64,000 bases of DNA, from positions 62,001 through 126,000 of the forward strand of contig CP095846.1 in assembly GCA_023100825.1 (NCBI GenBank), read 5' to 3'. The DNA is from Nocardioidaceae bacterium SCSIO 66511. GTDB taxonomy: Bacteria; Actinomycetota; Actinomycetes; Propionibacteriales; Nocardioidaceae. Position 1 is the first letter of the stretch. Each line of letters begins with the position of its first letter. The notes below the pieces were generated by a model that made no database searches, had not been told where the DNA came from, and saw nothing but the letters and a program-made list of their open reading frames with translations. Positions 1 through 64,000 of the stretch are shown one piece after another. A program made the translations under genes and the position numbers.

Positions 1-332
1 TGCGGCCGACCGGAAAGGTCCGCGTACGGGCCGGCTCCAGGACTCGGGTCGGTCGGTTGAGGTCAGGGCGAGTGACGGTTTCCCTCGGGCGTCACCGCGC
101 GCAGGCTCGACCGGTGCTCGTCGCGAACTACCGGGGCGATGCGACCTTCGCTCCGCGCGCCGTACGCAAGCGAGTCGGTAGGAGCTGAGAAGTAGCGGTT
201 TGCGCACGGAGCCGATCCCTCTTGCGGACGAGTGAATCTCACGTCCTGGCGGGATCTTCCGTCCGCCCGTCCCTGGAAGCGTGATCTGTACGGGTCGCCG
301 ACGGGGCGGCTGGACAGATGAGGAGACACGAG
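1..332. other. Window edge and upstream region without a supported gene
   Basis: I see no convincing gene here. A short plus-strand frame is open from base 1 to a TGA at 58-60 and could be the tail of a gene outside the window, but it is too short to judge. Long open frames on the minus strand lie antisense to the next gene and have no recognisable protein content. Bases 300-332 carry the ribosome binding site of the next gene. Confidence 0.4.
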
Positions 333-989
333 ATGCGTAGAACTCAGGGTCGGGCCGTGCTGGCGGCCGTCGTCGCGGCGGGTGCACTGGTGGCAACGGC
401 TGGGTCCGCGTACACGGACACCGACACCGACGACGCGAACACGACCGGCGGCCACCATGACGGTCGCCGGACGGCCGCGGTGACGGGTTCGGCCGAGTTC
501 GGCGTGCCGTTCTGGCCCGACAAGGACGTTCGTTCCTTCAAGTTCGACGTGCACGCCAAGCCGTACAGCGATCCGAAGCTTCCGTTCGCCCCCAAGGGTC
601 TCCCGACCGATGCGGTCGGCAAGGTGAAGATCTCGCATTGGGTGGCCAAGACCGGCGAAACGATCCACGCGACGGCGAAGGTCGATTGTCTCGCCACTGC
701 GCCGCGCACGGCTACGTTCACCGCGATCGTCACGAAAGCGGACGAAGCGGTGCACGACTGGATCGGCCGCCGGGTCGGCTGGAGCGTGTACGACGGAGGC
801 CCGAGGCGCGGTGGCAAGAGCCGCGACCGGGTCAGCTTCTCCTGGAACTTCAGCATGGATCAGAACAAGCAGGGGAAGTGGCGGGAGGCCAAGCTGGGCA
901 CGTGTGTAGCCCCTGCGGCCTTCGGCAAGGTCACCCGTGGCGACTACCAGGTACGCCACGCCGACCTGTTGCCGCAGCCGACGTCGTGA
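333..989 (+). CDS. Secreted hypothetical protein
   Basis: Predicted 218-residue exported protein of unknown function. An N-terminal signal peptide (about residues 1-25, basic start then an Ala/Val-rich core) is followed by a Thr/Asp/His-rich linker and a beta-rich globular part with two cysteines (in KVDCLAT and GTCVAP) that could form a disulfide. I prefer the ATG at 333 over the in-frame ATG at 318 because AGGAG at 321-325 is correctly spaced only for 333. The next gene is convergent and the intergenic gap is about 30 bp. I do not recognise a family with a known role. Confidence 0.7.
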   Translation: MRRTQGRAVLAAVVAAGALVATAGSAYTDTDTDDANTTGGHHDGRRTAAVTGSAEFGVPFWPDKDVRSFKFDVHAKPYSDPKLPFAPKGLPTDAVGKVKISHWVAKTGETIHATAKVDCLATAPRTATFTAIVTKADEAVHDWIGRRVGWSVYDGGPRRGGKSRDRVSFSWNFSMDQNKQGKWREAKLGTCVAPAAFGKVTRGDYQVRHADLLPQPTS

Positions 990-993
990 CCGC

Positions 994-1017
994 ATCGCCG
1001 ATGGATCCCTCGGCGAT
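994..1017. terminator. Bidirectional hairpin between convergent genes
   Basis: Perfect 8-bp stem (ATCGCCGA at 994-1001, TCGGCGAT at 1010-1017) with an 8-nt loop, between the secreted-protein stop and the distal stop of the broken TPR gene. There is no clear U-tract, so termination is inferred from position and symmetry. Confidence 0.45.
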
Positions 1018-1232
1018 CACTCCGGAGGCCTGGTCGGGTCGCTGCCGTTGAGGAATCGGCCCGACTGGCCTGCGACCGTCGTCGCGCCAACTGCCTCCGA
1101 CCAACGCCGGACTTCGCCGGCGAGGAGGCGGGCTCCGGCGACGTCCTCGGCGTCTTGCGCCAGCACGGCAAGGAGGAGCTGCTGCGCGAGTACGCCTGCG
1201 AGATGGCCGGCGCGTGCTGCGGCCGCCGTCGC
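1017..1232 (-). pseudogene. C-terminal remnant of TPR-like gene beyond an amber codon
   Basis: After the TAG at 1233-1235 the same frame stays open for 71 more codons to a TGA at 1017-1019. This stretch reads as real protein: an Ala/Leu-rich helical pair containing AGHLAGVLAQQLLLAVLAQD and GARLLAGEVRRW. That fits the last helices of an alpha-helical repeat protein and continues the upstream fold smoothly. No start codon with a Shine-Dalgarno sequence is visible inside it. I infer that the original gene ran 1017-1916 (299 codons plus stop) and that the TAG is a nonsense mutation, a sequencing error, or less likely a site of readthrough. Confidence 0.6.
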
Positions 1233-1916
1233 CTAGGACCACCGTACGTATGCCTCGGCGGTGTGGCTGTCGTCGTGCGCGTGGTCGCCGAGATGTCGCT
1301 GTGCCTCGAAGATGAGCAAATCGTCGTTGAACTGGCGGCCGGCATCAAGCGCGTCGCGGTAGTGCGGGGGTGCGCTGTCGCGGTCGCCTCGAATGTTGTC
1401 TGCGATCCAACCGAGACACATCCGCGCCCAGCCGCGGCGAGCGGGATCCGGGGCGCGTTCGACCAGCTCCGTCGCGTCTGAGGCGAGGGCATCGACAACG
1501 GCGGCGTTGCGGTCGTCGGGGCCGAACCACGGCGATCCATCGGGTCGCCTCAGCTGCTTCGCGTACCGACGGCGTACGGCGAGGAGCTCCGCGTCCCAGA
1601 CGAGCTCGGAGTGCGGGTCGAGCGCGCGGGCGCGTACGGCGAGTTCATCGAACCACGCGGCAGCGGTCGGATCGCCGCCGCGTACGTAGTCGCGGCGTTC
1701 TGCGGCATCGGCAGCTGCGAGTGCAAGTCGTACGTTGTCCGCGGCCGAAAGTGCCTCCGTATCGGCGCTTTCGGCGACCGCGGCAGCGGCCAGTTCGAGC
1801 GCTTCGTCGTAACGAGTCGCGAGCGACAGTGCGCGAACCGCCGCGCAGAGCGAGTCGATACCGACGCCCAAAGTCGATGCGGGAGCGAGATCCGATTGCG
1901 TACCGGGTGACACCAT
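1233..1916 (-). CDS. Tetratricopeptide-like protein, probably truncated by nonsense codon
   Basis: Encodes 227 residues of helical TPR-like repeats (for example DEALELAAAAVAESAD and PPHYRDALDAGRQFNDDLL), a scaffold type that mediates protein contacts. No catalytic motif is visible. The ATG at 1914-1916 starts the protein. It is divergent from a MarR gene, with about 60 bp between the two starts, so both probably share a control region. The frame stops at an amber codon at 1233, but the same frame continues with matching helical sequence to 1017, so this is probably a shortened protein. The lost part would be the last 71 residues. Confidence 0.6.
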   Translation of the reverse strand: MVSPGTQSDLAPASTLGVGIDSLCAAVRALSLATRYDEALELAAAAVAESADTEALSAADNVRLALAAADAAERRDYVRGGDPTAAAWFDELAVRARALDPHSELVWDAELLAVRRRYAKQLRRPDGSPWFGPDDRNAAVVDALASDATELVERAPDPARRGWARMCLGWIADNIRGDRDSAPPHYRDALDAGRQFNDDLLIFEAQRHLGDHAHDDSHTAEAYVRWS

Positions 1917-1976
1917 TGCGCCAAGGTACTTTTGGTCAAAACTTTTTACGAGAAAACTATTCTTGGGCGGCAGACG
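1917..1976. promoter_or_regulatory. AT-rich divergent promoter/operator
   Basis: The 60 bp between the divergent TPR and MarR starts are far more AT-rich than their surroundings. They contain a near-palindrome TTTTGGTCAAAA (10 of 12 positions symmetric) around 1930-1941. MarR regulators usually bind such dyads in their own divergent promoter, so autoregulation is likely. The exact promoter elements are not certain. Confidence 0.5.
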
Positions 1977-2498
1977 ATGACGACAGCCGACTCGGTCGAC
2001 GAGCACGTAGCCGCATGGGCCGAGGAGCTGGACTGGCTCGACCCGGTGCACGAGGCGATCGTTGCGCGGATGATGATCCTGACCAAGCATCTGCAGAACG
2101 CCAGGGCGCGCGCGTTCGCGGCCGAACAGCTCTCGCTCGCATCCTTCAAGGTGCTGCTCGCATTGCGGCGACTCGGCGAGCCGTACTGCACCAGCCCGTC
2201 CCGGCTGGCCGATCTGTTGACCCTGAGTCGAGGAGCGCTTTCCGCCCGGCTGGCGCCGCTCGAGGACGACGGGTTGATCGCGCGCTCGGTGGAGGCGACC
2301 GACCGCAGGCGCGTACACGTGCGGTTGACCGATGCAGGCATGACCGCACTTGACGCACACGGATACGCGGAAGGAGCAGCCGAGGCGGAGGTGCTCGATC
2401 GACTGGATCGAGACGACCAAAAACGACTGGCCGACCTGCTGCGGGTGCTCGTTATCGGCGTCGAGGGGCCCGTTGACCCCTGGGCGGTCCCAGGTTGA
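1977..2498 (+). CDS. MarR-family transcriptional regulator
   Basis: A 173-residue winged-helix dimeric repressor or activator of the MarR family. Residues about 60-130 show the pattern: a helix (LASFKVLLALRRLG), the recognition-helix region (SPSRLADLLTLSRGALSARL) and the wing (DRRRVHVRLTDAG). The DDGLIARS segment before the wing is typical. I chose the ATG at 1977 because it follows GGGCGG at a usable distance. An upstream in-frame start at 1932 would run into the promoter. The ligand is unknown. It is divergent from the TPR gene and lies 31 bp before an exported hydrolase, either of which could be its target. Confidence 0.85.
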   Translation: MTTADSVDEHVAAWAEELDWLDPVHEAIVARMMILTKHLQNARARAFAAEQLSLASFKVLLALRRLGEPYCTSPSRLADLLTLSRGALSARLAPLEDDGLIARSVEATDRRRVHVRLTDAGMTALDAHGYAEGAAEAEVLDRLDRDDQKRLADLLRVLVIGVEGPVDPWAVPG

Positions 2499-2529
2499 CC
2501 CGCTCCCCGCGGTCGGTGAGCGTGCAGGT

Positions 2530-4245
2530 ATGCGTACCTCCACCATCGGTCGGCTCGCGGTCGTCGCCCTACCCCTTGTCGGCCTGCTCGCACCCGTCGT
2601 CGCTACGAACAGCGTTCACGCGGTCGAGCCGACCACCCAGCAATCACTCACGGACGCGGCCGTGCCGGACATCGACTGGCAGACCTGCGATCTGATCTAC
2701 CAATGCGCCAAGGTCGAGGTGCCGCTCGACCACGACGACCCCTCCGGCGAGACCACGAAGCTGCCGATCAAGCGGCTGCCGGCGAGCAACCCTGCCGAAC
2801 GTGTCGGCGCGTTGTTCATGAACTTCGGCGGCCCGGGTGCGACGGCCGCCGACAACATCCAGTTCACTGGCGCGTCGCTGATGTTCGGCAACGATGTACG
2901 CGCGAAGTTCGACATCGTCGGCCTCGATCCACGCGGGACCAGCGAACAGACGCTGACCTGTGCACCCGCTCCGGACACCGAGGCGCCTCCCGCTCCGACC
3001 ACGATGGCACCCGAGACGCCGGAAGAGATCGCGGCCAAGATCGCCTATGACGACTACGTCCGCGACAGCTGCGACAAGACGGCCCCGCCGATCATCGATC
3101 ACATGAGCACGGCCGACGTCGCGCGCGATATGGACCTCGTCCGGCAGGCGCTCGGTGACGAAAAGCTCTCCTACTACGGCCTTTCGTACGGCAGCGTCCT
3201 CGGTGAGACGTACGCATCGATGTTCCCCGACCGGGTAGGGGCGATGGTCATCGACGGCGTCATCGACCCCGTCACTTACGCCAACGACGACGGGAGCGGT
3301 GAGCCGTACACGTCCCGATGGGGGATGGCGCCCGGCATCGAGGAAGCCCTGAGCTCCGCCTTCGCACGATGCGACAAGGTCGGCATTCTGCGCTGCCCCC
3401 TCGCGGGTAACGCCTGGAAGCGGTGGCATCGGGTGGTCGACTCGCTCGACAAGCAGCCTCTCGCCCTGCCGGGCCTCACGATCGACGGCGAGTACTTCAA
3501 GTACGGATTGACGGTCAACGCCCTCCAGATGCATCGAATCGGTGGCGTCCCGCTGCCGACGATCGAACTGCTCGCAGGTGCGACGAAGATCATCGATGTG
3601 CTGAGGTTCGGCCTGAGCCAGCCGGCAGCACGCAGCTCTGACAGCACGTTGCGGCTACCCGGGGTCGGGCGGGTAGACCTCGGGGCACAGAACTCGGTGC
3701 TGCTCGATCGCCTCGGCGAGATCGTACGCAAGATCATGGACCAGGCGGAGAAGTACGGCTTCCCGCCACTCTCCTCGAGTGGTGTCGCCGCCGATCAAGG
3801 TCCGGACGAGCCCGTGCTCAGCGGTGCGCAGTTCGGCGTGAGCTGTAGCGACACGGAGAACCCGACCGACCCGAATGCGTGGGTCACCGCCGCGGAGAAC
3901 TCGAAAGCCGACGCACCCAACTTCGGGCCAGGCGTCGTCTGGAGCTCGTCCGTCTGCGCCAACTGGCCGGGGTCGTCGGAGAGTGCCTACCGCGGCCCGT
4001 TCGACACGGACACGTCGATGCTGATGATCGGCAACACCCACGACAACGCGACACCGATGGCCGGGGCGAAACTGGCGCACCAGCGCTTCCCCGGATCGAG
4101 CCTGATCACCCTCAACAGCTGGGGTCACACGGCGATCGGCAAGAGCTTCAACTGCATTCAGCCGAAGGTCGACTCGTACCTGTTGACGGAGAAGTTGCCG
4201 GCCGACGGCACGGTCTGCCAGCCGGATGCCCAACTGTTCGGATAG
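2530..4245 (+). CDS. Exported alpha/beta hydrolase, tripeptidyl-aminopeptidase (SlpD/E) type
   Basis: A 571-residue secreted serine hydrolase resembling Streptomyces tripeptidyl aminopeptidases, which remove short peptides from protein N-termini. The signal peptide spans about residues 1-32, ending near VHA. The nucleophile elbow is GLSYGS with Ser219. Asp505 (HDNATP) and His533 (SWGHT) complete the triad in the C-terminal TAP-like region. The oxyanion motif MNFGGPG follows the family pattern. The ATG at 2530 begins a proper signal sequence. The longer frame from 2350 overlaps the marR 3' end and has no export signal at its start. A strong hairpin follows the stop. The true substrate could be peptide or ester. 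Confidence 0.85.
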   Translation: MRTSTIGRLAVVALPLVGLLAPVVATNSVHAVEPTTQQSLTDAAVPDIDWQTCDLIYQCAKVEVPLDHDDPSGETTKLPIKRLPASNPAERVGALFMNFGGPGATAADNIQFTGASLMFGNDVRAKFDIVGLDPRGTSEQTLTCAPAPDTEAPPAPTTMAPETPEEIAAKIAYDDYVRDSCDKTAPPIIDHMSTADVARDMDLVRQALGDEKLSYYGLSYGSVLGETYASMFPDRVGAMVIDGVIDPVTYANDDGSGEPYTSRWGMAPGIEEALSSAFARCDKVGILRCPLAGNAWKRWHRVVDSLDKQPLALPGLTIDGEYFKYGLTVNALQMHRIGGVPLPTIELLAGATKIIDVLRFGLSQPAARSSDSTLRLPGVGRVDLGAQNSVLLDRLGEIVRKIMDQAEKYGFPPLSSSGVAADQGPDEPVLSGAQFGVSCSDTENPTDPNAWVTAAENSKADAPNFGPGVVWSSSVCANWPGSSESAYRGPFDTDTSMLMIGNTHDNATPMAGAKLAHQRFPGSSLITLNSWGHTAIGKSFNCIQPKVDSYLLTEKLPADGTVCQPDAQLFG

Positions 4246-4284
4246 CGCAGATCGCGCAGGGTGCGCTCGGCTGTGAGCGTTCTG

Positions 4285-4318
4285 TAAGCGGTCGCCTCTA
4301 GGAAGAGGCGACCGCTTA
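4285..4318 (+). terminator. Perfect 15-bp stem-loop terminator
   Basis: Arms at 4285-4299 and 4304-4318 are perfectly complementary over 15 bp with a 4-nt loop. It lies 39 bp after the hydrolase stop and ends only 10 bp before the next start codon, so it sits in the leader of that gene. It probably terminates hydrolase transcription. It could also control the downstream gene. Confidence 0.75.
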
Positions 4319-4328
4319 TGGAGGCTCC

Positions 4329-5726
4329 ATGCCAGATCTGTTTCCGCTCTACCCCGCCTCATCGGCGGCGGTACGCGCCGCCGCGCGCTCGGGTCACGGC
4401 GCGGCCGAGGCGTTCGGCCGGGTCAGCGAGAGTGTCGAAGCACGCCATCGGGCCGCTGCCGCGGAGGCGACGGACGATCTGCGGGCGACCCTGGACGGTC
4501 CCAGTTACGGTCCGCTGACGACTGACGCCAACGCCCTGCAGCGTGGCGCAATCTGGGCGGCGTCCCAGGTCGAGGTGTTTGCGGACGCGATCGACATCTA
4601 CAACGAGAGCAGCAAGGCACCGCGATCGATCCGCAAGCTGAATGCCGCGTACGCCGAGGCGACGGGTACGAAGCCGGAGGATCCGGCACTCAAGGGTCAG
4701 CTCACGATGGAGAAGGAGCAGCTCGATCGTGCGCTCGACCAGGCTGCCGAACAGGTTGCGGCGAAGCTCAGTCGCCCGCCGACGGATGCGGAGGTACGCG
4801 AGCTCTGGCGAGCGGGCAACCTCCCGATGGCGGCGATCGCGGCCTGGCCGGGTCTGAACCTGCGCTTGACGGACCTGCCGTTCGAGATACGCGACACCGC
4901 CGTCACTGCAGAAGGGTTGCGCTACCTCACCGACCAGCACCTCGTCGATGCGCTCCTGAACCCGAATCTCAATCCCGAGGTACGGCAGCTGATCCTGGAG
5001 AACAGGCCGACGGCGGTCGAACTGCTCGCACAACAGTGGCAGCTGACGCCGGAGACGAAGGCCAGGCTGGATTTCCTCTGCGTTCCGAACTCCGATGGGC
5101 AGATCGTCGGTCCCGACGGGCGGCTCTACTACGTGCAACGGCCCGGCCCAGGCCCCGCGTACGACGGTCCGGTGATCGGTGCCCCGAACGATTTCATCGG
5201 TGACGACGGTCCCGGATCCACCTGGCGCACGTTGATCTCTCGCGATGGAGCGATCGCGTACGGCGACCCGATGGACCTCGCCACGACGATGGCCTTCGTA
5301 CTCGCCGGTGATATCGGCAAGCCGTCGGGCAAATGGCAGTCGATCGGCGACCAGCAGGGTGCGTACGTCACGATGGAGGACGGATCGGTTCGGCTGAACG
5401 ACGGCACCCAGGCGCCCAACGACCAGGCGCCGCCGCCGGGCGGCCCGGTGCCCGAGGGGATGAAACCGCCCAACCCGTACAACGGCGGTGATATCGCCAA
5501 CGGTGGCCTCGGGCTGCTGATCGACGGAGCCGAGGGCCTGAACAACGCCCAACAGGCAGAGTTCAACCGCCACTACGCAACCGAGGTCACCTTCCAAGAG
5601 GACGCTGACGGAAACCGGCGCGCTGTGATCAACCTCTATCAGGTGCAGGCCGACGGAGAGAAGGTCCGGATCGACCACTCTTACGCCGACATCGGACCGG
5701 GCGGCACGATCGTCCCGGCGCCCTGA
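4329..5726 (+). CDS. Hypothetical protein, 465 aa
   Basis: Encodes 465 residues with no signal peptide or membrane segment that I can see. About residues 1-190 are Ala/Glu-rich and helical (YPASSAAVRAAARSGHGAAE; EKEQLDRALDQAAEQVAAKL). The middle (about 230-280) turns beta-like with Tyr/Gly/Pro-rich stretches. The C-terminal third contains a Pro/Gly-rich linker (APPPGGPVPEGMKPPNPYN) and a final charged beta-rich segment. The helical head and separate C-terminal domain recall substrates of specialised secretion, but no WXG motif is visible, so that is only a guess. GGAGG at 4320-4324 supports the ATG at 4329. I do not recognise the family. Confidence 0.65.
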   Translation: MPDLFPLYPASSAAVRAAARSGHGAAEAFGRVSESVEARHRAAAAEATDDLRATLDGPSYGPLTTDANALQRGAIWAASQVEVFADAIDIYNESSKAPRSIRKLNAAYAEATGTKPEDPALKGQLTMEKEQLDRALDQAAEQVAAKLSRPPTDAEVRELWRAGNLPMAAIAAWPGLNLRLTDLPFEIRDTAVTAEGLRYLTDQHLVDALLNPNLNPEVRQLILENRPTAVELLAQQWQLTPETKARLDFLCVPNSDGQIVGPDGRLYYVQRPGPGPAYDGPVIGAPNDFIGDDGPGSTWRTLISRDGAIAYGDPMDLATTMAFVLAGDIGKPSGKWQSIGDQQGAYVTMEDGSVRLNDGTQAPNDQAPPPGGPVPEGMKPPNPYNGGDIANGGLGLLIDGAEGLNNAQQAEFNRHYATEVTFQEDADGNRRAVINLYQVQADGEKVRIDHSYADIGPGGTIVPAP

Positions 5727-5810
5727 GCCGACTCCGATCCTCCTCGCGGGGGAGCGTGATTCGCGCTCTGTAGTGATCCGGATTCTGCCCGGAGTCGACA
5801 GATTGGGGGC

Positions 5811-6260
5811 ATGATTCGACGACTAGAGACTCACGGCCTGCTCGTTGCGATCTGGAGCTTCGCGTTCGCTTGCGTACACATCGCCTGGGCGGCGGGATGG
5901 CGCGGCGGTCTGCCCGACTCGTTCGCACCGATCGGAGAGCGGCCGTGGTTCCTCGCCTACGACATCCTGGCCGGCGTCCTCATGTACGGGGCTGCGATCG
6001 GCGCGATCCTGCTGGCATTCGGCCGCGGTACGCCGTTGCTACACAAGGTCGCCTTCGTGTCATCGCTGCTCGCTCTCGGCCGCGGTGTCCCGGCGTTGGT
6101 CTTCGACGTGTTGGGGGGCGACTTCGGCGTCGTCAGCTTCGGCGCCGATGTCTGGTTCACGGTCGCCGGCCTCGCGGGATTCACGCTGGTCAAACGGATC
6201 AAGCGCGAGCAGGTCGCGTCTCGGATCGAATCCCGCGAGGCTCAGTACGCAGGGCACTAG
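5811..6260 (+). CDS. Small membrane protein, DUF3995-like
   Basis: A 149-residue integral membrane protein with four hydrophobic segments (about residues 8-28, 47-68, 78-98 and 110-130) and a basic, charged C-terminal tail. The N-terminal pattern with HIAWAAGW in the first helix, and the length, fit DUF3995-type proteins, whose function is unknown. The ATG at 5811 follows TTGGGGGC. The downstream two-component genes are convergent, with a gap of 29 bp. Assignment to the family is by pattern only. Confidence 0.7.
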   Translation: MIRRLETHGLLVAIWSFAFACVHIAWAAGWRGGLPDSFAPIGERPWFLAYDILAGVLMYGAAIGAILLAFGRGTPLLHKVAFVSSLLALGRGVPALVFDVLGGDFGVVSFGADVWFTVAGLAGFTLVKRIKREQVASRIESREAQYAGH

Positions 6261-6289
6261 GACGTCGGATACCTGGTCGTTCTACTGGC

Positions 6290-6937
6290 TCAGGGTTCGA
6301 TCAGGCCGGCGCGGATCGCGTACCGGGTGAGTTCGGTACGATCGCGCATCCCAAGCTTGGACAAGATGTTGGCGCGATGACGCTCAACGGTCTTGTAGCT
6401 GATGACGAGCGTGGCGGCGATCTCCTTCGACGAGTACCCCTCGGCGATCAGCTTCACCACTTGGTCTTCGCGTTCGGTCAGCACCGCGCGCGGTACGCGT
6501 TCGCCACGACGCATCCGCGCCATGAAATCGCTCACCAGCGTGCCGGCGACGCCCGGGTACAGGAACGACTCGCCGCGGATGGCGGCGCGGCATGCGGTGA
6601 TGAGGTCTTCATCGGCCGCAGATTTGAGTACGTACCCGCACGCGCCGTCCTGGAGCGCGGAGAAGAAGTACTGCTCGTTGTCGTACATCGACAGCATCAG
6701 CGTCGGAATATCGGGAAACCGTCGGCTGATCTCGCGGGCGGCCTGCAGACCGGTCATCCGCGGCATGGAGATGTCGAGGATCGCGAGGTCGGGTTCGGTC
6801 GTGCGCGCGAGCTCGACCGCCTCAGCCCCGTCGGCCGCTTCGGCCACGACGCTGAGGTCGGGCTCGGCGTCGAGGATTCGGCGCACGCCGGCACGGACGA
6901 GCGAGTGATCGTCGGCGAGCAGGATTCGTGCGGTCAT
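6290..6937 (-). CDS. NarL/FixJ-family response regulator
   Basis: A 215-residue two-component response regulator. The receiver domain (1-120) has acidic residues Asp9 and Asp10, phosphoacceptor Asp55 in AILDISMP and a conserved Lys near residue 105. The C-terminal LuxR-type helix-turn-helix (about 150-210) contains LTEREDQVVKLIAEGYSSKE and KTVERHRANILSKL. Its start overlaps the stop of the sensor kinase by 4 bp (ATGA), so the two are translationally coupled and probably form one signalling pair. The stimulus is unknown. The neighbouring membrane protein and methyltransferase are possible but unproven targets. Confidence 0.93.
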   Translation of the reverse strand: MTARILLADDHSLVRAGVRRILDAEPDLSVVAEAADGAEAVELARTTEPDLAILDISMPRMTGLQAAREISRRFPDIPTLMLSMYDNEQYFFSALQDGACGYVLKSAADEDLITACRAAIRGESFLYPGVAGTLVSDFMARMRRGERVPRAVLTEREDQVVKLIAEGYSSKEIAATLVISYKTVERHRANILSKLGMRDRTELTRYAIRAGLIEP

Positions 6938-7905
6938 ACGTACTCTCCCGGCACCGGAACCTCGAGCCGGACCTCGGTGCCGCCCTCGGGTCGGGTACGT
7001 ACGTCGAGTTGGCCGGCGACCATGCTTGCGCGTTCGTACATGCCCTGGATTCCGGCACCCATCGCCGACTCATCGCGGCCGGCGCCGTCATCGGCGATCT
7101 CGAGTACGAGGGTCGACTCGCGAAGCCGTAGGTCGAAGTCGATGTTCTGTGCGTTGGCGTGCCTCGTCACGTTCGTCAGCGCCTCCTGCGCCACACGGTA
7201 GATGACCAGCTCGGTCTGTTGTGGCAGTTCGGGGATGTCTGGCGGAAAGCTGCGGTGAACCGAGATGTCCGTACGAGCGTCGAGGTCGTTCGCCAGACCG
7301 GAAAGCGATCTGAGTAGTCCGAGGTCGGCCAGCACGCCGGGCCGGAGCCGCTGGGAGATGCGGCGCACCTCCTCGAGCGTCGTACGAGTGGTGTCGCGGG
7401 CCTGCTCCAGCTCGGGTACGACCCGGTCGGGTGCGGCATCGATCGTCTGCTTCAGGGTCAGCAGGACAACGGTGAGGCTTTGCCCGACCTCATCGTGCAG
7501 CTCTTGGGCGACGCGCTGCCGCTCGGTCTCCTGTGCGCGCAAGGCGCGGGCGGTACTGACGCCCCGCTCGACCTCCAGGCGCTGGAGCATTGCATTGAAT
7601 CCGGCGACGAGCGAACGCGCCGGACCCGATCCGTACTCGTCCAGTCGGCGCCCCGGCCGCCGGAGGTCGATGGTCGCCATGACGGCTGTCAACCGGTCAA
7701 GCGGACGCAGCATCGAGCGAAGCAGCAGCCCATTGAGTGCGACGCTGACGACGAGGCCGATCGACAGGATCACCCCCTCGGACCACAGTGGCCTGGCCGA
7801 GACGGTCATCGGCGACAGCACCAGAACGAGCACGCCGAGTGCGAACACTGCGCCGTTGATCATGCAAACCCGCCAGAACAGCGGTACGGACAACTCCCGA
7901 CTCAT
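6934..7905 (-). CDS. Sensor histidine kinase, NarX/LiaS type (HisKA_3)
   Basis: A 323-residue membrane histidine kinase partnering the overlapping response regulator. Two N-terminal hydrophobic segments (about 8-32 and 40-62) flank a very short extracytoplasmic loop. They are followed by a HAMP-like linker (MLRPLDRLTAVM), the HisKA_3 dimerisation helix with the phosphorylated His137 (QELHDEVGQSL), and an HATPase domain with QEALTNVTRHANA and DDGAG. A short loop between two helices is common in kinases that sense the membrane. I start at the ATG at 7905. An upstream in-frame ATG at 7956 would add 17 residues rich in Cys and His with no export logic. Confidence 0.9.
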   Translation of the reverse strand: MSRELSVPLFWRVCMINGAVFALGVLVLVLSPMTVSARPLWSEGVILSIGLVVSVALNGLLLRSMLRPLDRLTAVMATIDLRRPGRRLDEYGSGPARSLVAGFNAMLQRLEVERGVSTARALRAQETERQRVAQELHDEVGQSLTVVLLTLKQTIDAAPDRVVPELEQARDTTRTTLEEVRRISQRLRPGVLADLGLLRSLSGLANDLDARTDISVHRSFPPDIPELPQQTELVIYRVAQEALTNVTRHANAQNIDFDLRLRESTLVLEIADDGAGRDESAMGAGIQGMYERASMVAGQLDVRTRPEGGTEVRLEVPVPGEYV

Positions 7906-8100
7906 GTGGCAAGCATTGCAAAGCGTTGTGCAGCGGATATGGGTGCTGGCCTCCATGTTCTGCGCGCCGAGCGCGACAGAGGCTTGACGACACGGGCGCG
8001 ACGCGTGTCCGTTTCCCGTCGCCGGGTGGTCATGACGTGCTCTCGTCCCCGCTCGATGTGGCGCGGCTACAGAGCAGAACTCAACGCCGACGGAGGACTA

Positions 8101-8796
8101 GTGATCGAGATAGAGCAGCGCAGCGAGTCCGGCGATCGCCGCGACCCCGACTACACACGCGCGTTCAGCGCCGGCGAGATCCGGGCACAAGAGCACCGCG
8201 CGTACGTCGGCGGCAGATGGGAGGAGATCGGCAAGCTACAGCTCGACTTCCTCGTCTCGCAAGGTCTCAAACCCGGTCTGCGGTTGCTCGACGTCGGCTG
8301 CGGCAGCCTGCGCGGTGGCGTCAAGTTCGCGAACTATCTCGATCCCGGCAATTACTACGGGATCGACCTCAACCCGCACGCGATCGTCGCCGGGTACGAT
8401 CACGAGCTGGACGACGAGGGTCGCGAGCGACTGCCGGTCGCGAATCTACGCGGTACGGATCGTTTCGACGGTGACTTCGGGGTGTCGTTCGACATGGCGA
8501 TCGCGCATTCGGTCTTCACCCATCTCTCGTTGAACAACATCCGGCTGTGCATGTATCGCGTCTCGAAGGTGATGAAGCCGGGTGCCACGTTCTACGCGAC
8601 GTTTTTCGAGCGCCCGCCCGGGTTCCCCCTCGACGGGCACACCCGCGCTCAGTTCACCGAACGCAACGCGTTCTGGTATTACCGCCGTGACCTCCGCTGG
8701 GCGTCCAGGCAGGGCCGCTGGAGCTTCCGCCATATCGGCAACTGGGGCCATCCGGGCGGCCAGCGGATGATCGAGCTCACCCGGCTCGAGGACTGA
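8101..8796 (+). CDS. Class I SAM-dependent methyltransferase
   Basis: A 231-residue cytosolic methyltransferase. Motif I is LLDVGCGSLRGG with Asp64, followed by the acidic strand-2 end GIDLNPHAI. The strand-4 region is FDMAIAHSVFTHL and the post-IV segment is MKPGATFYATFFE, the usual Rossmann order. The GTG start at 8101 is chosen because GGAGG at 8092-8096 lies just ahead of it. The Asp-Arg-rich N-terminus with RAFSAGEIRAQEHR is seen in poorly characterised sugar or small-molecule methyltransferases. Substrate unknown. A strong hairpin follows the stop and serves convergent genes. Confidence 0.85.
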   Translation: MIEIEQRSESGDRRDPDYTRAFSAGEIRAQEHRAYVGGRWEEIGKLQLDFLVSQGLKPGLRLLDVGCGSLRGGVKFANYLDPGNYYGIDLNPHAIVAGYDHELDDEGRERLPVANLRGTDRFDGDFGVSFDMAIAHSVFTHLSLNNIRLCMYRVSKVMKPGATFYATFFERPPGFPLDGHTRAQFTERNAFWYYRRDLRWASRQGRWSFRHIGNWGHPGGQRMIELTRLED

Positions 8797-8802
8797 CCGG
8801 CC

Positions 8803-8829
8803 GACCCGATCGGTCAGTCCGATCGGGTC
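8803..8829. terminator. Bidirectional hairpin terminator
   Basis: Perfect 11-bp stem (8803-8813 and 8819-8829) with a 5-nt loop between the methyltransferase stop and the convergent DivIVA-like gene. Its right arm overlaps the DivIVA-like stop codon by two bases. Symmetry lets it serve both strands. Confidence 0.65.
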
Positions 8830-9412
8830 AGGCCGACCTGTCCGGCAGGCTTCGACGCGGCTCGGGCAACGAAGCCCGCTGCGTCTCGCTGCGATCCGAC
8901 AGGCGCGGAACCTCGCCGAGCGTCTCGACCTGTTCGTTGAGCGCATCGAGCACAGCACGCAACTGGACCTGCGCCACCTTGGCGAACGTACGTACGTACT
9001 CGATCTCGGGCACTTGGTGGTCGTAGCCGCCCACCGTACCGTCACCGTCGATCGCATCGTTCTGCCGGACGAGCGATGCGGCGGTCTGCTGCGCTTCTTT
9101 GACGATCTCGCGCTGTTGGGTGCGAGCCGACGACATCAGATCGCGGGCATGGGTGACGGCCTCGTCGATCAGGTTGTCCGAGATCTTCTGCGCCTCGCTG
9201 AACATCAGGACGGCACGTTCGTTGATCGCGTTGTCGCTGCTCGACTCACGCTCGGCACGAAGTGTGGCGATCTCCTGTTCCTGTTGTTCGATCGTGTCGG
9301 CCAGGGCATCGAGGTAGCGCAGGACCTCGTCCTGGTCGAATCCGTTGCGGTGGACGGTGAACCGGGCGTTCCGAATCGTCGCCGCCATCCGACTCGTCTG
9401 GGTCTCACTCAC
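8828..9412 (-). CDS. DivIVA-domain coiled-coil protein
   Basis: A 194-residue protein with an N-terminal DivIVA-like start (NARFTVHRNGFDQDEVLRYL) that normally anchors such proteins to curved membrane, followed by a long coiled coil (about 35-125; EQQEQEIATLRAERE, FSEAQKISDNLIDEAV). The C-terminus is polar, with a LPEPRR and LPDRSA tail. DivIVA/Wag31 proteins organise cell poles and septa. This shorter paralogue probably has an accessory role. Its start overlaps the flavohaemoglobin stop by 4 bp (ATGA), an unexpected partner that implies co-expression with haem proteins. Confidence 0.8.
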   Translation of the reverse strand: MSETQTSRMAATIRNARFTVHRNGFDQDEVLRYLDALADTIEQQEQEIATLRAERESSSDNAINERAVLMFSEAQKISDNLIDEAVTHARDLMSSARTQQREIVKEAQQTAASLVRQNDAIDGDGTVGGYDHQVPEIEYVRTFAKVAQVQLRAVLDALNEQVETLGEVPRLSDRSETQRASLPEPRRSLPDRSA

Positions 9413-10575
9413 GACTGGCCTCCTGCGTCATGCTGGGCGAAGACGGGCTGGTAGCCGCCATCGCCGAAGTGTTCGTGGCGGATGTCGGCCGAAGGGACGC
9501 CACCCACCGTGGTGAGCTGGGTAACCGTGTGCTCGACCATCGCCGGTGAGCCACACACGTAAGCCGTGCCGCCGCTCCACGAGCCGTGCCCGGCGGCGAC
9601 CGCGCCGACGGGGCCGCGCAGACCCTGCCAGCTGGGATCGTCGGAGACGGCGGCGTGATAGTCGAACCAGGGACGGTCGTTGAGGGCAGTGAGGGCTTCG
9701 TCGGCGTACAGGTTCCACGGCATTCGCGCGCCGTGGAACAGATCGACCTTCGGCCCGTCGCCGTTCTGCTGCCAATGCTCGTCGATTTGATCGACGACTG
9801 CGCGCAGTGGCGCCAGGCCGGTGCCGCCGGCCACCATCAGTACTCGTTCAGGCGGTTTGTCGAGGGTCAGCGCCTCGCCGACGGGAGCACCGAGCTTGAC
9901 GGTGTCTCCCTTCCGCAACGTACGCACCATCGCGGTGCTGACCTGGCCTCCGTCGACGACCTGTACGTGCAACTCGATGACGCCGTCGTCGCGGGGCGCA
10001 TTCGCCGGACTGTAGTAGCGCCACAAGCGCGGACGTTGCGGTACCTCGACGGCCATGGACTGGCCGGGGCGGTACGGCAGCGGCTGGTCCGGGCGTACGT
10101 GGATCGCAGTGACGTCGACGCTGCGTCGCTCGGTCGCGATCACCTCGGCGTTCCACCAGGACGGCGTCGTCTCGGCCGACTTCTCCGCGCCGTCGATCAT
10201 CACCTTGGCGATGACGCCGTACGCGGCGGTCCAGTCGGCGGCCAGTTCGTCGGTCCATCGCGGTCCGAGGAAATGCCCGAGAGTGGCGAGCAGCGAAGCG
10301 CCGACAGCGTCGTAGTGCTCCGGTTCGACGGCGAAGCGTCGATGGTCCGAGCCGAGCGAGTTGATGAACGGCATCACCTCGTCGAGCTCGTCGACGTGGG
10401 TCACGATGTTGGCGAGTGCGCCGACCAGCTTGTCGCGCTGCTGCGACATCGAGACCGGGAACATCGAGCGGAGCTCGGGGTGGGACAGGAACAGATGCGA
10501 GTAGAAGAACAGGGGGACGTCGTCTCCGGACTTGGTGACGATGGCCCACGAGTCCTTGAGTGCTGCGGTATCCAT
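9409..10575 (-). CDS. hmp: Flavohaemoglobin-like globin-FNR protein
   Basis: A 388-residue protein with a globin domain (1-135) and a ferredoxin-NADP reductase-type domain (150-380). The globin has B10 Tyr25, CD1 Phe39, an E7-region Gln45/46 and proximal His78 (SDHRRF), as in flavohaemoglobins. The reductase part has the FAD motif RYYSPANAP and the NAD motif GGTGLAPL. Such proteins turn nitric oxide and oxygen into nitrate using NAD(P)H in the cytosol. The length fits Hmp. It lies 4 bp after a truncated haemoglobin gene and overlaps a DivIVA-like gene, forming a three-gene minus-strand operon. A nitrosative-stress role is inferred from family and context. Confidence 0.9.
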   Translation of the reverse strand: MDTAALKDSWAIVTKSGDDVPLFFYSHLFLSHPELRSMFPVSMSQQRDKLVGALANIVTHVDELDEVMPFINSLGSDHRRFAVEPEHYDAVGASLLATLGHFLGPRWTDELAADWTAAYGVIAKVMIDGAEKSAETTPSWWNAEVIATERRSVDVTAIHVRPDQPLPYRPGQSMAVEVPQRPRLWRYYSPANAPRDDGVIELHVQVVDGGQVSTAMVRTLRKGDTVKLGAPVGEALTLDKPPERVLMVAGGTGLAPLRAVVDQIDEHWQQNGDGPKVDLFHGARMPWNLYADEALTALNDRPWFDYHAAVSDDPSWQGLRGPVGAVAAGHGSWSGGTAYVCGSPAMVEHTVTQLTTVGGVPSADIRHEHFGDGGYQPVFAQHDAGGQS

Positions 10576-10579
10576 GCGA

Positions 10580-10969
10580 TCAGGACGCAGTGACGATGTC
10601 CGCCCGGGCTGCGCCGAGTGAACCGCCGAGTCGGTCGATCACGTCCGACGGGACACCGGCCTCGGTCAGCGCCGTGACCAGGTGGGTGACGACTCGATCG
10701 AAGTCTGCAGCGCCGATGTCCATGCCCGCGTGGGCTGTGCGCAGATCGCGGCCGTCGTACTCGGCCGGACCGCCCAGCAAGTGTGAGACAAGCATCACCT
10801 GGTGTCGCTTCAGATGCTCCATGCGGGTTTCGGCGAAGTAGTCGACCAAACTCGGGTCAGCGAGAATCAGGTCGTAGAAGCGGTCCACGACCGCACTCAC
10901 TGCGCGTCCGCCGCCGATCCGTTCGTAGTCGCTCGGCTCGGAATTTGGGCGCACTGCATCATCAGACAT
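10580..10969 (-). CDS. glbN: Truncated haemoglobin, group I (trHbN)
   Basis: A 129-residue 2-over-2 globin. The proximal haem ligand is His80 in LRTAHAGM. A Tyr in the B helix (RFYDLI, Tyr32) and the conserved YERIGG start identify group I. In mycobacteria trHbN detoxifies nitric oxide and needs a reductase. Here the very next gene is a flavohaemoglobin whose FNR domain could supply electrons, but that is inference. It is the first gene of the haem-protein operon. The charged N-terminal extension (residues 1-13) before YERIGG resembles the pre-A segment of mycobacterial trHbN. Confidence 0.9.
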   Translation of the reverse strand: MSDDAVRPNSEPSDYERIGGGRAVSAVVDRFYDLILADPSLVDYFAETRMEHLKRHQVMLVSHLLGGPAEYDGRDLRTAHAGMDIGAADFDRVVTHLVTALTEAGVPSDVIDRLGGSLGAARADIVTAS

Positions 10970-11180
10970 CTACGGCTCCCTCGGTACTTGTCGTCGAAGT
11001 CTGCGGGAACGCTACTGTCTGAATCGCGTTATGTACAGAGGGTTTGAGGTCGATACCAACGCGCAAGATGTTGTAACACGTCACTGATTTTGCAACGCCG
11101 CCACGTTTGTAAACCGTGCTGGCGCGACAACATTGGCCGAAGCGTTCACGGCATTTCAGGTCATGAACGCCCGATACCGG
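10970..11180. promoter_or_regulatory. Probable promoter region of the globin operon
   Basis: The 211 bp before the trHbN start are comparatively AT-rich between 11030 and 11120. A weak TGTTGTAACA dyad occurs near 11067-11076. No firm -35/-10 pair or known nitric-oxide regulator site can be assigned by eye. Confidence 0.3.
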
Positions 11181-11390
11181 CTAGTAGCCGCGACCGGGGA
11201 GTCCGGGCGGCGCCGAGGAGGTGCCCGTCCAGCTCGGACCCGGGTTCGGCGTCGGGTGCGGCGCATTCGGCTGCGACGACTGCCCGGCCAAAACGCTGCG
11301 TCGGATGCCTTCGTCTGCTTCACGCAGCAACTGCTCATAGATCGGCTCGGCGGTCGTGTGTGATCCCCAGCCCGTGTTCGTTCCAGTCAT
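11181..11390 (-). CDS. Small hypothetical protein, 69 aa
   Basis: Encodes 69 residues. The first half is a plausible helix (AEPIYEQLLREADEGIRRSV), and the second half is Pro/Ser/Gly-rich and probably disordered. No cysteines, signal peptide or membrane helix. The ATG at 11390 is preceded on the minus strand by a purine-rich GGGAG and GTGGG region that could bind ribosomes. It is divergent from dinB2, with 92 bp between the starts. I prefer it to overlapping plus-strand frames because those are Arg-rich and without structure. I do not recognise the family. Confidence 0.5.
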   Translation of the reverse strand: MTGTNTGWGSHTTAEPIYEQLLREADEGIRRSVLAGQSSQPNAPHPTPNPGPSWTGTSSAPPGLPGRGY

Positions 11391-11482
11391 ATCCCACTTG
11401 CTCCCTCGCGCGATGCTCTCGAACCGCCCACCAACCGTACGGGATCCGGGCGGATGTCGGTGGACGGCGGCAGGATGTAGCC

Positions 11483-12529
11483 ATGGCGCGTTGGGTGCTC
11501 CACGTCGACATGGACCAGTTCCTCGCGGCCGTCGAGCTCCTCCGTCGGCCCGAGCTCATCGGCCTGCCCGTTGTCGTCGGCGGTCGAGGCGACCCATCCG
11601 AACGAGCAGTCGTATCGACGGCGTCGTACGAGGCACGAGAGTTCGGCATCCGCTCGGGCATGCCCTTGAAGACCGCCGTTCGCAAATGCCCGGAGGCGGT
11701 CTTACTGCCGGTCGACTTTCCGGAGTACGACGCTGCGTCGGCGACGGTGATGGAGGCCCTTCGTACGTATCCGGGCACCGTCGTCGAGGTGCTCGGCTGG
11801 GATGAAGCGTTCGTCGGCATCGCGGCCGACGACCCCGTCGATGCCGCCCGAGGGCTGCAGGCGGCGGTGCTCGAAGCTTCCAAGCTGCATTGCTCCGTCG
11901 GCATCGGCGACACGCTCGTCCGAGCCAAGATCGCCACCGAGTTCGGGAAGCCGCGCGGGGTGTTCATGCTGACCAAGGAGAACTGGATGGAGGTCATGGG
12001 GAAGCGGCCGACGCAGGCGCTGTGGGGAGTCGGTAAGCGGATCGCGCAGCGTCTTGGCGGACTGGAGATCCACACCGTAAGCGACCTCGCGTACGCGGCC
12101 GAGCCGGAGCTGGTGGCCGAGTTCGGACCGAACACCGGGCCGTACCTGCGCAACTTGGGTCGCGGTCTGAGCCGGGCGACCGTCGATGACACCCCGTGGG
12201 TAGCCCGTGCACATGGGCACGAGACGACCTACCAGCAGAACCTCACGGGCGTCGAGGAGATCGCCGGCGCCGTACGGGCGCTGGCCGAGCAGGTCGTGGT
12301 CGACATCCGCGCCGAGGAGCGCCCTTGTATGCGCGTCCACCTGAAGGTGCGCTTCGCGCCGTTCTTCACCTTCACCCGCGTACGAAAACTGCAGGAGCCC
12401 ACGTACGACCCGGAGGTGATCGCGCAGACTGCGCTCGACCTGCTTGCCGGGCTGGACGACGATCGGCCGATTCGGCTGCTCGGTGTACGCGCCGAGATGG
12501 TGCCGCCGGAGGGCGGTTACGACCGATGA
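11483..12529 (+). CDS. dinB2: Y-family DNA polymerase, DinB2/DinP type
   Basis: A 348-residue translesion polymerase resembling mycobacterial DinB2 (Rv3056). The N-terminal metal site has Asp9 (HVDMDQF), and the palm carries Asp107-Glu108 in GWDEAF. YEAREFGIRSGM, SVGIGDTLVRAKIATEF and the helix-hairpin-helix ALWGVGKRI follow the family order. The C-terminal little-finger domain ends LLGVRAEM. The protein stops soon after this and no QLxLF-like beta-clamp motif is visible, as for mycobacterial DinB2. The ATG at 11483 is chosen because it aligns with the family start. It would copy damaged DNA or insert ribonucleotides. A LexA box is not evident. Confidence 0.9.
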   Translation: MARWVLHVDMDQFLAAVELLRRPELIGLPVVVGGRGDPSERAVVSTASYEAREFGIRSGMPLKTAVRKCPEAVLLPVDFPEYDAASATVMEALRTYPGTVVEVLGWDEAFVGIAADDPVDAARGLQAAVLEASKLHCSVGIGDTLVRAKIATEFGKPRGVFMLTKENWMEVMGKRPTQALWGVGKRIAQRLGGLEIHTVSDLAYAAEPELVAEFGPNTGPYLRNLGRGLSRATVDDTPWVARAHGHETTYQQNLTGVEEIAGAVRALAEQVVVDIRAEERPCMRVHLKVRFAPFFTFTRVRKLQEPTYDPEVIAQTALDLLAGLDDDRPIRLLGVRAEMVPPEGGYDR

Positions 12530-12540
12530 CCCGTCGTCGG

Positions 12541-13266
12541 CTAACCGAGCGCGAGCCCGCGTAGTTCGGCTTCATACGCGGCGTACGCACCGCGGAGCTC
12601 CGCGGCCGGCCAATCGACGGGCAGCAGCGGCGCCGGGAGCAACGGGTCGGTCGCGAGGTGTCGAACGAGCTGGGCCGCGACCGCGAGTCGTGCCGCGGGC
12701 TCCGTTGTGGCCTCCAGCCGAGCGCGTAGCCGCCGGCCGCCTCCGCTCCAGGCGCCCAGATCCCACAGCGATGCCGCAAGATCGACGGAGTCGCCGTCCG
12801 GCACCGCACGAAACGTCGTGAGCACCCGGTTCGCCGCGTACTCCGAGGGTCGGCGGAGGTTGGCCGGCCGAGTCCAGACACCTTCGCGGAGCTCCGCGAG
12901 CCGGTGCGCGCGCATGGTGTCGCGCAGTGCCGCGCGCTGCGAGCCAGTGCGGCCGGTGACGGAGACGACGGCGAGCTCCCAGTCGCCGTCCCATTCGGTC
13001 TCCGCGTCGTCGATCGCCTCCGTCTGATAGCGCTGACGCTCGACAAGTGGGTCGCCGAGCACGTACTCGGCGTGACTGCGCTCGACCTCGCCCGCGGCGA
13101 CGGCGCGGCTGAGTGCGGCGCGGATCGTCGATGCGGAGATCCCGAAGTAGTTGCCGGCGCGGGTCATCGCCGACGGGCTGATCGGCTCGGGATGGGCGCC
13201 GAGTAGCAGGCTGAGCACGACGGAGCGTGCCGGGAGCGGGGTGGGTCGGTGCTGGTCGGCTGCCAC
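12541..13266 (-). CDS. PaaX-family transcriptional regulator
   Basis: A 241-residue regulator with an N-terminal winged helix (PARSVVLSLLLGAHPEPISP; FGISASTIRAALSRAVAAGE) and the PaaX C-terminal effector domain (EWDGDWELAVVSV; LREGVWTRPANL; LWDLGAW). PaaX proteins repress aromatic degradation genes and are often released by CoA thioesters. It is divergent from an acyl-CoA-dehydrogenase-like gene, with 78 bp between starts, so a CoA-linked ligand is reasonable. GTG 13266 is my start. No strong Shine-Dalgarno sequence is visible, and a slightly different start is possible. It is convergent with dinB2. Confidence 0.82.
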   Translation of the reverse strand: MAADQHRPTPLPARSVVLSLLLGAHPEPISPSAMTRAGNYFGISASTIRAALSRAVAAGEVERSHAEYVLGDPLVERQRYQTEAIDDAETEWDGDWELAVVSVTGRTGSQRAALRDTMRAHRLAELREGVWTRPANLRRPSEYAANRVLTTFRAVPDGDSVDLAASLWDLGAWSGGGRRLRARLEATTEPAARLAVAAQLVRHLATDPLLPAPLLPVDWPAAELRGAYAAYEAELRGLALG

Positions 13267-13303
13267 AGACGCAGCATCGCACGCTACAGGTTCGGGTACA
13301 ACC

Positions 13304-13322
13304 GTGGCACAATATGTAACAC
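13304..13322. promoter_or_regulatory. Candidate PaaX operator
   Basis: Imperfect dyad GTGGCAC-AATAT-GTAACAC between the divergent paaX-like and AidB-like genes. Five of seven bases per arm are symmetric. The AT-rich centre overlaps a possible -10 element for the acyl-CoA dehydrogenase. Binding is inferred from placement only. Confidence 0.4.
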
Positions 13323-13344
13323 TTCGTCGATCGAGAGGTGCCTC

Positions 13345-14976
13345 ATGTCCGCAACGCACGACGTGCTCAACCAGGCGCCGCCCCTCGTCGGGCATGACAC
13401 GAGTGCGGACGCTGCCCTCCGTGAAGGCGTCGAGCGTGAGGGCGCCGGCTGGGCGATGCAGGAGCTCGAGGAGCTCGGCCGTCTCGCCGGCAGCTCGGAG
13501 GTACAGGAGTGGGGCCGCCTCGCTGAGCGCTATCCGCCGCGGCTTGTGACCCACGACCGTTACGGCCACCGCATCGACGAAGTGGAGTACGTTCCGGCGT
13601 ACCACCGCCTGATGGAAACCGCAGTCTCCCACGGGCTGCATGGCGCGGCCTGGGCCGACGACCGACCAGGCGCACATGTCGCCCGGGCGGCGAAGCTGAT
13701 GGCATGGTCGGCCGACGCCGGCCACGCGTGTCCGGTCTCGATGACGTACTCGATCGTTCCTGCGCTCCGAGCGGCGCCCGACCTCGCGGCCGTGTACGAA
13801 CGCCTGTTGACGAATCGTTACTACGACTACGGCCTACGCGAGCCGACCACCAAGCGCGGACTCATCGCCGGCATGTCGATGACCGAGAAGCAGGGCGGAT
13901 CAGACGTACGTGCCAACACCACGCGCGCGGAGCCGCAGCCCGACGGGTCGTACCGACTCACCGGGCACAAGTGGTTCACGTCGGCGCCGATGTCCGATCT
14001 GTTCCTGACGCTCGCGCAGGCTCCGGAGGGCCTGTCGTGTTTCCTGGTGCCGCGGGTGTTGCCTGGTGGACAACGCAACGCGATCGCTCTGATGCGTCTC
14101 AAGGACAAGCTCGGCAACCGCTCCAATGCGTCGGCCGAGATCGAGTACGACGGGGCGTACGGCTGGCGGGTCGGTGATGAAGGCCGAGGCGTACGCACCA
14201 TCGTCGAGATGGTCAACATGACAAGACTCGACTGCGTCGTCGCGACGTCGACCGGGATGCGTACATCGCTGGTGATGGCGGCGCACCATGCGCGGCACCG
14301 CGCTGCGTTCGGCAAGTCACTCATCGACCAACCCCTGATGCGCAACGTACTCGCCGATCTGGCGATCGAGTCCGAGGCCGCGACGTCGGCGATGCTCCGC
14401 CTCGCCGGTGCCAACGACCGGGCGGTCCGCGGGGACGAGTCGGAGGGTGCGTTGCGCCGGCTCGCACTGGCGGCGACGAAGTACTACGTGTGCAAGCGCG
14501 GGCCGATCCATGCTGCCGAGGCACTGGAGTGCCTGGGCGGCAATGGCTACGTTGAGGAGTCGGATCTTCCGCGGATCTACCGGGAGCTGCCGTTGTTGTC
14601 GATCTGGGAGGGGTCGGGCAACGTCGCGGCGTTGGACGCTCTGCGGGCGATGGCGCGCGAACCCCAGACCCTCGAGGCGTACTTCGCCGAGGTGGAGCAG
14701 GCCGCAGGTGCCGATGCGCGATTCGACGACGCCCTTGCACGGTTGAAGAAGGACCTCGGCTCGCTCGACGACATCGAGCTGCGCGCGCGACGGGTCGTCG
14801 AGCAGATCGCGCTGGTGTTCCAGGGCTCGCTGCTCGTGCGGCACGCGCCGAGCGCGGTCGCCGACGCATTCTGCGCTAGTCGGCTCGACCGTGACTGGGG
14901 CGGCGCGCTCGGCACCCTGCCCGCCGGACTCGACCTCGGCCCGGTGCTGGAGCGTACGTACGTCGAGGTGCCGTGA
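13345..14976 (+). CDS. AidB-like acyl-CoA dehydrogenase family protein
   Basis: A 543-residue flavoprotein of the AidB branch of acyl-CoA dehydrogenases, longer than the usual 380. The N-terminal extension runs to about residue 170. The FAD-binding middle has GLIAGMSMTEKQGGSDVRAN and HKWFTSAPMSD. The C-terminal helical domain includes ECLGGNGYVEESDLPRIYRE and IWEGSGNV, where Glu422 sits at the catalytic-base position. AidB protects DNA from alkylation in E. coli and has weak isovaleryl-CoA dehydrogenase activity. In actinobacteria the role is unclear. GAGAGGTG before the ATG at 13345 sets the start. Control by the divergent PaaX-like gene is probable. Confidence 0.87.
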   Translation: MSATHDVLNQAPPLVGHDTSADAALREGVEREGAGWAMQELEELGRLAGSSEVQEWGRLAERYPPRLVTHDRYGHRIDEVEYVPAYHRLMETAVSHGLHGAAWADDRPGAHVARAAKLMAWSADAGHACPVSMTYSIVPALRAAPDLAAVYERLLTNRYYDYGLREPTTKRGLIAGMSMTEKQGGSDVRANTTRAEPQPDGSYRLTGHKWFTSAPMSDLFLTLAQAPEGLSCFLVPRVLPGGQRNAIALMRLKDKLGNRSNASAEIEYDGAYGWRVGDEGRGVRTIVEMVNMTRLDCVVATSTGMRTSLVMAAHHARHRAAFGKSLIDQPLMRNVLADLAIESEAATSAMLRLAGANDRAVRGDESEGALRRLALAATKYYVCKRGPIHAAEALECLGGNGYVEESDLPRIYRELPLLSIWEGSGNVAALDALRAMAREPQTLEAYFAEVEQAAGADARFDDALARLKKDLGSLDDIELRARRVVEQIALVFQGSLLVRHAPSAVADAFCASRLDRDWGGALGTLPAGLDLGPVLERTYVEVP

Positions 14977-15011
14977 TCGCGGCGCACGTCGGGAGGTGAC
15001 GCGCTCTCGTG

Positions 15012-15321
15012 GTTCCTACGGTGCGGCTACCCCGCCTGCCCACCTCGGTTCGCGCTCGGCTTTCCCGCTACGTCTGGCTGGGCAGACGCGGCGACGCGCG
15101 GAGGCGCCATTTCGGTTCGGTTGCTTGGCGGCTTTCGCGGCACTTTGAGATGGGATCGGGGTAACGTTCGGATTCGGCGTCACATACGTACCGATGGCCA
15201 CGTACGAACCAATCGGCGTGGCAAGGTGCCACTTTGCACGGTGTAGCTGCCGTGCAAAGTGGAGTTTCACCATGTCTACTTGGTAAACGACCACCACCGA
15301 CTCCGCAAGAACCGACCGCTA
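15012..15321 (-). repeat. Dispersed repeat, copy A (partial, inverted)
   Basis: First of four copies of a roughly 0.5-kb intergenic repeat, in opposite orientation to the others. The central hairpin (15229-15262; CCACTTTGCACGG and CCGTGCAAAGTGG) and the adjoining GTTTCACCATGTCTACTTGG are nearly identical to the other copies. One long arm (15012-15130; includes GGTTCGGTTGCTTGGCGGCT) is present. The other arm is cut off where the next gene's stop codon begins at 15319. It lies exactly between convergent genes. Confidence 0.85.
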
Positions 15322-16080
15322 CGGGGCATACGAGCGAGTGAGTCGCTGGACCTCCGCGTACGCAATCGCCTCCGGACTCGTTCCGGCGCGTACGCAGTCG
15401 ACTGCGGTAACCGCGGCTGCGAGGGCAGCCCGGTACGGGAGTGATCCCGAGCTGACCCGACGAACGCCGAGCTCGGAGAGCTCGGCAACGCTGAGGCCCG
15501 GTTGGGGCAGGACGTTCAGGGGTACGTCGAACCCGGATGCGAGCGCGACGATCGTCTCTGGATCGAATGCGCCGGGTACGAAGACTCCGTCTGCACCGGC
15601 CCCGACATAGTGTCGCGCGCGTTCGAGGGTGTGCTCGATGGTCGCGTCCTGACCGAGCCAGAACGTGTCGACCCGCGCGTTCACGAACACGGCGTCGCCG
15701 CAGGTCGCTTTGATCTCGGCGATCTTCGATGCGTGGGCCACTGGTTCGATCAGCGTTTCCGAGGTGCTGTCCTCGATGTTGATGCCTGCGACGCCCAACT
15801 CGTCGACATACGCGGCGACCCGGGCCGGATCGCCGTCGAATCCGTCTTCAATGTCTGCTGAGACGTGCACGGGCAGAGTACGAAGGGCGCGTACGAGGTC
15901 GCGCGTACGCTCTCGGCCGCCGCGCGCTCCGTCGGGGTGGCCGTGACTCGCTGAGACACCGAGGCTGGTCGTACCGACGGCGGGGTGACCGGCATCGACG
16001 AACGCGAGCGCCGAGGCGACGTCCCAGGCATTCGGCAACAGCAGCGCCCCGCGACCGTGATGCAGATCGGCGAACGTCAT
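15319..16080 (-). CDS. Isocitrate lyase/PEP mutase family protein
   Basis: A 253-residue (beta/alpha)8 enzyme of the PEP-mutase/isocitrate-lyase superfamily, which makes or breaks C-C or C-P bonds in 2-oxo or dicarboxylic acids with Mg2+. Visible motifs are LPNAWDVASA, the loop GTTSLGVSASHGHPDG, VSADIEDGFDGDP, INIEDS and FVNARVDTFW. The KKCGH active-site signature of true isocitrate lyase is absent, so another reaction such as a methylmalonate-type lyase is likely. The ATG at 16080 overlaps the upstream stop by 4 bp. It is the last gene of a minus-strand operon and its 3' end touches repeat copy A. Confidence 0.82.
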   Translation of the reverse strand: MTFADLHHGRGALLLPNAWDVASALAFVDAGHPAVGTTSLGVSASHGHPDGARGGRERTRDLVRALRTLPVHVSADIEDGFDGDPARVAAYVDELGVAGINIEDSTSETLIEPVAHASKIAEIKATCGDAVFVNARVDTFWLGQDATIEHTLERARHYVGAGADGVFVPGAFDPETIVALASGFDVPLNVLPQPGLSVAELSELGVRRVSSGSLPYRAALAAAVTAVDCVRAGTSPEAIAYAEVQRLTRSYAP

Positions 16081-16652
16081 GTCAGCGCCGCCGCTGCCAG
16101 TCGGCGGGCGATCGCCTCGCCCGGACATGCATGTGGGCCGCGCCCGAAGTGCGCGTCGGCGAGATCGACCTCGACGACCGTACCGTCTGGTGCGACACGC
16201 CGAGTCATCGGAACGGGCGCTCTACCGTCGCCCGCCTCCAGTGCGTCGATGAGTGCGCGCGTACCCGCATGCGCCTGTACGAGAAGGCAGATCGTGGCGG
16301 CGACGCGTTCACTGCGTTCGTCGAACTCCGTTACGAAACGCTCGACGGCCTCGTCGGCTTCGGTCGTTGTCGGCTGATGTGGGTGGTACGCGGCGGCGAT
16401 CGACGCGACCTGGTGTGCGAGCGATCTCGGCAGACCGAGCGAACGCAGCAGGCAGTCCGTCGGATCCTCGCCCGGGTACGGATCGACGTCGAGCCGGTCG
16501 AGCTGGTCTTCGACGGCCGCGCGCATGCGGGCATGGTCTGTGCCGTCGGCGAAACGCGCGATATGAGAGCGCAGCCACCCCATCCCGTGGGCGCCCGCCT
16601 CCGGCGTCGGCATTCGGTACGCAGGATCGAGAAGAACTGTTGAGCGGAGCAT
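16077..16652 (-). CDS. Very short cytochrome P450-like protein
   Basis: Encodes 191 residues, half the usual P450 length. The haem-thiolate loop is intact: HFGRGPHACPGEAIA with Cys176. It is preceded by the strand VPMTRRVAPDGT, and near the N-terminus RFADGTDHARMRAAV resembles the P450 C-helix region. The segment ICLLVQAHAGTRALIDAL looks like a degenerate I-helix without the acid-alcohol pair. The K-helix ExxR motif, present in nearly all P450s, is missing between residues 140 and 150. The ATG at 16652 fits, 75 bp after the preceding gene. It may bind haem without mono-oxygenase activity. I cannot tell a decayed gene from a functional mini-form. Confidence 0.7.
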   Translation of the reverse strand: MLRSTVLLDPAYRMPTPEAGAHGMGWLRSHIARFADGTDHARMRAAVEDQLDRLDVDPYPGEDPTDCLLRSLGLPRSLAHQVASIAAAYHPHQPTTTEADEAVERFVTEFDERSERVAATICLLVQAHAGTRALIDALEAGDGRAPVPMTRRVAPDGTVVEVDLADAHFGRGPHACPGEAIARRLAAAALT

Positions 16653-16726
16653 TCTCCGATTGTGGGCGCCCGATGTTTCGTTGCCGGCCGAACCATCGCT
16701 GCGGCGAGGCGATGACGGCGCCGGTC

Positions 16727-18298
16727 TCAGCCGAAGCCGTGGGCCGCGAGCGGGTGCACGAGTTCGCGTTCTTCGTACGCGAGATGCGATAGCAATGTGT
16801 CGGTCAACAGGTCCAGTTGGTGTTCGAGCTCGTCGAGCGCCGCCTGGCCCGTCGTGCCGTAGCCCTCGTCGTCGACCAGGCCGACCAGCGCGCGGTCGAG
16901 AGCGTCGAGCACGTCGGCGATCACCTCGTGTTCCCGTTCGAGCCGGTCGATCACGGGTACGAGATCGGGTTGTGCGCGACGCAGATGCGGGAAGATTCCG
17001 GTGTCCTCGAGCGTGTGATGGCTCGCGACGATCCGGCAGTACGACTCGCAGAACGCCCCCAGGGTCCAGTTGTTCTGGCGGATCGCCATCGTGTTGATGA
17101 TCGAGCGAGCGGCACCGACTTGCAGGCTTCCCTCGCGTACCTGCGAGAGCACCGAGCGGACGCGTTCGAGCTCTCCGCGCAGCCCGTCGTGCACCTCGAT
17201 CAGATGTTGCGGAACGGCTTGCTGGGCGGGCGTGTACTTGGCTTCGAGCGGCTTGGCTGCCGTCGGACGCGAACTCTCGTCCCACGGCTGCTTCTCGACG
17301 AGCCGTCGGCCGTCGTCGGTGGTCGGCCGCACGGTCAGCGGGGAGGCATCGAGCCCGAAACCCGAAGGCGCCTGACCGGTGAACGACTCGTCGAAGGATG
17401 CAGCAGTGGCAGGTGCGGACCGGTGCGCTGCTACGAGCTCGCGTACGGCCGGTGCGACCTGTGTTGCGAACCGCCGGATATCGGTCTCGTCGTCGCTGCC
17501 GAGGATCAAGGTGCTCATGCCCTGCTCGAGTACGAGGCCGGCCAACTGCTCGGCCCAGTCGGCGGGCGACCCCTTGAGGAAGTCGGAGCTCGTGCCGAAC
17601 CGTCCGCTGATGTTGTACATGCGGCGGATCGACTGCGGCGCGCGGCCGGCATTCGCAGCGGCGTCATCGATACGGGCGTTCATCTCCGCCAGCGCCGGCG
17701 GGTCGGCGTACCCCATACTCGGTATCCAGGCGTCGGCCAGCTCACCGGTGACGCGAAGCATCCGCGGCTTGTACGCGCCGAGCCAGATCGGGATGTCGTG
17801 GGCCGGTTCGGGTCCAGCATGCATTCCGTGGACGCGGTAGTGCTCACCGTCGACGCTCAACGAGCCGCCCTGCCAGAAGCCCCGGATGATCCGGATCGCC
17901 TCGATCAGCGCGTCGACCGCCTCCCGCGGCGTACGGCGGACTCCGCCGGCCGCCTCGATCGCGTCCCAGAATGCGCCCGCTCCGAGGCCGAGCTCGACGC
18001 GCCCACCGGTCAGCAGGTCGAGCGTTGCCGCCGACTTCGCCAGGACGGCCGGGGGCCGCAATGGAAGGCTCGCGACGTTCGGTGAGATCCGGATCGCGTT
18101 CGTACGCGCGCCGATCGCCGACAGCAACGTCCACGTGTCGCCGAAACGTGCTTGGTACGGGTGGTCTTGCATCGTCAGCAGGTCGAGCCCCGACACCTCG
18201 GCGAGCGATGCCAACTCCAAGATGTCGTCGACGCGGTCGGAGTTCGGCGTCACGAAGACGCCGAACTCGACCTCGAGACCGTAATCGGTCACTGTCAT
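16727..18298 (-). CDS. LLM-class flavin oxidoreductase fused to hemerythrin-like domain
   Basis: A 523-residue fusion. Residues about 10-290 form a luciferase-like monooxygenase (F420- or FMN-dependent) with LTMQDHPYQARFGDTWTLLS, TGGRVELGLGAGAFWD and DIPIWLGAYKPRML. Residues 290-350 are a Pro/Thr-rich linker. Residues about 350-523 form a four-helix hemerythrin-like domain, with candidate iron ligands in SHHTLEDTGIFPHL, REHEVI and LSHLAYEEREL. Hemerythrin domains bind oxygen or sense it. Joining one to an oxygen-using flavoenzyme is unusual. Its ATG overlaps the preceding TPR stop by 4 bp. Confidence 0.85.
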   Translation of the reverse strand: MTVTDYGLEVEFGVFVTPNSDRVDDILELASLAEVSGLDLLTMQDHPYQARFGDTWTLLSAIGARTNAIRISPNVASLPLRPPAVLAKSAATLDLLTGGRVELGLGAGAFWDAIEAAGGVRRTPREAVDALIEAIRIIRGFWQGGSLSVDGEHYRVHGMHAGPEPAHDIPIWLGAYKPRMLRVTGELADAWIPSMGYADPPALAEMNARIDDAAANAGRAPQSIRRMYNISGRFGTSSDFLKGSPADWAEQLAGLVLEQGMSTLILGSDDETDIRRFATQVAPAVRELVAAHRSAPATAASFDESFTGQAPSGFGLDASPLTVRPTTDDGRRLVEKQPWDESSRPTAAKPLEAKYTPAQQAVPQHLIEVHDGLRGELERVRSVLSQVREGSLQVGAARSIINTMAIRQNNWTLGAFCESYCRIVASHHTLEDTGIFPHLRRAQPDLVPVIDRLEREHEVIADVLDALDRALVGLVDDEGYGTTGQAALDELEHQLDLLTDTLLSHLAYEERELVHPLAAHGFG

Positions 18299-18654
18299 GC
18301 CCCCGTCTTGGCGGTCGCACCATGTGCGCGCAACAGGTCGTCGTCGCCGGTCAGCGCGGCGGCGATCCTACGGTGCTTGGTCGCCTCGTCGGGACGCGAC
18401 TGCCGCTCGAGCGTACGCGCCAACATGTGGTGCGCGTACGACTCCGTCGGGTCGCGCTCGATGACCTCACGCAGCTGCGCCTCGGCCGGGGCCAACAGCG
18501 CCGCGTGGTAGTACGAGCGGGCGAGCAGCATCCGAACGCCGACGTTGTCGGAGTCGTCCGCGATGATCTGGCTGAGCTCGTGGATCGCGGCCCGGTAGTC
18601 GCGGGAGTCGTAGTAGCTCTGTGCGAGGTTGTATCGCAACGTGCGGGTGTCCAT
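18295..18654 (-). CDS. Small tetratricopeptide-repeat protein
   Basis: A 119-residue protein made of about three TPR units (TLRYNLAQSYYDSRDYRAAI; VRMLLARSYYHAALLAPAEA; SYAHHMLARTLERQSRPDEA), a small helical scaffold for protein contacts. AAGGAGG just upstream of the ATG at 18654 supports this start over the in-frame one at 18702. It is the first gene of the operon with the LLM-hemerythrin fusion (4-bp overlap), the short P450-like gene and the lyase, so it may hold these enzymes together. That is inference from order. Confidence 0.8.
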   Translation of the reverse strand: MDTRTLRYNLAQSYYDSRDYRAAIHELSQIIADDSDNVGVRMLLARSYYHAALLAPAEAQLREVIERDPTESYAHHMLARTLERQSRPDEATKHRRIAAALTGDDDLLRAHGATAKTGA

Positions 18655-18795
18655 CGGGCCCTCCTTCGCGGTCCGAATCGAGGCGGCAACTTGACGCCTC
18701 AACTATCTTGTGCTCATGTAACCGCGGGCGCCAGCCGGGTATTCCGGCGGTGGTCTGGGTGCCTTCGGCCGTACGACCGCCCATCCGCTGCGGGA

Positions 18796-18853
18796 AGTTC
18801 GGTGCAGATTGCACCACGCGGCATGGTGTCGGTGGTGCAATTCGCGCCGAACT
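18796..18853. terminator. 21-bp imperfect inverted repeat, probable terminator
   Basis: Arms 18796-18816 and 18833-18853 match at 18 of 21 positions around a 16-bp spacer. The left arm itself contains a small dyad, GGTGCA-GAT-TGCACC (18801-18815). It follows the stop of the two-component operon read on the minus strand and precedes the TPR operon promoter. A terminator is the simplest reading. A regulator-binding site is possible. Confidence 0.5.
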
Positions 18854-18873
18854 CCGCTGGACAGGTCGCGAAC

Positions 18874-19563
18874 CTAACGACCTACGATCGGCCCGCGGGA
18901 CTCGTTCGGTATGACGAGCCCGTGGTCGAAGGCGTACACCACTGCCGCGGCCCGGTCGCGGAGCCCGAGTTTGGTGAAGATTCGGCCGATGTGGCTCTTC
19001 ACAGTGAGCTCGGAGATGTGCAATTTACGCGCGATCTCGCCGTTCGACAGCCCGTGTCCGATGGCCTCGAGCACCTCGCGCTCGCGTACGGTCAGCGCAT
19101 CCGCCGAGGTGGCAGGCCGCGATGCGGGTGCGGTCCGGTAGGTGCTGAGTACGCGAGCGGTCACCGCCGGATCGAGCCAGGAGGAGCCGCCGGCGACGGT
19201 GCGCACAGCACGGATGAGGTCTTCGGCCGGCGAGTCCTTGAGTACGAAACCGGCCGCGCCGGCACGCAAGGCACCCGACAGCATCTCGTCGTCGTCGAAC
19301 GTCGTGAGCGCAAGCACCGCGGGAGCATCCTCGGCGTCGCGCAGCCGTTGGGTGGCCTCGATGCCGTCGACTCGCTTCATCCGCAGATCCATGACGACGA
19401 CATCGACTTGCGCGTTGGTGAGCGCGGCCGGGACCTCGTCGCCGTCGGCACATTCGCCGACGATCTCGAACCCGTCTCGTCGCCGCAGGATCCGCCGGAT
19501 GCCGGAGCGTACGAGCTCCTGATCGTCGACAAGCAACACTCGTACCCGGGCGGGTTCGGTCAC
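18874..19563 (-). CDS. NarL/FixJ-family response regulator
   Basis: A 229-residue response regulator. The receiver has Asp13-Asp14, phosphoacceptor Asp59 (VVMDLRMKRVDG) and a conserved Lys in VLKDSPAEDL. A LuxR-type helix-turn-helix follows (LTVREREVLEAIGHGLSNGE; HISELTVKSHIGRIFTKLGL). Its ATG overlaps the sensor kinase stop by 4 bp, so the pair is co-translated. This resembles the common DesR-like systems of actinobacteria. Targets are unknown. A dyad upstream of the kinase gene suggests that the pair regulates itself. Confidence 0.93.
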   Translation of the reverse strand: MTEPARVRVLLVDDQELVRSGIRRILRRRDGFEIVGECADGDEVPAALTNAQVDVVVMDLRMKRVDGIEATQRLRDAEDAPAVLALTTFDDDEMLSGALRAGAAGFVLKDSPAEDLIRAVRTVAGGSSWLDPAVTARVLSTYRTAPASRPATSADALTVREREVLEAIGHGLSNGEIARKLHISELTVKSHIGRIFTKLGLRDRAAAVVYAFDHGLVIPNESRGPIVGR

Positions 19564-20789
19564 GGCAGCATCCTCCGTACGACGCAGTCGGCGCTGTCTT
19601 CGGTCGGGGCGGCCCCCTCGGGCGCCGAGGCCGGTACGACGAGGTCCACGATCCAGTGTCCCTCGTCGGGGCCGGTACGACAGTGCCCGCCCAACTGTTC
19701 GGCACGCGACGCCATGCCGGTCAGACCCGAGCCATCGCCGGGTTGTTTGTACGAGGCCGGCAGCCGGTTGCGCACCGACATCCGTACCTCGTCGCCGTCA
19801 ACATCCAGCAGCATTCGTACCTGCGAGGTCGGTGCATGCTTCGCGACGTTCGCGAGCGACTCCTGAGCAACTCGGTAGACACCGAGCCCGACGACGGACG
19901 TCAATGCACTAGGCGCTCCGTGCTCCTCGTACGACACGCGTACGCCGGCCGCGCGTACGTCCTCGACCAGATCGCGGATATCGGTCGCGGTTGGCAGCGG
20001 ACGATTGCCCGTCGACTCCGTCGCGAGCACACCCACGGTTCGCCTGATGTCTGCCATGGCCTCCCGGCCGATGCGTTCGGCGTCCCGGAGCGCGTCGACC
20101 GCTTCGTCGACGTCCTCATCCTCGGTGAGTGCCCGGCGCGCACCGGTGACGTGCAAGAGCGTGACGCTGAGGGAGTGCCCGACCAGATCGTGAATCTCCC
20201 TTGCGATCCGTTGCCGTTCGGCTAGCGTCGCGCGTTCGCGTTCTCCCGTACGCGCGGCGCGTTCGGCGACCAGAGCACGCATCTGCCAGCGCAGCATCGC
20301 GCCGACCATCAGACCGAGGAGAATCTCCAGCACATGCACGATCCGGCCGTCGAAGCCCGCGATCCCGATGAGCGCGATCGACAGCGCGGTCACGAACGAA
20401 CCGACGCGCCATCCATCGGTCGCGGTGACCTCTGCGGCGAGAAAGGCGAGGATCGGCGGCGCCATGTCGAGCGGAGCAGAGACGCCTCCCGGATCGCCCA
20501 TCAGCCACGCCACCGAGCCGAGCAGGATGACGGCGATGAACCACCAAGGCGCGAACTTCTGGGTCGCGAACTCGAGGAGGAACGCGCCGACGACGAGCAC
20601 CAGTGACAACGTGACCGCACGCGGTGGGAACAGCGCCTCGCGTTGCACCAGCGCGAGGATCGCGAGCGTCGTCGTACCGAACGCGCAGATGATCGGGATC
20701 CACCACGGATAGGCGAGCCCGCGTCGCGCACCGCCCGCCTCGATGCGCGCGGGGATCCCCTTGATCAACGCGAGGATGCCTCCGTCCAT
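19560..20789 (-). CDS. Sensor histidine kinase, DesK-like (HisKA_3)
   Basis: A 409-residue sensor kinase. The N-terminal half has four to six hydrophobic helices (about residues 27-175, starting PWWIPIICAFGTTTLAILAL) and short loops, so it probably senses the membrane. The HisKA_3 segment AREIHDLVGHSLSVTLLHV carries the phosphorylated His200. The ATPase domain has QESLANVAKHAPTSQV. The usual glycine-rich DDG motif is replaced by VRNRLPASYKQPGDGSGLTG, a variant seen in this subfamily. It overlaps the downstream response regulator by 4 bp and lies divergent from a small hypothetical gene. Confidence 0.9.
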   Translation of the reverse strand: MDGGILALIKGIPARIEAGGARRGLAYPWWIPIICAFGTTTLAILALVQREALFPPRAVTLSLVLVVGAFLLEFATQKFAPWWFIAVILLGSVAWLMGDPGGVSAPLDMAPPILAFLAAEVTATDGWRVGSFVTALSIALIGIAGFDGRIVHVLEILLGLMVGAMLRWQMRALVAERAARTGERERATLAERQRIAREIHDLVGHSLSVTLLHVTGARRALTEDEDVDEAVDALRDAERIGREAMADIRRTVGVLATESTGNRPLPTATDIRDLVEDVRAAGVRVSYEEHGAPSALTSVVGLGVYRVAQESLANVAKHAPTSQVRMLLDVDGDEVRMSVRNRLPASYKQPGDGSGLTGMASRAEQLGGHCRTGPDEGHWIVDLVVPASAPEGAAPTEDSADCVVRRMLP

Positions 20790-20847
20790 GACGTCAGCCT
20801 ATGCAGTACGCCCGGAATCGACATCGTTCCCGGGGAGGCCCGCCGAT

Positions 20848-20863
20848 TCCTACCACGGTAGTA
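20848..20863. promoter_or_regulatory. Candidate LuxR-type operator
   Basis: Dyad TCCTACC-AC-GGTAGTA (6 of 7 bases symmetric) 59 bp upstream of the histidine-kinase start, in the divergent intergenic region. NarL-type regulators often bind short dyads like this in their own promoter. The assignment rests on symmetry and position. Confidence 0.4.
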
Positions 20864-20955
20864 AGCCGATTGCGTACCGTCGCCCGATGTGTGCCCCCTC
20901 GCCACCGCATTAACGTCGACTCATCGCAACGAAGCGAGATGGGGAGGCGACGGCG

Positions 20956-21294
20956 ATGAGCTGGGACGAGACGCACCGACGCTGGCAAGCGGTCCGCGAG
21001 GTGATCGCGCAGATCGATATCGACGCGAGTGGAGAGCTGCCGTGGCGCAGTGAGTACGCCGAGATCTTCGGCGATCGCGATGGACTCGTGCACGCCCTCC
21101 GGTATCGATGGAAGCTGATCGTGCAGGCGCAGCTGGATCCGGAACTCTCCGAGGACGTCCTCGCCGAGACATTTCGCGACATCATGGTGCGCAATGCGGG
21201 CCTGCTGCGGGTCCTTGACCGTTATACCGAAGGCGTTCCGTACGTCGGAGACGCTGAATCGATGAAGGGATTGGCCGTTGTCGAGGCCGGATAG
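20956..21294 (+). CDS. Conserved small hypothetical protein
   Basis: Encodes 112 residues, all predicted cytosolic and mostly helical. The central ELPWRSEYAEIFGDRDGLVH and ALRYRWKLIVQAQLDPEL are the most distinctive parts and resemble small actinobacterial proteins of unknown role. GGGGAGGCGACGGCG before the ATG at 20956 is a clear ribosome binding site. The 3' end overlaps the proposed TTG start of the P450 gene by 17 bp, so the two are likely co-expressed. No function is suggested. Confidence 0.7.
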   Translation: MSWDETHRRWQAVREVIAQIDIDASGELPWRSEYAEIFGDRDGLVHALRYRWKLIVQAQLDPELSEDVLAETFRDIMVRNAGLLRVLDRYTEGVPYVGDAESMKGLAVVEAG

Positions 21295-22705
21295 CGCTAC
21301 ACCGAACGCAATGGCGGAGGCGGGCACCTGCCCGATGGCATCCGGGAGCGCGGTGCGTACTGTCGCGAAGACCGACTGGGGCCCGGAGCGTCGATCACGG
21401 GTTCCTGGTCGCGTCTTCGCGACCTGGGCCTGCGCGTTCGGGTTCACCCGCTGGGGTCTGCGGCTCGGTGCGCGGCGGGGTGATCTGCTCGCTCGCATGG
21501 TGGTCGATCAGCGGCTTCGTGCCGACCCGTTCGCCGGGTACGACGAGGTACGCGCCGGTGGCCCGGTCTACCTTGGCCGCTACATCGGAGCAACGGCCAA
21601 GTACACCGCGGCCAATCACGTCCTGCGTAGCGATGCGTTCGGGGTTGCGGGCGGCACGGGAGGCCTCCCCCGCCCCGTCGAACGACTACTCGACCGGGTC
21701 GCCGACCCAGGTGCGCTCGGCCCGCTGTCACCGCCGTCGATGCTCGCGATCGACCCGCCTGAGCACACTCGTAACCGGCGTCGCGTCTCGCGCGTGTTCA
21801 CACCGCGAGCGGTCGCCCGCCTCGAGTCCAGCGTTCAAGCCGTCGCCGACGATCTGCTCGACCGCATCACGGCATCCGGGGTGAACGGGTTCGATCTGGT
21901 GGGGCGATACGCCTCCCAGCTGCCGGTCGCGGTCATCTCCGACATCCTCGGCGTACCGGAGAACATGCGTCAGCGCGTACTCGAGTGGGGTGACCATGCT
22001 GCGGTGACACTCGACCCAGATCTGTCCTGGCGTACGTACCGCGACGCCGAGCAGGATCTACGCGCCATGTACGGATGGTTCGACGAACACGTTGCCTACC
22101 TACGCGAGCATCCGGGCGAGGATCTGCTCAGCGAGCTCGCTCAGCTCGACGGCGAGGATCGTCTCGACGACGATGAGATGCGCGCGACCGGGTTGCTCGT
22201 ACTCGGTGCCGGGTTCGAGACGACGGTCAACCTGATCAGCAACGCGGTCGCGACCCTGGACGCACACCCCGATCAGCTGGCGAAGGCGCAGCAGGACGAC
22301 CTGTGGGGCAACCTCGTCGAGGAAGTGCTGCGCTACGAGTCTCCCGTGCAGTTGACGCTACGAGAGGCGTACCGGGATACCGAAGTCGAAGGCGTACGCG
22401 TGCCGAAGGGCCAGGCGCTTCTGGTGATGCTCGCCGGTGCCAACCGCGATCCGGAGATCTTCGCCGACCCGCACCGGTTCGACGTCACTCGCAGCAACGC
22501 CGGCGACCACCTGGCGTTCTCCTCGGGCGTGCACTATTGCCTCGGCGCCAGCCTCGCCCGAATGGAAGCGACGGTAGGGCTGCGAACGTTGTACGAGCGC
22601 TTCCCCGACCTCCGGTTGGACGGGCGGCCCGTACGCAAACCGACCCGCGTGCTGCGCGGGTTCGAGCGACTTCCGGTGCGATTCGAGCGCAGCCGAACGG
22701 CCTGA
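21278..22705 (+). CDS. Cytochrome P450
   Basis: A 475-residue class I bacterial P450. The I-helix oxygen-activation motif is GAGFETTVN, the K-helix ExxR is EEVLRYESP, and the haem loop is FSSGVHYCLGASLARME with thiolate Cys421. IDPPEHTRNRRRVSRVFTP is the conserved C-helix segment. About 60 residues precede the normal P450 core, with a weak hydrophobic patch. The TTG at 21278 overlaps the preceding gene and follows GAAGGGA. The ATG at 21311 is an alternative start. Substrate is unknown. No ferredoxin gene is nearby, so electrons must come from elsewhere. Confidence 0.88.
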   Translation: MSRPDSATPNAMAEAGTCPMASGSAVRTVAKTDWGPERRSRVPGRVFATWACAFGFTRWGLRLGARRGDLLARMVVDQRLRADPFAGYDEVRAGGPVYLGRYIGATAKYTAANHVLRSDAFGVAGGTGGLPRPVERLLDRVADPGALGPLSPPSMLAIDPPEHTRNRRRVSRVFTPRAVARLESSVQAVADDLLDRITASGVNGFDLVGRYASQLPVAVISDILGVPENMRQRVLEWGDHAAVTLDPDLSWRTYRDAEQDLRAMYGWFDEHVAYLREHPGEDLLSELAQLDGEDRLDDDEMRATGLLVLGAGFETTVNLISNAVATLDAHPDQLAKAQQDDLWGNLVEEVLRYESPVQLTLREAYRDTEVEGVRVPKGQALLVMLAGANRDPEIFADPHRFDVTRSNAGDHLAFSSGVHYCLGASLARMEATVGLRTLYERFPDLRLDGRPVRKPTRVLRGFERLPVRFERSRTA

Positions 22706-22797
22706 GTCGGCCCGGGTCCTGTATCGCCGCAGGATGCCAGGAGCCCGAACCCGCCCCTAGCGTGGCGACGTCCTAGTCGAGCGCAGAGGGGAATCCC

Positions 22798-23751
22798 ATG
22801 AAGGTACGAGCACTACTGGCCTCCGCAGCAATGGTCGCGGGTGGCTCGATGTTGGCTGTCGGGTCCACTACTGCGCCGGCAAGCGCAGATGCACCGTGCG
22901 CGCCGCTGCAGGTCGTCGGCGTTCCAGGCACCGGGTACGAGCTCATCTTCGACGGGCAAGGTATGCCGAACGGCCTCGATCTGCTCAAGCCAGGCGTGTT
23001 GATCAAGGATGTGGCCGCCAAGTTGCAGCCTGAGCGCGACGCAGGCAGGGTCACCTACCAGCAGGTCCCCTACCCCGCGGACATCGGCATCACCATGTCG
23101 TACCGCAAGTCGGTCCGGGTCGGAACGGCCGCTACGAAGACCTACATCAAGGCAAAGTCGATCCAGTGCCCGGGCAGCCGGTTCGCGCTCATCGGGTACT
23201 CGCAGGGTGCGAGGGTCGCCGGAAACGTGCTGCATTCCATCGGCAAGGGCAACGGGCCGATCGCGCCCGATAAGCTCGCGGTCGGCGGCTTGTGGTCCGA
23301 TCCCGGCCGATCGACGTCCGACCAGCTGATCGGACCGGGAGTACCGGGTGTTGGCATCGACCGGCTACGCAAGGGAGGCTTCGGCGCGGTCAACGGCCGT
23401 ACCTTCTCGGTCTGCGCTCCCGGCGACATCGTCTGCTCGACGGACGATACGACGCTGCTGCGTCCGCTCGTGCGCAAGTTCGGCAAGTCCGCACTCGCAG
23501 ACACGTCGATCTTCCAGCAGGCCCTGAAGATGCTCCGCCGCAACGGATTCGACCTACAGAAGTGGTCGCGCGAGTTCGGTGAGCAGGATCCGATGTCGCT
23601 GCTGCCGAAGGCGTTCAAGACCGGGTTCGAGATCGACCGGTACGTCCGCGAGGGCAGCCACGGCCATTACCTCGTCGGCAACACCATCAGTGTCGACGGC
23701 CAGTCGTCGATCGACTGGGTGACGGATCGCCTGCGCGACGCGGCACGCTGA
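22798..23751 (+). CDS. Secreted cutinase-family alpha/beta hydrolase
   Basis: A 317-residue exported serine esterase of the cutinase/PE-PPE hydrolase type. The signal peptide is about 1-31 (ending ASA). The nucleophile motif is GYSQGA with Ser135, followed by a cysteine-rich segment, SVCAPGDIVCS, in which the Asp is the likely acid. The likely histidine is in SHGHYLV near the end. Cys34/Cys118 and the CAPGDIVC pair could form disulfides as in cutinases. It may hydrolyse lipids, polyester or cell-wall esters. GAGGGG precedes the ATG at 22798. The next gene begins one base after its stop, so both are exported from one transcript. Confidence 0.85.
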   Translation: MKVRALLASAAMVAGGSMLAVGSTTAPASADAPCAPLQVVGVPGTGYELIFDGQGMPNGLDLLKPGVLIKDVAAKLQPERDAGRVTYQQVPYPADIGITMSYRKSVRVGTAATKTYIKAKSIQCPGSRFALIGYSQGARVAGNVLHSIGKGNGPIAPDKLAVGGLWSDPGRSTSDQLIGPGVPGVGIDRLRKGGFGAVNGRTFSVCAPGDIVCSTDDTTLLRPLVRKFGKSALADTSIFQQALKMLRRNGFDLQKWSREFGEQDPMSLLPKAFKTGFEIDRYVREGSHGHYLVGNTISVDGQSSIDWVTDRLRDAAR

Positions 23752-23752
23752 G

Positions 23753-25138
23753 ATGATTCGCAGGTACGCCACCCTGTCGGTGGCTACGGCCCTGGTGGCC
23801 GGCGCGTGCCTCACGGCACCGCCGGCCACGGCCGCCGATCACTCGTCGGCACGGGCGCGGTTCATCTCGGCCGATGTCGCAGGCATCGACCTCGGGCCGC
23901 TCGCCGCGCTGAAGGGTGTGACGGCCCATCAGCGCGGCGGGCATACGGTCACGAAGGCGAACAAGTTCAAGGGCTCGTTGCTCGGTACGACGATCCCGCT
24001 GAACAAGTACGCCAAGCAGCTCACCCTCGGCGGAGCCATCACCATGGGTGGCATCACGCAGTACGCGCAGGCCAAGTCGAACGGCCGGTCCCGGGCGTAC
24101 GCGGGTCTCGTGAGCTCGTCGGGGGCGATCGGCGACAACGGCGGGCACCGGGTGCCGAAGAGCGCGACCGTCAATCTGTCGAAGCTGATGAAGGGTCGCG
24201 TACCGGACTTCGTCAACGAGCAGGTCAAGGATCTCCGCGTCAGGTTCCGGGGCCTGACCGCCGTCGCCGCGATGAACGGACGGCGCAACGACGCACCGGC
24301 GACGCGATGCCGGAACCTCGACCGACCGAAGCACTGTCTCGGCTATCAGCTCGGCAACGTTTCGATCGGTGCGCGCCTCCCGGCGCTGAAGGACCTGTAC
24401 GCGCAGGTCAGCCCCCTGTGGTCGGCGTTCGACGGCAAGTCCAAGCCGATCGGTGAGATCTGCCGCTCGCTGCTGCGACCGCTGCCGCAAGTCCAGCCGG
24501 CATGCGGTGCGCTGGACAACAACCCGTTCATGCAGGTGAGCATCAAGCCGCCGAATGCGAACGCGTTGATCAATGTGTTCCGGCGGGCCGGTCGACACCA
24601 TGGTCTGTTCGTGAACCCGAAGACCGGCGCGGTCAAGCTCGACGCAGATCGCTTCCTGTCGGGGATGGGCGTTGACGTCAACCGGCTCGGGCAGGGCACC
24701 AACGTCGTCAGCTACGTGACACAGGCGATGGACACCGGCGTGGCCACGGCACTCAACCAGACGGCACAGCGGGTGATCGACGAGGTCGTCGCCGAGCTCG
24801 AGAAGTCGGCGATCACGATTCGTCCTGCCGGCGGAGCGCCGTTCACGGTGCATGTTCGTGACCTGTCGCCGCTGTACCTGCCACTGGTCTACGCACTGAA
24901 GGCGGCCGTCACGGAAGGCATCCGCCACGGCGTCGGCCAGGTCACAAGCCAGATCCTGCCCGCGCTTCGGCAGGCCGACGCGTACAGCAACCAGGTCCAG
25001 CTGCTTGCGAACGTGCAAGACCGGACCCCGAGCGGTGCGTACCGCGTCACTGCCTTGCGCGTACGGATCAACGACCAGGAGGCGCTGCCCGGCAACGTCG
25101 ATCTCGCGACAGTGGCGGTCGGCCCGAACGGGCGGTGA
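23753..25138 (+). CDS. Secreted choice-of-anchor G family protein
   Basis: A 461-residue exported protein with a signal peptide (1-27, ending ATA) and a repeat-poor beta-rich body. The arrangement GSLLGTTIPLNKYAKQLTLG, PVGPNG-like C-terminus and paired cysteines (TRCRNLDRPKHC; EICRSLLRPLPQVQPAC) resembles actinobacterial choice-of-anchor G proteins, which are surface or wall-associated and of unknown function. No clear LPxTG or hydrophobic anchor is present at the C-terminus, so it may be released or bound through another protein. It is transcribed with the cutinase-like gene, and repeat copy B follows the stop. Confidence 0.7.
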   Translation: MIRRYATLSVATALVAGACLTAPPATAADHSSARARFISADVAGIDLGPLAALKGVTAHQRGGHTVTKANKFKGSLLGTTIPLNKYAKQLTLGGAITMGGITQYAQAKSNGRSRAYAGLVSSSGAIGDNGGHRVPKSATVNLSKLMKGRVPDFVNEQVKDLRVRFRGLTAVAAMNGRRNDAPATRCRNLDRPKHCLGYQLGNVSIGARLPALKDLYAQVSPLWSAFDGKSKPIGEICRSLLRPLPQVQPACGALDNNPFMQVSIKPPNANALINVFRRAGRHHGLFVNPKTGAVKLDADRFLSGMGVDVNRLGQGTNVVSYVTQAMDTGVATALNQTAQRVIDEVVAELEKSAITIRPAGGAPFTVHVRDLSPLYLPLVYALKAAVTEGIRHGVGQVTSQILPALRQADAYSNQVQLLANVQDRTPSGAYRVTALRVRINDQEALPGNVDLATVAVGPNGR

Positions 25139-25159
25139 ACTGCGGGTCGGTCTTCCCCG

Positions 25160-25652
25160 CTTCTACCGTGCGACTACTCGTCTGCCCGGTCCCGCTCGCT
25201 GTCGGCTTTCCCGGCTCCTTCGGCTGGGGAAAGACGCGGCGACGCGGGGGCCGCAACTACGACCTCGGGTTGCTTGCCGGCTCACCCGTTCCGGTCGGCT
25301 TTTGTGGGGTCGATGGGTGGCGCTTTACCAAGTAAACATGGTGAAACTCCACTTTGCACGGCGTGGACACCGTGCAAAGTGACAGGTTGCCGTGCTCGTT
25401 GGTACGCCAGCGACTACCGGTACGGATGTGACGTCGAAACCGAACGTTACCCCGATCCCATATTAAGGTTCGGGGAAGCCGCCAAGCAACCGAACCGAAC
25501 TGGCGCCTCCGCGCGTCGCCGCGTCTTTCCCCAGCCGAAGGAAGCAGAAGGCCGACAGCGACGAGGAATCGGGCAGGCGGGTGGTCGCAGGCGAGGCAAA
25601 CGGATCAACTGACAGCGCAGCCGAATCGGGCAGCCGGGAGGTCGCACCGACC
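25160..25652 (+). repeat. Dispersed repeat, copy B (full length)
   Basis: Best full-length copy. The left arm (about 25163-25300) reads TGCGACTACTCGTCTGCCCG, then TCGGCTGGGGAAAGACGCGG. The right arm (about 25475-25590) is its imperfect inverted complement, with GCCGCCAAGCAACCGAACCG and CGCCGCGTCTTTCCCCAGCC. The centre holds TTTACCAAGTAAACATGG and a 12-bp hairpin (25350-25361, 25370-25381). The outer right end appears twice (25549-25590 and 25611-25652). The copy fills the gap between two convergent genes. Confidence 0.9.
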
Positions 25653-25662
25653 GAAGTTGCCT

Positions 25663-26040
25663 TCACCGCTCGCTGTGCAGTGTCGTGTGCAGTAACGCCT
25701 CGACGCTCTCGTGGTCGAGTCCGGCGTCGCGGGCGTGCCGCAGCCAGACCTGTAGTTCGCGGCGAAGCGGGGCGTGTGCCGCGATCTCCGCGTCGGAGAC
25801 AGGGGTGAGTACGAAGGTGCCGACGCCGGGTCGCGCCTCGACAAGACCGTCGCGCTCCAGCTCGCGGTACGCCCGGAGCACCGTGTTGGGGTTGATCGCG
25901 AGCTGTGCGGCCGCACCCTTCACCGTCGGGAGCTGATCGCCCTTCCGCAGCATCCCGAGAGTCAGCGCGTGCCGAACCTGCCGCACGATCTGCCAGTACG
26001 AGGAGATGCCGGAACGCTCATCCAGGTAGAACTCGATCAC
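25663..26040 (-). CDS. GntR-family regulator, YtrA type
   Basis: A 125-residue regulator with the short YtrA layout: a GntR winged helix (residues about 12-78; YWQIVRQVRHALTLGMLRKG, LAINPNTVLRAYRELERDG, GVGTFV) and a small C-terminal helical pair for dimerisation. YtrA-type regulators usually control ABC exporter operons. Here the gene lies 44 bp after the sulfate importer operon on the same strand and may be co-transcribed with it. It could regulate the importer or be an unrelated gene. Repeat copy B begins 11 bp after its stop. Confidence 0.85.
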   Translation of the reverse strand: MIEFYLDERSGISSYWQIVRQVRHALTLGMLRKGDQLPTVKGAAAQLAINPNTVLRAYRELERDGLVEARPGVGTFVLTPVSDAEIAAHAPLRRELQVWLRHARDAGLDHESVEALLHTTLHSER

Positions 26041-26084
26041 CGCTGTCCAATCTCTCGATGCGCTCCGGCAGCGCTACTTCCCGG

Positions 26085-27098
26085 TCACACTGCCCGTACG
26101 GCGGCGCGTACGGGCGCCGTCTGCTCAGCGGTCAGCCAGACTTCCGAGCCGATCTCGAGCCCGAGGTTGCGGGCGTGGGAACGTGTCGTCACAGCCGTGA
26201 CGTTCTCGCCTTCGTCGGTGCGTACGCCGAGCCGTACCGCGAAGCCGATCCGCAGCAACCGGGTGATCTCGCCCCGGACCGCGTCCGGGGCGGCGTTCAC
26301 CACCTCGACTCCGATGTCGTGGGGGCGTACCTGCCGCCCGCCGAGAGTGGTCACCTCGCCGAGGAAACCCATCACGAAGTCGTTGGCCGGCTCGTCGTAG
26401 AGCTGGTCGGGCGTGCCGACCTGTTCGATGCGGCCGTCGTTGATCACGACGATCTCGTCGGCGACCTCCATCGCCTCCTCCTGGTCGTGGGTGACGAAGA
26501 CCGTCGTCACGTGCACGTCGTCGTGGAGTCGGCGCAACCATTCGCGCAGCTCCTTTCGCACCTTCGCGTCGAGGGCGCCGAACGGCTCGTCGAGCAACAG
26601 GACGGTCGGCTCGACGGCGAGGGCACGGGCGAGCGCCATCCGCTGTCGCTGGCCGCCGGACAGCTGCGCAGGCAGCCGGTCCGAGAACTGCGATAGGTGC
26701 ACCAGCTCCAGCAGCTCGTCTACGCGCTTTCGGATGCGCGCCTGGTCGCTGCGCCGCTTCGACGTGCCCGGGATGCGGGTACGCCCGGGCGAGCGGATCT
26801 CCAGTCCGAACGCGACGTTCTTCGCAACGCTCAGGTGCTTGAACACGGCGTAGTGCTGGAAGACGAACCCGACGTTGCGCTTCTGGGGTGGCAGCTTCGT
26901 CGCATCGGTGCCTTCGATCTCGACGAGACCGGAGTCGGCCGTCTCGAGGCCGGCGATGATCCGGAGCAGGGTCGACTTCCCGCCCCCCGATGGGCCGAGC
27001 AGCGCGGTCAGCTGGCCGGACGGGATCGAAACGGAGACGTCGTCGAGAGCGACGAAGTCGCCGAATCTCTTGTTGACGCCCGCGATCTCAATGCTCAT
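26085..27098 (-). CDS. cysA: Sulfate/thiosulfate ABC transporter ATPase CysA
   Basis: A 337-residue ATPase that powers sulfate and thiosulfate uptake. Walker A is GPSGGGKST (35-43), the signature is LSGGQ (146-150) and Walker B is LLLDEP. The switch His is in [16 protein letters not shown]. The C-terminal TOBE-like domain begins near residue 240 ([11 protein letters not shown]). CysA length and the [20 protein letters not shown] segment fit the family. It is the fourth gene of the operon after binding protein, CysT and CysW; one base separates it from cysW. Confidence 0.93.
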
Positions 27099-27099
27099 G

Positions 27100-27909
27100 T
27101 CAGTTGTGCTCCTTTGGACGCAGGATCGAGACGACGACGATGCAGACGACGCTGACCGCCGCGAGGATGAACGAGGTCGCGTACGCCGCGCTCTGCTCGA
27201 AGTTCTGGTATTTCTGCTCGACGACCAAGGTGGCCGTCTGGGTCTGGCCGGCGAAGTTGCCCGAGACGATCTTCACGGCGCCGAACTCGCCGAGTGACCG
27301 GGCGAGAGAGAGGACGACGCCGTACACGACGGCCCATTTGATGCTGGGCAGCGTGATTCGCAAGAACGTCTGGCGCGCGCCCGCCCCAAGGGAGCGCGCT
27401 GCCTGCTCCTGGTCGTCGCCGATCTCGGTCAGGGTGGGTACGACCTCGCGGATGACCAACGGCAACGCCACGAAGCAGGTCGCCATGATCATGCCCGGGC
27501 TGTTGAAGATCACCTGGAGCCCGCCGCTTTCGACGGTCGGCCCGAACCAGCCGTCGCGCCCGTTGTAGACGAGCAAGAGAGCGAGGCCGACCACCACTGG
27601 TGAGACCGACAGCGGTACGTCGATCAGTGTCGAGAGCAGTCGTTTGCCCGGGAACTCGTAGCGTACGAGCAGGATCGAGATCGTCACCCCGAAGACCAGG
27701 TTGATGGCAACCGCCCATAGCGCGACCTCGACGGTCAACGACAGTGCGCTGCGTACGTTCGGGTCCGAGAAGATCCCCTCGAGCGAGGCGAACCCGTCGG
27801 CGAACGTGTGCTTGACGACGAGCGCAACGGGCCAGGCGACGAGAAGGAAGACGTATCCGAGCGCGAGGAGTCGCAGACCCCAGCGCACGGCGATGGATCG
27901 CTCACCCAC
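27100..27909 (-). CDS. cysW: Sulfate ABC transporter permease CysW
   Basis: A 269-residue permease with six predicted membrane helices and the EAA loop [20 protein letters not shown], which contacts CysA. The partner of CysT in the sulfate channel. Its start overlaps the cysT stop by 8 bp and its stop is one base before the cysA start. The conserved NPGMIMAT-like segment ([20 protein letters not shown]) and [14 protein letters not shown] are typical of CysW. Confidence 0.93.
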
Positions 27910-28750
27910 GGCGCGCCACCCTTCTCTGCAGGAGGTCGAGTCCGACGATCACGATCAACGCGACGGCCAACATCACCGACGCGAGCGCCGCGGCACCCGC
28001 GTTGTTGCCGTTCTCGATGAACGTGAGAACCCGAACCGACACGACCTCGGTCTGGAACGGCAGGTTGCCCGACAGCAGCACCAGCGAGCCGTACTCAGAG
28101 ATCGCGCGGGCGAACGACAGTGCCGCGCCTGCGGCGATGGCGGGAGTCAGGCTCGGCAGGATGATCCGCCGGAAGATGGTGAACCGGGATGCTCCGAGCG
28201 AGGCGGCGGCCTCCTCGACGTCACGGTCGAGCTCTTCGAGTACGGGCTGAACGGCGCGTACGACGAACGGCAGGGTGACGAACGCGAGCGCGAGCAGCAC
28301 GCTGTTCTTCGTGTTCGCCCACTCGAGGCCGAGCGGACTGTTGGTCCCATACAGGGAGAGGAGTACGAGGCCGGCGACGATCGTCGGCAAGGCGAACGGG
28401 ATGTCGATCACGACGTCCATCGCCGACTTGCCCCAGAACCTGTCGCGTACGAGTACCCACGCGATGACGGTGCCGATGACCGCGTTGACCGCGGTGACGA
28501 TGAGCGACTGGCCGACGGTCAGCCGGATCGCCGCCCAGGTCTGGTCGTTGGACAACGTGGTCACGTACTGGTCCCAACCCCCGCCCGCCGCGGTCGCGAC
28601 GACCGCGGCGAGCGGGATGAGCACCAGCAGGCTGAACCACATCACGGAGACGCCGAGACCCAGTGCAGAGCCGCGGGTGAGCGTCGAACCCCCAGCCGGG
28701 CGCCCCTTGTTGCGCGTGCGGGTGATCGTTTCGGCGGTTGCTGAAGTCAT
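27902..28750 (-). CDS. cysT: Sulfate ABC transporter permease CysT
   Basis: A 282-residue inner membrane permease, with six predicted helices after a 30-residue polar N-terminus. The EAA loop is EEAAASLGASRFTIFRRIIL. SISEYGS-like ISEYGSLVLLSGNLPFQTEV and DIPFALPTIVAGL are characteristic of the CysT family. It overlaps the binding-protein gene by 4 bp and cysW by 8 bp, so all four subunits are co-translated. Confidence 0.93.
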   Translation of the reverse strand: MTSATAETITRTRNKGRPAGGSTLTRGSALGLGVSVMWFSLLVLIPLAAVVATAAGGGWDQYVTTLSNDQTWAAIRLTVGQSLIVTAVNAVIGTVIAWVLVRDRFWGKSAMDVVIDIPFALPTIVAGLVLLSLYGTNSPLGLEWANTKNSVLLALAFVTLPFVVRAVQPVLEELDRDVEEAAASLGASRFTIFRRIILPSLTPAIAAGAALSFARAISEYGSLVLLSGNLPFQTEVVSVRVLTFIENGNNAGAAALASVMLAVALIVIVGLDLLQRRVARRG

Positions 28751-29757
28751 TCGGTCTGACCAGTCTTCTGCTGCAGCTCGGGGATGATGCCGGTGTCCTC
28801 GTCGAAGTACTTGTCGGCCGCAGCGTCCCAGCCGCCGAAGTCGTCATCGATCGTGTAGAGGGTCTTCGGCTCCGGGAACGGGTTCTGCGGGTCGGTCGCG
28901 CCGTCGACGTCGGTCTGCACGCCGTCGATCACCGGCCGGAAACCGCTCTTGGCGTAGTCGGTCTGGGCGTCCTTGCTGAGTAGGAAGTCGAGGAAGTCCG
29001 ATGCAATTGCGTCGGCATCCTTGGTGACCGCGGCCGGGTTCTCGATCAGCAGGGTGTCGTCGGGGACGATGTAGTCGACGTCCTCGCCCTGCTGTCGCGC
29101 GAGGATCGCCTCGTTCTCGTACGAGAGAAGGACGTCGCCGTTGCCGCCGGTGAACGCCGTCGTGGCCTCGCGTCCGCTGCCCGGCAACGCGATGACGTTC
29201 TGCAGGAGTTTGGTGACGTACGCCTTGCCGGCGTCGTCGTCCTTGCCCTTGGTGGCGTGCGCCCAGCCGGCGAGGATGTTCCAGCGGGCCGAACCCGATG
29301 ATCCGGGGTTCGGAGTGATGATCTCGACGCCGGGCTTGACCAGATCGTCCCATCCGGAGATGTTCTTCGGGTTGCCCTTCCGTACGACGAACACCACCAC
29401 CGATGACGTCGCGATTCCCTTGGTCGGACCGGACTTCCAGTCCTTGTCGACGATGCCGGCGTCGACGAGTCGGGTCACGTCGGTCTCCAGCGAGAAGTGG
29501 ATGAGGTCGGCGTCGAGATCGTTCTCGACCGCGCGGCTCTGGTCGCCGGAAGCGCCGTACGACTCCTTGAAGACGGCTCCCTCGCCTTCAGCGGTGTCTT
29601 GGAAGTCAGCGATGATCGGCTTGTTCGCGGCCTCGAGTACGGAGTACCCGACGATGCTCACCTGCTTGTCCGGTGACGCGCCGCTGCTCGAGCAGGCGGT
29701 CAAGGCCAGCGCGCCGGTGACTGCCGTCGCCACTGCGATCGTGAACTTGTGCTTCAT
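28747..29757 (-). CDS. sbp: Sulfate-binding lipoprotein
   Basis: A 336-residue periplasmic-type binding protein tethered as a lipoprotein. The signal peptide ends in the lipobox LTAC with Cys22. The mature part has the family start IVGYSVLEAANKPIIADFQ, the Ser/Gly-rich sulfate-contact segments (GASGDQSRAVENDLDADLIH; NPGSSGSARWNILAGWAH) and SYENEAILARQQ. It delivers sulfate or thiosulfate to CysTWA. It is the first gene of the operon and has its own upstream region of about 165 bp. Confidence 0.93.
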   Translation of the reverse strand: MKHKFTIAVATAVTGALALTACSSSGASPDKQVSIVGYSVLEAANKPIIADFQDTAEGEGAVFKESYGASGDQSRAVENDLDADLIHFSLETDVTRLVDAGIVDKDWKSGPTKGIATSSVVVFVVRKGNPKNISGWDDLVKPGVEIITPNPGSSGSARWNILAGWAHATKGKDDDAGKAYVTKLLQNVIALPGSGREATTAFTGGNGDVLLSYENEAILARQQGEDVDYIVPDDTLLIENPAAVTKDADAIASDFLDFLLSKDAQTDYAKSGFRPVIDGVQTDVDGATDPQNPFPEPKTLYTIDDDFGGWDAAADKYFDEDTGIIPELQQKTGQTE

Positions 29758-29850
29758 GGTGGCTCTCTCCCGCCTCCGAGCACGAAGGCGTAACTAGTGA
29801 ATCTCGAGTAGTTTAAGCGACTAAGACCTTAATATCATCCCAGGGGTGGG
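29758..29850 (-). promoter_or_regulatory. Probable promoter of the sulfate transporter operon
   Basis: The 93 bp before the binding-protein gene include an AT-rich tract around 29790-29835. A GGAGAGAG ribosome binding site lies just before the ATG. I see no cysteine-rich leader peptide or SAM riboswitch fold, and no named regulator site can be assigned by eye. Confidence 0.35.
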
Positions 29851-29922
29851 TTCGCGGGGGGTTTCAGCTAGTGAGCGGGGGAGTGCCTCGTTGTGACGAG
29901 GTCGTTGTGAGCCTGCGGATCC

Positions 29923-30624
29923 CTACCCGGGCGATCCCTTGAGATCGATGATTGCTTGACGCAGTGCTTCGATGTTTCCGTCCCGATGCACATTGAGCAT
30001 GTGCACGAGCCCGCGTGCATCCCGGGCGCGTACCGCATCGATGATCGCGTGGTGCTCTTCTTCGAATCTGCGACGGCGTTCGTCGTCGCCGTAATGCACC
30101 GACCGGTACGCGGCGGTCGACTCCCATAGTCGGGAGAGCAGCTGCACGAGATGCGGCATCCGCGCGGCCTCGAAGATGATGAAATGGAATCGGCGGTTGG
30201 CCGACGCGATCGCGAGGACGTCCTCGCTCGTGCCGGCGGCTTCGACCGCAGCCTCGGCGGCCTCCAGCTCGGCGATCTGCTCATCGCTGATCAGCTTGAT
30301 TGCCTGGCGCGCGGCTTCGGTTTCGAGCAGCCGACGGAGGCGGTAGATCTCGCTGAGATCGTCGACGGTGAGCTCGCTGACGACATACCCGCGGCGTGGT
30401 CGATACTCGACCTGCCCTTCGCCCTCGAGGATCTTGAGCGCTTCGCGGATCGGCACCCGGCTCACGCCGAGCAGCTCGGCCAGTGAGTCCTGTCGAATCG
30501 GCTGACCGGGCCGCAGGTCACCGGTCAGGATGAGCCGCCGCAGCTCGCTGAGCGCGTAGTGGGGTGTTGTCATCGGCCGGCGTGCAGCGGCATCGGAGTC
30601 TGCTCGTGGCGTTGAGAAACTCAT
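29923..30624 (-). CDS. GntR/FadR-family regulator
   Basis: A 233-residue repressor. The N-terminal winged helix (about 18-85; LRRLILTGDLRPGQPIRQDS, LLGVSRVPIREALKILEGEG) precedes an all-helical FCD effector domain (about 95-225) with metal-ligand pattern residues Asp/His in NRRFHFIIFEAA and HHAIIDAVRARD. It is divergent from the D-amino-acid operon and a 24-bp dyad lies between them, so it most likely represses that operon until an N-acyl-D-amino acid or similar acid binds. The start could be 30624 (ATG) or one of several nearby in-frame codons. No strong Shine-Dalgarno sequence is visible. Confidence 0.85.
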   Translation of the reverse strand: MSFSTPRADSDAAARRPMTTPHYALSELRRLILTGDLRPGQPIRQDSLAELLGVSRVPIREALKILEGEGQVEYRPRRGYVVSELTVDDLSEIYRLRRLLETEAARQAIKLISDEQIAELEAAEAAVEAAGTSEDVLAIASANRRFHFIIFEAARMPHLVQLLSRLWESTAAYRSVHYGDDERRRRFEEEHHAIIDAVRARDARGLVHMLNVHRDGNIEALRQAIIDLKGSPG

Positions 30625-30748
30625 GGACACCGTAATTCGTCGCGGTCACTGTCGGTCGCCACGCTATCGGGCCCCCTGCTGCCGGAGGAGACGACGATGT
30701 GCTCGTCGGGGTGTTCCGGCATGCGTCGAGGCCCTTGCGGATTCGAGA

Positions 30749-30772
30749 TTGGATCAAGTATACATCATCCAA
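30749..30772. promoter_or_regulatory. FadR/GntR-type operator
   Basis: Dyad centred on GTATAC: left arm TTGGATCAAGTA, right arm TACATCATCCAA, symmetric at 10 of 12 positions. It lies between the divergent regulator and permease genes, about 60 bp before the permease start. The NGTATACN core is common in operators of this regulator family. Binding by the adjacent regulator is inferred. Confidence 0.6.
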
Positions 30773-30832
30773 CCTTCAGTCAGCTGTCCGAGAGCACCCA
30801 CCTGGGCCTCCGGATAGGCAAGGAGATGATGA

Positions 30833-32233
30833 ATGTCAGCGACAGTCACCGGACGGCCGACGACGCAGAACCTCGTCGCAATCGGCGCCGTACTCGTCGG
30901 CCTGGTTGCGTCCGTACTCGTACACCTGCTGACCAGCTCGCCGAGTCTGTGGGGGCTGCTCCCCATCGCGTTCTACGCAGTGCTGGTGCTCATCGGGGTC
31001 AACATCATCCTCGCGACGGGCGGGGCGATCATCAGCGCGGCCATTCTGACCGGCACGACACCGCTCGCACTGGGCGACATGCTCGCAGAGTCGCTCGGCT
31101 CCTTCCTCGTACTCGTCGGGTTCATCGTCCTGCTGGGCGCCGGCCTCGGAGAGGTGGCTGCGCGTACGGGTGCTGCGCACTCGCTCGTGCACGGCGTGAT
31201 GAGCCGGATCGGTCTGCGTACGCAACTGCAGGTCCAGATCGGTGTCATGGTGGCGGGTACGGCCTTGAGCGCGATGCTCGGCACGATGGTCGGTGCAACG
31301 GCCGTACTGGCGACGGTTGCGATCCCGCTGGCAGCGAAGGTACGGCTGAGCCCGCCCGCGGTTGCCGCGATGTTCCATGCGGGCGGAGCCGCTGGCCTCT
31401 TCGTCGGTCCGTTCACCCCGCCGGTCGTCACGATCACCGGTGTCACCGACATCAGCTACGCCGAGTACCTGCTGAAGGCCGGCGGTCCGATGGCGCTGGC
31501 CACGTGGATCACCGGGTTCTTCATGGCGCGCTGGATCCAGCGCCGTTACGGCGCAGAGCACCATTACTCGGAGGAGGATCTCGGTGAGGTGACCGGCGAG
31601 ACCAAGACTCCGACGCATGCGCGTGCGGCCAGCATCGCGTTCGTCGTGACGCTCGCGGGCCTCGCGACGATCGGCATCATCGTCGAGGCGACCGCCAGCT
31701 ACATCCCGCTCGTCATGATCGTCACCGCGGCAGTGACCGGGCTCGCGGGCCGACTCGGGCCAACCGCGATCCTGGATGCGATGTACGCCGGCGGCGCTCG
31801 GATGCTCTGGCTGGTGTTCTTGTTCTGGCTCTTCGACCCCTTCCTGATCCTGTCCGAGCAGACCGGTGGGTACGAAGCGCTCCTGGACGTACTGGAGCCG
31901 ATGACGGCGACGACGAGCGTGACCCTGGTCGGCCTGGTACTCGTTCTGGTCGGGTGGCTCGGCATCTCCGGTGCTGCCGTCGCTCAGGTGACGTTGATGG
32001 ACAAGCTCTTCGCGCCACTTGCCGCCAGCCTAGGCATCAACCCAGGTGCATGGTCACTCATTCTGCTCGCCAGCTCGCAGATCGACTGGTTCGGACCGTT
32101 CCCCGGCCCCGACATGGTTGCGCAGATGGGGCTTGCGCGGTCTCGAAGCCTGCGGCTCATCCTCTACAACGGTTGGGCGATCATGGTCGCGAACGTACTC
32201 ATGCTCGTCGTACTCATCCCGGTGCTCACGTGA
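30833..32233 (+). CDS. Permease, GntP/ion-transporter superfamily type
   Basis: A 466-residue membrane transporter with about 12 hydrophobic helices (for example FLVLVGFIVLLGAGLGEVAA, IVTAAVTGLAGRLG) and conserved short re-entrant motifs (AGGAAGLFVGPFTPP; SSQIDWFGPFPGPD). It probably carries an organic acid or N-acyl amino acid with a cation. Exact specificity is unclear and a citrate- or gluconate-type permease is the nearest guess. AGGAG at 30821-30825 sets the start. It opens a four-gene operon whose other members process N-acyl-D-amino acids. The GTGA overlap couples it to the next gene. Confidence 0.75.
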   Translation: MSATVTGRPTTQNLVAIGAVLVGLVASVLVHLLTSSPSLWGLLPIAFYAVLVLIGVNIILATGGAIISAAILTGTTPLALGDMLAESLGSFLVLVGFIVLLGAGLGEVAARTGAAHSLVHGVMSRIGLRTQLQVQIGVMVAGTALSAMLGTMVGATAVLATVAIPLAAKVRLSPPAVAAMFHAGGAAGLFVGPFTPPVVTITGVTDISYAEYLLKAGGPMALATWITGFFMARWIQRRYGAEHHYSEEDLGEVTGETKTPTHARAASIAFVVTLAGLATIGIIVEATASYIPLVMIVTAAVTGLAGRLGPTAILDAMYAGGARMLWLVFLFWLFDPFLILSEQTGGYEALLDVLEPMTATTSVTLVGLVLVLVGWLGISGAAVAQVTLMDKLFAPLAASLGINPGAWSLILLASSQIDWFGPFPGPDMVAQMGLARSRSLRLILYNGWAIMVANVLMLVVLIPVLT

Positions 32234-33069
32234 CGACTGACGTGAACGCGGACCAGCTGCGCGCGGACGTCGAAGCGGTCATCGCGCGCGCCAGTGGCGA
32301 GATCGCAGTGGCCATCGACCTCCGAGGCGGCGACTCCGGGCAGGTCAGGCTCGGGAGCAATGCGAGGTTCCCCGCCGCGAGCATCGTCAAGCTCGCGGTC
32401 TTGCTCACCGTCCTGACCCACGTCGATCGTGGACGGCTCGCGCTCGACGAGGTGGTGTCGCTGGACCGGAGCGCGGACGTCGGCGGCTTCGGCGTACTCG
32501 TCGATGTGCCCAGCGTGCACAGCCTCCGTCTTCGTGAGCTGCTCGCTCTGATGATCGGGTTCAGCGACAATACGGCGTCCAACGCGTGCATCGACCTCGT
32601 CGGACTCGATGAGATCGCCGTTGCCCTCGACTCGGCCGGCCTACGGGACACGACAGTGCAGCGACGGCTGATGGATCTCGATGCCGAGGAGGCCGGCCTG
32701 CGCAATGAAGTGACCGCTGCCGACGCAGCTCGACTGGTGTGGCTGCTCGTCCGAGGTACGGCGGTGTCGCCTCGCCTGCGCGACGTGGCATGGCAGCTGT
32801 TGCTCGGCCAACGGGTCAACGACAGGCTCCCGCGGAAACTGCACCCCGATGTCGTCATCGGACACAAGACCGGTGAGTTGCCGGGCGTACGCCACGATGT
32901 CGGTGTCCTGCAGTACGCCGATAGAAGCGCCGCGGTCGCCGTGCTCACCAAGGGTTTCACCGATCAACGTACGGCGCAGTGCAACGACGGTGGTGACGCA
33001 TGCGATCTGATCGCGGAGATCGGGAGCATCGTCGGAACCCACCTCCGTACCGGAAAGGCGGCAGTTTGA
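32230..33069 (+). CDS. Cytosolic class A beta-lactamase-like serine hydrolase
   Basis: A 279-residue serine hydrolase of the penicillin-binding/beta-lactamase fold. All three motifs are present: SxxK as Ser51-Ile-Val-Lys54, SDN as Ser112-Asp113-Asn114 and KTG as 213-215. No signal peptide or membrane segment precedes them, so it acts inside the cell, unlike beta-lactamases and DD-peptidases. In this operon it might cleave peptides or amides containing D-amino acids. The GTG start overlaps the permease stop by 4 bp (GTGA). Its own stop overlaps the TTG start of the next gene. Confidence 0.85.
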   Translation: MTTDVNADQLRADVEAVIARASGEIAVAIDLRGGDSGQVRLGSNARFPAASIVKLAVLLTVLTHVDRGRLALDEVVSLDRSADVGGFGVLVDVPSVHSLRLRELLALMIGFSDNTASNACIDLVGLDEIAVALDSAGLRDTTVQRRLMDLDAEEAGLRNEVTAADAARLVWLLVRGTAVSPRLRDVAWQLLLGQRVNDRLPRKLHPDVVIGHKTGELPGVRHDVGVLQYADRSAAVAVLTKGFTDQRTAQCNDGGDACDLIAEIGSIVGTHLRTGKAAV

Positions 33070-34640
33070 AGTACCTCATCCGTGGGGGTTCGATCGTCGA
33101 CGGCACCGGTGCGCAGCCGGTACGCGGCGACCTCCTCTTATCGGGGTCTCGCATCGCCGCCCGCTTGGCGCCGGGTGAGACCGGGCCAACCGATGCGGTG
33201 GTCATCGATGCGACCGGGCGGTACGTGTGCCCGGGTTTCATCGACGTTCATTCGCATGCGGACAACTCACCGTTGCTCGAGAGCGATGATCGCTCGAAGC
33301 TGATGCAGGGCGTGACGACCGAGATCGTCGGGAACTGCGGATTCAGTCTTGCGCCCGCGGCACCGGGCCGCCGGATGGAGTTCGGGGAGTACCTGCGCAG
33401 GTTGTTTCCGCCGACCAGCGTTCGATGGTCGACGTTCGGTGAGTTCCTGGCACACGTCGACGAGCGCGGGTCGGTCACCAACTACTGCCCTCTGGTCGGC
33501 CACGGTGCGCTCCGGTTCGCCGTCGTGGGTATGAACCGCGGGTTGGACTCGACGGAGTTGCAACGGATGCGGTCCGAGTTGGAGGCAGCGCTCGAAGCCG
33601 GCGCATTCGGGATGTCGAGCGGGCTCGTCTACCCGCCCGGATCATCTGCAGACAGCGCTGAGATCACGTACCTCGCCGACGCGCTGCAGGGCCGGATCTA
33701 CGCGACGCATCAGCGGGCCGAGGGCGCGCATCTGATGCCGAGCCTGGCCGAAGCACTCGACGTCGCGCGGAGCACGAGCGCGCGGCTCCAGATCTCGCAC
33801 CTCAAGGCGATGGGTCGTCCGAACTGGGGAGCAACCAGAGCAGCGCTCTACGCGATCGACGAAGCATCGGACGCGGGTGCGTCGGTTGCGCAAGACGTCT
33901 ACCCCTACACCGCGACGTCGACGACGTTGATGTCACTGCTCCCGCCAGAGTTCCTCGTCGGCACCAACCAGGAGGTGCTCGATCGACTCGGGTCCCGCGG
34001 TGCGGTCGATCGGCTGCGGGAGTTGCTCGAATCCGGAGTCGACGGGTGGGAGAACCGCGCCGCGTACGCCGGGTGGGGCGGAGTGCTGGTTTCGTACAGC
34101 GCGAGCGGTGCAGATCAGGGCCGGACGCTGGCCGCGATCGCCGAGGAAGCCGGCGAGGACCCGGTCGAGACCCTCGTACGCGTACTTCGCCGGGAACGCC
34201 TCGAGGTGACCGCGAGTACGTTCCTGATGGACGAACGTGACATCGAGGTGGTGCTCGGGCATCCACGGACGATGATCGGCTCCGATGGTCTCCCCGTCGG
34301 AGCCGCGGCCAGACCGCATCCGCGGTTGTTCGGCACCTTCCCGCGGATTTTCGCCCAGTACGTCGGCTCCGGTCGGCCGCTCGACTTCGCGGAGGCAGTA
34401 CGTCGGATGACCTCGTTGCCAGCAGAGTGGTTCCGCGTCCCAGAACGCGGTCTGATCAGGTCCGGGATGATCGCGGACCTCGTGATCGTCAACCCGCTCG
34501 CCGTCAGCGACACCGCGACGTATGCGGAGCCGGAGCAGTATCCCGAGGGTGTGGAAACGGTGGTTCTGGGCGGACAGCCGGTGGTCCGCGACGCCGTCTA
34601 CTGCGGTGAGCGCCGAGGCACGCGTTTGGAGCCGGCATGA
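33066..34640 (+). CDS. N-acyl-D-amino-acid deacylase (D-aminoacylase)
   Basis: A 524-residue amidohydrolase that frees D-amino acids from N-acyl derivatives. The metal site starts at FIDVHSHAD (His62, His64). It continues with GNCGFSLAPA, a conserved zinc-bridging Cys in this family, THQRAEG, LQISHLKAMG (His) and MIGSDGLPVG (Asp). The order fits the D-aminoacylase branch of the urease-like superfamily. The TTG start at 33066 overlaps the previous stop (TTGA) and follows a GGAAAGG ribosome site. It fits its neighbours: uptake, then deacylation, then oxidation of the D-amino acid. Confidence 0.9.
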   Translation: MKYLIRGGSIVDGTGAQPVRGDLLLSGSRIAARLAPGETGPTDAVVIDATGRYVCPGFIDVHSHADNSPLLESDDRSKLMQGVTTEIVGNCGFSLAPAAPGRRMEFGEYLRRLFPPTSVRWSTFGEFLAHVDERGSVTNYCPLVGHGALRFAVVGMNRGLDSTELQRMRSELEAALEAGAFGMSSGLVYPPGSSADSAEITYLADALQGRIYATHQRAEGAHLMPSLAEALDVARSTSARLQISHLKAMGRPNWGATRAALYAIDEASDAGASVAQDVYPYTATSTTLMSLLPPEFLVGTNQEVLDRLGSRGAVDRLRELLESGVDGWENRAAYAGWGGVLVSYSASGADQGRTLAAIAEEAGEDPVETLVRVLRRERLEVTASTFLMDERDIEVVLGHPRTMIGSDGLPVGAAARPHPRLFGTFPRIFAQYVGSGRPLDFAEAVRRMTSLPAEWFRVPERGLIRSGMIADLVIVNPLAVSDTATYAEPEQYPEGVETVVLGGQPVVRDAVYCGERRGTRLEPA

Positions 34641-35890
34641 GTCGGGTGACAACGGATGTCGTCGTTGTCGGTGCTGGTGCGGTCGGCGCGTCCGTCGCAT
34701 ACGAACTCGCCGACGGTGGAGCCGATGTCGTCCTACTGGACGCAAACCCCCGGGTCGGTGACGGATGTTCAGCGGCAAACGCCGGCCTGCTGACCCCGAG
34801 TCACGTCGAGCCGCTCGCCAACTCCGCGAACGTCATCGCCGGCGCGCGCTCGATAGTGCGCCCGTCGGGACCGTTCGCGATGAGCCCGCGGCCCCAGCTG
34901 ATGCCGTGGATGATGCGGTTCCTCGGCTCGGTCGGCCCCAAGCAGGTGGCGTTGCGCGCGGCACGGCTCAAGGAGCTCGCCGCGTACAGCCTTCGACTGC
35001 ATCACTCCTACGCCACCGCAGGGTTGGGATCCGGACTCGCATCGACCGGCGTCCTAGACGTGTACTCGACCCAGAAGAGTTTCGATCGCGCCAGCTCGGC
35101 ACTTGGCGAGACCAACCGCGTACGCGTGCTGGACGCAGCCGGTGCACGCCGCGAACAGCCGTCGCTCGGTGAGGTGAGGGGAGCTGTGCACCATCTAGGG
35201 GAGGCGCACTGCGACGGCCGGCAGTTCGTCGGTGCGGTCAGCGAAGCCGCGCGCCGTGCGGGTGCCGTCGTCCGGCTCGGCCAGGCCGTCACCGGTGTGC
35301 TCGTCCGCAATGGCCGAGTGCTCGGCGTCGAGACCACCGATGGTCGCATCGATGCCGAACACGTTGTCATTGCCGGTGGGGTCGGGAGTTCTCGTCTCGT
35401 TCGGTCGGTCGGCCATCGACTTCCGATGCAGGCGGGCAAGGGATACGTGATCGATGTCGAGGCCAGCGGACCCGCGCCGTCGATCCCGATCTCGTTCAAG
35501 GATCTGCGGGTTGTGGCGACGCCGTATCCGGACCGACTTCGAATCTGCGGAACCTTCGAGCTGACCGGTGACGACCGCTCGATCGACGATCGACGAATCC
35601 GCTCGGTTTTGGATGGTGCGCGGGGAATGCTCCCGTCGCTTCGGGTCGAAAGCGTCCTACAGGCCCGTGCGGGACTTCGCCCGTGCAGCCCAGACGGCCT
35701 TCCTTACATCGGGCGTACGCGCACGACAGAGAACCTGGTCTTCGCCACCGGGCACGGCATGTGGGGCCTGACTCTCGCGCCGGTCACGGGACGACTGGTG
35801 GCGAAGGGGATCCTCGACGAAGCGCCGACGCTCAATGAGGCGGCGCTGTCGCCGGATCGGTTTCGACCGCTGCTCACCCCCGCTGCCTGA
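34637..35890 (+). CDS. FAD-dependent D-amino-acid dehydrogenase/oxidase (DAO family)
   Basis: A 417-residue flavoenzyme of the DadA/DAO family. The FAD Rossmann motif is VVVGAGAVGASVAYELADGG (GxGxxG at residues 12-17). The substrate half ends with GLRPCSPDGLPYIGRTRTT and FATGHGMWGLTLAPVTGRLV. It would oxidise a D-amino acid to a 2-oxo acid and ammonia. The ATGA overlap with the deacylase completes the operon. Substrate preference is not deducible. The protein is longer than glycine oxidase and of DadA-like length. Confidence 0.85.
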   Translation: MSRVTTDVVVVGAGAVGASVAYELADGGADVVLLDANPRVGDGCSAANAGLLTPSHVEPLANSANVIAGARSIVRPSGPFAMSPRPQLMPWMMRFLGSVGPKQVALRAARLKELAAYSLRLHHSYATAGLGSGLASTGVLDVYSTQKSFDRASSALGETNRVRVLDAAGARREQPSLGEVRGAVHHLGEAHCDGRQFVGAVSEAARRAGAVVRLGQAVTGVLVRNGRVLGVETTDGRIDAEHVVIAGGVGSSRLVRSVGHRLPMQAGKGYVIDVEASGPAPSIPISFKDLRVVATPYPDRLRICGTFELTGDDRSIDDRRIRSVLDGARGMLPSLRVESVLQARAGLRPCSPDGLPYIGRTRTTENLVFATGHGMWGLTLAPVTGRLVAKGILDEAPTLNEAALSPDRFRPLLTPAA

Positions 35891-35906
35891 TCGGCGCACG
35901 GCGCGG

Positions 35907-36146
35907 TCAGGCGCTTCGAGCCTCCATGCGCTGATCGCGGGGAAGAAGTTCGGTGATGGGGACTGCGTAGAACTCGGCCAGCTCATACAGGCGCTGAACC
36001 GATACGGCGCGGTCGCCGCGCTCGTACGAACTGACGACGACGGCCTTCCAGCGACCGCGTGATCGCTGCTCGACGCCCTTCAGGGAAAGTCCGTGCCGCT
36101 GTCGGATCGCACGCAGCCGCTGCCCTACTGCCTTGGCATACTCCAT
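35907..36146 (-). CDS. Small XRE-type helix-turn-helix regulator
   Basis: A 79-residue DNA-binding protein consisting mostly of one Cro/XRE helix-turn-helix: VGQRLRAIRQRHGLSLKGVE, then the recognition helix AVVVSSYERGDRAVSVQRLY, then LAEFYAVPITELLP. The size fits a conserved actinobacterial class that includes BldD-like N-terminal domains. I use the ATG at 36146. A TTG at 36155 would add three residues. It is convergent with the D-amino-acid operon and has a 300-bp region without genes on its upstream side. Confidence 0.8.
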   Translation of the reverse strand: MEYAKAVGQRLRAIRQRHGLSLKGVEQRSRGRWKAVVVSSYERGDRAVSVQRLYELAEFYAVPITELLPRDQRMEARSA

Positions 36147-36452
36147 GTTCCGCAAGAGGTCACTCCACTTGTAAATATCGGTTACTGAAGAGTACCCGCT
36201 ACCAGGCTCGACCGTCCTGTTGCCGTCTCATGCGCTGGATTTCGTGTGGAATCCGTCGTATGTGCCTGGTTCAACGACGATCCCACAGGTGAGGGTCAGT
36301 CCGGAATGCCCCAGCCGGTGGCCATGCGTCCACCGTCGACACCCTCCACCGTTCGAGCGCAGACTTCGTCACGATGTGCCGACGCGCGCTCGACGCAGGT
36401 GGAGTATGGGCACCGCGTCAGAGGCGCTTGCCCCGTCGCTCGCAGTAACGAG
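36147..36452. other. Intergenic region without a supported gene
   Basis: These 306 bp separate the XRE gene's start from the ROK gene's end. An AT-rich stretch at 36165-36200 probably holds the XRE promoter. The plus-strand frame through here (36220-36609) is Arg/Pro/Ser-rich, runs antisense into the ROK gene and is not convincing. I see no terminator hairpin of note. Confidence 0.4.
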
Positions 36453-37649
36453 TCAGGCGCGGGAACGCTGTACGTACGCGTCGACCGCCTCGGGTGCGAG
36501 CACCGAGTCGATGACCATGGCGCTGGCGCCGAGTACGCCCGCCTCGACCCCGGTTTTGGAGGTGACGATCTGGAGCCCGGTGGTCGCAAGCGGCAGCGAG
36601 CGTTGGTAGACGATCTCGCGTACGCCGGCGAGCAGGAACTCACCGGCTTCGGCAAGCTTGCCGCCGAGCACGATGATCGAGGGGTTGAGCAGGCTCACGC
36701 AGGTGGCGAGCACCGTTCCGATATCGCGACCCGCCTGGCGTACGGCGTGCACGGCGCGTACGTCGCCGCCGCGTACGGCATCGACGATGTCCTGCAGGGT
36801 CTCTGCGTTGCTGCCGGACTCGCGAAGATGGGCGGCGATGGCAGGTCCGGCGGCGATCGCCTCGAGGCACCCGGTGTTGCCGCATCGGCAGACGACCTCC
36901 TCGGCGGTACTCGACGCGACCCGTACGTGCCCGAGGTCGCCCGCCGATCCTTGCGCGCCGCGATCGAGCCGACCGTCGGTGATGATCCCCGAGCCGATTC
37001 CGGTCGCCACCTTCACGAACAGCAGATGTTCGTGGACCGACCACTCCTTGGCGTGCTCGCCCAGCGCCATCAGGTTGACGTCGTTGTCGACGAGGATCGT
37101 CGTGTCGAACGTCTTGCCGAGGTGCCCGGGTACGTCGAAGGCGTCCCAGCCCGGCATGATCGGTGGGTTCGTCGGCTTGCCGGTCGCGTGCTCAACGGGC
37201 CCCGGAATGCCGACGCCGATACCGGCGAGCTCGGCATGTTCGGTCTCCTCGAGCATCGCCGTCGCCTCCGCAGCAACCGTGTCGAGCACGGCAACGGGTC
37301 CGTCGGCGATCGTCATGTCGAGAGTCTTCTCCGCCAACAGCTGACCGCCGAGATCGGTGAGAGCGACGCTCATATGGGTCGCTCCGAGGTCGACGGCGAG
37401 TACGGCGCGCGCGGAGGTGTTCCAGGCAAACCGGGCAGCCGGGCGTCCGCCGGTGTGCGCGGTGCCGCCGATCGGTGCGATCAACCCGGCCGCGAGCAGA
37501 GCATCGACGCGCTGGGTGATCGTCGAGCGCGCCAGCCCGGTCACCTGGGCCAGTTCCGCGCGGGTGCGCGGCTGGCCGTCACGCAGGAGCTGGAACAGGT
37601 CACCCGCACCGGGTGCCGCCCCCGGGCCCGAGGTCGGTACTGGGGACAT
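36453..37649 (-). CDS. ROK-family transcriptional regulator
   Basis: A 398-residue ROK regulator. The N-terminal winged helix (RTRAELAQVTGLARSTITQR) is fused to a sugar-kinase-like domain with the ATP motif AVDLGATHMS, the glycine-rich GIGVGIPGPVEH and the zinc-binding signature CRCGNTGCLE. ROK regulators bind a sugar and release DNA. It is divergent from the RbsACB-like sugar transporter operon, so it probably represses it. I prefer the ATG at 37649 because AGAGGT lies just before it. The ATG at 37664 is the alternative. Confidence 0.87.
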   Translation of the reverse strand: MSPVPTSGPGAAPGAGDLFQLLRDGQPRTRAELAQVTGLARSTITQRVDALLAAGLIAPIGGTAHTGGRPAARFAWNTSARAVLAVDLGATHMSVALTDLGGQLLAEKTLDMTIADGPVAVLDTVAAEATAMLEETEHAELAGIGVGIPGPVEHATGKPTNPPIMPGWDAFDVPGHLGKTFDTTILVDNDVNLMALGEHAKEWSVHEHLLFVKVATGIGSGIITDGRLDRGAQGSAGDLGHVRVASSTAEEVVCRCGNTGCLEAIAAGPAIAAHLRESGSNAETLQDIVDAVRGGDVRAVHAVRQAGRDIGTVLATCVSLLNPSIIVLGGKLAEAGEFLLAGVREIVYQRSLPLATTGLQIVTSKTGVEAGVLGASAMVIDSVLAPEAVDAYVQRSRA

Positions 37650-37752
37650 GTGTACCTCTGTCATCTCGTCAGAATGGCCGCCTCGTTGCGACTCAAAACA
37701 CAGATTAGCCGAACGAGGGGGATTCTACCGACGAGCATCGACATACTTTCGC

Positions 37753-37789
37753 TTGCGATCCGTCATAAGTGGTGTCTAAGATCACGCCA
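37753..37789 (+). promoter_or_regulatory. Candidate promoter with leaderless start
   Basis: TTGCGA at 37753-37758 and TAAGAT at 37777-37782 are separated by 18 bp. The ATG at 37789 begins six bases after the -10 element, where transcription would start. No Shine-Dalgarno sequence precedes it, as in leaderless actinobacterial genes. A 7-bp inverted pair (CCTCGTT at 37681-37687, AACGAGG at 37712-37718) lies upstream as a possible ROK site. Confidence 0.45.
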
Positions 37790-39321
37790 TGTCGGCCCAG
37801 ACCCCTCAGGCACCCTCCGATGCCCCGCTGCTCGCGATGCGCGGTATCGTGAAGGAGTTTCCTGGCGTTCGCGCGCTCGACGGCGTGGATCTCGACGTAC
37901 GCGCCGGCGAGGTGCACTGCCTGCTCGGCCAGAACGGCGCCGGAAAGTCGACCCTGATCAAGGTGCTCGCAGGCGCCCACAGCATCGACGGTGGAGAGAT
38001 CCGTTGGAACGATGAGGTGCAGCAGATCAGCTCGCCGCAGCAGGCGATCGACCTCGGCGTCGCGACGATCTATCAGGAACTCGACCTGATCGACGGGCTC
38101 TCCGTGGCCGAGAACATCTTCCTCGGGCACGAGCTCGCGACGGCGGGCTTCACCCGCAGGTCCGACGCCGCACAGGCGACCCGTGAGCTGATGCGGCGAC
38201 TCGGTCACCCGGAGATTCGGCCCGGTCGTGAGGTCGGCGGTCTTCCGGCGGCGGGTAAACAGATCGTGTCGATGGCCAGGGCGCTGTCCCATGACGCCAA
38301 GGTGATCGTGATGGACGAGCCGACCGCCGCGCTCGACTCGGACGAGACCGATGGGTTGTTCCGGGTGATCGAAGGTCTGCAGGCCGACGGCGCCGCGATC
38401 ATCTACATCTCGCACCGGCTGGAGGAGATCCGTCGCATCGGCGACCGCATCACCGTGCTCAAGGACGGCCGCACCGTCGGCACGAACCTCCCGGCCGCAA
38501 CAACCGAGACGAATGACCTGATCAGCATGATGACCGGTCGGTCGATCGAGTACGTCTTCCCCGACAAGTTGGCCGACACGTCTGACGCCGATCCGCTCGT
38601 ACGAGTCGAGGGGCTGAGCCGCAAGGGCGAGTTCAGCGATGTGTCGTTCGACGTACGTCCCGGCGAGATCGTCGGCCTGGCAGGTCTGGTCGGCGCCGGA
38701 CGAAGCGAGATCCTGGAAACCGTCTACGGAGCCCGCAAGCCGGACACCGGAACCGTCACGATCGATGGTCGGCGGCTGCGGCCGGGCTCGGTCGCGGCGG
38801 CGGTCGCCGCCGGGGTCGGGCTGTGCCCGGAGGAGCGCAAGTACCAAGGCTTGGTACTCGACGACGCGATCTACCGAAACATCACCATGCCGACGTTCGG
38901 CCGATTCGCTCGGTTCGGGTTCACCCGGGCCGGCGCCGAACGCCGGGCGGCGAGTGACGCGGCCGGATCGGTCGATCTGCGGCCGGCCGACACCGACCGC
39001 GTCACTCGCACGCTCTCCGGCGGCAACCAACAGAAGGTCATGCTCGCGCGCTGGCTGCTGCGCGACTGTCGCGTACTCATGCTCGACGAGCCCACCCGCG
39101 GCGTCGATGTCGGTGCGCGCAGTGAGATCTATGCGTTGATCCGCGAGCTCGCCGACACCGGGGTGGCGGTGATCGTCGTCTCCAGCGAGATCGAAGAGGT
39201 CCTCGGGATGGCCGATCGCGTCCTGGTCATCTCCGACGGCCGCATCGCGCACGAAGCGACCAGCGGTGACATCGACGAGCACGAGGTACTCGACCTCGTG
39301 ATGGAAGGGAGAGTCGCGTGA
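37789..39321 (+). CDS. Sugar ABC transporter ATPase, RbsA/XylG-like
   Basis: A 510-residue protein with two tandem ABC ATPase halves, as in RbsA and XylG. The first half has Walker A GQNGAGKST (47-55), a degenerate signature (VGGLPAAGKQ) and Walker B IVMDEPTAA. The second half has GLAGLVGAGRSE in place of a full Walker A, signature LSGGNQQK and LMLDEPTRGVD. It powers uptake of a sugar, with the permease overlapping by 4 bp (GTGA). It is the first gene of the ROK-linked operon and may be translated from a leaderless mRNA. Confidence 0.92.
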   Translation: MSAQTPQAPSDAPLLAMRGIVKEFPGVRALDGVDLDVRAGEVHCLLGQNGAGKSTLIKVLAGAHSIDGGEIRWNDEVQQISSPQQAIDLGVATIYQELDLIDGLSVAENIFLGHELATAGFTRRSDAAQATRELMRRLGHPEIRPGREVGGLPAAGKQIVSMARALSHDAKVIVMDEPTAALDSDETDGLFRVIEGLQADGAAIIYISHRLEEIRRIGDRITVLKDGRTVGTNLPAATTETNDLISMMTGRSIEYVFPDKLADTSDADPLVRVEGLSRKGEFSDVSFDVRPGEIVGLAGLVGAGRSEILETVYGARKPDTGTVTIDGRRLRPGSVAAAVAAGVGLCPEERKYQGLVLDDAIYRNITMPTFGRFARFGFTRAGAERRAASDAAGSVDLRPADTDRVTRTLSGGNQQKVMLARWLLRDCRVLMLDEPTRGVDVGARSEIYALIRELADTGVAVIVVSSEIEEVLGMADRVLVISDGRIAHEATSGDIDEHEVLDLVMEGRVA

Positions 39322-40373
39322 GCGACCGTACGACGTCGGCCGACCCACCGGCCGCTGCGGACGACGACGCAGTATCCGGCGCCAACGGCCCCGAGGGATC
39401 GAGTTCGCGCGAGCGTACGCTTCCGCCCGGGGTCGTACGCAATCTCGGCCTCGTGATCGCGCTGCTGATCCTGTGCATCGTGGGCACCATCACCGCGGGC
39501 GACCGGTTCGCCTCCACCGACAACGTGCTCACCATCCTGCGGCTCGCGGCGACCCTCGGCGTCGTCTCGATCGGGATGACCTTCGTGATCACCGGAGGCG
39601 GTATCGACCTCTCCGTCGGCGCGGTGCTGGCGCTCGCGTCGGTCTGGGCGACCACGAGCGGCACGCTGCAGATCGCCGAGGACTTCCATTGGATCGTGAT
39701 CGTCACGACGGCGTTACTCGTCGGGGCCGGAGCAGGGGCAGTCAACGGTGTGCTCATCTCGTACGGGCGCGTCGTACCGTTCATAGCCACGTTGGCGATG
39801 TTGGCGAGTGCCCGCGGACTCGCCGAGCTGCTGTCCGACCGGCAGACCCAGATCGTCAGCAATACCGGCTTCTTCGACTTCTTCGGCGCCGAGCCCCTCG
39901 GCATCCCGGTGCTCGTGCTGATCTTCGCCGCGGTTGCTGCGCTCGGCTGGGTACTGCTGAACCGGACGACGTTCGGGCGCCGCACGTTCGCGGTCGGCGG
40001 TAACCCCGAGGCCGCGCGGCTCGCGGGCATCAAGGTGCAGCGGCACACGCTCTACCTCTACGCACTCGCCGGACTCTGCGCCGGCATCGGTGCGGTGATG
40101 CTGATCGCACGCACCACAACGGGCACCTCGACCCACGGCACGCTGTTGGAGCTGGACGCCATCGCTGCGGTGGTCATCGGCGGCACGCTGTTGTCCGGTG
40201 GACGCGGGTCGATCGTGGGCACGGTGCTCGGCGTACTCATCCTGACGACGCTGACCAACCTGTTCATCCTCAACAACATGTCCATCTCGGCGCAGTCGGT
40301 GGCCAAGGGCGCGATCATCGTCGTCGCTGTGCTGCTGCAGCAATGGCTCGCCCGACGCGATCGAGCTACCTAG
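39318..40373 (+). CDS. Sugar ABC transporter permease, RbsC-like
   Basis: A 351-residue permease with about eight to ten membrane helices after a 35-residue polar N-terminus rich in Asp and Ala. The GGGIDLSVGAVLALASVWAT segment and the cytoplasmic GRRTFAVGGNPEAARLAGIK (the conserved contact with the ATPase) are typical of the RbsC family. GTG 39318 overlaps the ATPase stop and follows GGAAGGGAGAG. It forms the channel for the sugar handled by this locus. Confidence 0.92.
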   Translation: MSDRTTSADPPAAADDDAVSGANGPEGSSSRERTLPPGVVRNLGLVIALLILCIVGTITAGDRFASTDNVLTILRLAATLGVVSIGMTFVITGGGIDLSVGAVLALASVWATTSGTLQIAEDFHWIVIVTTALLVGAGAGAVNGVLISYGRVVPFIATLAMLASARGLAELLSDRQTQIVSNTGFFDFFGAEPLGIPVLVLIFAAVAALGWVLLNRTTFGRRTFAVGGNPEAARLAGIKVQRHTLYLYALAGLCAGIGAVMLIARTTTGTSTHGTLLELDAIAAVVIGGTLLSGGRGSIVGTVLGVLILTTLTNLFILNNMSISAQSVAKGAIIVVAVLLQQWLARRDRAT

Positions 40374-40439
40374 CCCGACCGCCTCACCTACGCAGTCCCG
40401 ATCCAACACCTCATCCGCACATTCCCACGAGGAGCACCG

Positions 40440-41480
40440 ATGTTCCGAACAAACCGCCGACTCATCGCAACCGTCGGGCTGATGGCCTCCGCCGCGATCG
40501 TGGCAACCGGCTGTACGAACTCCAGCGATGACGACGAAGGCGGCAACAACGCCAACACCGCGACCAGCAACAACGATGAGCCAGGCAAGACGGTGACGAT
40601 CGGGTTCTCCGGACCGGCTCCCGACCACGGCTGGCTCGGCGCGATCACCAAGGCAGCCAAGGCCGAGGCGAGCGAGTACGAGGACATCGACCTGAAGGTC
40701 GCCGAGGGCGGCACCGACATCAACCAGCAGGTCTCGCAGGTCGAGACGTTCATCAACGACAAGGTCGACGCGATCGTGCTGTTGCCGATCGACGGTGCCG
40801 CGTTGACCGACGTCGCACTGAAGGCGATGGACGCCGGCATCCCGGTCGTCAACGTCGACCGCGAGTTCAGCTCGCCGTTCGCCGCTCGTACGACGGTCCT
40901 CGGTGACAACTACGGCATGGGCGTCTCCGCCGGGCACTACATCTGCGAGCAGGCCGACGGTGACAGCGACGCCGTGGTGGCCGAGATCGCCGGTATCGAC
41001 TCACTGCCGTTGACCCAGGACCGCTCGAAGGGCTTCAAGGACGCCCTCGATGACTGCGGCCTCGATGTCGACAACCGCGTGGCCGCGGACTTCACCGTCG
41101 AAGGCGGACAGAAGGCCGCGTCGAACCTGCTCCAGGCGGCGCCGGAGATCGACTACCTCTGGAATCACGACGACGACCAGGGCGTCGGTGTCATGGCCGC
41201 CATCGAGGAGGCCGGCCGCGATGAGTTCACCATGATCGGCGGCGCCGGCTCGAAGAACATGATGGACCTGATCAAGGCCGACAACTCGGTGATCAAGGCG
41301 ACCGTCCTCTACCCGGCAACCCAGGCCGCCGACGGCATCCGTCTGGCCCGCCTGATCGCGCAGGACAAGGCGATGGCCGATCTGGTCGAGGTGGAGATCC
41401 CGCGGACGATCACACTCTCGGCGCCGGTCGTCACCAAGGACAACGTCGACGACTACATCGACGCAGCGTTCGAATCCTGA
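40440..41480 (+). CDS. Sugar-binding lipoprotein, RbsB-like
   Basis: A 346-residue substrate-binding protein with a lipoprotein signal (GC at residues 24-25, Cys25 the likely lipid site) and a Ser/Asp/Asn-rich linker. The binding domain begins KTVTIGFSGPAPDHGWLGAI and has DAIVLLPIDGAALTDVALKA, VPVVNVDREF-like GIPVVNVDREFSS and WNHDDDQGVGVMAAIEEAG, all typical of class B pentose/hexose binders. GAGGAG precedes the ATG at 40440. Specificity cannot be read from the sequence. It is third in the ROK-controlled operon. Confidence 0.92.
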   Translation: MFRTNRRLIATVGLMASAAIVATGCTNSSDDDEGGNNANTATSNNDEPGKTVTIGFSGPAPDHGWLGAITKAAKAEASEYEDIDLKVAEGGTDINQQVSQVETFINDKVDAIVLLPIDGAALTDVALKAMDAGIPVVNVDREFSSPFAARTTVLGDNYGMGVSAGHYICEQADGDSDAVVAEIAGIDSLPLTQDRSKGFKDALDDCGLDVDNRVAADFTVEGGQKAASNLLQAAPEIDYLWNHDDDQGVGVMAAIEEAGRDEFTMIGGAGSKNMMDLIKADNSVIKATVLYPATQAADGIRLARLIAQDKAMADLVEVEIPRTITLSAPVVTKDNVDDYIDAAFES

Positions 41481-41569
41481 TCGGTCAGCAAGCCGACGGC
41501 GTCTCGGGGCCAACTCGCCGTGCGTCGTCTGTAGCCGAAGGGGGCATCGACTATGAGGAGGGCAGCACG

Positions 41570-42760
41570 ATGAGTGCAGGACGACCAGTGTCAGAGCTGG
41601 GCATCGGGATGGTCGGGTACGCGTTCATGGGCGCCGCCCATTCGCACGCCTGGCGTACGGCGCCGGAGTTCTTCGAGCTACCGGCTCGACCGCGGCTGCG
41701 GGCACTCGCCGGGCGAAACGTCGATGCGGCGCAGGCGACGGCCGACCGGTTCGAATGGGAGTCCGTGACGCCGAGGTGGCAGGACCTCCTCGAGCGCGAC
41801 GACATCGACCTGATCGACATCTGTACGCCCGGCGACACCCATGCGGAGATTGCGATCGCCGCACTGGAGGCCGGTAAGCACGTGCTGTGCGAGAAGCCGT
41901 TGGCGAACACGGTCGAGGAAGCGGTTCGGATGGCGAAGGCCGCCGAAACCGCTGCCGAGACCTCCGGCGCGCGAGCGATGGTCGGCTTCACGTACCGGCG
42001 TACGCCCGCGGTCGCGTACGCGCGGCAGCTGGTCGCCGACGGACGGATCGGCGAGATCCGCCACATCCGTGCGCAGTACCTGCAGGACTGGCTGTCCGAC
42101 GAGAACTCCCCGCTCACCTGGCGGCTCGACAAGTCGAAGGCGGGCTCCGGCGCGCTCGGCGACATCGGGGCACATATCGTCGATCTGGCGCAGTTCGTGT
42201 CGGGTGACAAGGTCGCGCGGGTCAACGGCATGCTCGAGACGTTCGTGACCACGAGGCCGATCGAGGGCGAGGCGTCGGGCATCGGCGGCATCGGATCCGC
42301 AGACACACAGCGTGGGCCGGTCACCGTCGACGATGCGGTCGCGTTCCTGGCTCGCTTCGAGACCGGAGCGTTCGCGACGTTCGAGGCGACCCGCTACGCC
42401 AATGGACGGCGTAACGGTCTTCGGCTCGAGATCAACGGTACGAAGGGCTCACTCGCCTTCGACTTCGAGGACATGAACGTCCTGAACTTCTACGACGCTA
42501 CGCAGCCAAGTAGTGAACAGGGCTTCAGACGCATCGTCGTCACCCAGCCCGAGCACCCGTACCTGGAGGCCTGGTGGCCGCCCGGGCACGGCCTCGGGTA
42601 CGAACACGGCTTCACCCACCAGGTCGTCGATCTCGTCACCGATCTGGCGGCGGGCCGTCAGCCGCGGCCGTCGTTCGCCGACGGTCTACGTGTCCAGCAG
42701 GTTCTCTCGGCCGTCGAATGCAGCGCTGCAGACGGCGGCTGGAAGGCGGTCGCCGAATAG
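41570..42760 (+). CDS. Gfo/Idh/MocA-family oxidoreductase
   Basis: A 396-residue NAD(P)-dependent sugar dehydrogenase. The Rossmann start is IGMVGYAFMGAAHSHAW, the conserved lysine lies in CEKPLANTVEEAV, and the substrate half contains GDIGAHIVDLAQFVSGD with the His pair usual for the family. Members oxidise or reduce sugar or inositol hydroxyls, often at C3. GAGGAGGG precedes the ATG at 41570. Its neighbours are a sugar importer, a DUF1080 protein and a sugar-isomerase-like enzyme, so oxidation of a glycoside to its 3-keto form is a fair hypothesis. Confidence 0.88.
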   Translation: MSAGRPVSELGIGMVGYAFMGAAHSHAWRTAPEFFELPARPRLRALAGRNVDAAQATADRFEWESVTPRWQDLLERDDIDLIDICTPGDTHAEIAIAALEAGKHVLCEKPLANTVEEAVRMAKAAETAAETSGARAMVGFTYRRTPAVAYARQLVADGRIGEIRHIRAQYLQDWLSDENSPLTWRLDKSKAGSGALGDIGAHIVDLAQFVSGDKVARVNGMLETFVTTRPIEGEASGIGGIGSADTQRGPVTVDDAVAFLARFETGAFATFEATRYANGRRNGLRLEINGTKGSLAFDFEDMNVLNFYDATQPSSEQGFRRIVVTQPEHPYLEAWWPPGHGLGYEHGFTHQVVDLVTDLAAGRQPRPSFADGLRVQQVLSAVECSAADGGWKAVAE

Positions 42761-42907
42761 CCGCATGACGGACGCATCTCGGTGGCGTCCACGAGACAGG
42801 ACCAGTCGTACGCCCGTTCCGTTCCTCTGGAGGATCCCGTGCCCACCGATCGATTCCGTAGAGCTCACCGCGACGCCGACCAGACTCGACCGAAGGTGAG
42901 TTGACCG

Positions 42908-45907
42908 ATGAGCACCTCAGGTACCCTCCGGCTCCGTCGATCGTGGGCACTCGCGGCGACCGCGCTCGTTGCCGGTGCGCTCGCGGTCGTACCGGCGAAC
43001 CCGTCCTCGGCCGATGACGTGCCGGGCGTGACCCAGCGGGTGTTCGAGCTCGCACGTGGCCTGGACAAGCTGTGCACGTTGAAGTCCGGCCAGACGCCGA
43101 ACGTCGATGTACGCAAGGACGTCGTCGACTGGTCGACGACTGATGACTTCGGCGGCTACTCCGACAACTTCCTGGTGCACACCGTCGGCAAGATCGAGGT
43201 GCCGCAGGACGGTACGTACACGTTCCGCCTGACCAGCGACGACGGGTCGAAGCTGTTCATCGACGGGGCCGAGGTCATCGACCACGACGGGTTGCACGAG
43301 GCGACCCCGAAGGACGGTGACGTCGAGCTGACCGCCGGCGCGCACGACCTGCGGATCGAGTACTTCGACGCGACCAACGAACAGGTACTGAAACTGTCGT
43401 GGAGGCCGCCGGGCGCAGACGACTTCACCGTCGTACCCACCGACGTGCTGAGCACCGAGGATGCCACTCGGGTCACCGCGCCCGGCATCAAGCAATGCGA
43501 GGGTGACGACGACTCACCGGGTGATGGCCTGCCGCTGGGGGATGTGCATCCCGACTACGACCTCACCGACCTGCGACCGGAGGGCTTCGAGCCCGACGTC
43601 TCCGGTATGGCGTGGTTCCCCGACGGGCGGCTTGCCGTGCTCACGTGGGGTAAGGACCAAGAGTCGAAGAGCGGCAAGCTGTATGTGCTGCGCAACGTCA
43701 CGGGCAAGACCAAAGCCAGCAAGGTGAAGGTACGTGAAGTCGCGAGCGGCCTGCGCGAGCCACAGGGCGTCGCGATCGTCAAGGGCAAGATCTACGTCGC
43801 GCAGAAGCATGAGCTGAGCCGGCTCGTCGACGCCGACGGTGACGGTACGTACGAAGGCACGCAGACGGTGGCGACGCTGCCAACCAGCGGTAACTTCCAC
43901 GAGTTCGCCTTCGGCCTGCTGCACAAGAAGGGCTACTTCTATCTCAGCCTGTCCGTAGCACTGGAGAAGTCCGGCGCTTCGGTTGATCCGCAGCCGGCGA
44001 AGAACCGCGGTACGAGCCTGCGAATCAACGCAAAGACAGGCAAGATCGACTATGTCGCCGGCGGTCTTCGTACGCCCAACGGGATCGGCTGGGGCCCGGA
44101 CGGCAGCGTGCTGGTCACCGACAACCAAGGCGACTGGCTACCCGCGAACAAGCTGGTGCAGATCAAGCGCGGCGCGTTCTTCAATCACTACACCAATCCG
44201 AGTGGCCGATTCGACGACAACCCGGTGACGCAGCCCGTGCTCTGGCTGCCGCAGAACGAGATCGCGAACTCACCGTCGACGCCGGTCATGCTGAAGGAGG
44301 GCCCGTTCGCCGGGCAGCTTGCGATCGGCGACGTCACGTACGGCGGACTGCAACGCGCGTACCTCGAGAAGGTCGGCGGCGAGTACCAGGGCGCGGTGTT
44401 CCGGATGACCCAGGGCCTCGAGGCCGGTGTGAACGAGGTCAGCGTCGGCCCCGACGGTGCGCTGTATGTCGGCGGAATCGGCTGGGAAGGCAATTGGGGC
44501 CAGCCCAACAAGCTCCGGTTCGGACTGCAGAAGATCGACACCAACGGCAAGAACGTCATGGACATCGAGAAGATGGAGCTCACCCGACGCGGGTTCGACC
44601 TGACGTACACCAAACCCGTGTCGGCGAAGACTCTGCGAGACATCAAATCTGCCTACCAGGTCGAGCAGTGGCGCTACTCGCCGACTGGTTCGTACGGTGG
44701 CCCGAAGGTCGACGAGGAGCGACTGAAGGTACGCAAGGCGACGGTGAACAAGAACGGTAAGCGGGTGCGCTTGACGATCGACGGTCTCAAACCGGGTCGC
44801 GTCGTGCACGTACGCTCACCGCGTCCGTTCACCTCGGCGGGTGGCCAGGAGCTGTGGAGCACCGAGGCCTGGTACACGCTGAACAAGCTCCCGGGCTACA
44901 CCGATCCGGCGACCAGCAAGGGTCTGTACGAATCGGAGGAGGCGCAGCTGTCCGGCGGTGCGGCACTGGCGACCGACCACACCAGCTACTCCGGCGGTGG
45001 GTTCGTCGCCGGCTACGGCAGCAAGGGCGCGTCGGCAAAGCATCACGTAACGGTGCGCAAGGGCGGCAAGCAGCCGGTGCAGATCCGCTACGCCAACGGA
45101 CCCGATCCGTCGGAGGGGCCCAAGACACTCGGCCTGTTCGTCAACGGCGAGTTCGTCAAGCAGGTCACGTTCCCGAGCACGGGCGACTGGCAGACCTGGG
45201 CGTACGTGAACAGCAAACTGGCGTTGCGCAAGGGCTCGAACACCATCGAGCTTCGCAATCGTGAGGCCGACACCGGCCATGTGAACCTCGACTTCGTCCA
45301 GGTCGGTTCGGGCGGCGACATCTGTCGCGCGGCCAAGCCGAGCAAGGGCTACACCTCGTTGTTCGACGGTACGCTCGCCAGCCTCGACGATTGGCGGATG
45401 GCGGGGCCGGGAGCGTTCGCACGGCGGCACGACTGCACCATTCGTACCGTCGGTGGCATGGGTCTGCTGTGGCATCAGGACGAGCTGGAGAACTACAGCC
45501 TGAAGGCCGACTGGAAGCTCGCCGGCGACGACAACGCGGGCATCTTCGTCGGCTTCCCCGACCCGGGCGACGATCCGTGGGTGGCGGTCGACCATGGGCA
45601 CGAGATCCAGATCGACGCGACCGACGAAGACAACAAGACGACCGGAGCGATCTACAACTTCCAGGGCGCCGACCTGGAGGCTCGGGACAAGGCGCTGAAC
45701 CCGCCGGGTCAGTGGAACTCGTACCGGCTGCGGGTCGACGGCGACCGGATCAGGGTCTACCTGAACGGCGTACTGATCAACGACTACACCGACACCGACG
45801 ACGAGCGCATGGTGCCGCCGAGCTTTGTCGGGCTGCAGAACCACGGCGGAGACGACACCGCGTACTTCCGCAATATCGAGATCAAGAAGTTGGAGGGTGG
45901 CCGCTGA
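42908..45907 (+). CDS. Secreted PA14-propeller-CBM-DUF1080 glycoside-processing protein
   Basis: A 999-residue exported multidomain protein. In order: signal peptide (1-37), PA14 domain (about 45-180; [20 protein letters not shown]), a PQQ-sugar-dehydrogenase-like beta-propeller (about 225-570; [40 protein letters not shown]), a short beta-sandwich linker (570-680), a CBM6/35-like domain (about 690-805; [16 protein letters not shown]) and a C-terminal DUF1080, now called 3-keto-disaccharide hydrolase (about 820-999; [20 protein letters not shown]). It would bind and oxidise or cleave polysaccharides outside the cell. The next start overlaps its stop (TGATG). Confidence 0.85.
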
Positions 45908-46920
45908 TGGTGCGACCGATCACCTTGTTCACGGGTCAATGGGCCGATCTGCCGTTCGAGGAGGTGGCTCGGCTGGCCTCGGAGTGGGGCTACGACGGAC
46001 TCGAGATCGCCTGCTGGGGCGACCACTTCGATGTCTGGGCCGCTGTCGAAGACGACTCGTACGTCGACGGCAAACGCGAGCTGCTGAAGCGATACGGGCT
46101 CGAGGTACACGCGATCTCGAACCACCTGAAGGGTCAGGCGGTGTGCGACGATCCGATCGACCAGCGGCATCGCGACATCCTGCCCGATCGCATCTGGGGC
46201 GACGGCGACGCCGAGGGCGTACGCCAGCGGGCAGCAGAGGAGATGAAGATGACGGCCCGGGCCGCGGCGAAGCTCGGCGTCGAAACCGTTGTCGGCTTCA
46301 CCGGATCTGCGATCTGGAAGTACGTCGCGATGTTCCCCCCGGTCGGCGCCGACGTCATCGATGCCGGATACCAGGACTTTGCCGACCGCTGGAACCCGAT
46401 CCTCGACGTGTTCGACCAGGAGGGCGTGCGCTTCGCGCATGAGGTGCACCCGAGCGAGATCGCGTACGACTACTGGTCGGCGACGCTCGCCCTCGAAGCG
46501 GTCGGACATCGAGAGGCGTTCGGCCTGAACTGGGATCCGTCGCACTTCATCTGGCAGGACCTCGACCCGGTCGGCTTCCTATGGGACTTCAAGGACCGCA
46601 TCTACCACGTCGACTGCAAGGACGCGAAGAGGCAGACGGGCAACGGTCGCAACGGCCGACTCGGTTCGCATCTGCCCTGGGGCGATCCGCGGCGTGGTTG
46701 GGACTTCGTCTCCACCGGCCGCGGTGATGTGCCGTGGGAGCAGTGCTTCCGTACGCTCAACGCGATCGGGTACGAAGGCCCGATCTCGATCGAGTGGGAA
46801 GACGCCGGCATGGATCGACTCGTCGGCGCACCGGAGGCGCTCGCGTACGTACGCGCGAACCTGTTCGATGCCCCCGACGCGGCCTTCGATGCAGCGTTCT
46901 CCGCTTCCTCGGAGGGCTAG
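45907..46920 (+). CDS. Sugar phosphate isomerase/epimerase (xylose-isomerase-like TIM barrel)
   Basis: A 337-residue cytosolic AP-endonuclease-2/xylose-isomerase-like TIM barrel. Probable metal-binding residues lie in [16 protein letters not shown] (Glu, His), [12 protein letters not shown] (Asp, His), YHVDCKDAK (His, Asp) and [11 protein letters not shown] (Glu). Related proteins act on 3-keto sugars or inositol derivatives. The ATG at 45907 overlaps the TGA of the secreted protein. It ends the plus-strand sugar operon, followed directly by repeat copy C. Confidence 0.88.
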
Positions 46921-46954
46921 CCGCCGCTCAACTCCTCGGCGCAGGCGGGTTTTC

Positions 46955-47462
46955 GTACTAGCTTCTGGTGCGACTGCCCGCCTGCTTCGTTTCCGCCTCG
47001 CTGTGGCGTCGCGCACCTTCTACGGCGACTACTCGCTTGCCCGATGCCTCGTCGCTGTCGGCTATCCCCGCCCCTTCGGTTGAGTAAAAGACGCGGCGAC
47101 GCGGGAGGCGCAACTACATGGATCGGGTTGCTCGCCGGCTAACCCGTTCCGGTCGGCGTTTGCGGGGTCGGTGGGTGGTGGTTTACCAAGTAAACATGGT
47201 GAAACTCCGCTTTGCATGGCAGGTTCGCCGTGCAAAGTGACACGTTGCCGTGCCCGTAGGTACGCCAGCGACTACCGGTACGGAAGTGACACCGAAACCG
47301 GACGTTACCCCGATGCCATACTAAGGTGGCGGGGAAGCCGCCAAGCAACCGAACCGAAGCGGCGACTCCGCGCGTCGCCGCGTCTTTTGCCCAGCCGGAG
47401 TAAGTGGGAAAGCCGACAGCGACGAGGACCGGGCAGGCGAGTAGTCGTACCGACGGAGCCCA
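46955..47462 (+). repeat. Dispersed repeat, copy C (full length)
   Basis: Full copy with both arms. The left arm end appears twice (46963-47005 and from 47018), so the outer end is duplicated. The centre has GTTTACCAAGTAAACATGG and a hairpin at 47208-47239. Both differences from copy B inside the stem (A to G at 47209 and C to T at 47217) keep pairing as G-U in a plus-strand RNA. The right arm (47330-47462) carries GCCGCCAAGCAACCGAACCG and CGCCGCGTCTTTTGCCCAGC. It separates two convergent genes. Confidence 0.9.
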
Positions 47463-47480
47463 GAAAGCCAGACAACGCAA

Positions 47481-47511
47481 AAGGCCGTGCGGCGTAGTGC
47501 CGCACGGCCTT
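47481..47511 (-). terminator. Intrinsic terminator of the multicopper oxidase operon
   Basis: Perfect 13-bp stem (AAGGCCGTGCGGC, 47481-47493; complement 47499-47511) with a 5-nt loop. On the minus strand it is followed by a T-rich run (from the AAAA at 47478-47482), as expected for a rho-independent terminator. It begins 15 bp after the multicopper oxidase stop. Confidence 0.85.
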
Positions 47512-47525
47512 CTGTCGAGGTGCCG

Positions 47526-48581
47526 TCACATACCGCTGTGGCCGCCACCGTGGTTCGGCGGGTGTCCGGGAGGCGGATCACCGTTCTTCTTGTGTACGTG
47601 GAAGAACGTCGACATGCCCATATCGGAGTGGGTCTGCAGGTGACAATGCAGCATCCAGTGACCGGGCCCCGACATCTCGCCGGCGATCACCTGGAAGCCG
47701 AAGCTGTCGCCCGGGCCGATCGTCTTGTTGTCGATGATCGCGATGTCATCGGCCCACGGCACGTCCTTGATCACGCCCGTACGCGTATCTGCCCAGGAAT
47801 GCCCGTGCAGGTGCCAGGTGTGCAGCTCGCTGCCCAGCGCGATGTTCACGAACTCGATCCGCTCGCCCTTGTTGGCGACGATGCTGGTGTTGTTGCGCTT
47901 CGGGTTGTCCATGTTGTACGTGTCGGTGTCGGGGTAGCGGCGCAGGTTGAGCGTCATCCCGTCACCCATCGCCGTCACGTACGTGGTCTTCGGCAGCGGG
48001 TCGCCCTTGCGACGAACGATCAGCGCACCGAACAACCCCGCATTCAGCCCGGCCGTGCCGTGCGCCGTGCCGACCATGTGGTCGTGGTACCACCAATAGC
48101 CCGCGGTGCCGGCGATACCGCGCTTGCGCGCCGGCGGGCGGGCGTACCAGATGTACGTACGCTTCTCTCCGGGTGCGACGTAGGAGTCGCTGTGCAAGGT
48201 GCCGTCGGACGCCTGGTTGTAGCGGACGCCGTGCGGATGCAAGGAGACCCCGAGCGGCAGGTCTTCGTCCTTGCGGAGCTTCTTCAGCGTCTCCTCGGAC
48301 ACCTCGTTGTGCAGGGTGATCGCGATGCACTCGCCCTCGAGCATCTCGATCGTCGGCCCCGGGTAGGAGGCCGTGTCGGGGTCGTGGCCGTAGCCGATGC
48401 GCACCTCGTCCTGGTACGACGGCAGTTCGGTGGCGTACAGGTGGAGCTTGCGGGTCGGCTCGGGGAAGCCGGCCGGCACATCCTCGGCCAGCGCCGCTTC
48501 GACCCCGGTCAGCCCGGCCATGCCCGCGGCTGCGGGTACGGCGGTCAGGCCACGTAGCAGGGTACGGCGTTCGATCGTCAT
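47526..48581 (-). CDS. Two-domain multicopper oxidase (small laccase type)
   Basis: A 351-residue exported oxidase with a Tat signal (ERRTLLRGLTAV; residues 1-31). Four copper-ligand motifs are present in order: LHPHGVRY, WWYHDHMVG, HTWHLHGHSW and HCHLQTHSDMGM, where Cys, His and Met form the type 1 site. Two domains and this length fit SLAC-type laccases, which work as trimers. It couples oxidation of organic or metal substrates to oxygen reduction. The C-terminal His/Gly/Pro tail could bind copper. It is third in an operon behind a cupredoxin protein. GGAGGA precedes the ATG. Confidence 0.92.
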   Translation of the reverse strand: MTIERRTLLRGLTAVPAAAGMAGLTGVEAALAEDVPAGFPEPTRKLHLYATELPSYQDEVRIGYGHDPDTASYPGPTIEMLEGECIAITLHNEVSEETLKKLRKDEDLPLGVSLHPHGVRYNQASDGTLHSDSYVAPGEKRTYIWYARPPARKRGIAGTAGYWWYHDHMVGTAHGTAGLNAGLFGALIVRRKGDPLPKTTYVTAMGDGMTLNLRRYPDTDTYNMDNPKRNNTSIVANKGERIEFVNIALGSELHTWHLHGHSWADTRTGVIKDVPWADDIAIIDNKTIGPGDSFGFQVIAGEMSGPGHWMLHCHLQTHSDMGMSTFFHVHKKNGDPPPGHPPNHGGGHSGM

Positions 48582-48644
48582 CGGGTCCTCCGGCTTCTCA
48601 GATGTTGCTGTGGGTGGCGCTGCGTCGCGTTCGACATGGCGGAG

Positions 48645-50255
48645 TCAGCGCTTGCGCGCGCCCTCTTTGCCGACATCGGAGCGCTTGGCGGCGTTCACGA
48701 TCTTGGTGCGTTCGCCGGCGGTCACGGTGCCCTCGGCGAGCAGACCGCGCAGTACCGACTTCGCATGGGCCACGAACCCGGCGTGGGTCGACCAGCGGGC
48801 CTCGTCATGGATCAGGTCGTCGATGGTGCACCCGCCCCCGGCGCTACGGTTGCGTACGCCGCTGTTGACGTTGCCCATCACCACGGTCGGGCTCGGATCG
48901 GGTTCGGCGCAGGCCGGCTCCTCCGGCGACTCCGACACGATCGTGAACGTCACGCGCTTGGCCTCGGAGGTGTTACCGGCGGCGTCGGTCGCGCGATACG
49001 CGACGGTGTGGTCGCCTTCGTCCTCGACCTTGACCGGCTCCTCGTACGCCTGCCAGTCACCACCGTCGATCTTGGCTTGCACCTTGTCGATGCCCGAGCC
49101 GTCGTCCTTGGCCGTGACCTTCACCGACACCGGTCCGACGTAGTTCCAGTCGGAATCCTGGGTGCCCTGCACCATCGCGCTGACCGTCGGCGGCTCCTTG
49201 TCGTCGTCCGGACCCTCCACGACCGTGAACGCCTGCTCGACCGGGTCGGAAGCGTTGCCCGCCTTGTCGGTGGCTCGCGCCTGCACGGTGTGGTCGCCGA
49301 GCGCGTCCACCTTGAACGGATCGGCGTACGCCTGCCATTCGCCGTCGTCGAGCTTGTACTCGACCTTGTCGACACCGGACTCGCTGTCCGTCGCGTCGAC
49401 CATGACCTCTGCCGAGCCGACGTACGCACCGTCGCTGTTGGTGTCGCCGTGCAGCATCAGCTCGACCTTCGGGGGTGCGGTGTCCTTACCGTCGTCCTCG
49501 ACGACCTTGAACGGCTTGCTGCCTTCTTCCGACTTGTTGCCGGCGCCGTCGGTCGCTCGGTAGCCGATGGTGTGGTCGCCGACCTTGTCGACGACGACCG
49601 GATCGGAGTAGGCCTTCCAGCCGAGGTCGTCGACCTGGTACTCGATCTTGTCGACACCCGATCCGCCTTCGTCGGTTGCGGTCACCGAGATCTCGGCCTG
49701 GCCGATGTACGCGCCGTTGTCGTCCTTCTCCCCGGCGATCTTCGCGTCAGCGGTCGGCGGCGTGGTGTCGTCGCCCGGATCTCCGCCGCCACCGGTGACG
49801 ACGAGCTCGCCCTGCATCTGCCCGTGACCGGGAATGATGCAGTGGAATCGGTACGTGCCCTCGGTGAGCGTCACATCAGCGGTCCACTTGCCGCCGTTCT
49901 CGTCATCGGGGTACGCCAGGATGTCGAGGTCGACATCGTGGTTGTAACCGTCGGTCGAGGTGTCGAACGTCAGCGTGTGCTGCATTCCGCTCGTGTTGCC
50001 GGTCGCCTTGCTGTTCTCGAAGACGATGGTTGTCGGCCCGGCCTTCGCCTCGGTCGGCGCCGTCTTGTACGCGGTGGTGCTGTTGTCCGCGGTCCAGGTC
50101 AGCGTCTGCGCGGCCTGAGCCGTCGCCGGCTCAGCCTTGCTGACGGCGGGCCGGTCGGCGTACGCGGCACCGCTTGTGAAGGCGAGCATGCCGAGTACGA
50201 GCGCCAGGGCCGCGAGAATCCCGAGTGGGCGTGTCTTGTCGATTGATCTGCGCAT
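48645..50255 (-). CDS. Secreted cupredoxin with Ig-like repeats
   Basis: A 536-residue exported protein. After the signal peptide (1-33), a plastocyanin-like domain (about 45-155) has complete type 1 copper ligands His93, Cys139, His144 and Met147 (FHCIIPGHGQMQG). Three similar Ig-like repeats (about 165-265, 265-360 and 365-460) follow, each with a GDHT(I/V) strand and YRATD-like turn. The C-terminal 70 residues (CTIDDLIHDEARWSTHAGFV) match a segment of the upstream 1211-residue protein. Likely an electron carrier held at the surface. The gap to the upstream gene is 22 bp. Confidence 0.88.
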   Translation of the reverse strand: MRRSIDKTRPLGILAALALVLGMLAFTSGAAYADRPAVSKAEPATAQAAQTLTWTADNSTTAYKTAPTEAKAGPTTIVFENSKATGNTSGMQHTLTFDTSTDGYNHDVDLDILAYPDDENGGKWTADVTLTEGTYRFHCIIPGHGQMQGELVVTGGGGDPGDDTTPPTADAKIAGEKDDNGAYIGQAEISVTATDEGGSGVDKIEYQVDDLGWKAYSDPVVVDKVGDHTIGYRATDGAGNKSEEGSKPFKVVEDDGKDTAPPKVELMLHGDTNSDGAYVGSAEVMVDATDSESGVDKVEYKLDDGEWQAYADPFKVDALGDHTVQARATDKAGNASDPVEQAFTVVEGPDDDKEPPTVSAMVQGTQDSDWNYVGPVSVKVTAKDDGSGIDKVQAKIDGGDWQAYEEPVKVEDEGDHTVAYRATDAAGNTSEAKRVTFTIVSESPEEPACAEPDPSPTVVMGNVNSGVRNRSAGGGCTIDDLIHDEARWSTHAGFVAHAKSVLRGLLAEGTVTAGERTKIVNAAKRSDVGKEGARKR

Positions 50256-50277
50256 GGCAAGTCCTCTCCCAGCCGCG

Positions 50278-53200
50278 TCAGCGACGCTGCACTCGGATGT
50301 TGCGGAACTCGATCAGGTCGTTGTCGGAGTGGTTCTGCAGGCCGATGTAGCCCGACGCGAACTGCCGCATGTCGGTCGGCGGATCTCCGGCGCGCGACGA
50401 CTCCTTACCCGGGTCGTTGGTGAAGCGGTTGATCACCACGCCGTTGCGGATGATCGTGTACTTCTGGCCGACGACGCGAACCTCGTAGTCGTTCCACACC
50501 TTCTTGTCCGTCGGCTCGGCATCGTCGATCGAGACAGAGTCGAAGTTGTAGACCGAACCGGTCTTCTGCTGCTCGCCCTCGTCGCTCTGCGGACCGTCGA
50601 AGATCTGGATCTCCTGTCCGCAGAAGATTGCCACCCAGGCGGGTGAGTCCTTTGCGGACCCGACCGTGCCGCAGCTTCCTTCCGGCCGATCCTCGACGGG
50701 CGTACGGATATCGGGGAACCGTACGAACACCCCGCTGTTGGCGCGGTGACCTTCGGGTGCGATGTCGCGGAACTGCAGGCGTACGGAGAAGTCGCCGTAC
50801 GCGCGCTTCGCGTACCACAGCATGCCCAACCCGCCGGACGAGCGGATGTTGCCCTGCTTCGTACGGGTGAACTTGCCGCCCGGTGCCTGCTCCCACTTCT
50901 TCAGCGACGCCGCGGTGCCGTTGAAGATCGGCTCGTACGCGTTGGCGACACCGACATCGGACGCCGCCGCGGCACGCTCGAGTGCGTACTGCTCGGTGTC
51001 GTTGAGCGGGCCGTCGTCGGCCATGCGCTGGGCCAGAGTCTCGACGTACTTGACGAATCCGTCGTGAGAACCCCACGTACCTTCATCGTCGACGACATCG
51101 TTGACGGTGCACTTGCCGCCGACGCTCTCATTCGCGACGCCGGTGTCGCGGCCCAGGAACCGAACGGTCTCTCGCGCATCGGGAGCGGGGCACGTCACCT
51201 TGACGTCCTGCTCCGTCGTCGCGGTTTCACCGTCCGCGTACGTCACGGTCAGCTTCGCGGTGAACGTACCGCCCTTGGTGTAGGTGTGTGCGGGGCTCAT
51301 CGCCGTCGACGTCGTGCCGTCGCCGAAGTTCCACTTCCACTTCACGCCGCCGGCCTGCTGCCCATTGAACTTGATTCGCGTGGGCGTGCCCTGCGACGTC
51401 GGCTTCGCGGTCACACCGGCTGCCTCGGCTGGTGCCTCGGCGCCGGGCATGAGCGGTGCCTTCGACGGGGTGGGTGTCGCAGGTCCACCGTGGTACGTGA
51501 TCCGGATCAGCTTCTGGTTGTCATGCAGGCTGAAGAAGCCGCCTCCGTAGTCCAGCATGTACAGCGCACCGTCGGAGCCGAACTTCGCATCCATCCAGCT
51601 CATCAGTTGGTTGTCGCCGGTGCCGGACGGGATGATCGAGCGGATGTCCTCGGCGAACGCCGGCGGGGCCTGCGAGTGGACCTTGCCCGGGTCCATCGTC
51701 ACCGCGATGCGGTTGTTCGCGTTCGACTGGTCACCGATCAGCCACTTGTCCTCCCAGTACTTCGGCCAGGAGATCTTGCTGTCGGCATCGACCTCGGACT
51801 GGTGGAACGTCGGACCGGACATCACTGCCTGGCCACCGCCCTTGAGGTACGGCTCCGTGTACGTCTCGTCCTCGATCTTGTAGGTCGGGACACCGTTCTC
51901 GCGCTTCGGGTAGGTCACGCCGCCGCCCTGCGGGGAGTACCAGATCGAGTTCGTACGCGCATCGGGGATGTCGACCAGCCCGGTGTTACGCGGTGAGTTG
52001 TTCTCGAGGTTGTCGCAGTCGTACCAGTCGGCCGGCTTGGTAGCGTCCTCGTTGCTGCGGTCGCGGTACGGCTGCTTGTTGCCCATGCAGTACGGCCATC
52101 CCTGGTTGCCAGCAGATGTGATGACCGTCGCCGTCTCGTACTTGGCAGGACCCCACTCCGGGCTCGGCTCCGACGCATCCGGGCCGACCCAACCGGCGGT
52201 GAGCCAGTCGGTCTCGCTGTCGATCTGCAACCGCGAGATGTTTCGTACGCCCATGACGTAGATCTCGGGCCGTGCCTTGTCGCCGCCGCCCTCGTCGCCG
52301 GTGAACAGGTTGCCCGCCGGGATCGAGTATGTGCCGTCGTCCTCCGGGTGGATGCGGATGATCTTGCCGTTGAGGTTGTTGGTGTTGCCCGAGGTACGAC
52401 GAGCGTCCTGGAACGACAGGCCCTTGTAGTCGGCGGTCCAGTTGTTGCCGGAGTAGCCGTCGGAGCCGCCGGAGGAGTTGTTGTCGCCCGAGCCGACGTA
52501 AAGGTTGCCGTCGTCGTCGAAGGCCATGCCGCCACCGGCGTGGCAGCAGCTGTGAATCTGCGTGGGCCACTGCAGGAGGTCCTTGCGGGTGCCCTGGTCG
52601 ATCGTGTCGTTCTCGGCGTCGTAGGTGAAGCGCGAGATCGTACGCTGGCCGATCCGCTTATCGCGATCGATCGACTCGTGCGGCATCCAGTACACGTACA
52701 GCCAGTTGTTCTCGGCGAAGTCCGGATCGGCGACGATGCCGAGCAGGCCCTCTTCGTTCTTCACCAGCTCGTCACCGCTGCCGCGGTTGCCCATCACATC
52801 GAGTGTCGTGAGCAGGTTGACGTCGCCCGAGTCGGGGTCGTAGCGGTGGATGGTGCCGCAGCCAAGGCCGACGTCGGGGTTGTCCCACTCGACGATCGGG
52901 CCGCTGGGGCAGGCGGCCTTGCCGACGTAGAAGATGTCGCCGCCGGGTGCAACGGTGATGCCGTGCGGCTCGCCGATCTGGTCGAGCTCGCCCTCCTTGT
53001 TCTGTGCGGTGAGCTTCTCGACCTTGTAATTCGAGGCGATCGTTGCCTGGCAGTCGCCGCGCACCATGCCGGCGGTCCACTGGATCGCGCCGAGCAGATG
53101 CTTGCGGAACTGGTCGTCGCCGTACGAACCGGCCGTGGCTCCCATGCCGGTGTAGAACGAACGACCGCCCTGGTAGTCGCGGCACCATGAGACCGGATGG

Positions 53201-53913
53201 AACGGGCCGTTGGCCGATGCGCCGGGCTGGTACGTGTGCTCCTCGACTTGAGCGACGGTGTGCACCTTGCCGCTCGGGTTCTGCTTCCAGTTCGGCCAGC
53301 GGCCGGTGTGCTCGAAGTTCAGCGGAAGCTTGCGTGTGGCGGGATGCTGCCGATCGAGAACGTCGACGGTCGCCGCCTGCGCCTTGAACGGGCTGTCTGC
53401 CTGACGGGCGCCGATCAGGCCGGTGAACCACTGGTTGTTCGGCTTGACCTTGGCGGCGTCATGGATGCCGAGGAACCCGCCGCCGTTCTTGATGTAGGTA
53501 CGGAGGTTCTTCGTCTGCGCGGCATTGAGCTCCGAGCCCTCGCTCGACAAGAAGACGATCGAGCGGAACCGGCCGGGGTTGGCGAACACACCGGGGTCGA
53601 TCGACTTCTCGACCTGGAAGCCGTTGTCGGCGCCCAGCTCGCGGATCGTCTTGGTCGCCCGCGCGACCGCATCCTCCTGTCGAGGCGCGGGGCCGTGGAA
53701 GACCAGCACCTTCGGCTTCGCAGCGGCCGCAGCGGCCGGAGCCGCCGGAGCGGCCACCTGCTGGACGTTGGCCGAAGGTGGCGGTGCGGCCGCCTCGGTC
53801 GGCGCCGTCAGTGCCATCGCAACGGTGGCGGCGGCGGCCGCCGAGGTCACGAGTGCCCGACGTACGCGCGAGAGTGTTGGGAACTGCGGGAAGTTCGTCG
53901 GATCGGTACGCAC
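50278..53913 (-). CDS. Secreted ThuA-propeller-PKD-DUF1080 protein
   Basis: A 1211-residue exported protein. In order: signal peptide (about 1-43), ThuA-like domain (about 65-285; GFLGIHDAAKVKPNNQWFTG), PQQ-sugar-dehydrogenase-like propeller (about 300-780; SCCHAGGGMAFDDDGNLYVG), PKD domain (about 825-900; WNFGDGTTSTAMSPAHTYTK), a 70-residue module shared with the cupredoxin protein (about 910-985; GGKCTVNDVVDDEGTWGSHD) and DUF1080 (about 995-1211). ThuA and DUF1080 domains are tied to 3-keto sugars, so extracellular glycoside oxidation or cleavage is likely. I chose the GTG at 53913 because GGAGGG sits 9 bases before it. The ATG at 53961 has none. Confidence 0.87.
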   Translation of the reverse strand: MRTDPTNFPQFPTLSRVRRALVTSAAAAATVAMALTAPTEAAAPPPSANVQQVAAPAAPAAAAAAKPKVLVFHGPAPRQEDAVARATKTIRELGADNGFQVEKSIDPGVFANPGRFRSIVFLSSEGSELNAAQTKNLRTYIKNGGGFLGIHDAAKVKPNNQWFTGLIGARQADSPFKAQAATVDVLDRQHPATRKLPLNFEHTGRWPNWKQNPSGKVHTVAQVEEHTYQPGASANGPFHPVSWCRDYQGGRSFYTGMGATAGSYGDDQFRKHLLGAIQWTAGMVRGDCQATIASNYKVEKLTAQNKEGELDQIGEPHGITVAPGGDIFYVGKAACPSGPIVEWDNPDVGLGCGTIHRYDPDSGDVNLLTTLDVMGNRGSGDELVKNEEGLLGIVADPDFAENNWLYVYWMPHESIDRDKRIGQRTISRFTYDAENDTIDQGTRKDLLQWPTQIHSCCHAGGGMAFDDDGNLYVGSGDNNSSGGSDGYSGNNWTADYKGLSFQDARRTSGNTNNLNGKIIRIHPEDDGTYSIPAGNLFTGDEGGGDKARPEIYVMGVRNISRLQIDSETDWLTAGWVGPDASEPSPEWGPAKYETATVITSAGNQGWPYCMGNKQPYRDRSNEDATKPADWYDCDNLENNSPRNTGLVDIPDARTNSIWYSPQGGGVTYPKRENGVPTYKIEDETYTEPYLKGGGQAVMSGPTFHQSEVDADSKISWPKYWEDKWLIGDQSNANNRIAVTMDPGKVHSQAPPAFAEDIRSIIPSGTGDNQLMSWMDAKFGSDGALYMLDYGGGFFSLHDNQKLIRITYHGGPATPTPSKAPLMPGAEAPAEAAGVTAKPTSQGTPTRIKFNGQQAGGVKWKWNFGDGTTSTAMSPAHTYTKGGTFTAKLTVTYADGETATTEQDVKVTCPAPDARETVRFLGRDTGVANESVGGKCTVNDVVDDEGTWGSHDGFVKYVETLAQRMADDGPLNDTEQYALERAAAASDVGVANAYEPIFNGTAASLKKWEQAPGGKFTRTKQGNIRSSGGLGMLWYAKRAYGDFSVRLQFRDIAPEGHRANSGVFVRFPDIRTPVEDRPEGSCGTVGSAKDSPAWVAIFCGQEIQIFDGPQSDEGEQQKTGSVYNFDSVSIDDAEPTDKKVWNDYEVRVVGQKYTIIRNGVVINRFTNDPGKESSRAGDPPTDMRQFASGYIGLQNHSDNDLIEFRNIRVQRR

Positions 53914-54042
53914 GATGTGTCGCCCTCCGGTCGGCTGGACAGTTTTGCCTCCGCTTCGCATGTAACTTAGATCACTTCAAACTGAAAAGGCAATACTAAG
54001 TTCTGTTCATCGTCATACTTCTGCCTACTTTCCGACAGAAAC

Positions 54043-54110
54043 AACCGCCGAGGTACGGACTCGGTCCCGTGGCGGTGTGCGCACGGGAGGGAATCCGTAC
54101 CTCGGCGGTT
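54043..54110 (-). terminator. Compound terminator of the Ebo operon
   Basis: Outer arms 54043-54059 and 54094-54110 pair perfectly over 17 bp. An inner 7-bp stem (TCCCGTG 54065-54071, CACGGGA 54082-54088) makes a cruciform-like element. On the minus strand a T-rich TTGTTTCTG follows. It begins 24 bp after the last operon gene's stop, and separates it from the ThuA operon promoter. Confidence 0.8.
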
Positions 54111-54133
54111 GGTACGCCGGGTGCGGCGGTCGG

Positions 54134-55093
54134 TCAGAAGCGGACGTTGCGCAAGTACTCGTACCCGACCTCAGTGGTCTGGCGGGGAGTCACATTCGGC
54201 TCGTCGTTCTCCATGATGTATTCCTCGACGCGGTGGTTGTCGAAGATCCTGGGGAAGTCGAGGTTGCCCGTGCCCAGGTCGCACATCTTGCCGGTCTCGG
54301 GGTTGCGGTCCTTGACGTGGTACTGGCGCACCTTCAGCGGTGCCGCGTTGATGTGCTCGTTGACGTAGCCCTCGATATCGTCGCCTGCATCGCCGCTCTC
54401 GACGCCGCCGGTCGCGATCCAGTACAGGTCGACCTCGAGGTGTACGAGTACCGGGTCGAGCTCGGCCATGAAGATGTCCCACGGCCGCTGACCGTTCTCC
54501 AACGGCAGGAACTCATGCGCGTGGTTGTGGTAGCCGTAGCGCAACCCCGCGCGCCGCGCGGCCGCCGCCTCGCTGTTCATATGCCACGCGAACTGCTTCC
54601 ACTCGTCGGGGTTGTCGGAGCCGAGATACGGGACGACGACGTACCCCTGCCCCATGATGTTGGCGTTCTCGAGCTTGACCTCCAGCTCGTCGCGCGTTCC
54701 GGAAAGGCCGTCGTGGCTCGACGTCGTGTGTACGCCGATCCGCTTGTGGAAGCGACTGAGCTCCTTGGCCGTACGCCCGTAGTAGCCGGCTTGCTCGACC
54801 CTGCGGTAGCCGGCATCGGCCACGTAATGCAACGAGCTGTCGTAGTCCTTCTCCAGGTCGGCGCGGATCGAGTAAAGCTGGATGCTGATCTGGTTGCGCG
54901 GTATGCGGCGGTGGCCCTTGCCCCATCGCTGCGTCTCCTCGGGTCCGGCCGCAGCAGCCGGGCCGGCCGACATGGATCCGAGGGCACCGACCGCTGCCGT
55001 GCCGAGAGCGCCCGCGAGCAGCTTGCGCCTACCCATTCCGGATCGCTCTTTTGCCGCGTCGAGCGCGGCGTTGCCGTCGTAGCCGTAACACAT
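54134..55093 (-). CDS. Tat-exported sugar phosphate isomerase-like protein
   Basis: A 319-residue xylose-isomerase-like TIM barrel with a Tat-type signal: a 21-residue polar stretch (MCYGYDGNAALDAAKERSG), then GMGRRKLLAGALGTAAVGAL, ending near AAA. The mature enzyme has metal-site segments YGYHNHAHEF, VHLEVDLYW and RQYHVKDRN. It therefore works outside the membrane, whereas most of its relatives are cytosolic. GGAGG 10 bases before the ATG at 55093 sets the start. It is the last gene of the Ebo operon, 43 bp after EboF, so it may act on the exported product. The terminator follows. Confidence 0.82.
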   Translation of the reverse strand: MCYGYDGNAALDAAKERSGMGRRKLLAGALGTAAVGALGSMSAGPAAAAGPEETQRWGKGHRRIPRNQISIQLYSIRADLEKDYDSSLHYVADAGYRRVEQAGYYGRTAKELSRFHKRIGVHTTSSHDGLSGTRDELEVKLENANIMGQGYVVVPYLGSDNPDEWKQFAWHMNSEAAAARRAGLRYGYHNHAHEFLPLENGQRPWDIFMAELDPVLVHLEVDLYWIATGGVESGDAGDDIEGYVNEHINAAPLKVRQYHVKDRNPETGKMCDLGTGNLDFPRIFDNHRVEEYIMENDEPNVTPRQTTEVGYEYLRNVRF

Positions 55094-55136
55094 GGTGGTG
55101 CCTCCAGAGGTGAGCTGATGATTCAGACGGGTTGTT

Positions 55137-56516
55137 TCATCGGGCCGGACTCGGTGTACCGGCGAGGTCGAGGAGTAGGTCGCGGACCTCGGTCGCAGCG
55201 ATCCGCGTACGTGCGGACGCACCGTCGCTGCACAGCAGCATCGGGCCGTTCGCGTCGTCGGTGGGTAGGCGTCCGTGGGTTCCGCGTACCGGAGCGGGAT
55301 CGAGCGGTACGACCTTCATCTGATACCGCAGGCCCGCCTTCTTTCGTGCCAAGGTGAGTGCGGCTTTCGCCTTCACCGCAGAGTCGTCGGGATCGAAGAA
55401 CAGCTCGGCCGGGTCGTAGCCGGGCTTGCGGTGGATCTCGACGCTACGGGCGAAGTCGGGCGCGCGGGAGTCGTCGTACCAGTAGTAGTACGTGAACCAA
55501 GCGGTCGGCTCTGCGACGAGAACGAGGTCACCGGCGCGCTCATGGTCGATCTCGTACGACGCCTGTTGCGCCCGGTCGAGGACGAGGTCGACGCCGCCGA
55601 GCTCCGAGCACAGCTTCTGCACGCGCGGAAGATCCGCCGGATCGTTGACGTAAACATGCGCGACCTGGTGGTCGGACACAGCGAACGCACGCGAGGCCCA
55701 CGGATCGAGGTACTCCATGCCGTCTTGGGTGTAGACCTCGAGCAGTCCCTCGCGGCGCAGCATCCGGTTGATGTCGACCGGGCGGTCGGCGTTGGTGATC
55801 CCGTACTCCGAGAGCACGACGGTCGTCGCCCCGAGCGTCTCGGCGTCGTCGAGCAGGGGCGTGATCGCCCGATCGACGTCACGTGCGGCGGCGCGGGCTT
55901 GCGGCGAGTCGGGGCCGTACCGCTGCAGATCGTAGTCGAGGTGCGGGATGTACGTGAGCGTCATATCGGCGCGGGGAAGCAGGCGTCGGGCCGCGCCGAC
56001 GATCCACTCGCTGGACTGGATAGCGGCCGTCGGACCCCAGTACTGGAACAACGGGAACTCGCCGAGCGCACCGGTCAGCTCGTCGTGCAGCTCCGGCGGC
56101 CGCGTGTAGCAGTCGGGTTCCTTCTTCCCGTCCGCGTAGTAGATCGGCCGCGGGGTGATCGTCCAGTCGGTGCTCGCGCCCATCGCGTACCACCAGCACA
56201 CATTGGCCACTCGATAGTCGGGTCGCTCTCGACGGATCGTCTCCCACACCTTCTCGCCCTGAACGAGTCGGTTGTGCTGTCGCCACAGGAAGATCTCGCC
56301 GAGATCGCGGAAGTACCAGCCGTTGCCGACTGCCCCGTGGTCGCGCGGCGGCGTACCGGTCAGGAGCGTCGACTGCACGGAGCAGGTGACGGCGGGGAGC
56401 ACCGTCGACATCGGTGCCTGCCAACCGTCGTCGGCGATACGACGCAGCCGCGGCATGTGCTCGAGGAGTCGCGGCGTCAGCCCGACCAGGTCGATGACGA
56501 GCAGTTTGTCGTTCAT
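55137..56516 (-). CDS. eboF: Alkaline phosphatase/nucleotide pyrophosphatase family protein, EboF-like
   Basis: A 459-residue metallohydrolase of the type I phosphodiesterase/nucleotide pyrophosphatase superfamily. The nucleophile Thr is in PAVTCSVQSTLLTGTPPRDH, and metal ligands follow in LTYIPHLDYD (Asp, His), LSEYGI (Glu variant of the usual Asp) and the C-terminal GTHGRL (His). No signal peptide is visible. In Pseudomonas and cyanobacteria EboF is a member of the Ebo cluster. Its start overlaps the EboE stop by 4 bp (ATGA). It may remove a phosphate or nucleotide from an exported metabolite. Confidence 0.82.
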   Translation of the reverse strand: MNDKLLVIDLVGLTPRLLEHMPRLRRIADDGWQAPMSTVLPAVTCSVQSTLLTGTPPRDHGAVGNGWYFRDLGEIFLWRQHNRLVQGEKVWETIRRERPDYRVANVCWWYAMGASTDWTITPRPIYYADGKKEPDCYTRPPELHDELTGALGEFPLFQYWGPTAAIQSSEWIVGAARRLLPRADMTLTYIPHLDYDLQRYGPDSPQARAAARDVDRAITPLLDDAETLGATTVVLSEYGITNADRPVDINRMLRREGLLEVYTQDGMEYLDPWASRAFAVSDHQVAHVYVNDPADLPRVQKLCSELGGVDLVLDRAQQASYEIDHERAGDLVLVAEPTAWFTYYYWYDDSRAPDFARSVEIHRKPGYDPAELFFDPDDSAVKAKAALTLARKKAGLRYQMKVVPLDPAPVRGTHGRLPTDDANGPMLLCSDGASARTRIAATEVRDLLLDLAGTPSPAR

Positions 56517-57679
56517 GTGAGCTCCTTCAGGCCGAGCGAGATGAGCGCATCTCGTACGTGGTCGAGCTCGGCGGCGAGTCCGCGAGCGAGCGTGTCTTGG
56601 TCGGGTGCGCCCTCGGGAAGGACGGACCAGGTGTACGTCTCGACCTCGAGGTGGTCGACCCGTGCGCTCGTACCACCGAGCAGAGCGTCGAGCGAGCGGT
56701 ACAGCTCATCGCGCGTACTCTGCAGTGGCGCGGCGGGATCAGCGTGCACGGGTACGTGGTAGTGAACCCGCCAGGGCGCGCGAGTCTGCAGCGGTCGCCG
56801 TCCGTCGAGGGCATCCGGGAGGTCGTCGCGAGCGGCCAGTCGGCTGCGCGCGGGCGAACGTACCTGATGCAGGAAGCGATCCTCCGAGTACTTCTGCAGC
56901 GCTTCCCGGGTCGACTCGTCGGCCGGGTCCTCGACGTGCAGCGCGGCGGCGGGCTGGGTCTTCACAACGGGTAGCCCGGCGTCGTCGAGGCGGGCGAGCG
57001 CCTCGACGACCTGCTCGAACCCGACCGCGAGGTGACAGAGGTCGAGGCAGACGCCGATGCGGTTCGTGTCGACCTCGGCGAGTCGTTCGACGGCGTCCTC
57101 GATTGTCTCGACCGCACAGCCGGGTTCGGGTTCGAGCCCGATGCGAATCGCGCGACCCGTCTCTGCCTCCAGCTTGTCCAGTGACTCGGCGAGCTCCTGC
57201 AAATGGGCCATCGCGGCCGTCTGGCGATCGGCGAGCCACGGCGCATGCCAGCCGAGCGGCAGGGAGGAGATGCTGCCGCGGGCGACGTCGTCGGGCAGTA
57301 AGCCGGCGAGCACGGTCGCCGCGGCGACGGTGTAGTCGAGTCGCGCGCGCTCGTTCCAGGCCGGGTGGTAGACGTTCTTCTTGACCACGGCGCCTTGGAA
57401 GTCGGCGTACGGGAAGGCGTTGAGCGTGACGATCTCGACGCCTGCCTCGGTGAGCCGGTCACGCAGCCGGGCAACCTCCGACGGCGACGCCGCCAGACGA
57501 TGGGCCGCCTCAGCAGGAAGCCAGAGTCCGAGGCCGATCCGTGACACGCCGAGCAGTGAGCGCAGCTGCGCGCCGTACTGGGTCGACTGTGCCGCGAGGC
57601 CCTCTACGTCCTCGGCGGGCAGGACATTCGTGCCGTACGCGAGGTGGACCGTCGTGCCGTCGCTGTGCCGGAATCGCAT
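56513..57679 (-). CDS. eboE: Metabolite traffic protein EboE
   Basis: A 388-residue xylose-isomerase-like TIM barrel of the EboE family. The start VHLAYGTNVLPAEDVEGLAA, GLGLWLPAEAAHRL, FPYADFQGAVVKKNVYHPAW and GVCLDLCHLAVGFEQ are distinctive. The C-terminal part has HYHVPVHAD and VETYTWSVLP. Ebo proteins take part in moving a precursor to the periplasm during scytonemin production in Nostoc; the exact reaction of EboE is not known. It overlaps EboF by 4 bp and follows EboB after 6 bp. Confidence 0.9.
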   Translation of the reverse strand: MRFRHSDGTTVHLAYGTNVLPAEDVEGLAAQSTQYGAQLRSLLGVSRIGLGLWLPAEAAHRLAASPSEVARLRDRLTEAGVEIVTLNAFPYADFQGAVVKKNVYHPAWNERARLDYTVAAATVLAGLLPDDVARGSISSLPLGWHAPWLADRQTAAMAHLQELAESLDKLEAETGRAIRIGLEPEPGCAVETIEDAVERLAEVDTNRIGVCLDLCHLAVGFEQVVEALARLDDAGLPVVKTQPAAALHVEDPADESTREALQKYSEDRFLHQVRSPARSRLAARDDLPDALDGRRPLQTRAPWRVHYHVPVHADPAAPLQSTRDELYRSLDALLGGTSARVDHLEVETYTWSVLPEGAPDQDTLARGLAAELDHVRDALISLGLKELT

Positions 57680-57685
57680 GGCCGA

Positions 57686-58561
57686 TCACGCCTCGGGACG
57701 CGCGCCGCGCAGGATGGAGTTGCCTTCGTAGGTCGACCCGAGATCTGTTCGTACCTCGTCGTTGTCGTCCGACAGCAGCAGACGTCCGCTCTGGCCGAAG
57801 AAGTCGACGGGGTTCTGCCAGAGAACGCGGTCGACGTCGGCGTCGGTGAAGCCCGATTCGAGCATGGCCGCACCCGTCTTCGCCGTCTTGAGCGGGTCGC
57901 TGCGCCCCCAGTCGGCGGCGGAGTTCACGAGTACGCGATCGAGACCGCGCTCCTCGAGGATGCGCACCATCCGATGCTCATCCATCTTGGTGTCGGGATA
58001 GATCGAGAAGCCCATCCAGCAACCGGTATCGGCAACGAGCCCGACGGTCACCTCGTTCAGATGGTCGACCAGAACTCGTTCGGCCGGCACCCCGGACGCC
58101 TCGACCAGTTCGAGCGTGCGCTGCGTACCGGCCTCCTTGTCACGGTGCGGCGTGTGCACGAGAACGGGTAGCTCGAACTCGACGGCGAGCTCGAGCTGTC
58201 GGGAGAAGGCCTTCTCTTCCGCGGAGCTCATCGAGTCGAATCCGACCTCGCCGACCGCGACCACGCCGTCCTTCGCGAGGTAGCGCGGCAGCAGGTCCAG
58301 GACTTCGGTGCAGCGCGGGTCGTTGGCCTCTTTGGGGTTCAGCGCGATCGTGCAGTGGTGCGCGATGCCGAACTGCGAGGCGCGAAAGCGCTCCCATCCG
58401 ACGAGCCCGTCGAAGTAGTCGGTGAACGAGCCGACGGTCGTACGCGGCTGACCGAGCCAGAACGCCGGCTCCACCAGGGCACGTACGCCGGCGTCGTACA
58501 TCGCCTCGTAGTCATTGGTCGTACGCGACGTCATGTGGATGTGCGGATCGAAGATGCGCAT
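57686..58561 (-). CDS. eboB: TatD-family metal-dependent hydrolase, EboB-like
   Basis: A 291-residue TIM-barrel hydrolase. Metal site motifs are FDPHIHM (His7, His9), GEVGFD (Glu), VHTPH (His) and NSAADWG (Asp), as in TatD enzymes. The usual TatD HxH start is replaced by HIHMTSR, seen in the Ebo-cluster branch. The substrate of EboB is unknown. It is fifth in the operon, 5 bp after EboA and 6 bp before EboE. Confidence 0.9.
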   Translation of the reverse strand: MRIFDPHIHMTSRTTNDYEAMYDAGVRALVEPAFWLGQPRTTVGSFTDYFDGLVGWERFRASQFGIAHHCTIALNPKEANDPRCTEVLDLLPRYLAKDGVVAVGEVGFDSMSSAEEKAFSRQLELAVEFELPVLVHTPHRDKEAGTQRTLELVEASGVPAERVLVDHLNEVTVGLVADTGCWMGFSIYPDTKMDEHRMVRILEERGLDRVLVNSAADWGRSDPLKTAKTGAAMLESGFTDADVDRVLWQNPVDFFGQSGRLLLSDDNDEVRTDLGSTYEGNSILRGARPEA

Positions 58562-58566
58562 CGGGG

Positions 58567-59295
58567 TCAGTCCTCGCGGGTCGTCGGTCGGTCGGCAAGT
58601 AGCCGTTGGGCGGCGTCGCGTCGATCGGCATGCGGTGACGCCAGCTCGGCGTCGAGACCGATCTGCGCGATGCTCTCGGGAAAGCGGTCGAGTACGAGCC
58701 AGACATCCGTCGGCACATCGCGGCCGGCGGCCACCCGCTCATGGGCGTACCGCGCAACCATGTCGGCGAGCTCTCGGTCGGCGCGTGCGTCGAGGTCGGC
58801 GACGGCTGCCAGCCGGACCCCGACGAAAATGCACTTGAGTACGCCTTGCCGCCAGGTCTCGGTGTCGAGCTGCGCGGCGGGCCGGCCCATCGCGGCCGCG
58901 ACCAGTCGGGTGTCGTTCGTACGAAGGGCATCTTCGAGTACGTCGCGTGCCGACACGTCATCGAGGAACGCCAGGCCGAGCAGTATCGCGCGCTTCTCGT
59001 CGCTGTCGCCGAACCGGTAGAGCGAGGCAACCTCCTGACCGCGTTTGTCGGCGGGCAGTGCTGCCACTGCGGTGCGCAACAGCGCTATGCGCACGGCGTC
59101 TTCGACGAACAGAACCTCACCGCGGTCGTCGCGGAGGCCGTGGTCGCCGCGCGTCGTACGCCGGGCCGCGGCGGGGAAGATCCGGTCGATCGTTTCGGGT
59201 GAGTCCGCGAGCTTGCTCAACATGTCGTCCAGCGCCGTGGACGCGTCTGCCGGCAACACTGCGCGAAGAGCGTCGGTCGTAGGCGGTGCGGTCAC
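58567..59295 (-). CDS. eboA: EboA family protein
   Basis: A 242-residue all-helical, Asp/Ala/Arg-rich protein of the EboA family, which is found almost only in Ebo clusters. The family hallmark segment is DALRTNDTRLVAAAMGRPA followed by TWRQGVLKCIFVGVRL. No catalytic motif or membrane segment is visible, so it may be a structural partner of the other Ebo proteins. It overlaps the isomerase-like gene by 4 bp (ATGA) and precedes EboB by 5 bp. Confidence 0.9.
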   Translation of the reverse strand: MTAPPTTDALRAVLPADASTALDDMLSKLADSPETIDRIFPAAARRTTRGDHGLRDDRGEVLFVEDAVRIALLRTAVAALPADKRGQEVASLYRFGDSDEKRAILLGLAFLDDVSARDVLEDALRTNDTRLVAAAMGRPAAQLDTETWRQGVLKCIFVGVRLAAVADLDARADRELADMVARYAHERVAAGRDVPTDVWLVLDRFPESIAQIGLDAELASPHADRRDAAQRLLADRPTTRED

Positions 59296-60164
59296 GGATG
59301 CTCCTCTCCGGTGCCCGAGACCTTCGCTATTCGTGCGATCGACGCATTCAGCGCGTCCATCGTGTCGCGCGCAGTCGCGGGCGCTGCATGCGAATGCCGC
59401 GGTAGTTCGACGGATGCCAGACCCGAGAAGCCGCTGGCGATCAGGGCGCTGAGTACTCCGTCGAGGTCGAGCTCACCGGTGCCCAGCTCGAGGTGCTCGT
59501 GTACGTCGCGGACCATGTCGTCGACCTGGACGTTTCCGATCAGCTCACCGGCCTTGGCGATCGTCTCCTCGGGCGTCGCCGGCTCGTTGCAGACGAGGTG
59601 GCCGAGGTCGAGCGTCAGCCGCAAGTGGTCGGGCGCGCCGAGCCGGTCTCGGAGTGCGAGTGCGTCGTCGACCGTTGCGACGAACATGCCCGGCTCGGGC
59701 TCGAAGCAGCAGGCCACGCCGAGGTCGGCGGCGTCGTCGAGAACCGGCCCGAGCCCGTCGGTCACCCGACGCCACGCCTCTTCGGAGGGCGTACCGGCCG
59801 GGAGCGTACCCGACCAGCACGACATCGCCTCTGCACCCAGCTCGTACGCGATTCGGACTGCGCGGCGCAGCAGGTCGACGCGGCGTTCTCGGCCGTCATC
59901 GCTCACGAGCGTCGGCTCGTGTTTGTGCCACGGATCGAGTACGTACCTCGATCCCGTCTCGATCACGCAGGCCAGCCCGTAGGCGTCGATGGTGCGCCGC
60001 GCATTGGCGACCTGTGCGGCGAGGTCGTCGGCGAACGGATCCAGATGGGGTTGGTCGAGGGTGAGCGCGATGCCCTGGTAGCCGAGACCCGAGATGACGG
60101 CACACGCATCGGCGAGCCGGTGGCCCGCGAAGCCGTTCGTCCCGTAACCGAAGCGCAGGCTCAT
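59292..60164 (-). CDS. Sugar phosphate isomerase/epimerase family protein
   Basis: A 290-residue xylose-isomerase-like TIM barrel, distinct from EboE. Likely metal-binding segments are CFEPEPGM (Glu), LTLDLGHLVCNEP (Asp, His), GNVQVDDM (Asp pair) and VELPRHSH (Glu). The start RFGYGTNGFAGHRLADACAV resembles the EboE start, which suggests that the two are related duplicates. The ATG at 60164 overlaps the EboC stop by 4 bp. The longer frame upstream runs antisense to nothing useful and into EboC. Together with the exported isomerase and EboE it makes three barrels in one operon. Confidence 0.88.
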   Translation of the reverse strand: MSLRFGYGTNGFAGHRLADACAVISGLGYQGIALTLDQPHLDPFADDLAAQVANARRTIDAYGLACVIETGSRYVLDPWHKHEPTLVSDDGRERRVDLLRRAVRIAYELGAEAMSCWSGTLPAGTPSEEAWRRVTDGLGPVLDDAADLGVACCFEPEPGMFVATVDDALALRDRLGAPDHLRLTLDLGHLVCNEPATPEETIAKAGELIGNVQVDDMVRDVHEHLELGTGELDLDGVLSALIASGFSGLASVELPRHSHAAPATARDTMDALNASIARIAKVSGTGEEHP

Positions 60165-61045
60165 GTGGTGCTCATCCGACGCGACGCGTACCTGACCAGC
60201 GGATTGCCGGCGACCACGGCCGCGGCGCTCGCGAGCCGACCACGTCGCGCGAGCCAGGATGCTTGCAGGATTGGGAATCCGGCGATACCTCGTCCGGTCG
60301 CGGACCGGACAGTCGACGCGGTTGGGTCGTTTGCTGCCTGCAGCTGGGCGTTGCCGACCACGCATCCGTACGCGACCGACAGAGCAGCGGCGGCGAGCCG
60401 GTCACGCATCCGGGCGCGGCGGTCGGTCAGCGCGCGTACGGTCGCCGTCGCGGAGATCGCACCGGTCGCGACGGCGACTGCCCCGGCGCGACGCGGCGTG
60501 CTTCCGTGCACCTCGTCGCGACTCAGGGTGGTGACTGCCACCGTATGCGCGGAGATCGACATCGCGGGCTCCCATGCACTCCCGGGCGAAGCACATGCGC
60601 CGAGAAGTACGTCGAGCCCGCGGTTCGAGGCCATCACGACGGGACCAGCCGCGCTGTCCTTGGCGAGCGCGTCGTAGGTCCAGACGAGGGCGGCGAGCGG
60701 CAGGCTCACCCGGAGCGCCGAACGGCCGCCGATCAGAGCCGACGCTGCGATGCCGGTCGCGCCGAGTGCCCCTGCGGTGGCGATCGCGGTACGCGGGGTG
60801 ATCCGCCCGGACGGGATGGGTCGCTCCGGTCGCTCGACGGCGTCGAGGTCGCGGTCTGCCCAGTCGTTGAGAGCCATGCCCGCCCAATAGAGGCAGGCGG
60901 ACGCCACTGGCATCGCCGCGCCGCGTCGAGTACCCGCGTACGCGGCGCCGGTCAGGCTGTCGCCCGGCACGGTGAGCGCTGCGGGCAGCCGAATCAACTC
61001 GGCCAGGGCGCGGCTCCGTACTCGCCCTCGATCGCGTGCGTTCAC
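60161..61045 (-). CDS. eboC: UbiA-family prenyltransferase, EboC-like (SCO3242 family)
   Basis: A 294-residue integral membrane protein of the UbiA family, with about seven to nine hydrophobic helices. The first Asp-rich motif is NDWADRDLDAVERPERPIPS (NDxxDxxxD), which binds the Mg-pyrophosphate of the prenyl donor. The second, SRDEVHGS, is shorter than the classical DxxxD. The family is linked to export of small molecules in Ebo clusters. GTG 61045 overlaps the ino1 stop by 4 bp. Prenyl acceptor unknown. The Arg-rich N-terminus is cytosolic. Confidence 0.88.
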   Translation of the reverse strand: MNARDRGRVRSRALAELIRLPAALTVPGDSLTGAAYAGTRRGAAMPVASACLYWAGMALNDWADRDLDAVERPERPIPSGRITPRTAIATAGALGATGIAASALIGGRSALRVSLPLAALVWTYDALAKDSAAGPVVMASNRGLDVLLGACASPGSAWEPAMSISAHTVAVTTLSRDEVHGSTPRRAGAVAVATGAISATATVRALTDRRARMRDRLAAAALSVAYGCVVGNAQLQAANDPTASTVRSATGRGIAGFPILQASWLARRGRLASAAAVVAGNPLVRYASRRMSTT

Positions 61046-62193
61046 AACGCGGTCCGTTCCCCGCAGTCGGTCGCCCAGGTACGAAGGCTCTCCCACTGCT
61101 GTGGGAGTCGGTGTTCGTCCGAGGCGAGTGGGGCTTTGAAGAAGAAGCCGAGCTCGGGTACGGGGCCCGCGTCACCGAGTGCGTTCGCCCGGTCGATCAG
61201 GCGGACGAGGTCGAGCACCAGCGGGGCTGCGAGTGCCGAGTCGCATCCCTGCCAGGTGAACTGCAGAGTCATCTGGGCGCCGAGGAAACCGTCGAAGCGG
61301 ATGTGGTCCCACGCCGTCTTCCAGTCACCCAGATCGGAGACGTAGTCGATGTGCATCGGGCCGTCGACGTGGTGGCCGACGATCGCGTCGAGGCCTTCCT
61401 GCTTCGTACCGGTCTTGCTGGCGGCCGCAGTCGGGTCGGCGAGGGTCTCACCGTCGCCGCCGCCGAGCAGGTTGACCGATGTCCAGGACCGGATCGGCAG
61501 CGCGCGGGAGGCGAACATCGGCGCCAACACCGACTTCACCAGGGTCTCGCCGGTCTTACCGTCGCGTCCCGCGTATGGCAGGCCGCGGTTCTCGGCGAGC
61601 TCGCGCAGGGCGGGTACCTCGATGCCCGGGCTCGGGGTGAAGCCCACGTACGCACAGTCGGCCAGCAGCGCCGCGCATGCGTACATCGAACTCGGTGCGA
61701 GCGGTGACCGGCCGGCGTCCCAGGCCGCTTCCAGGGCGGACCAGCTGGCGAGATCATCGTCGGGGTCGCGCGGCGGCTCGGTACTCGAGACATCGACGAC
61801 GACCGTACGCGCAACTCCGGAGCGTTGCGCGAACTCGGTGATCTCGGCGGTGAGTCGTTCGATGGTCGCGCGCTGATCGGCGCCGTCACGTACGCCCGGG
61901 CGGATGCGGGCATCGGTTGAGGTCAGCTCCGAGCCGAGCGCGTCGACAAGTGTCTGCGGCACGACCCGGCCGGCGACGAGCTGCTCGGCGCGTTTGGCGA
62001 GCGGCAGCTCACTCACGTCGTGTCCGCCGATGACGAGGTTCTCGTAGCCGACGAGCCCGCGGTCGTCGACGAGTGTCGTCACACAGCCGGTCGGCTCGAC
62101 CAGTCGACCGGCGAGCGCATACGCTCCGATTGCCGCGGTCGTGGCGAGCGACCCGCGCGCACCGATGAACCAGATACCGACCTGCTCGTCCAT
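61042..62193 (-). CDS. ino1: Inositol-3-phosphate synthase family protein
   Basis: A 383-residue NAD-dependent cyclase. It turns glucose 6-phosphate into 1D-myo-inositol 3-phosphate in related enzymes. The NAD motif is WFIGARGSLATTAAIGA (GxxGSxxT), with GRDGKTGETLVKSVLAPMF, NLLGGGDGETL and WDHIRFDGFLGAQMTLQF as catalytic and binding segments. The ATG at 62193 is the likely start. As the first gene of the Ebo operon it occupies the place of EboD, another sugar-phosphate cyclase. The product is therefore probably an inositol-type cyclitol for the operon's pathway. A dyad operator lies about 85 bp upstream. Confidence 0.9.
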   Translation of the reverse strand: MDEQVGIWFIGARGSLATTAAIGAYALAGRLVEPTGCVTTLVDDRGLVGYENLVIGGHDVSELPLAKRAEQLVAGRVVPQTLVDALGSELTSTDARIRPGVRDGADQRATIERLTAEITEFAQRSGVARTVVVDVSSTEPPRDPDDDLASWSALEAAWDAGRSPLAPSSMYACAALLADCAYVGFTPSPGIEVPALRELAENRGLPYAGRDGKTGETLVKSVLAPMFASRALPIRSWTSVNLLGGGDGETLADPTAAASKTGTKQEGLDAIVGHHVDGPMHIDYVSDLGDWKTAWDHIRFDGFLGAQMTLQFTWQGCDSALAAPLVLDLVRLIDRANALGDAGPVPELGFFFKAPLASDEHRLPQQWESLRTWATDCGERTAL

Positions 62194-62277
62194 GTGGCAC
62201 CCACCGATCGCGAGGTTGCGTTTGTTCCGTCGGATACGCGGGCAAGGTAACCCACGCCACAGTCGAGTTTCAACGGG

Positions 62278-62320
62278 TCGCAACGAACTTTTGTTGGTTG
62301 ATCGCAAAAAGTGGTTGCGA
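62278..62320. promoter_or_regulatory. Large inverted repeat upstream of the Ebo operon
   Basis: Left arm 62278-62293 and right arm 62305-62320 (TCGCAACGAACTTTTG and CAAAAAGTGGTTGCGA) match at 13 of 16 positions around an 11-bp spacer. The AT-rich centre is out of character with the region. It ends 85 bp before the ino1 start and is a likely operator. No regulator gene is adjacent. Confidence 0.55.
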
Positions 62321-62399
62321 ACCGCACCGCTCTGGTGAGGTTCGCGGGGTCGTCGGTACGCCGACCACCCGCCGCTACACAGCGGCTCGCTGTCGGATT

Positions 62400-62775
62400 C
62401 GCCGATTCCTTCGGTGCGACTACCCACCACAACGGTTCTGTGCGCTGTCGGCGTGTGCGCTCCTGTGGTCCGACGACCCGTCTGCCCGACGGGGCTTCGT
62501 TGTCGGCTTCCCCGGCCCTTCGGCGGGCAAAAGACGCGGCGAAGCCGGAGCCGCAGCTACCTGGCTCGGGCCTACTGCCGGCTAACCCGATTCGGTTGGC
62601 TTTGCTGGTCGATGGATGGTGCTTTACCAAGTAGACATGGTGAAACTCCACTTTGCACGGCGCGTACGCCGTGCAAAGTGGAAGTTTGCCGTGCCTGCTG
62701 GTACGCGAGCGGCCGCCGAGTCTGGTGGGACGCGAAACGAAGGTTACCCCGAACCCATATCAAGGTGGCGCGCAG
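62400..62775 (+). repeat. Dispersed repeat, copy D (right arm missing)
   Basis: Fourth copy, same orientation as B and C. The left arm is present with its outer end duplicated (62410-62450 and from 62470). The centre has CTTTACCAAGTAGACATGG and a 14-bp hairpin with a 4-nt loop (62649-62680). After the block GTTACCCCGAACCCATATCA the right arm is lost, and the aminopeptidase stop codon follows at 62806. This copy lies between two minus-strand genes, not convergent ones. Confidence 0.85.
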
Positions 62776-62805
62776 AGCGCCCGCGCCAGCTGCCTGCGAT
62801 CGGCG

Positions 62806-63762
62806 CTACGCGGCGTCGTCGAGTGCTTCTGGTGCGGTCAGCGACCAGAGGGTGTACGACATGGCGTCAGTCATGTTGTCGAGCATCGTCGAGTCGATGT
62901 TCTCGGTCGTGTCACAGGCCGAGTGGTAGCAGCCGTCGTACGCCTCACCGGCCGTACCGCCCCACTGCTGCGCCTCTTCCTCGGTTTTGGTCTCCTCGGC
63001 GCCGCTGAACAGGCCGCCGATCGGTACGCCAGCCTGCTCGAAGGCGGCGTGGTCGCTGCGTCCGCCGACCGTTGACGGCGCGGTCGAGATATCGCGCGTA
63101 CCGAAGAACTCGTTGAATGTCGTCTCGATTGCGTCGTCGCCGTCGTACACGAAGTAGCCGCCGTTCGGCGATCCGATCATGTCGAAGTTCAGGTACGCGT
63201 CGATGCGATCGAGCTCGGCCTGGTCGAGCGACTCGACGTAGTGCGACGAGCCGAGCAGGCCCTGCTCCTCCGCGCCCCACCACGCGAACCGGATGGTCAC
63301 GCTCGGGTCGGGGTTGGCCTCGGCGAAGGCGAGCGCCGTCGCGAGTTCACCAGCGGAGCCGCTGCCGTTGTCGTTGATGCCCGGTCCCTCGTCTACGCTG
63401 TCGAGATGCCCGCCGAGCATCACGACATGCGACGGGTCGGCGCCCTCGAGTTCGGCGGTGAGGTTGTACGACTCGCCGCCGAAGGTGTCGAACGGTTGCT
63501 CGTTGACCGTGTAACCCGCTCCTTCCAGCTGTTCGGTGACGTAGTCGACCGACGCCCGGTACCCGTCGGAGCCGGTCGCACGGTTGCCGCCGTTGTCGTC
63601 GGCGATCTGCTGCAGTGCGTCGAGATGGCCCTGAACAGCAGCGACGTCGATATCCGGGGCCTCGAGCGCGCTCGGGTCGTCGGGTGCGGCGGCGGACGGT
63701 GCGGCTAGGCCGGCCATGGCGACGACCGTCGCCGTGGCGGTGATGGCGGTGCGGAGGTGCAT
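62806..63762 (-). CDS. Secreted M28-family aminopeptidase
   Basis: A 318-residue exported zinc aminopeptidase. The signal peptide is 1-25 (ending SAA). The two-metal site has His119 (GGHLDS), bridging Asp131 (GINDNGSG), base Glu165 and ligand Glu166 (WGAEEQG), Asp194 (NFDMIG) and a C-terminal His in CYHSACD, where the two Cys likely form a disulfide. It would remove N-terminal residues from peptides outside the cell. The ATG at 63762 starts the signal sequence. The longer frame would run into the neighbouring gene. The region to the M4 peptidase is about 90 bp and includes a terminator. Confidence 0.92.
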   Translation of the reverse strand: MHLRTAITATATVVAMAGLAAPSAAAPDDPSALEAPDIDVAAVQGHLDALQQIADDNGGNRATGSDGYRASVDYVTEQLEGAGYTVNEQPFDTFGGESYNLTAELEGADPSHVVMLGGHLDSVDEGPGINDNGSGSAGELATALAFAEANPDPSVTIRFAWWGAEEQGLLGSSHYVESLDQAELDRIDAYLNFDMIGSPNGGYFVYDGDDAIETTFNEFFGTRDISTAPSTVGGRSDHAAFEQAGVPIGGLFSGAEETKTEEEAQQWGGTAGEAYDGCYHSACDTTENIDSTMLDNMTDAMSYTLWSLTAPEALDDAA

Positions 63763-63785
63763 CGTGCTGTCCTCTCGAATGGGAT

Positions 63786-63822
63786 CGGCCGCGACCCGGG
63801 AGCAGTTCCCGAGCCGCGGCCG
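63786..63822 (-). terminator. Hairpin terminator of the M4 peptidase gene
   Basis: Arms 63786-63801 and 63807-63822 pair over 16 bp in the minus-strand transcript, with two G-U wobbles and a 5-nt loop. It starts 32 bp after the M4 peptidase stop codon. There is no strong U-run. Confidence 0.65.
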
Positions 63823-63853
63823 ACGTCTGGTTGGTGCTGTTTGGTGCCTGGAT

Positions 63854-64000
63854 TCAGTCGACGGCGACCGCGGTCCACGCGGCCTCGACGCCCTTGACCT
63901 CGGCGCTGCCCTCGCCGTACAGGTCGGTGGCGGCGGCAACGGTGTGCTCGCGTGCCTCCGCGTACGTCTCGGTGCTGGTCATGTACTCGCTCAGCGCCTT
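63854..64000 (-). CDS. M4-family metallopeptidase, C-terminal fragment
   Basis: Only the last 48 codons lie in the window; the rest is beyond the right edge. The tail (KALSEYMTSTETYAEAREHT, then LYGEGSAEVKGVEAAWTAV) is the characteristic end of thermolysin-type M4 peptidases, where the final helices pack against the catalytic domain. The TGA is at 63854-63856. Such enzymes are secreted zinc endopeptidases. It sits beside an M28 aminopeptidase on the same strand, so the two probably degrade protein together. Confidence 0.8.
   Translation of the reverse strand, partial: KALSEYMTSTETYAEAREHTVAAATDLYGEGSAEVKGVEAAWTAVAVD

Follow-up and report, generated by a model that had tools for sequence, protein, structure and literature searches.

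A dispersed palindromic repeat with a hairpin core at gene 3′ ends in Nocardioidaceae, also found as inverted copies on both sides of an AbiEi-like gene

What is a non-coding repeat of about 0.5 kb doing between genes all along one actinobacterial chromosome, and how did it come to be there? The question arises from the window (the whole stretch of 64,000 nucleotides that was analysed) in the genome of Nocardioidaceae bacterium SCSIO 66511 (G000; 4.61 Mb, single contig, 67% G+C). A sequence-only reading had described four intergenic copies in the window, one of them inverted, and local BLASTN with the copy at 25160-25652 recovered the other three (Table 1). The true number is far larger, and a four-copy description understates it: the 4.6-Mb chromosome holds 81 strong matches to the core of the repeat. 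A core pattern matched 65 places genome-wide at up to 3 mismatches (reversed-pattern control, 0), BLASTN with the repeat gave 135 pieces (40 scored of 127 candidates), and a covariance model from 69 cores of this genome (R1; four longer-core copies left out) gave at least 104 matches, of which at least 81 scored 75 bits or higher; these R1 counts are lower bounds, with 150 of 2450 candidates scored, and some matches are the two strands of one place. The core-pattern and BLASTN copies together make up a study set of 73, with two additional arm-only copies outside it.

The copies average 66% identity over 500 bp and are therefore old. Folding of the full copy as RNA gave -297.7 kcal/mol against a shuffle mean of -209.2 (z = -12.1; 0 of 100 shuffles equalled it). 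Three copies (L095, L118 and L136) share a near-identical centre and differ in their arms, which suggests gene conversion. The positions of the 81 copies are compatible with a uniform spread along the chromosome (KS p = 0.28), neither half shows a strand bias, and on these grounds a chromosome-organising site was rejected. An origin from a phage or plasmid is ruled against by the absence of any match to the repeat among plasmids and phages and of the exact core from IMG/VR. Six matches of an 18-mer to unrelated taxa among genome contigs were taken as chance.

Table 1. Coordinates of the repeat, its parts and related loci (window positions unless a locus is named).
Feature	Position	Strand	Basis
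Window	G000:C1:62001-126000		source genome (G000)
Full repeat copy	25160..25652	+	sequence, inverted-repeat analysis, BLASTN, RNA folding
Left outer unit, CGACTAC end, one of the 55-bp units	25169..25204	+	sequence, unit motif scan
Left inner arm, pairs with 25509-25542	25216..25249	+	97% complementary
Core A, 22-bp near-palindrome TTTACCAAGTAAACATGGTGAA	25324..25345	+	core pattern, block identity, covariance model, alignment
Core B hairpin	25350..25381	+	inverted repeat, covariance model, alignment
Core C half-site TTGCCGTGC	25387..25395	+	sequence, covariance model, core comparison
Right inner arm	25509..25542	+	inverted-repeat analysis
Right outer unit 1	25554..25589	+	inverted-repeat analysis
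Right outer unit 2	25611..25646	+	inverted-repeat analysis
Second window copy, inverted	15016..15325, core 15261-15287	-	local BLASTN 80% (15325-15031), core pattern
Third window copy	47017..47450, core 47182-47208	+	local BLASTN 86% (47017-47447), core pattern
Fourth window copy	62468..62766, core 62623-62649	+	local BLASTN 79%, core pattern
L168, boxed gene locus	element 1834-1944, gene 2043-3032, element 3040-3149	elements + and -	covariance-model matches
L250 (G028)	element 6288-6391, gene to 7392, element 7385-7493	elements + and -	22.8 bits (+), 29.5 bits (-)
Collinsella aerofaciens arrays of ~60-bp palindromes, TGTCTCGATCTGTAACA...TGTTACAGATCGAGACA	L272:18228-18455, 24006-24151, 25328-25550, 33076-33210		

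The core has three parts: A, a 22-bp near-palindrome (TTYACCAAGTARACATGGTGAA); B, a hairpin of 10-12 bp, which is the central hairpin of the earlier description; and C, a half-site. In four copies (L088, L105, L108 and L144) the core is longer, with about 30 additional bases between A and B. That the centre is the best-kept part of the repeat holds in part. Mean pairwise identity in A is 0.93, against 0.80-0.86 in the adjoining 50-bp blocks and 0.42-0.75 in the outer blocks (38 of the 40 copies that the left arm alone had recovered); a block of the inner arm (GACGCGGCGACGCGGG) is kept about equally well, so the centre is not the sole conserved part.

From the outer edge inward, the order is inverted-orientation 55-bp units, inner arms and core. 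The inner arms pair over 34 nt at 97%, with further pairing blocks, and to this extent are the inverted complements that had been described; the outer arms have no single fixed form and are arrays of units of about 55 bp, of which 0-4 were detected to the left of the core and 0-3 to its right. Next to an 8-bp self-overlap of the motif, 53-56 bp was the commonest spacing in the unit motif scan. The tetranucleotide GTAG is present in the outer units (GGGTAGTCG) and absent beside any core hairpin. When pairing between the two arms of one copy was set against pairing across copies, the own arms had no clear advantage: a rough alignment gave z = 0.26 and a local alignment found own-arm pairing to be better in 43 of 69 copies (p = 0.058); in a middle block of pairs, within-copy pairing was ahead (z = 2.6). 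Mispairs in the arms were G-U in 219 cases and A-C in 205, and with the two kinds equal a strand-specific RNA over the whole element is unsupported. The core leans to G-U, with G-U:A-C ratios over few columns of 48:20 in B and 37:0 in A.

The arms behave like decaying inverted repeats, and one might take the family for MITE-like remnants of the ordinary kind, left by a DDE transposon whose terminal inverted repeats survive as the decaying arms. We consider this improbable. Long inverted arms, conserved blocks within them and arms free of pairing-specific covariation would all fit such remnants, but inverted arms are present here with ends that shift by variable 55-bp units, the core is kept about as well as the ends or better, and no target duplication was found at nine empty sites in the sister species (G001) or among 52 two-ended copies. 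The sequence-only reading had likewise seen no target duplication; the test is weak because the exact ends of these old copies are not defined.

The sister species carries the core in another form. In its genome the palindrome TTTACCATGTWWACATGGTAAA occurs 56 times with up to 3 mismatches allowed (none in the control), often in pairs 62 bp apart around a B hairpin, and one long element was seen. In 39 of these palindromes with their flanks, the outside bases covary: the first outside pair is G-C in 24 and C-G in 11, and the second is C-G in 18 and T-A in 13. Two short elements lie at orthologous sites in G000 and G001, and their stems carry compensatory changes. Placement in G001 was tried for 26 copies of G000 (the four of the window and 22 others); 17 were resolved on both sides and nine were unresolved. 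None of the 17 placed sites holds the long element, an absence that would also fit a MITE-like origin. Nine are short gaps of 12-172 bp, three of which hold a different hairpin; the remaining eight are filled by other sequence, 0.8-6.5 kb long, in which stop-free runs span 201-1026 codons and nothing matches the element (best E 0.13). With eight filled sites against nine short gaps, the idea that the element marks gene loss was not pressed. The amplification of the long-arm form to about 81 copies probably came after the split from G001.

Several side observations belong to the same comparison. At all four sites that correspond to the window copies, G001 has 0.8-4.6 kb of mostly open-frame other sequence. 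A second hairpin family, CGAGGTACG...CGTACCTCG (window 54049-54104), has 12 exact matches in G000, 41 in G001 and none in the four other genera tried; in its inner stems the two sides change together, and in G001 one of its copies occupies the spot where G000 has a long element. A third hairpin, around TAGACATTTGTCA...TGACAAATGTCTA, lies at two G001 gene ends (L202 and L165).

Outside the genus, a strict palindrome pattern found nothing (of the 293 genomes drawn from the order, a sample without G001, only G000 matched), and BLASTN gave marginal matches only. The covariance model R1 matched 15 of 61 genomes of the family at E <= 0.001, G000 and G001 included. From the other 13 genomes, 29 of 36 matches were read, taken from ten (G003, G023 and G060 were left out), and 28 of the 29 have the same A-B-C plan in other letters; the exception (L217) is without the left half of A. 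The palindrome in these genera centres on CCANG-N4-CNTGG or a near variant, followed by the B hairpin and the C half-site. Elements often match on both strands with differing scores, and the better strand was used.

For covariation we aligned 36 cores with MAFFT: 28 from other genera, five short ones from G000 and G001, and three long ones (L234 was omitted). Paired cells made up 90.7%, against 73.0% in shuffled alignments, which ignore relatedness, and 35-39% when the pairing was slid; both-side changes occur in 18 of the 24 pairs. Because R1 selects for its own pairs, the nine pairs outside it were counted separately, and here 85.5% of cells are paired against 59.3%, with a covariation score of 0.611 against 0.169; the count of double-change pairs was not above the shuffles (76 of 500 reached it). 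The letters CCA.G and their partners are invariant in 35 of 35 lettered rows, possibly in part by ascertainment, as R1 carries these letters. Other genera have the core without arms, and the core is older than the arms, points that speak against terminal inverted repeats as the origin of the family.

The place of the repeat among genes points to the ends of transcripts. By a codon-usage gene caller, the 73 copies lie between 28 convergent, 37 tandem and 8 divergent gene pairs, against 58 convergent, 239 tandem and 59 divergent among 356 background pairs (window and G001 stretches); the convergent excess of the G000 copies is significant (convergent versus all others, p = 8e-5). Measured from the outermost unit, in copies that have units, the median distance to a convergent stop codon is 37 bp (41 distances); in 20 tandem cases the 3′ end is 30 bp away and the next start 90 bp (p = 0.001). 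Core orientation in the G000 tandem copies is independent of the genes (20 versus 16). The short versions of G001 also tend to sit after stop codons, with 6 of 23 at convergent pairs, which is not significant (p = 0.25). In other genera the core usually comes directly after a stop codon, and 22 of 25 cores lie in the sense of the upstream gene (p = 1.6e-4), three loci without a gene call and L234, inside a predicted gene, being excluded. The earlier suggestion of a bound or transcribed element fits this sense orientation and the cross-genus covariation; own-arm pairing gives no clear sign that the arms are conserved as a fold.

These data raise the alternative that the core is no more than a family-wide terminator or mRNA 3′-end hairpin that duplication and gene conversion have spread. 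The position after stop codons, the sense orientation and the convergent excess in G000 all favour it, as do the unrelated hairpins that occupy the same spots in G001 and the presence of the second hairpin family in both species. A scan for U-tract terminators at 24900-25900 found none in this one copy (shuffle mean, 0.8), which counts against an intrinsic terminator of that kind, but PMC8355165 reports that adjacent hairpins within about 50 bases of a stop codon terminate without a U-tract. A terminator has no need of invariant stem letters, although those seen here may in part reflect ascertainment. We think it somewhat unlikely that termination is the whole explanation, and our preferred reading keeps it as one part of a dispersed, REP-like family: the hairpins at gene 3′ ends probably have the ending of transcripts as a second role, the one copy scanned having no U-tract.

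What sets this family apart is a gene enclosed by it. A gene of 329 aa lies between the two orthologous short elements at L168, and L161 is arranged likewise; a 36%-identical gene is enclosed in G028, a member of another genus, so that inverted copies box the gene in three genomes (G000, G001 and G028). The neighbours of the G000 and G028 genes differ. The flanks of the boxed genes show complementarity of 87% over 69 nt and of 81% over 74 nt. In G028 the 5′ flanking copy is a weak match, and the 3′ copy is 84-89% identical to five dispersed copies of that genome and at most 62% to copies of other genera; for the 5′ flanking copy in G000 the contrast is slight (0.66-0.80 to its own genus, at most 0.65 to others). 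Were the gene merely flanked by terminators, one would not expect two genera to have this gene between inverted copies, nor the lineage-specific letters of the repeat to follow the boxed gene, as they do in G028. The boxing of one gene by inverted copies suggests a little-known kind of self-spreading DNA.

The N-terminus of the encoded protein is an AbiEi_4 domain in both G000 and G028, and PADLOC AbiEi models match three of the four proteins tested. Five homologs share the C-terminal residues E204, G207-E208-S209-R210, D241, G251-E252 and D254-G255. By comparison with the DUF559/Vsr pattern we read these residues as PD-(D/E)XK-like, and the C-terminus looks like a nuclease of the PD-(D/E)XK/DUF559 type; the sole library match in favour of this reading is to DUF559 in the Collinsella protein (E 0.022, below the cut-off). 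Among solved structures there was one chance-like match, and among phage records one weak match; no relatives on viral contigs were confirmed. A RAYT was rejected as the associated protein, since its Y1 transposase domain (PF01797) is absent from both G000 and G001, against 5 of 14 control genomes that have it.

An AbiEi_4 protein beside palindromes could also be an orphan AbiEi-type regulator that binds nearby palindromes for autoregulation and has nothing to do with dispersal. AbiEi antitoxins are reported to bind inverted repeats (PMC7319586), and the PADLOC matches agree with such a protein. We regard this as very doubtful: the repeat is also found 3′ of the gene and at the ends of many unrelated genes, a regulator would leave the conserved residues of the C-terminus unexplained, and the four nearby ORFs tested include no AbiEii toxin (their matches are GNAT/NUDIX, none, PqqD and a sugar NTP_transferase).

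Distant homologs have a similar setting. A tblastn search of plasmid records gave two, in Tsukamurella tyrosinosolvens and Collinsella aerofaciens, and both genes have inverted palindromic repeats on either side, the right-hand arm in Tsukamurella overlapping the 3′ end of the gene. For complementarity of flanks in stretches of 49-50 kb, the Tsukamurella gene ranks first of 44 and the Collinsella gene first of 38. In the loci of the Nocardioidaceae family, the three boxed genes take places 2-4 of 460, after a pstS-like gene. The pstS-like gene (L211, G001) lies between 81-nt inverted repeats (3056-3136 and 4370-4450; 80% complementary) that by eye are unrelated to the core family. The Collinsella palindrome forms arrays that flank the AbiEi-like gene on either side and recur at two more intergenic sites within 49 kb; the Tsukamurella palindrome is present at three more places, spread over two other records from that strain, and one of these places is 45 bp after a gene.

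Our main reading, at a probability of about 0.5, is that the repeat is a REP-like, non-autonomous palindromic family with a 3′-end hairpin role, dispersed in trans by the boxed protein; the dispersal by this protein, the DNA recognition and the termination are steps that we infer. The A-B-C hairpin core just after stop codons would be the working part, with the probable role of ending or protecting transcripts, and of doing so for both genes where two converge. The same core would be the presumed recognition site of the boxed protein: the AbiEi_4 part would recognise the palindrome, the predicted nuclease-like C-terminus would cut, and the protein would act in trans to move or duplicate the solo copies. 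Long inverted arms with variable 55-bp units would have been added to the core in this lineage, and the repeat amplified to about 81 copies. A wider proposal, which we hold only tentatively, is that Actinomycetota-wide AbiEi_4/PD-(D/E)XK-like proteins, unrelated to known transposases, may be a second, independently evolved system of the REP/RAYT kind, recognising the hairpins that bound their own genes and dispersing solo copies to gene 3′ ends. If this is true, genes bounded by palindromes that they disperse evolved more than once, and a role is suggested for AbiEi-like 'orphan antitoxins'. The covarying core also offers a testable model for the ending of convergent genes in GC-rich bacteria.

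How does the repeat compare with known systems? The sequence-only reading had called it no standard REP, MITE or known RNA. As to RNA this stands: no Rfam family reached its gathering score in the window, and the one match at E <= 5 was far under its own. A literature search that excluded most subscription papers and preprints found no published match to the core letters, and among titles and abstract starts there was no report of palindromic or REP repeats tied to AbiEi, DUF559 or Actinobacteria. As to REPs the statement needs qualifying, because the one-gene layout is that of REP/RAYT and the core is a family-wide motif. MITEs are alike in size (~0.5 kb), non-coding nature, inverted arms, copy number and absence at placed sister-species sites; by the MITE definition of PMC10969869 the repeat differs, as neither fixed ends nor a target duplication was found and its covarying core is common to several genera. 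BOX, RUP and SPRITE of Streptococcus are likewise modular, SPRITE lying near the 3′ ends of convergent genes according to PMC3049150; their sequence plan is different, and here the tandem units are inverted and external to the core, and a gene is boxed. Hairpin-cluster terminators resemble the core in having adjacent hairpins close to the stop codon with no need of a U-tract (PMC8355165), whereas the repeat has conserved letters and lineage-specific families. The AbiE type IV toxin-antitoxin system shares the AbiEi_4 domain and the PADLOC AbiEi matches with the boxed gene, which differs in its additional conserved C-terminus and in having no AbiEii in the neighbouring ORFs tested.

The closest likeness is to REP/REPIN sequences with their RAYT. 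According to PMC2817692, PMC3116915 and PMC3733652 these are palindromic, extragenic, dispersed and found beside stop codons, with lineage-specific letters in which pairing is kept; PMC2817692 describes one RAYT gene between two inverted REPs with solo copies at gene ends, and reports RAYT homologs by its own criteria only from gammaproteobacteria, while 'Actinobacteria' is absent from the main text of the tagged-REP survey (PMC3733652). Unlike a REP, which is a single hairpin of 20-40 bp with a GTAG/CGTC tag, the core here is about 85 bp with two hairpins, and in G000 it has long arms. With no Y1 (HUH) transposase domain in G000 or G001 and a different protein in its place, the repeat is not a member of the REP/RAYT family. 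The layout is nevertheless the same, one gene between two inverted copies, and at L168, L161 and L250 the flanked open reading frame encodes the AbiEi_4 protein.
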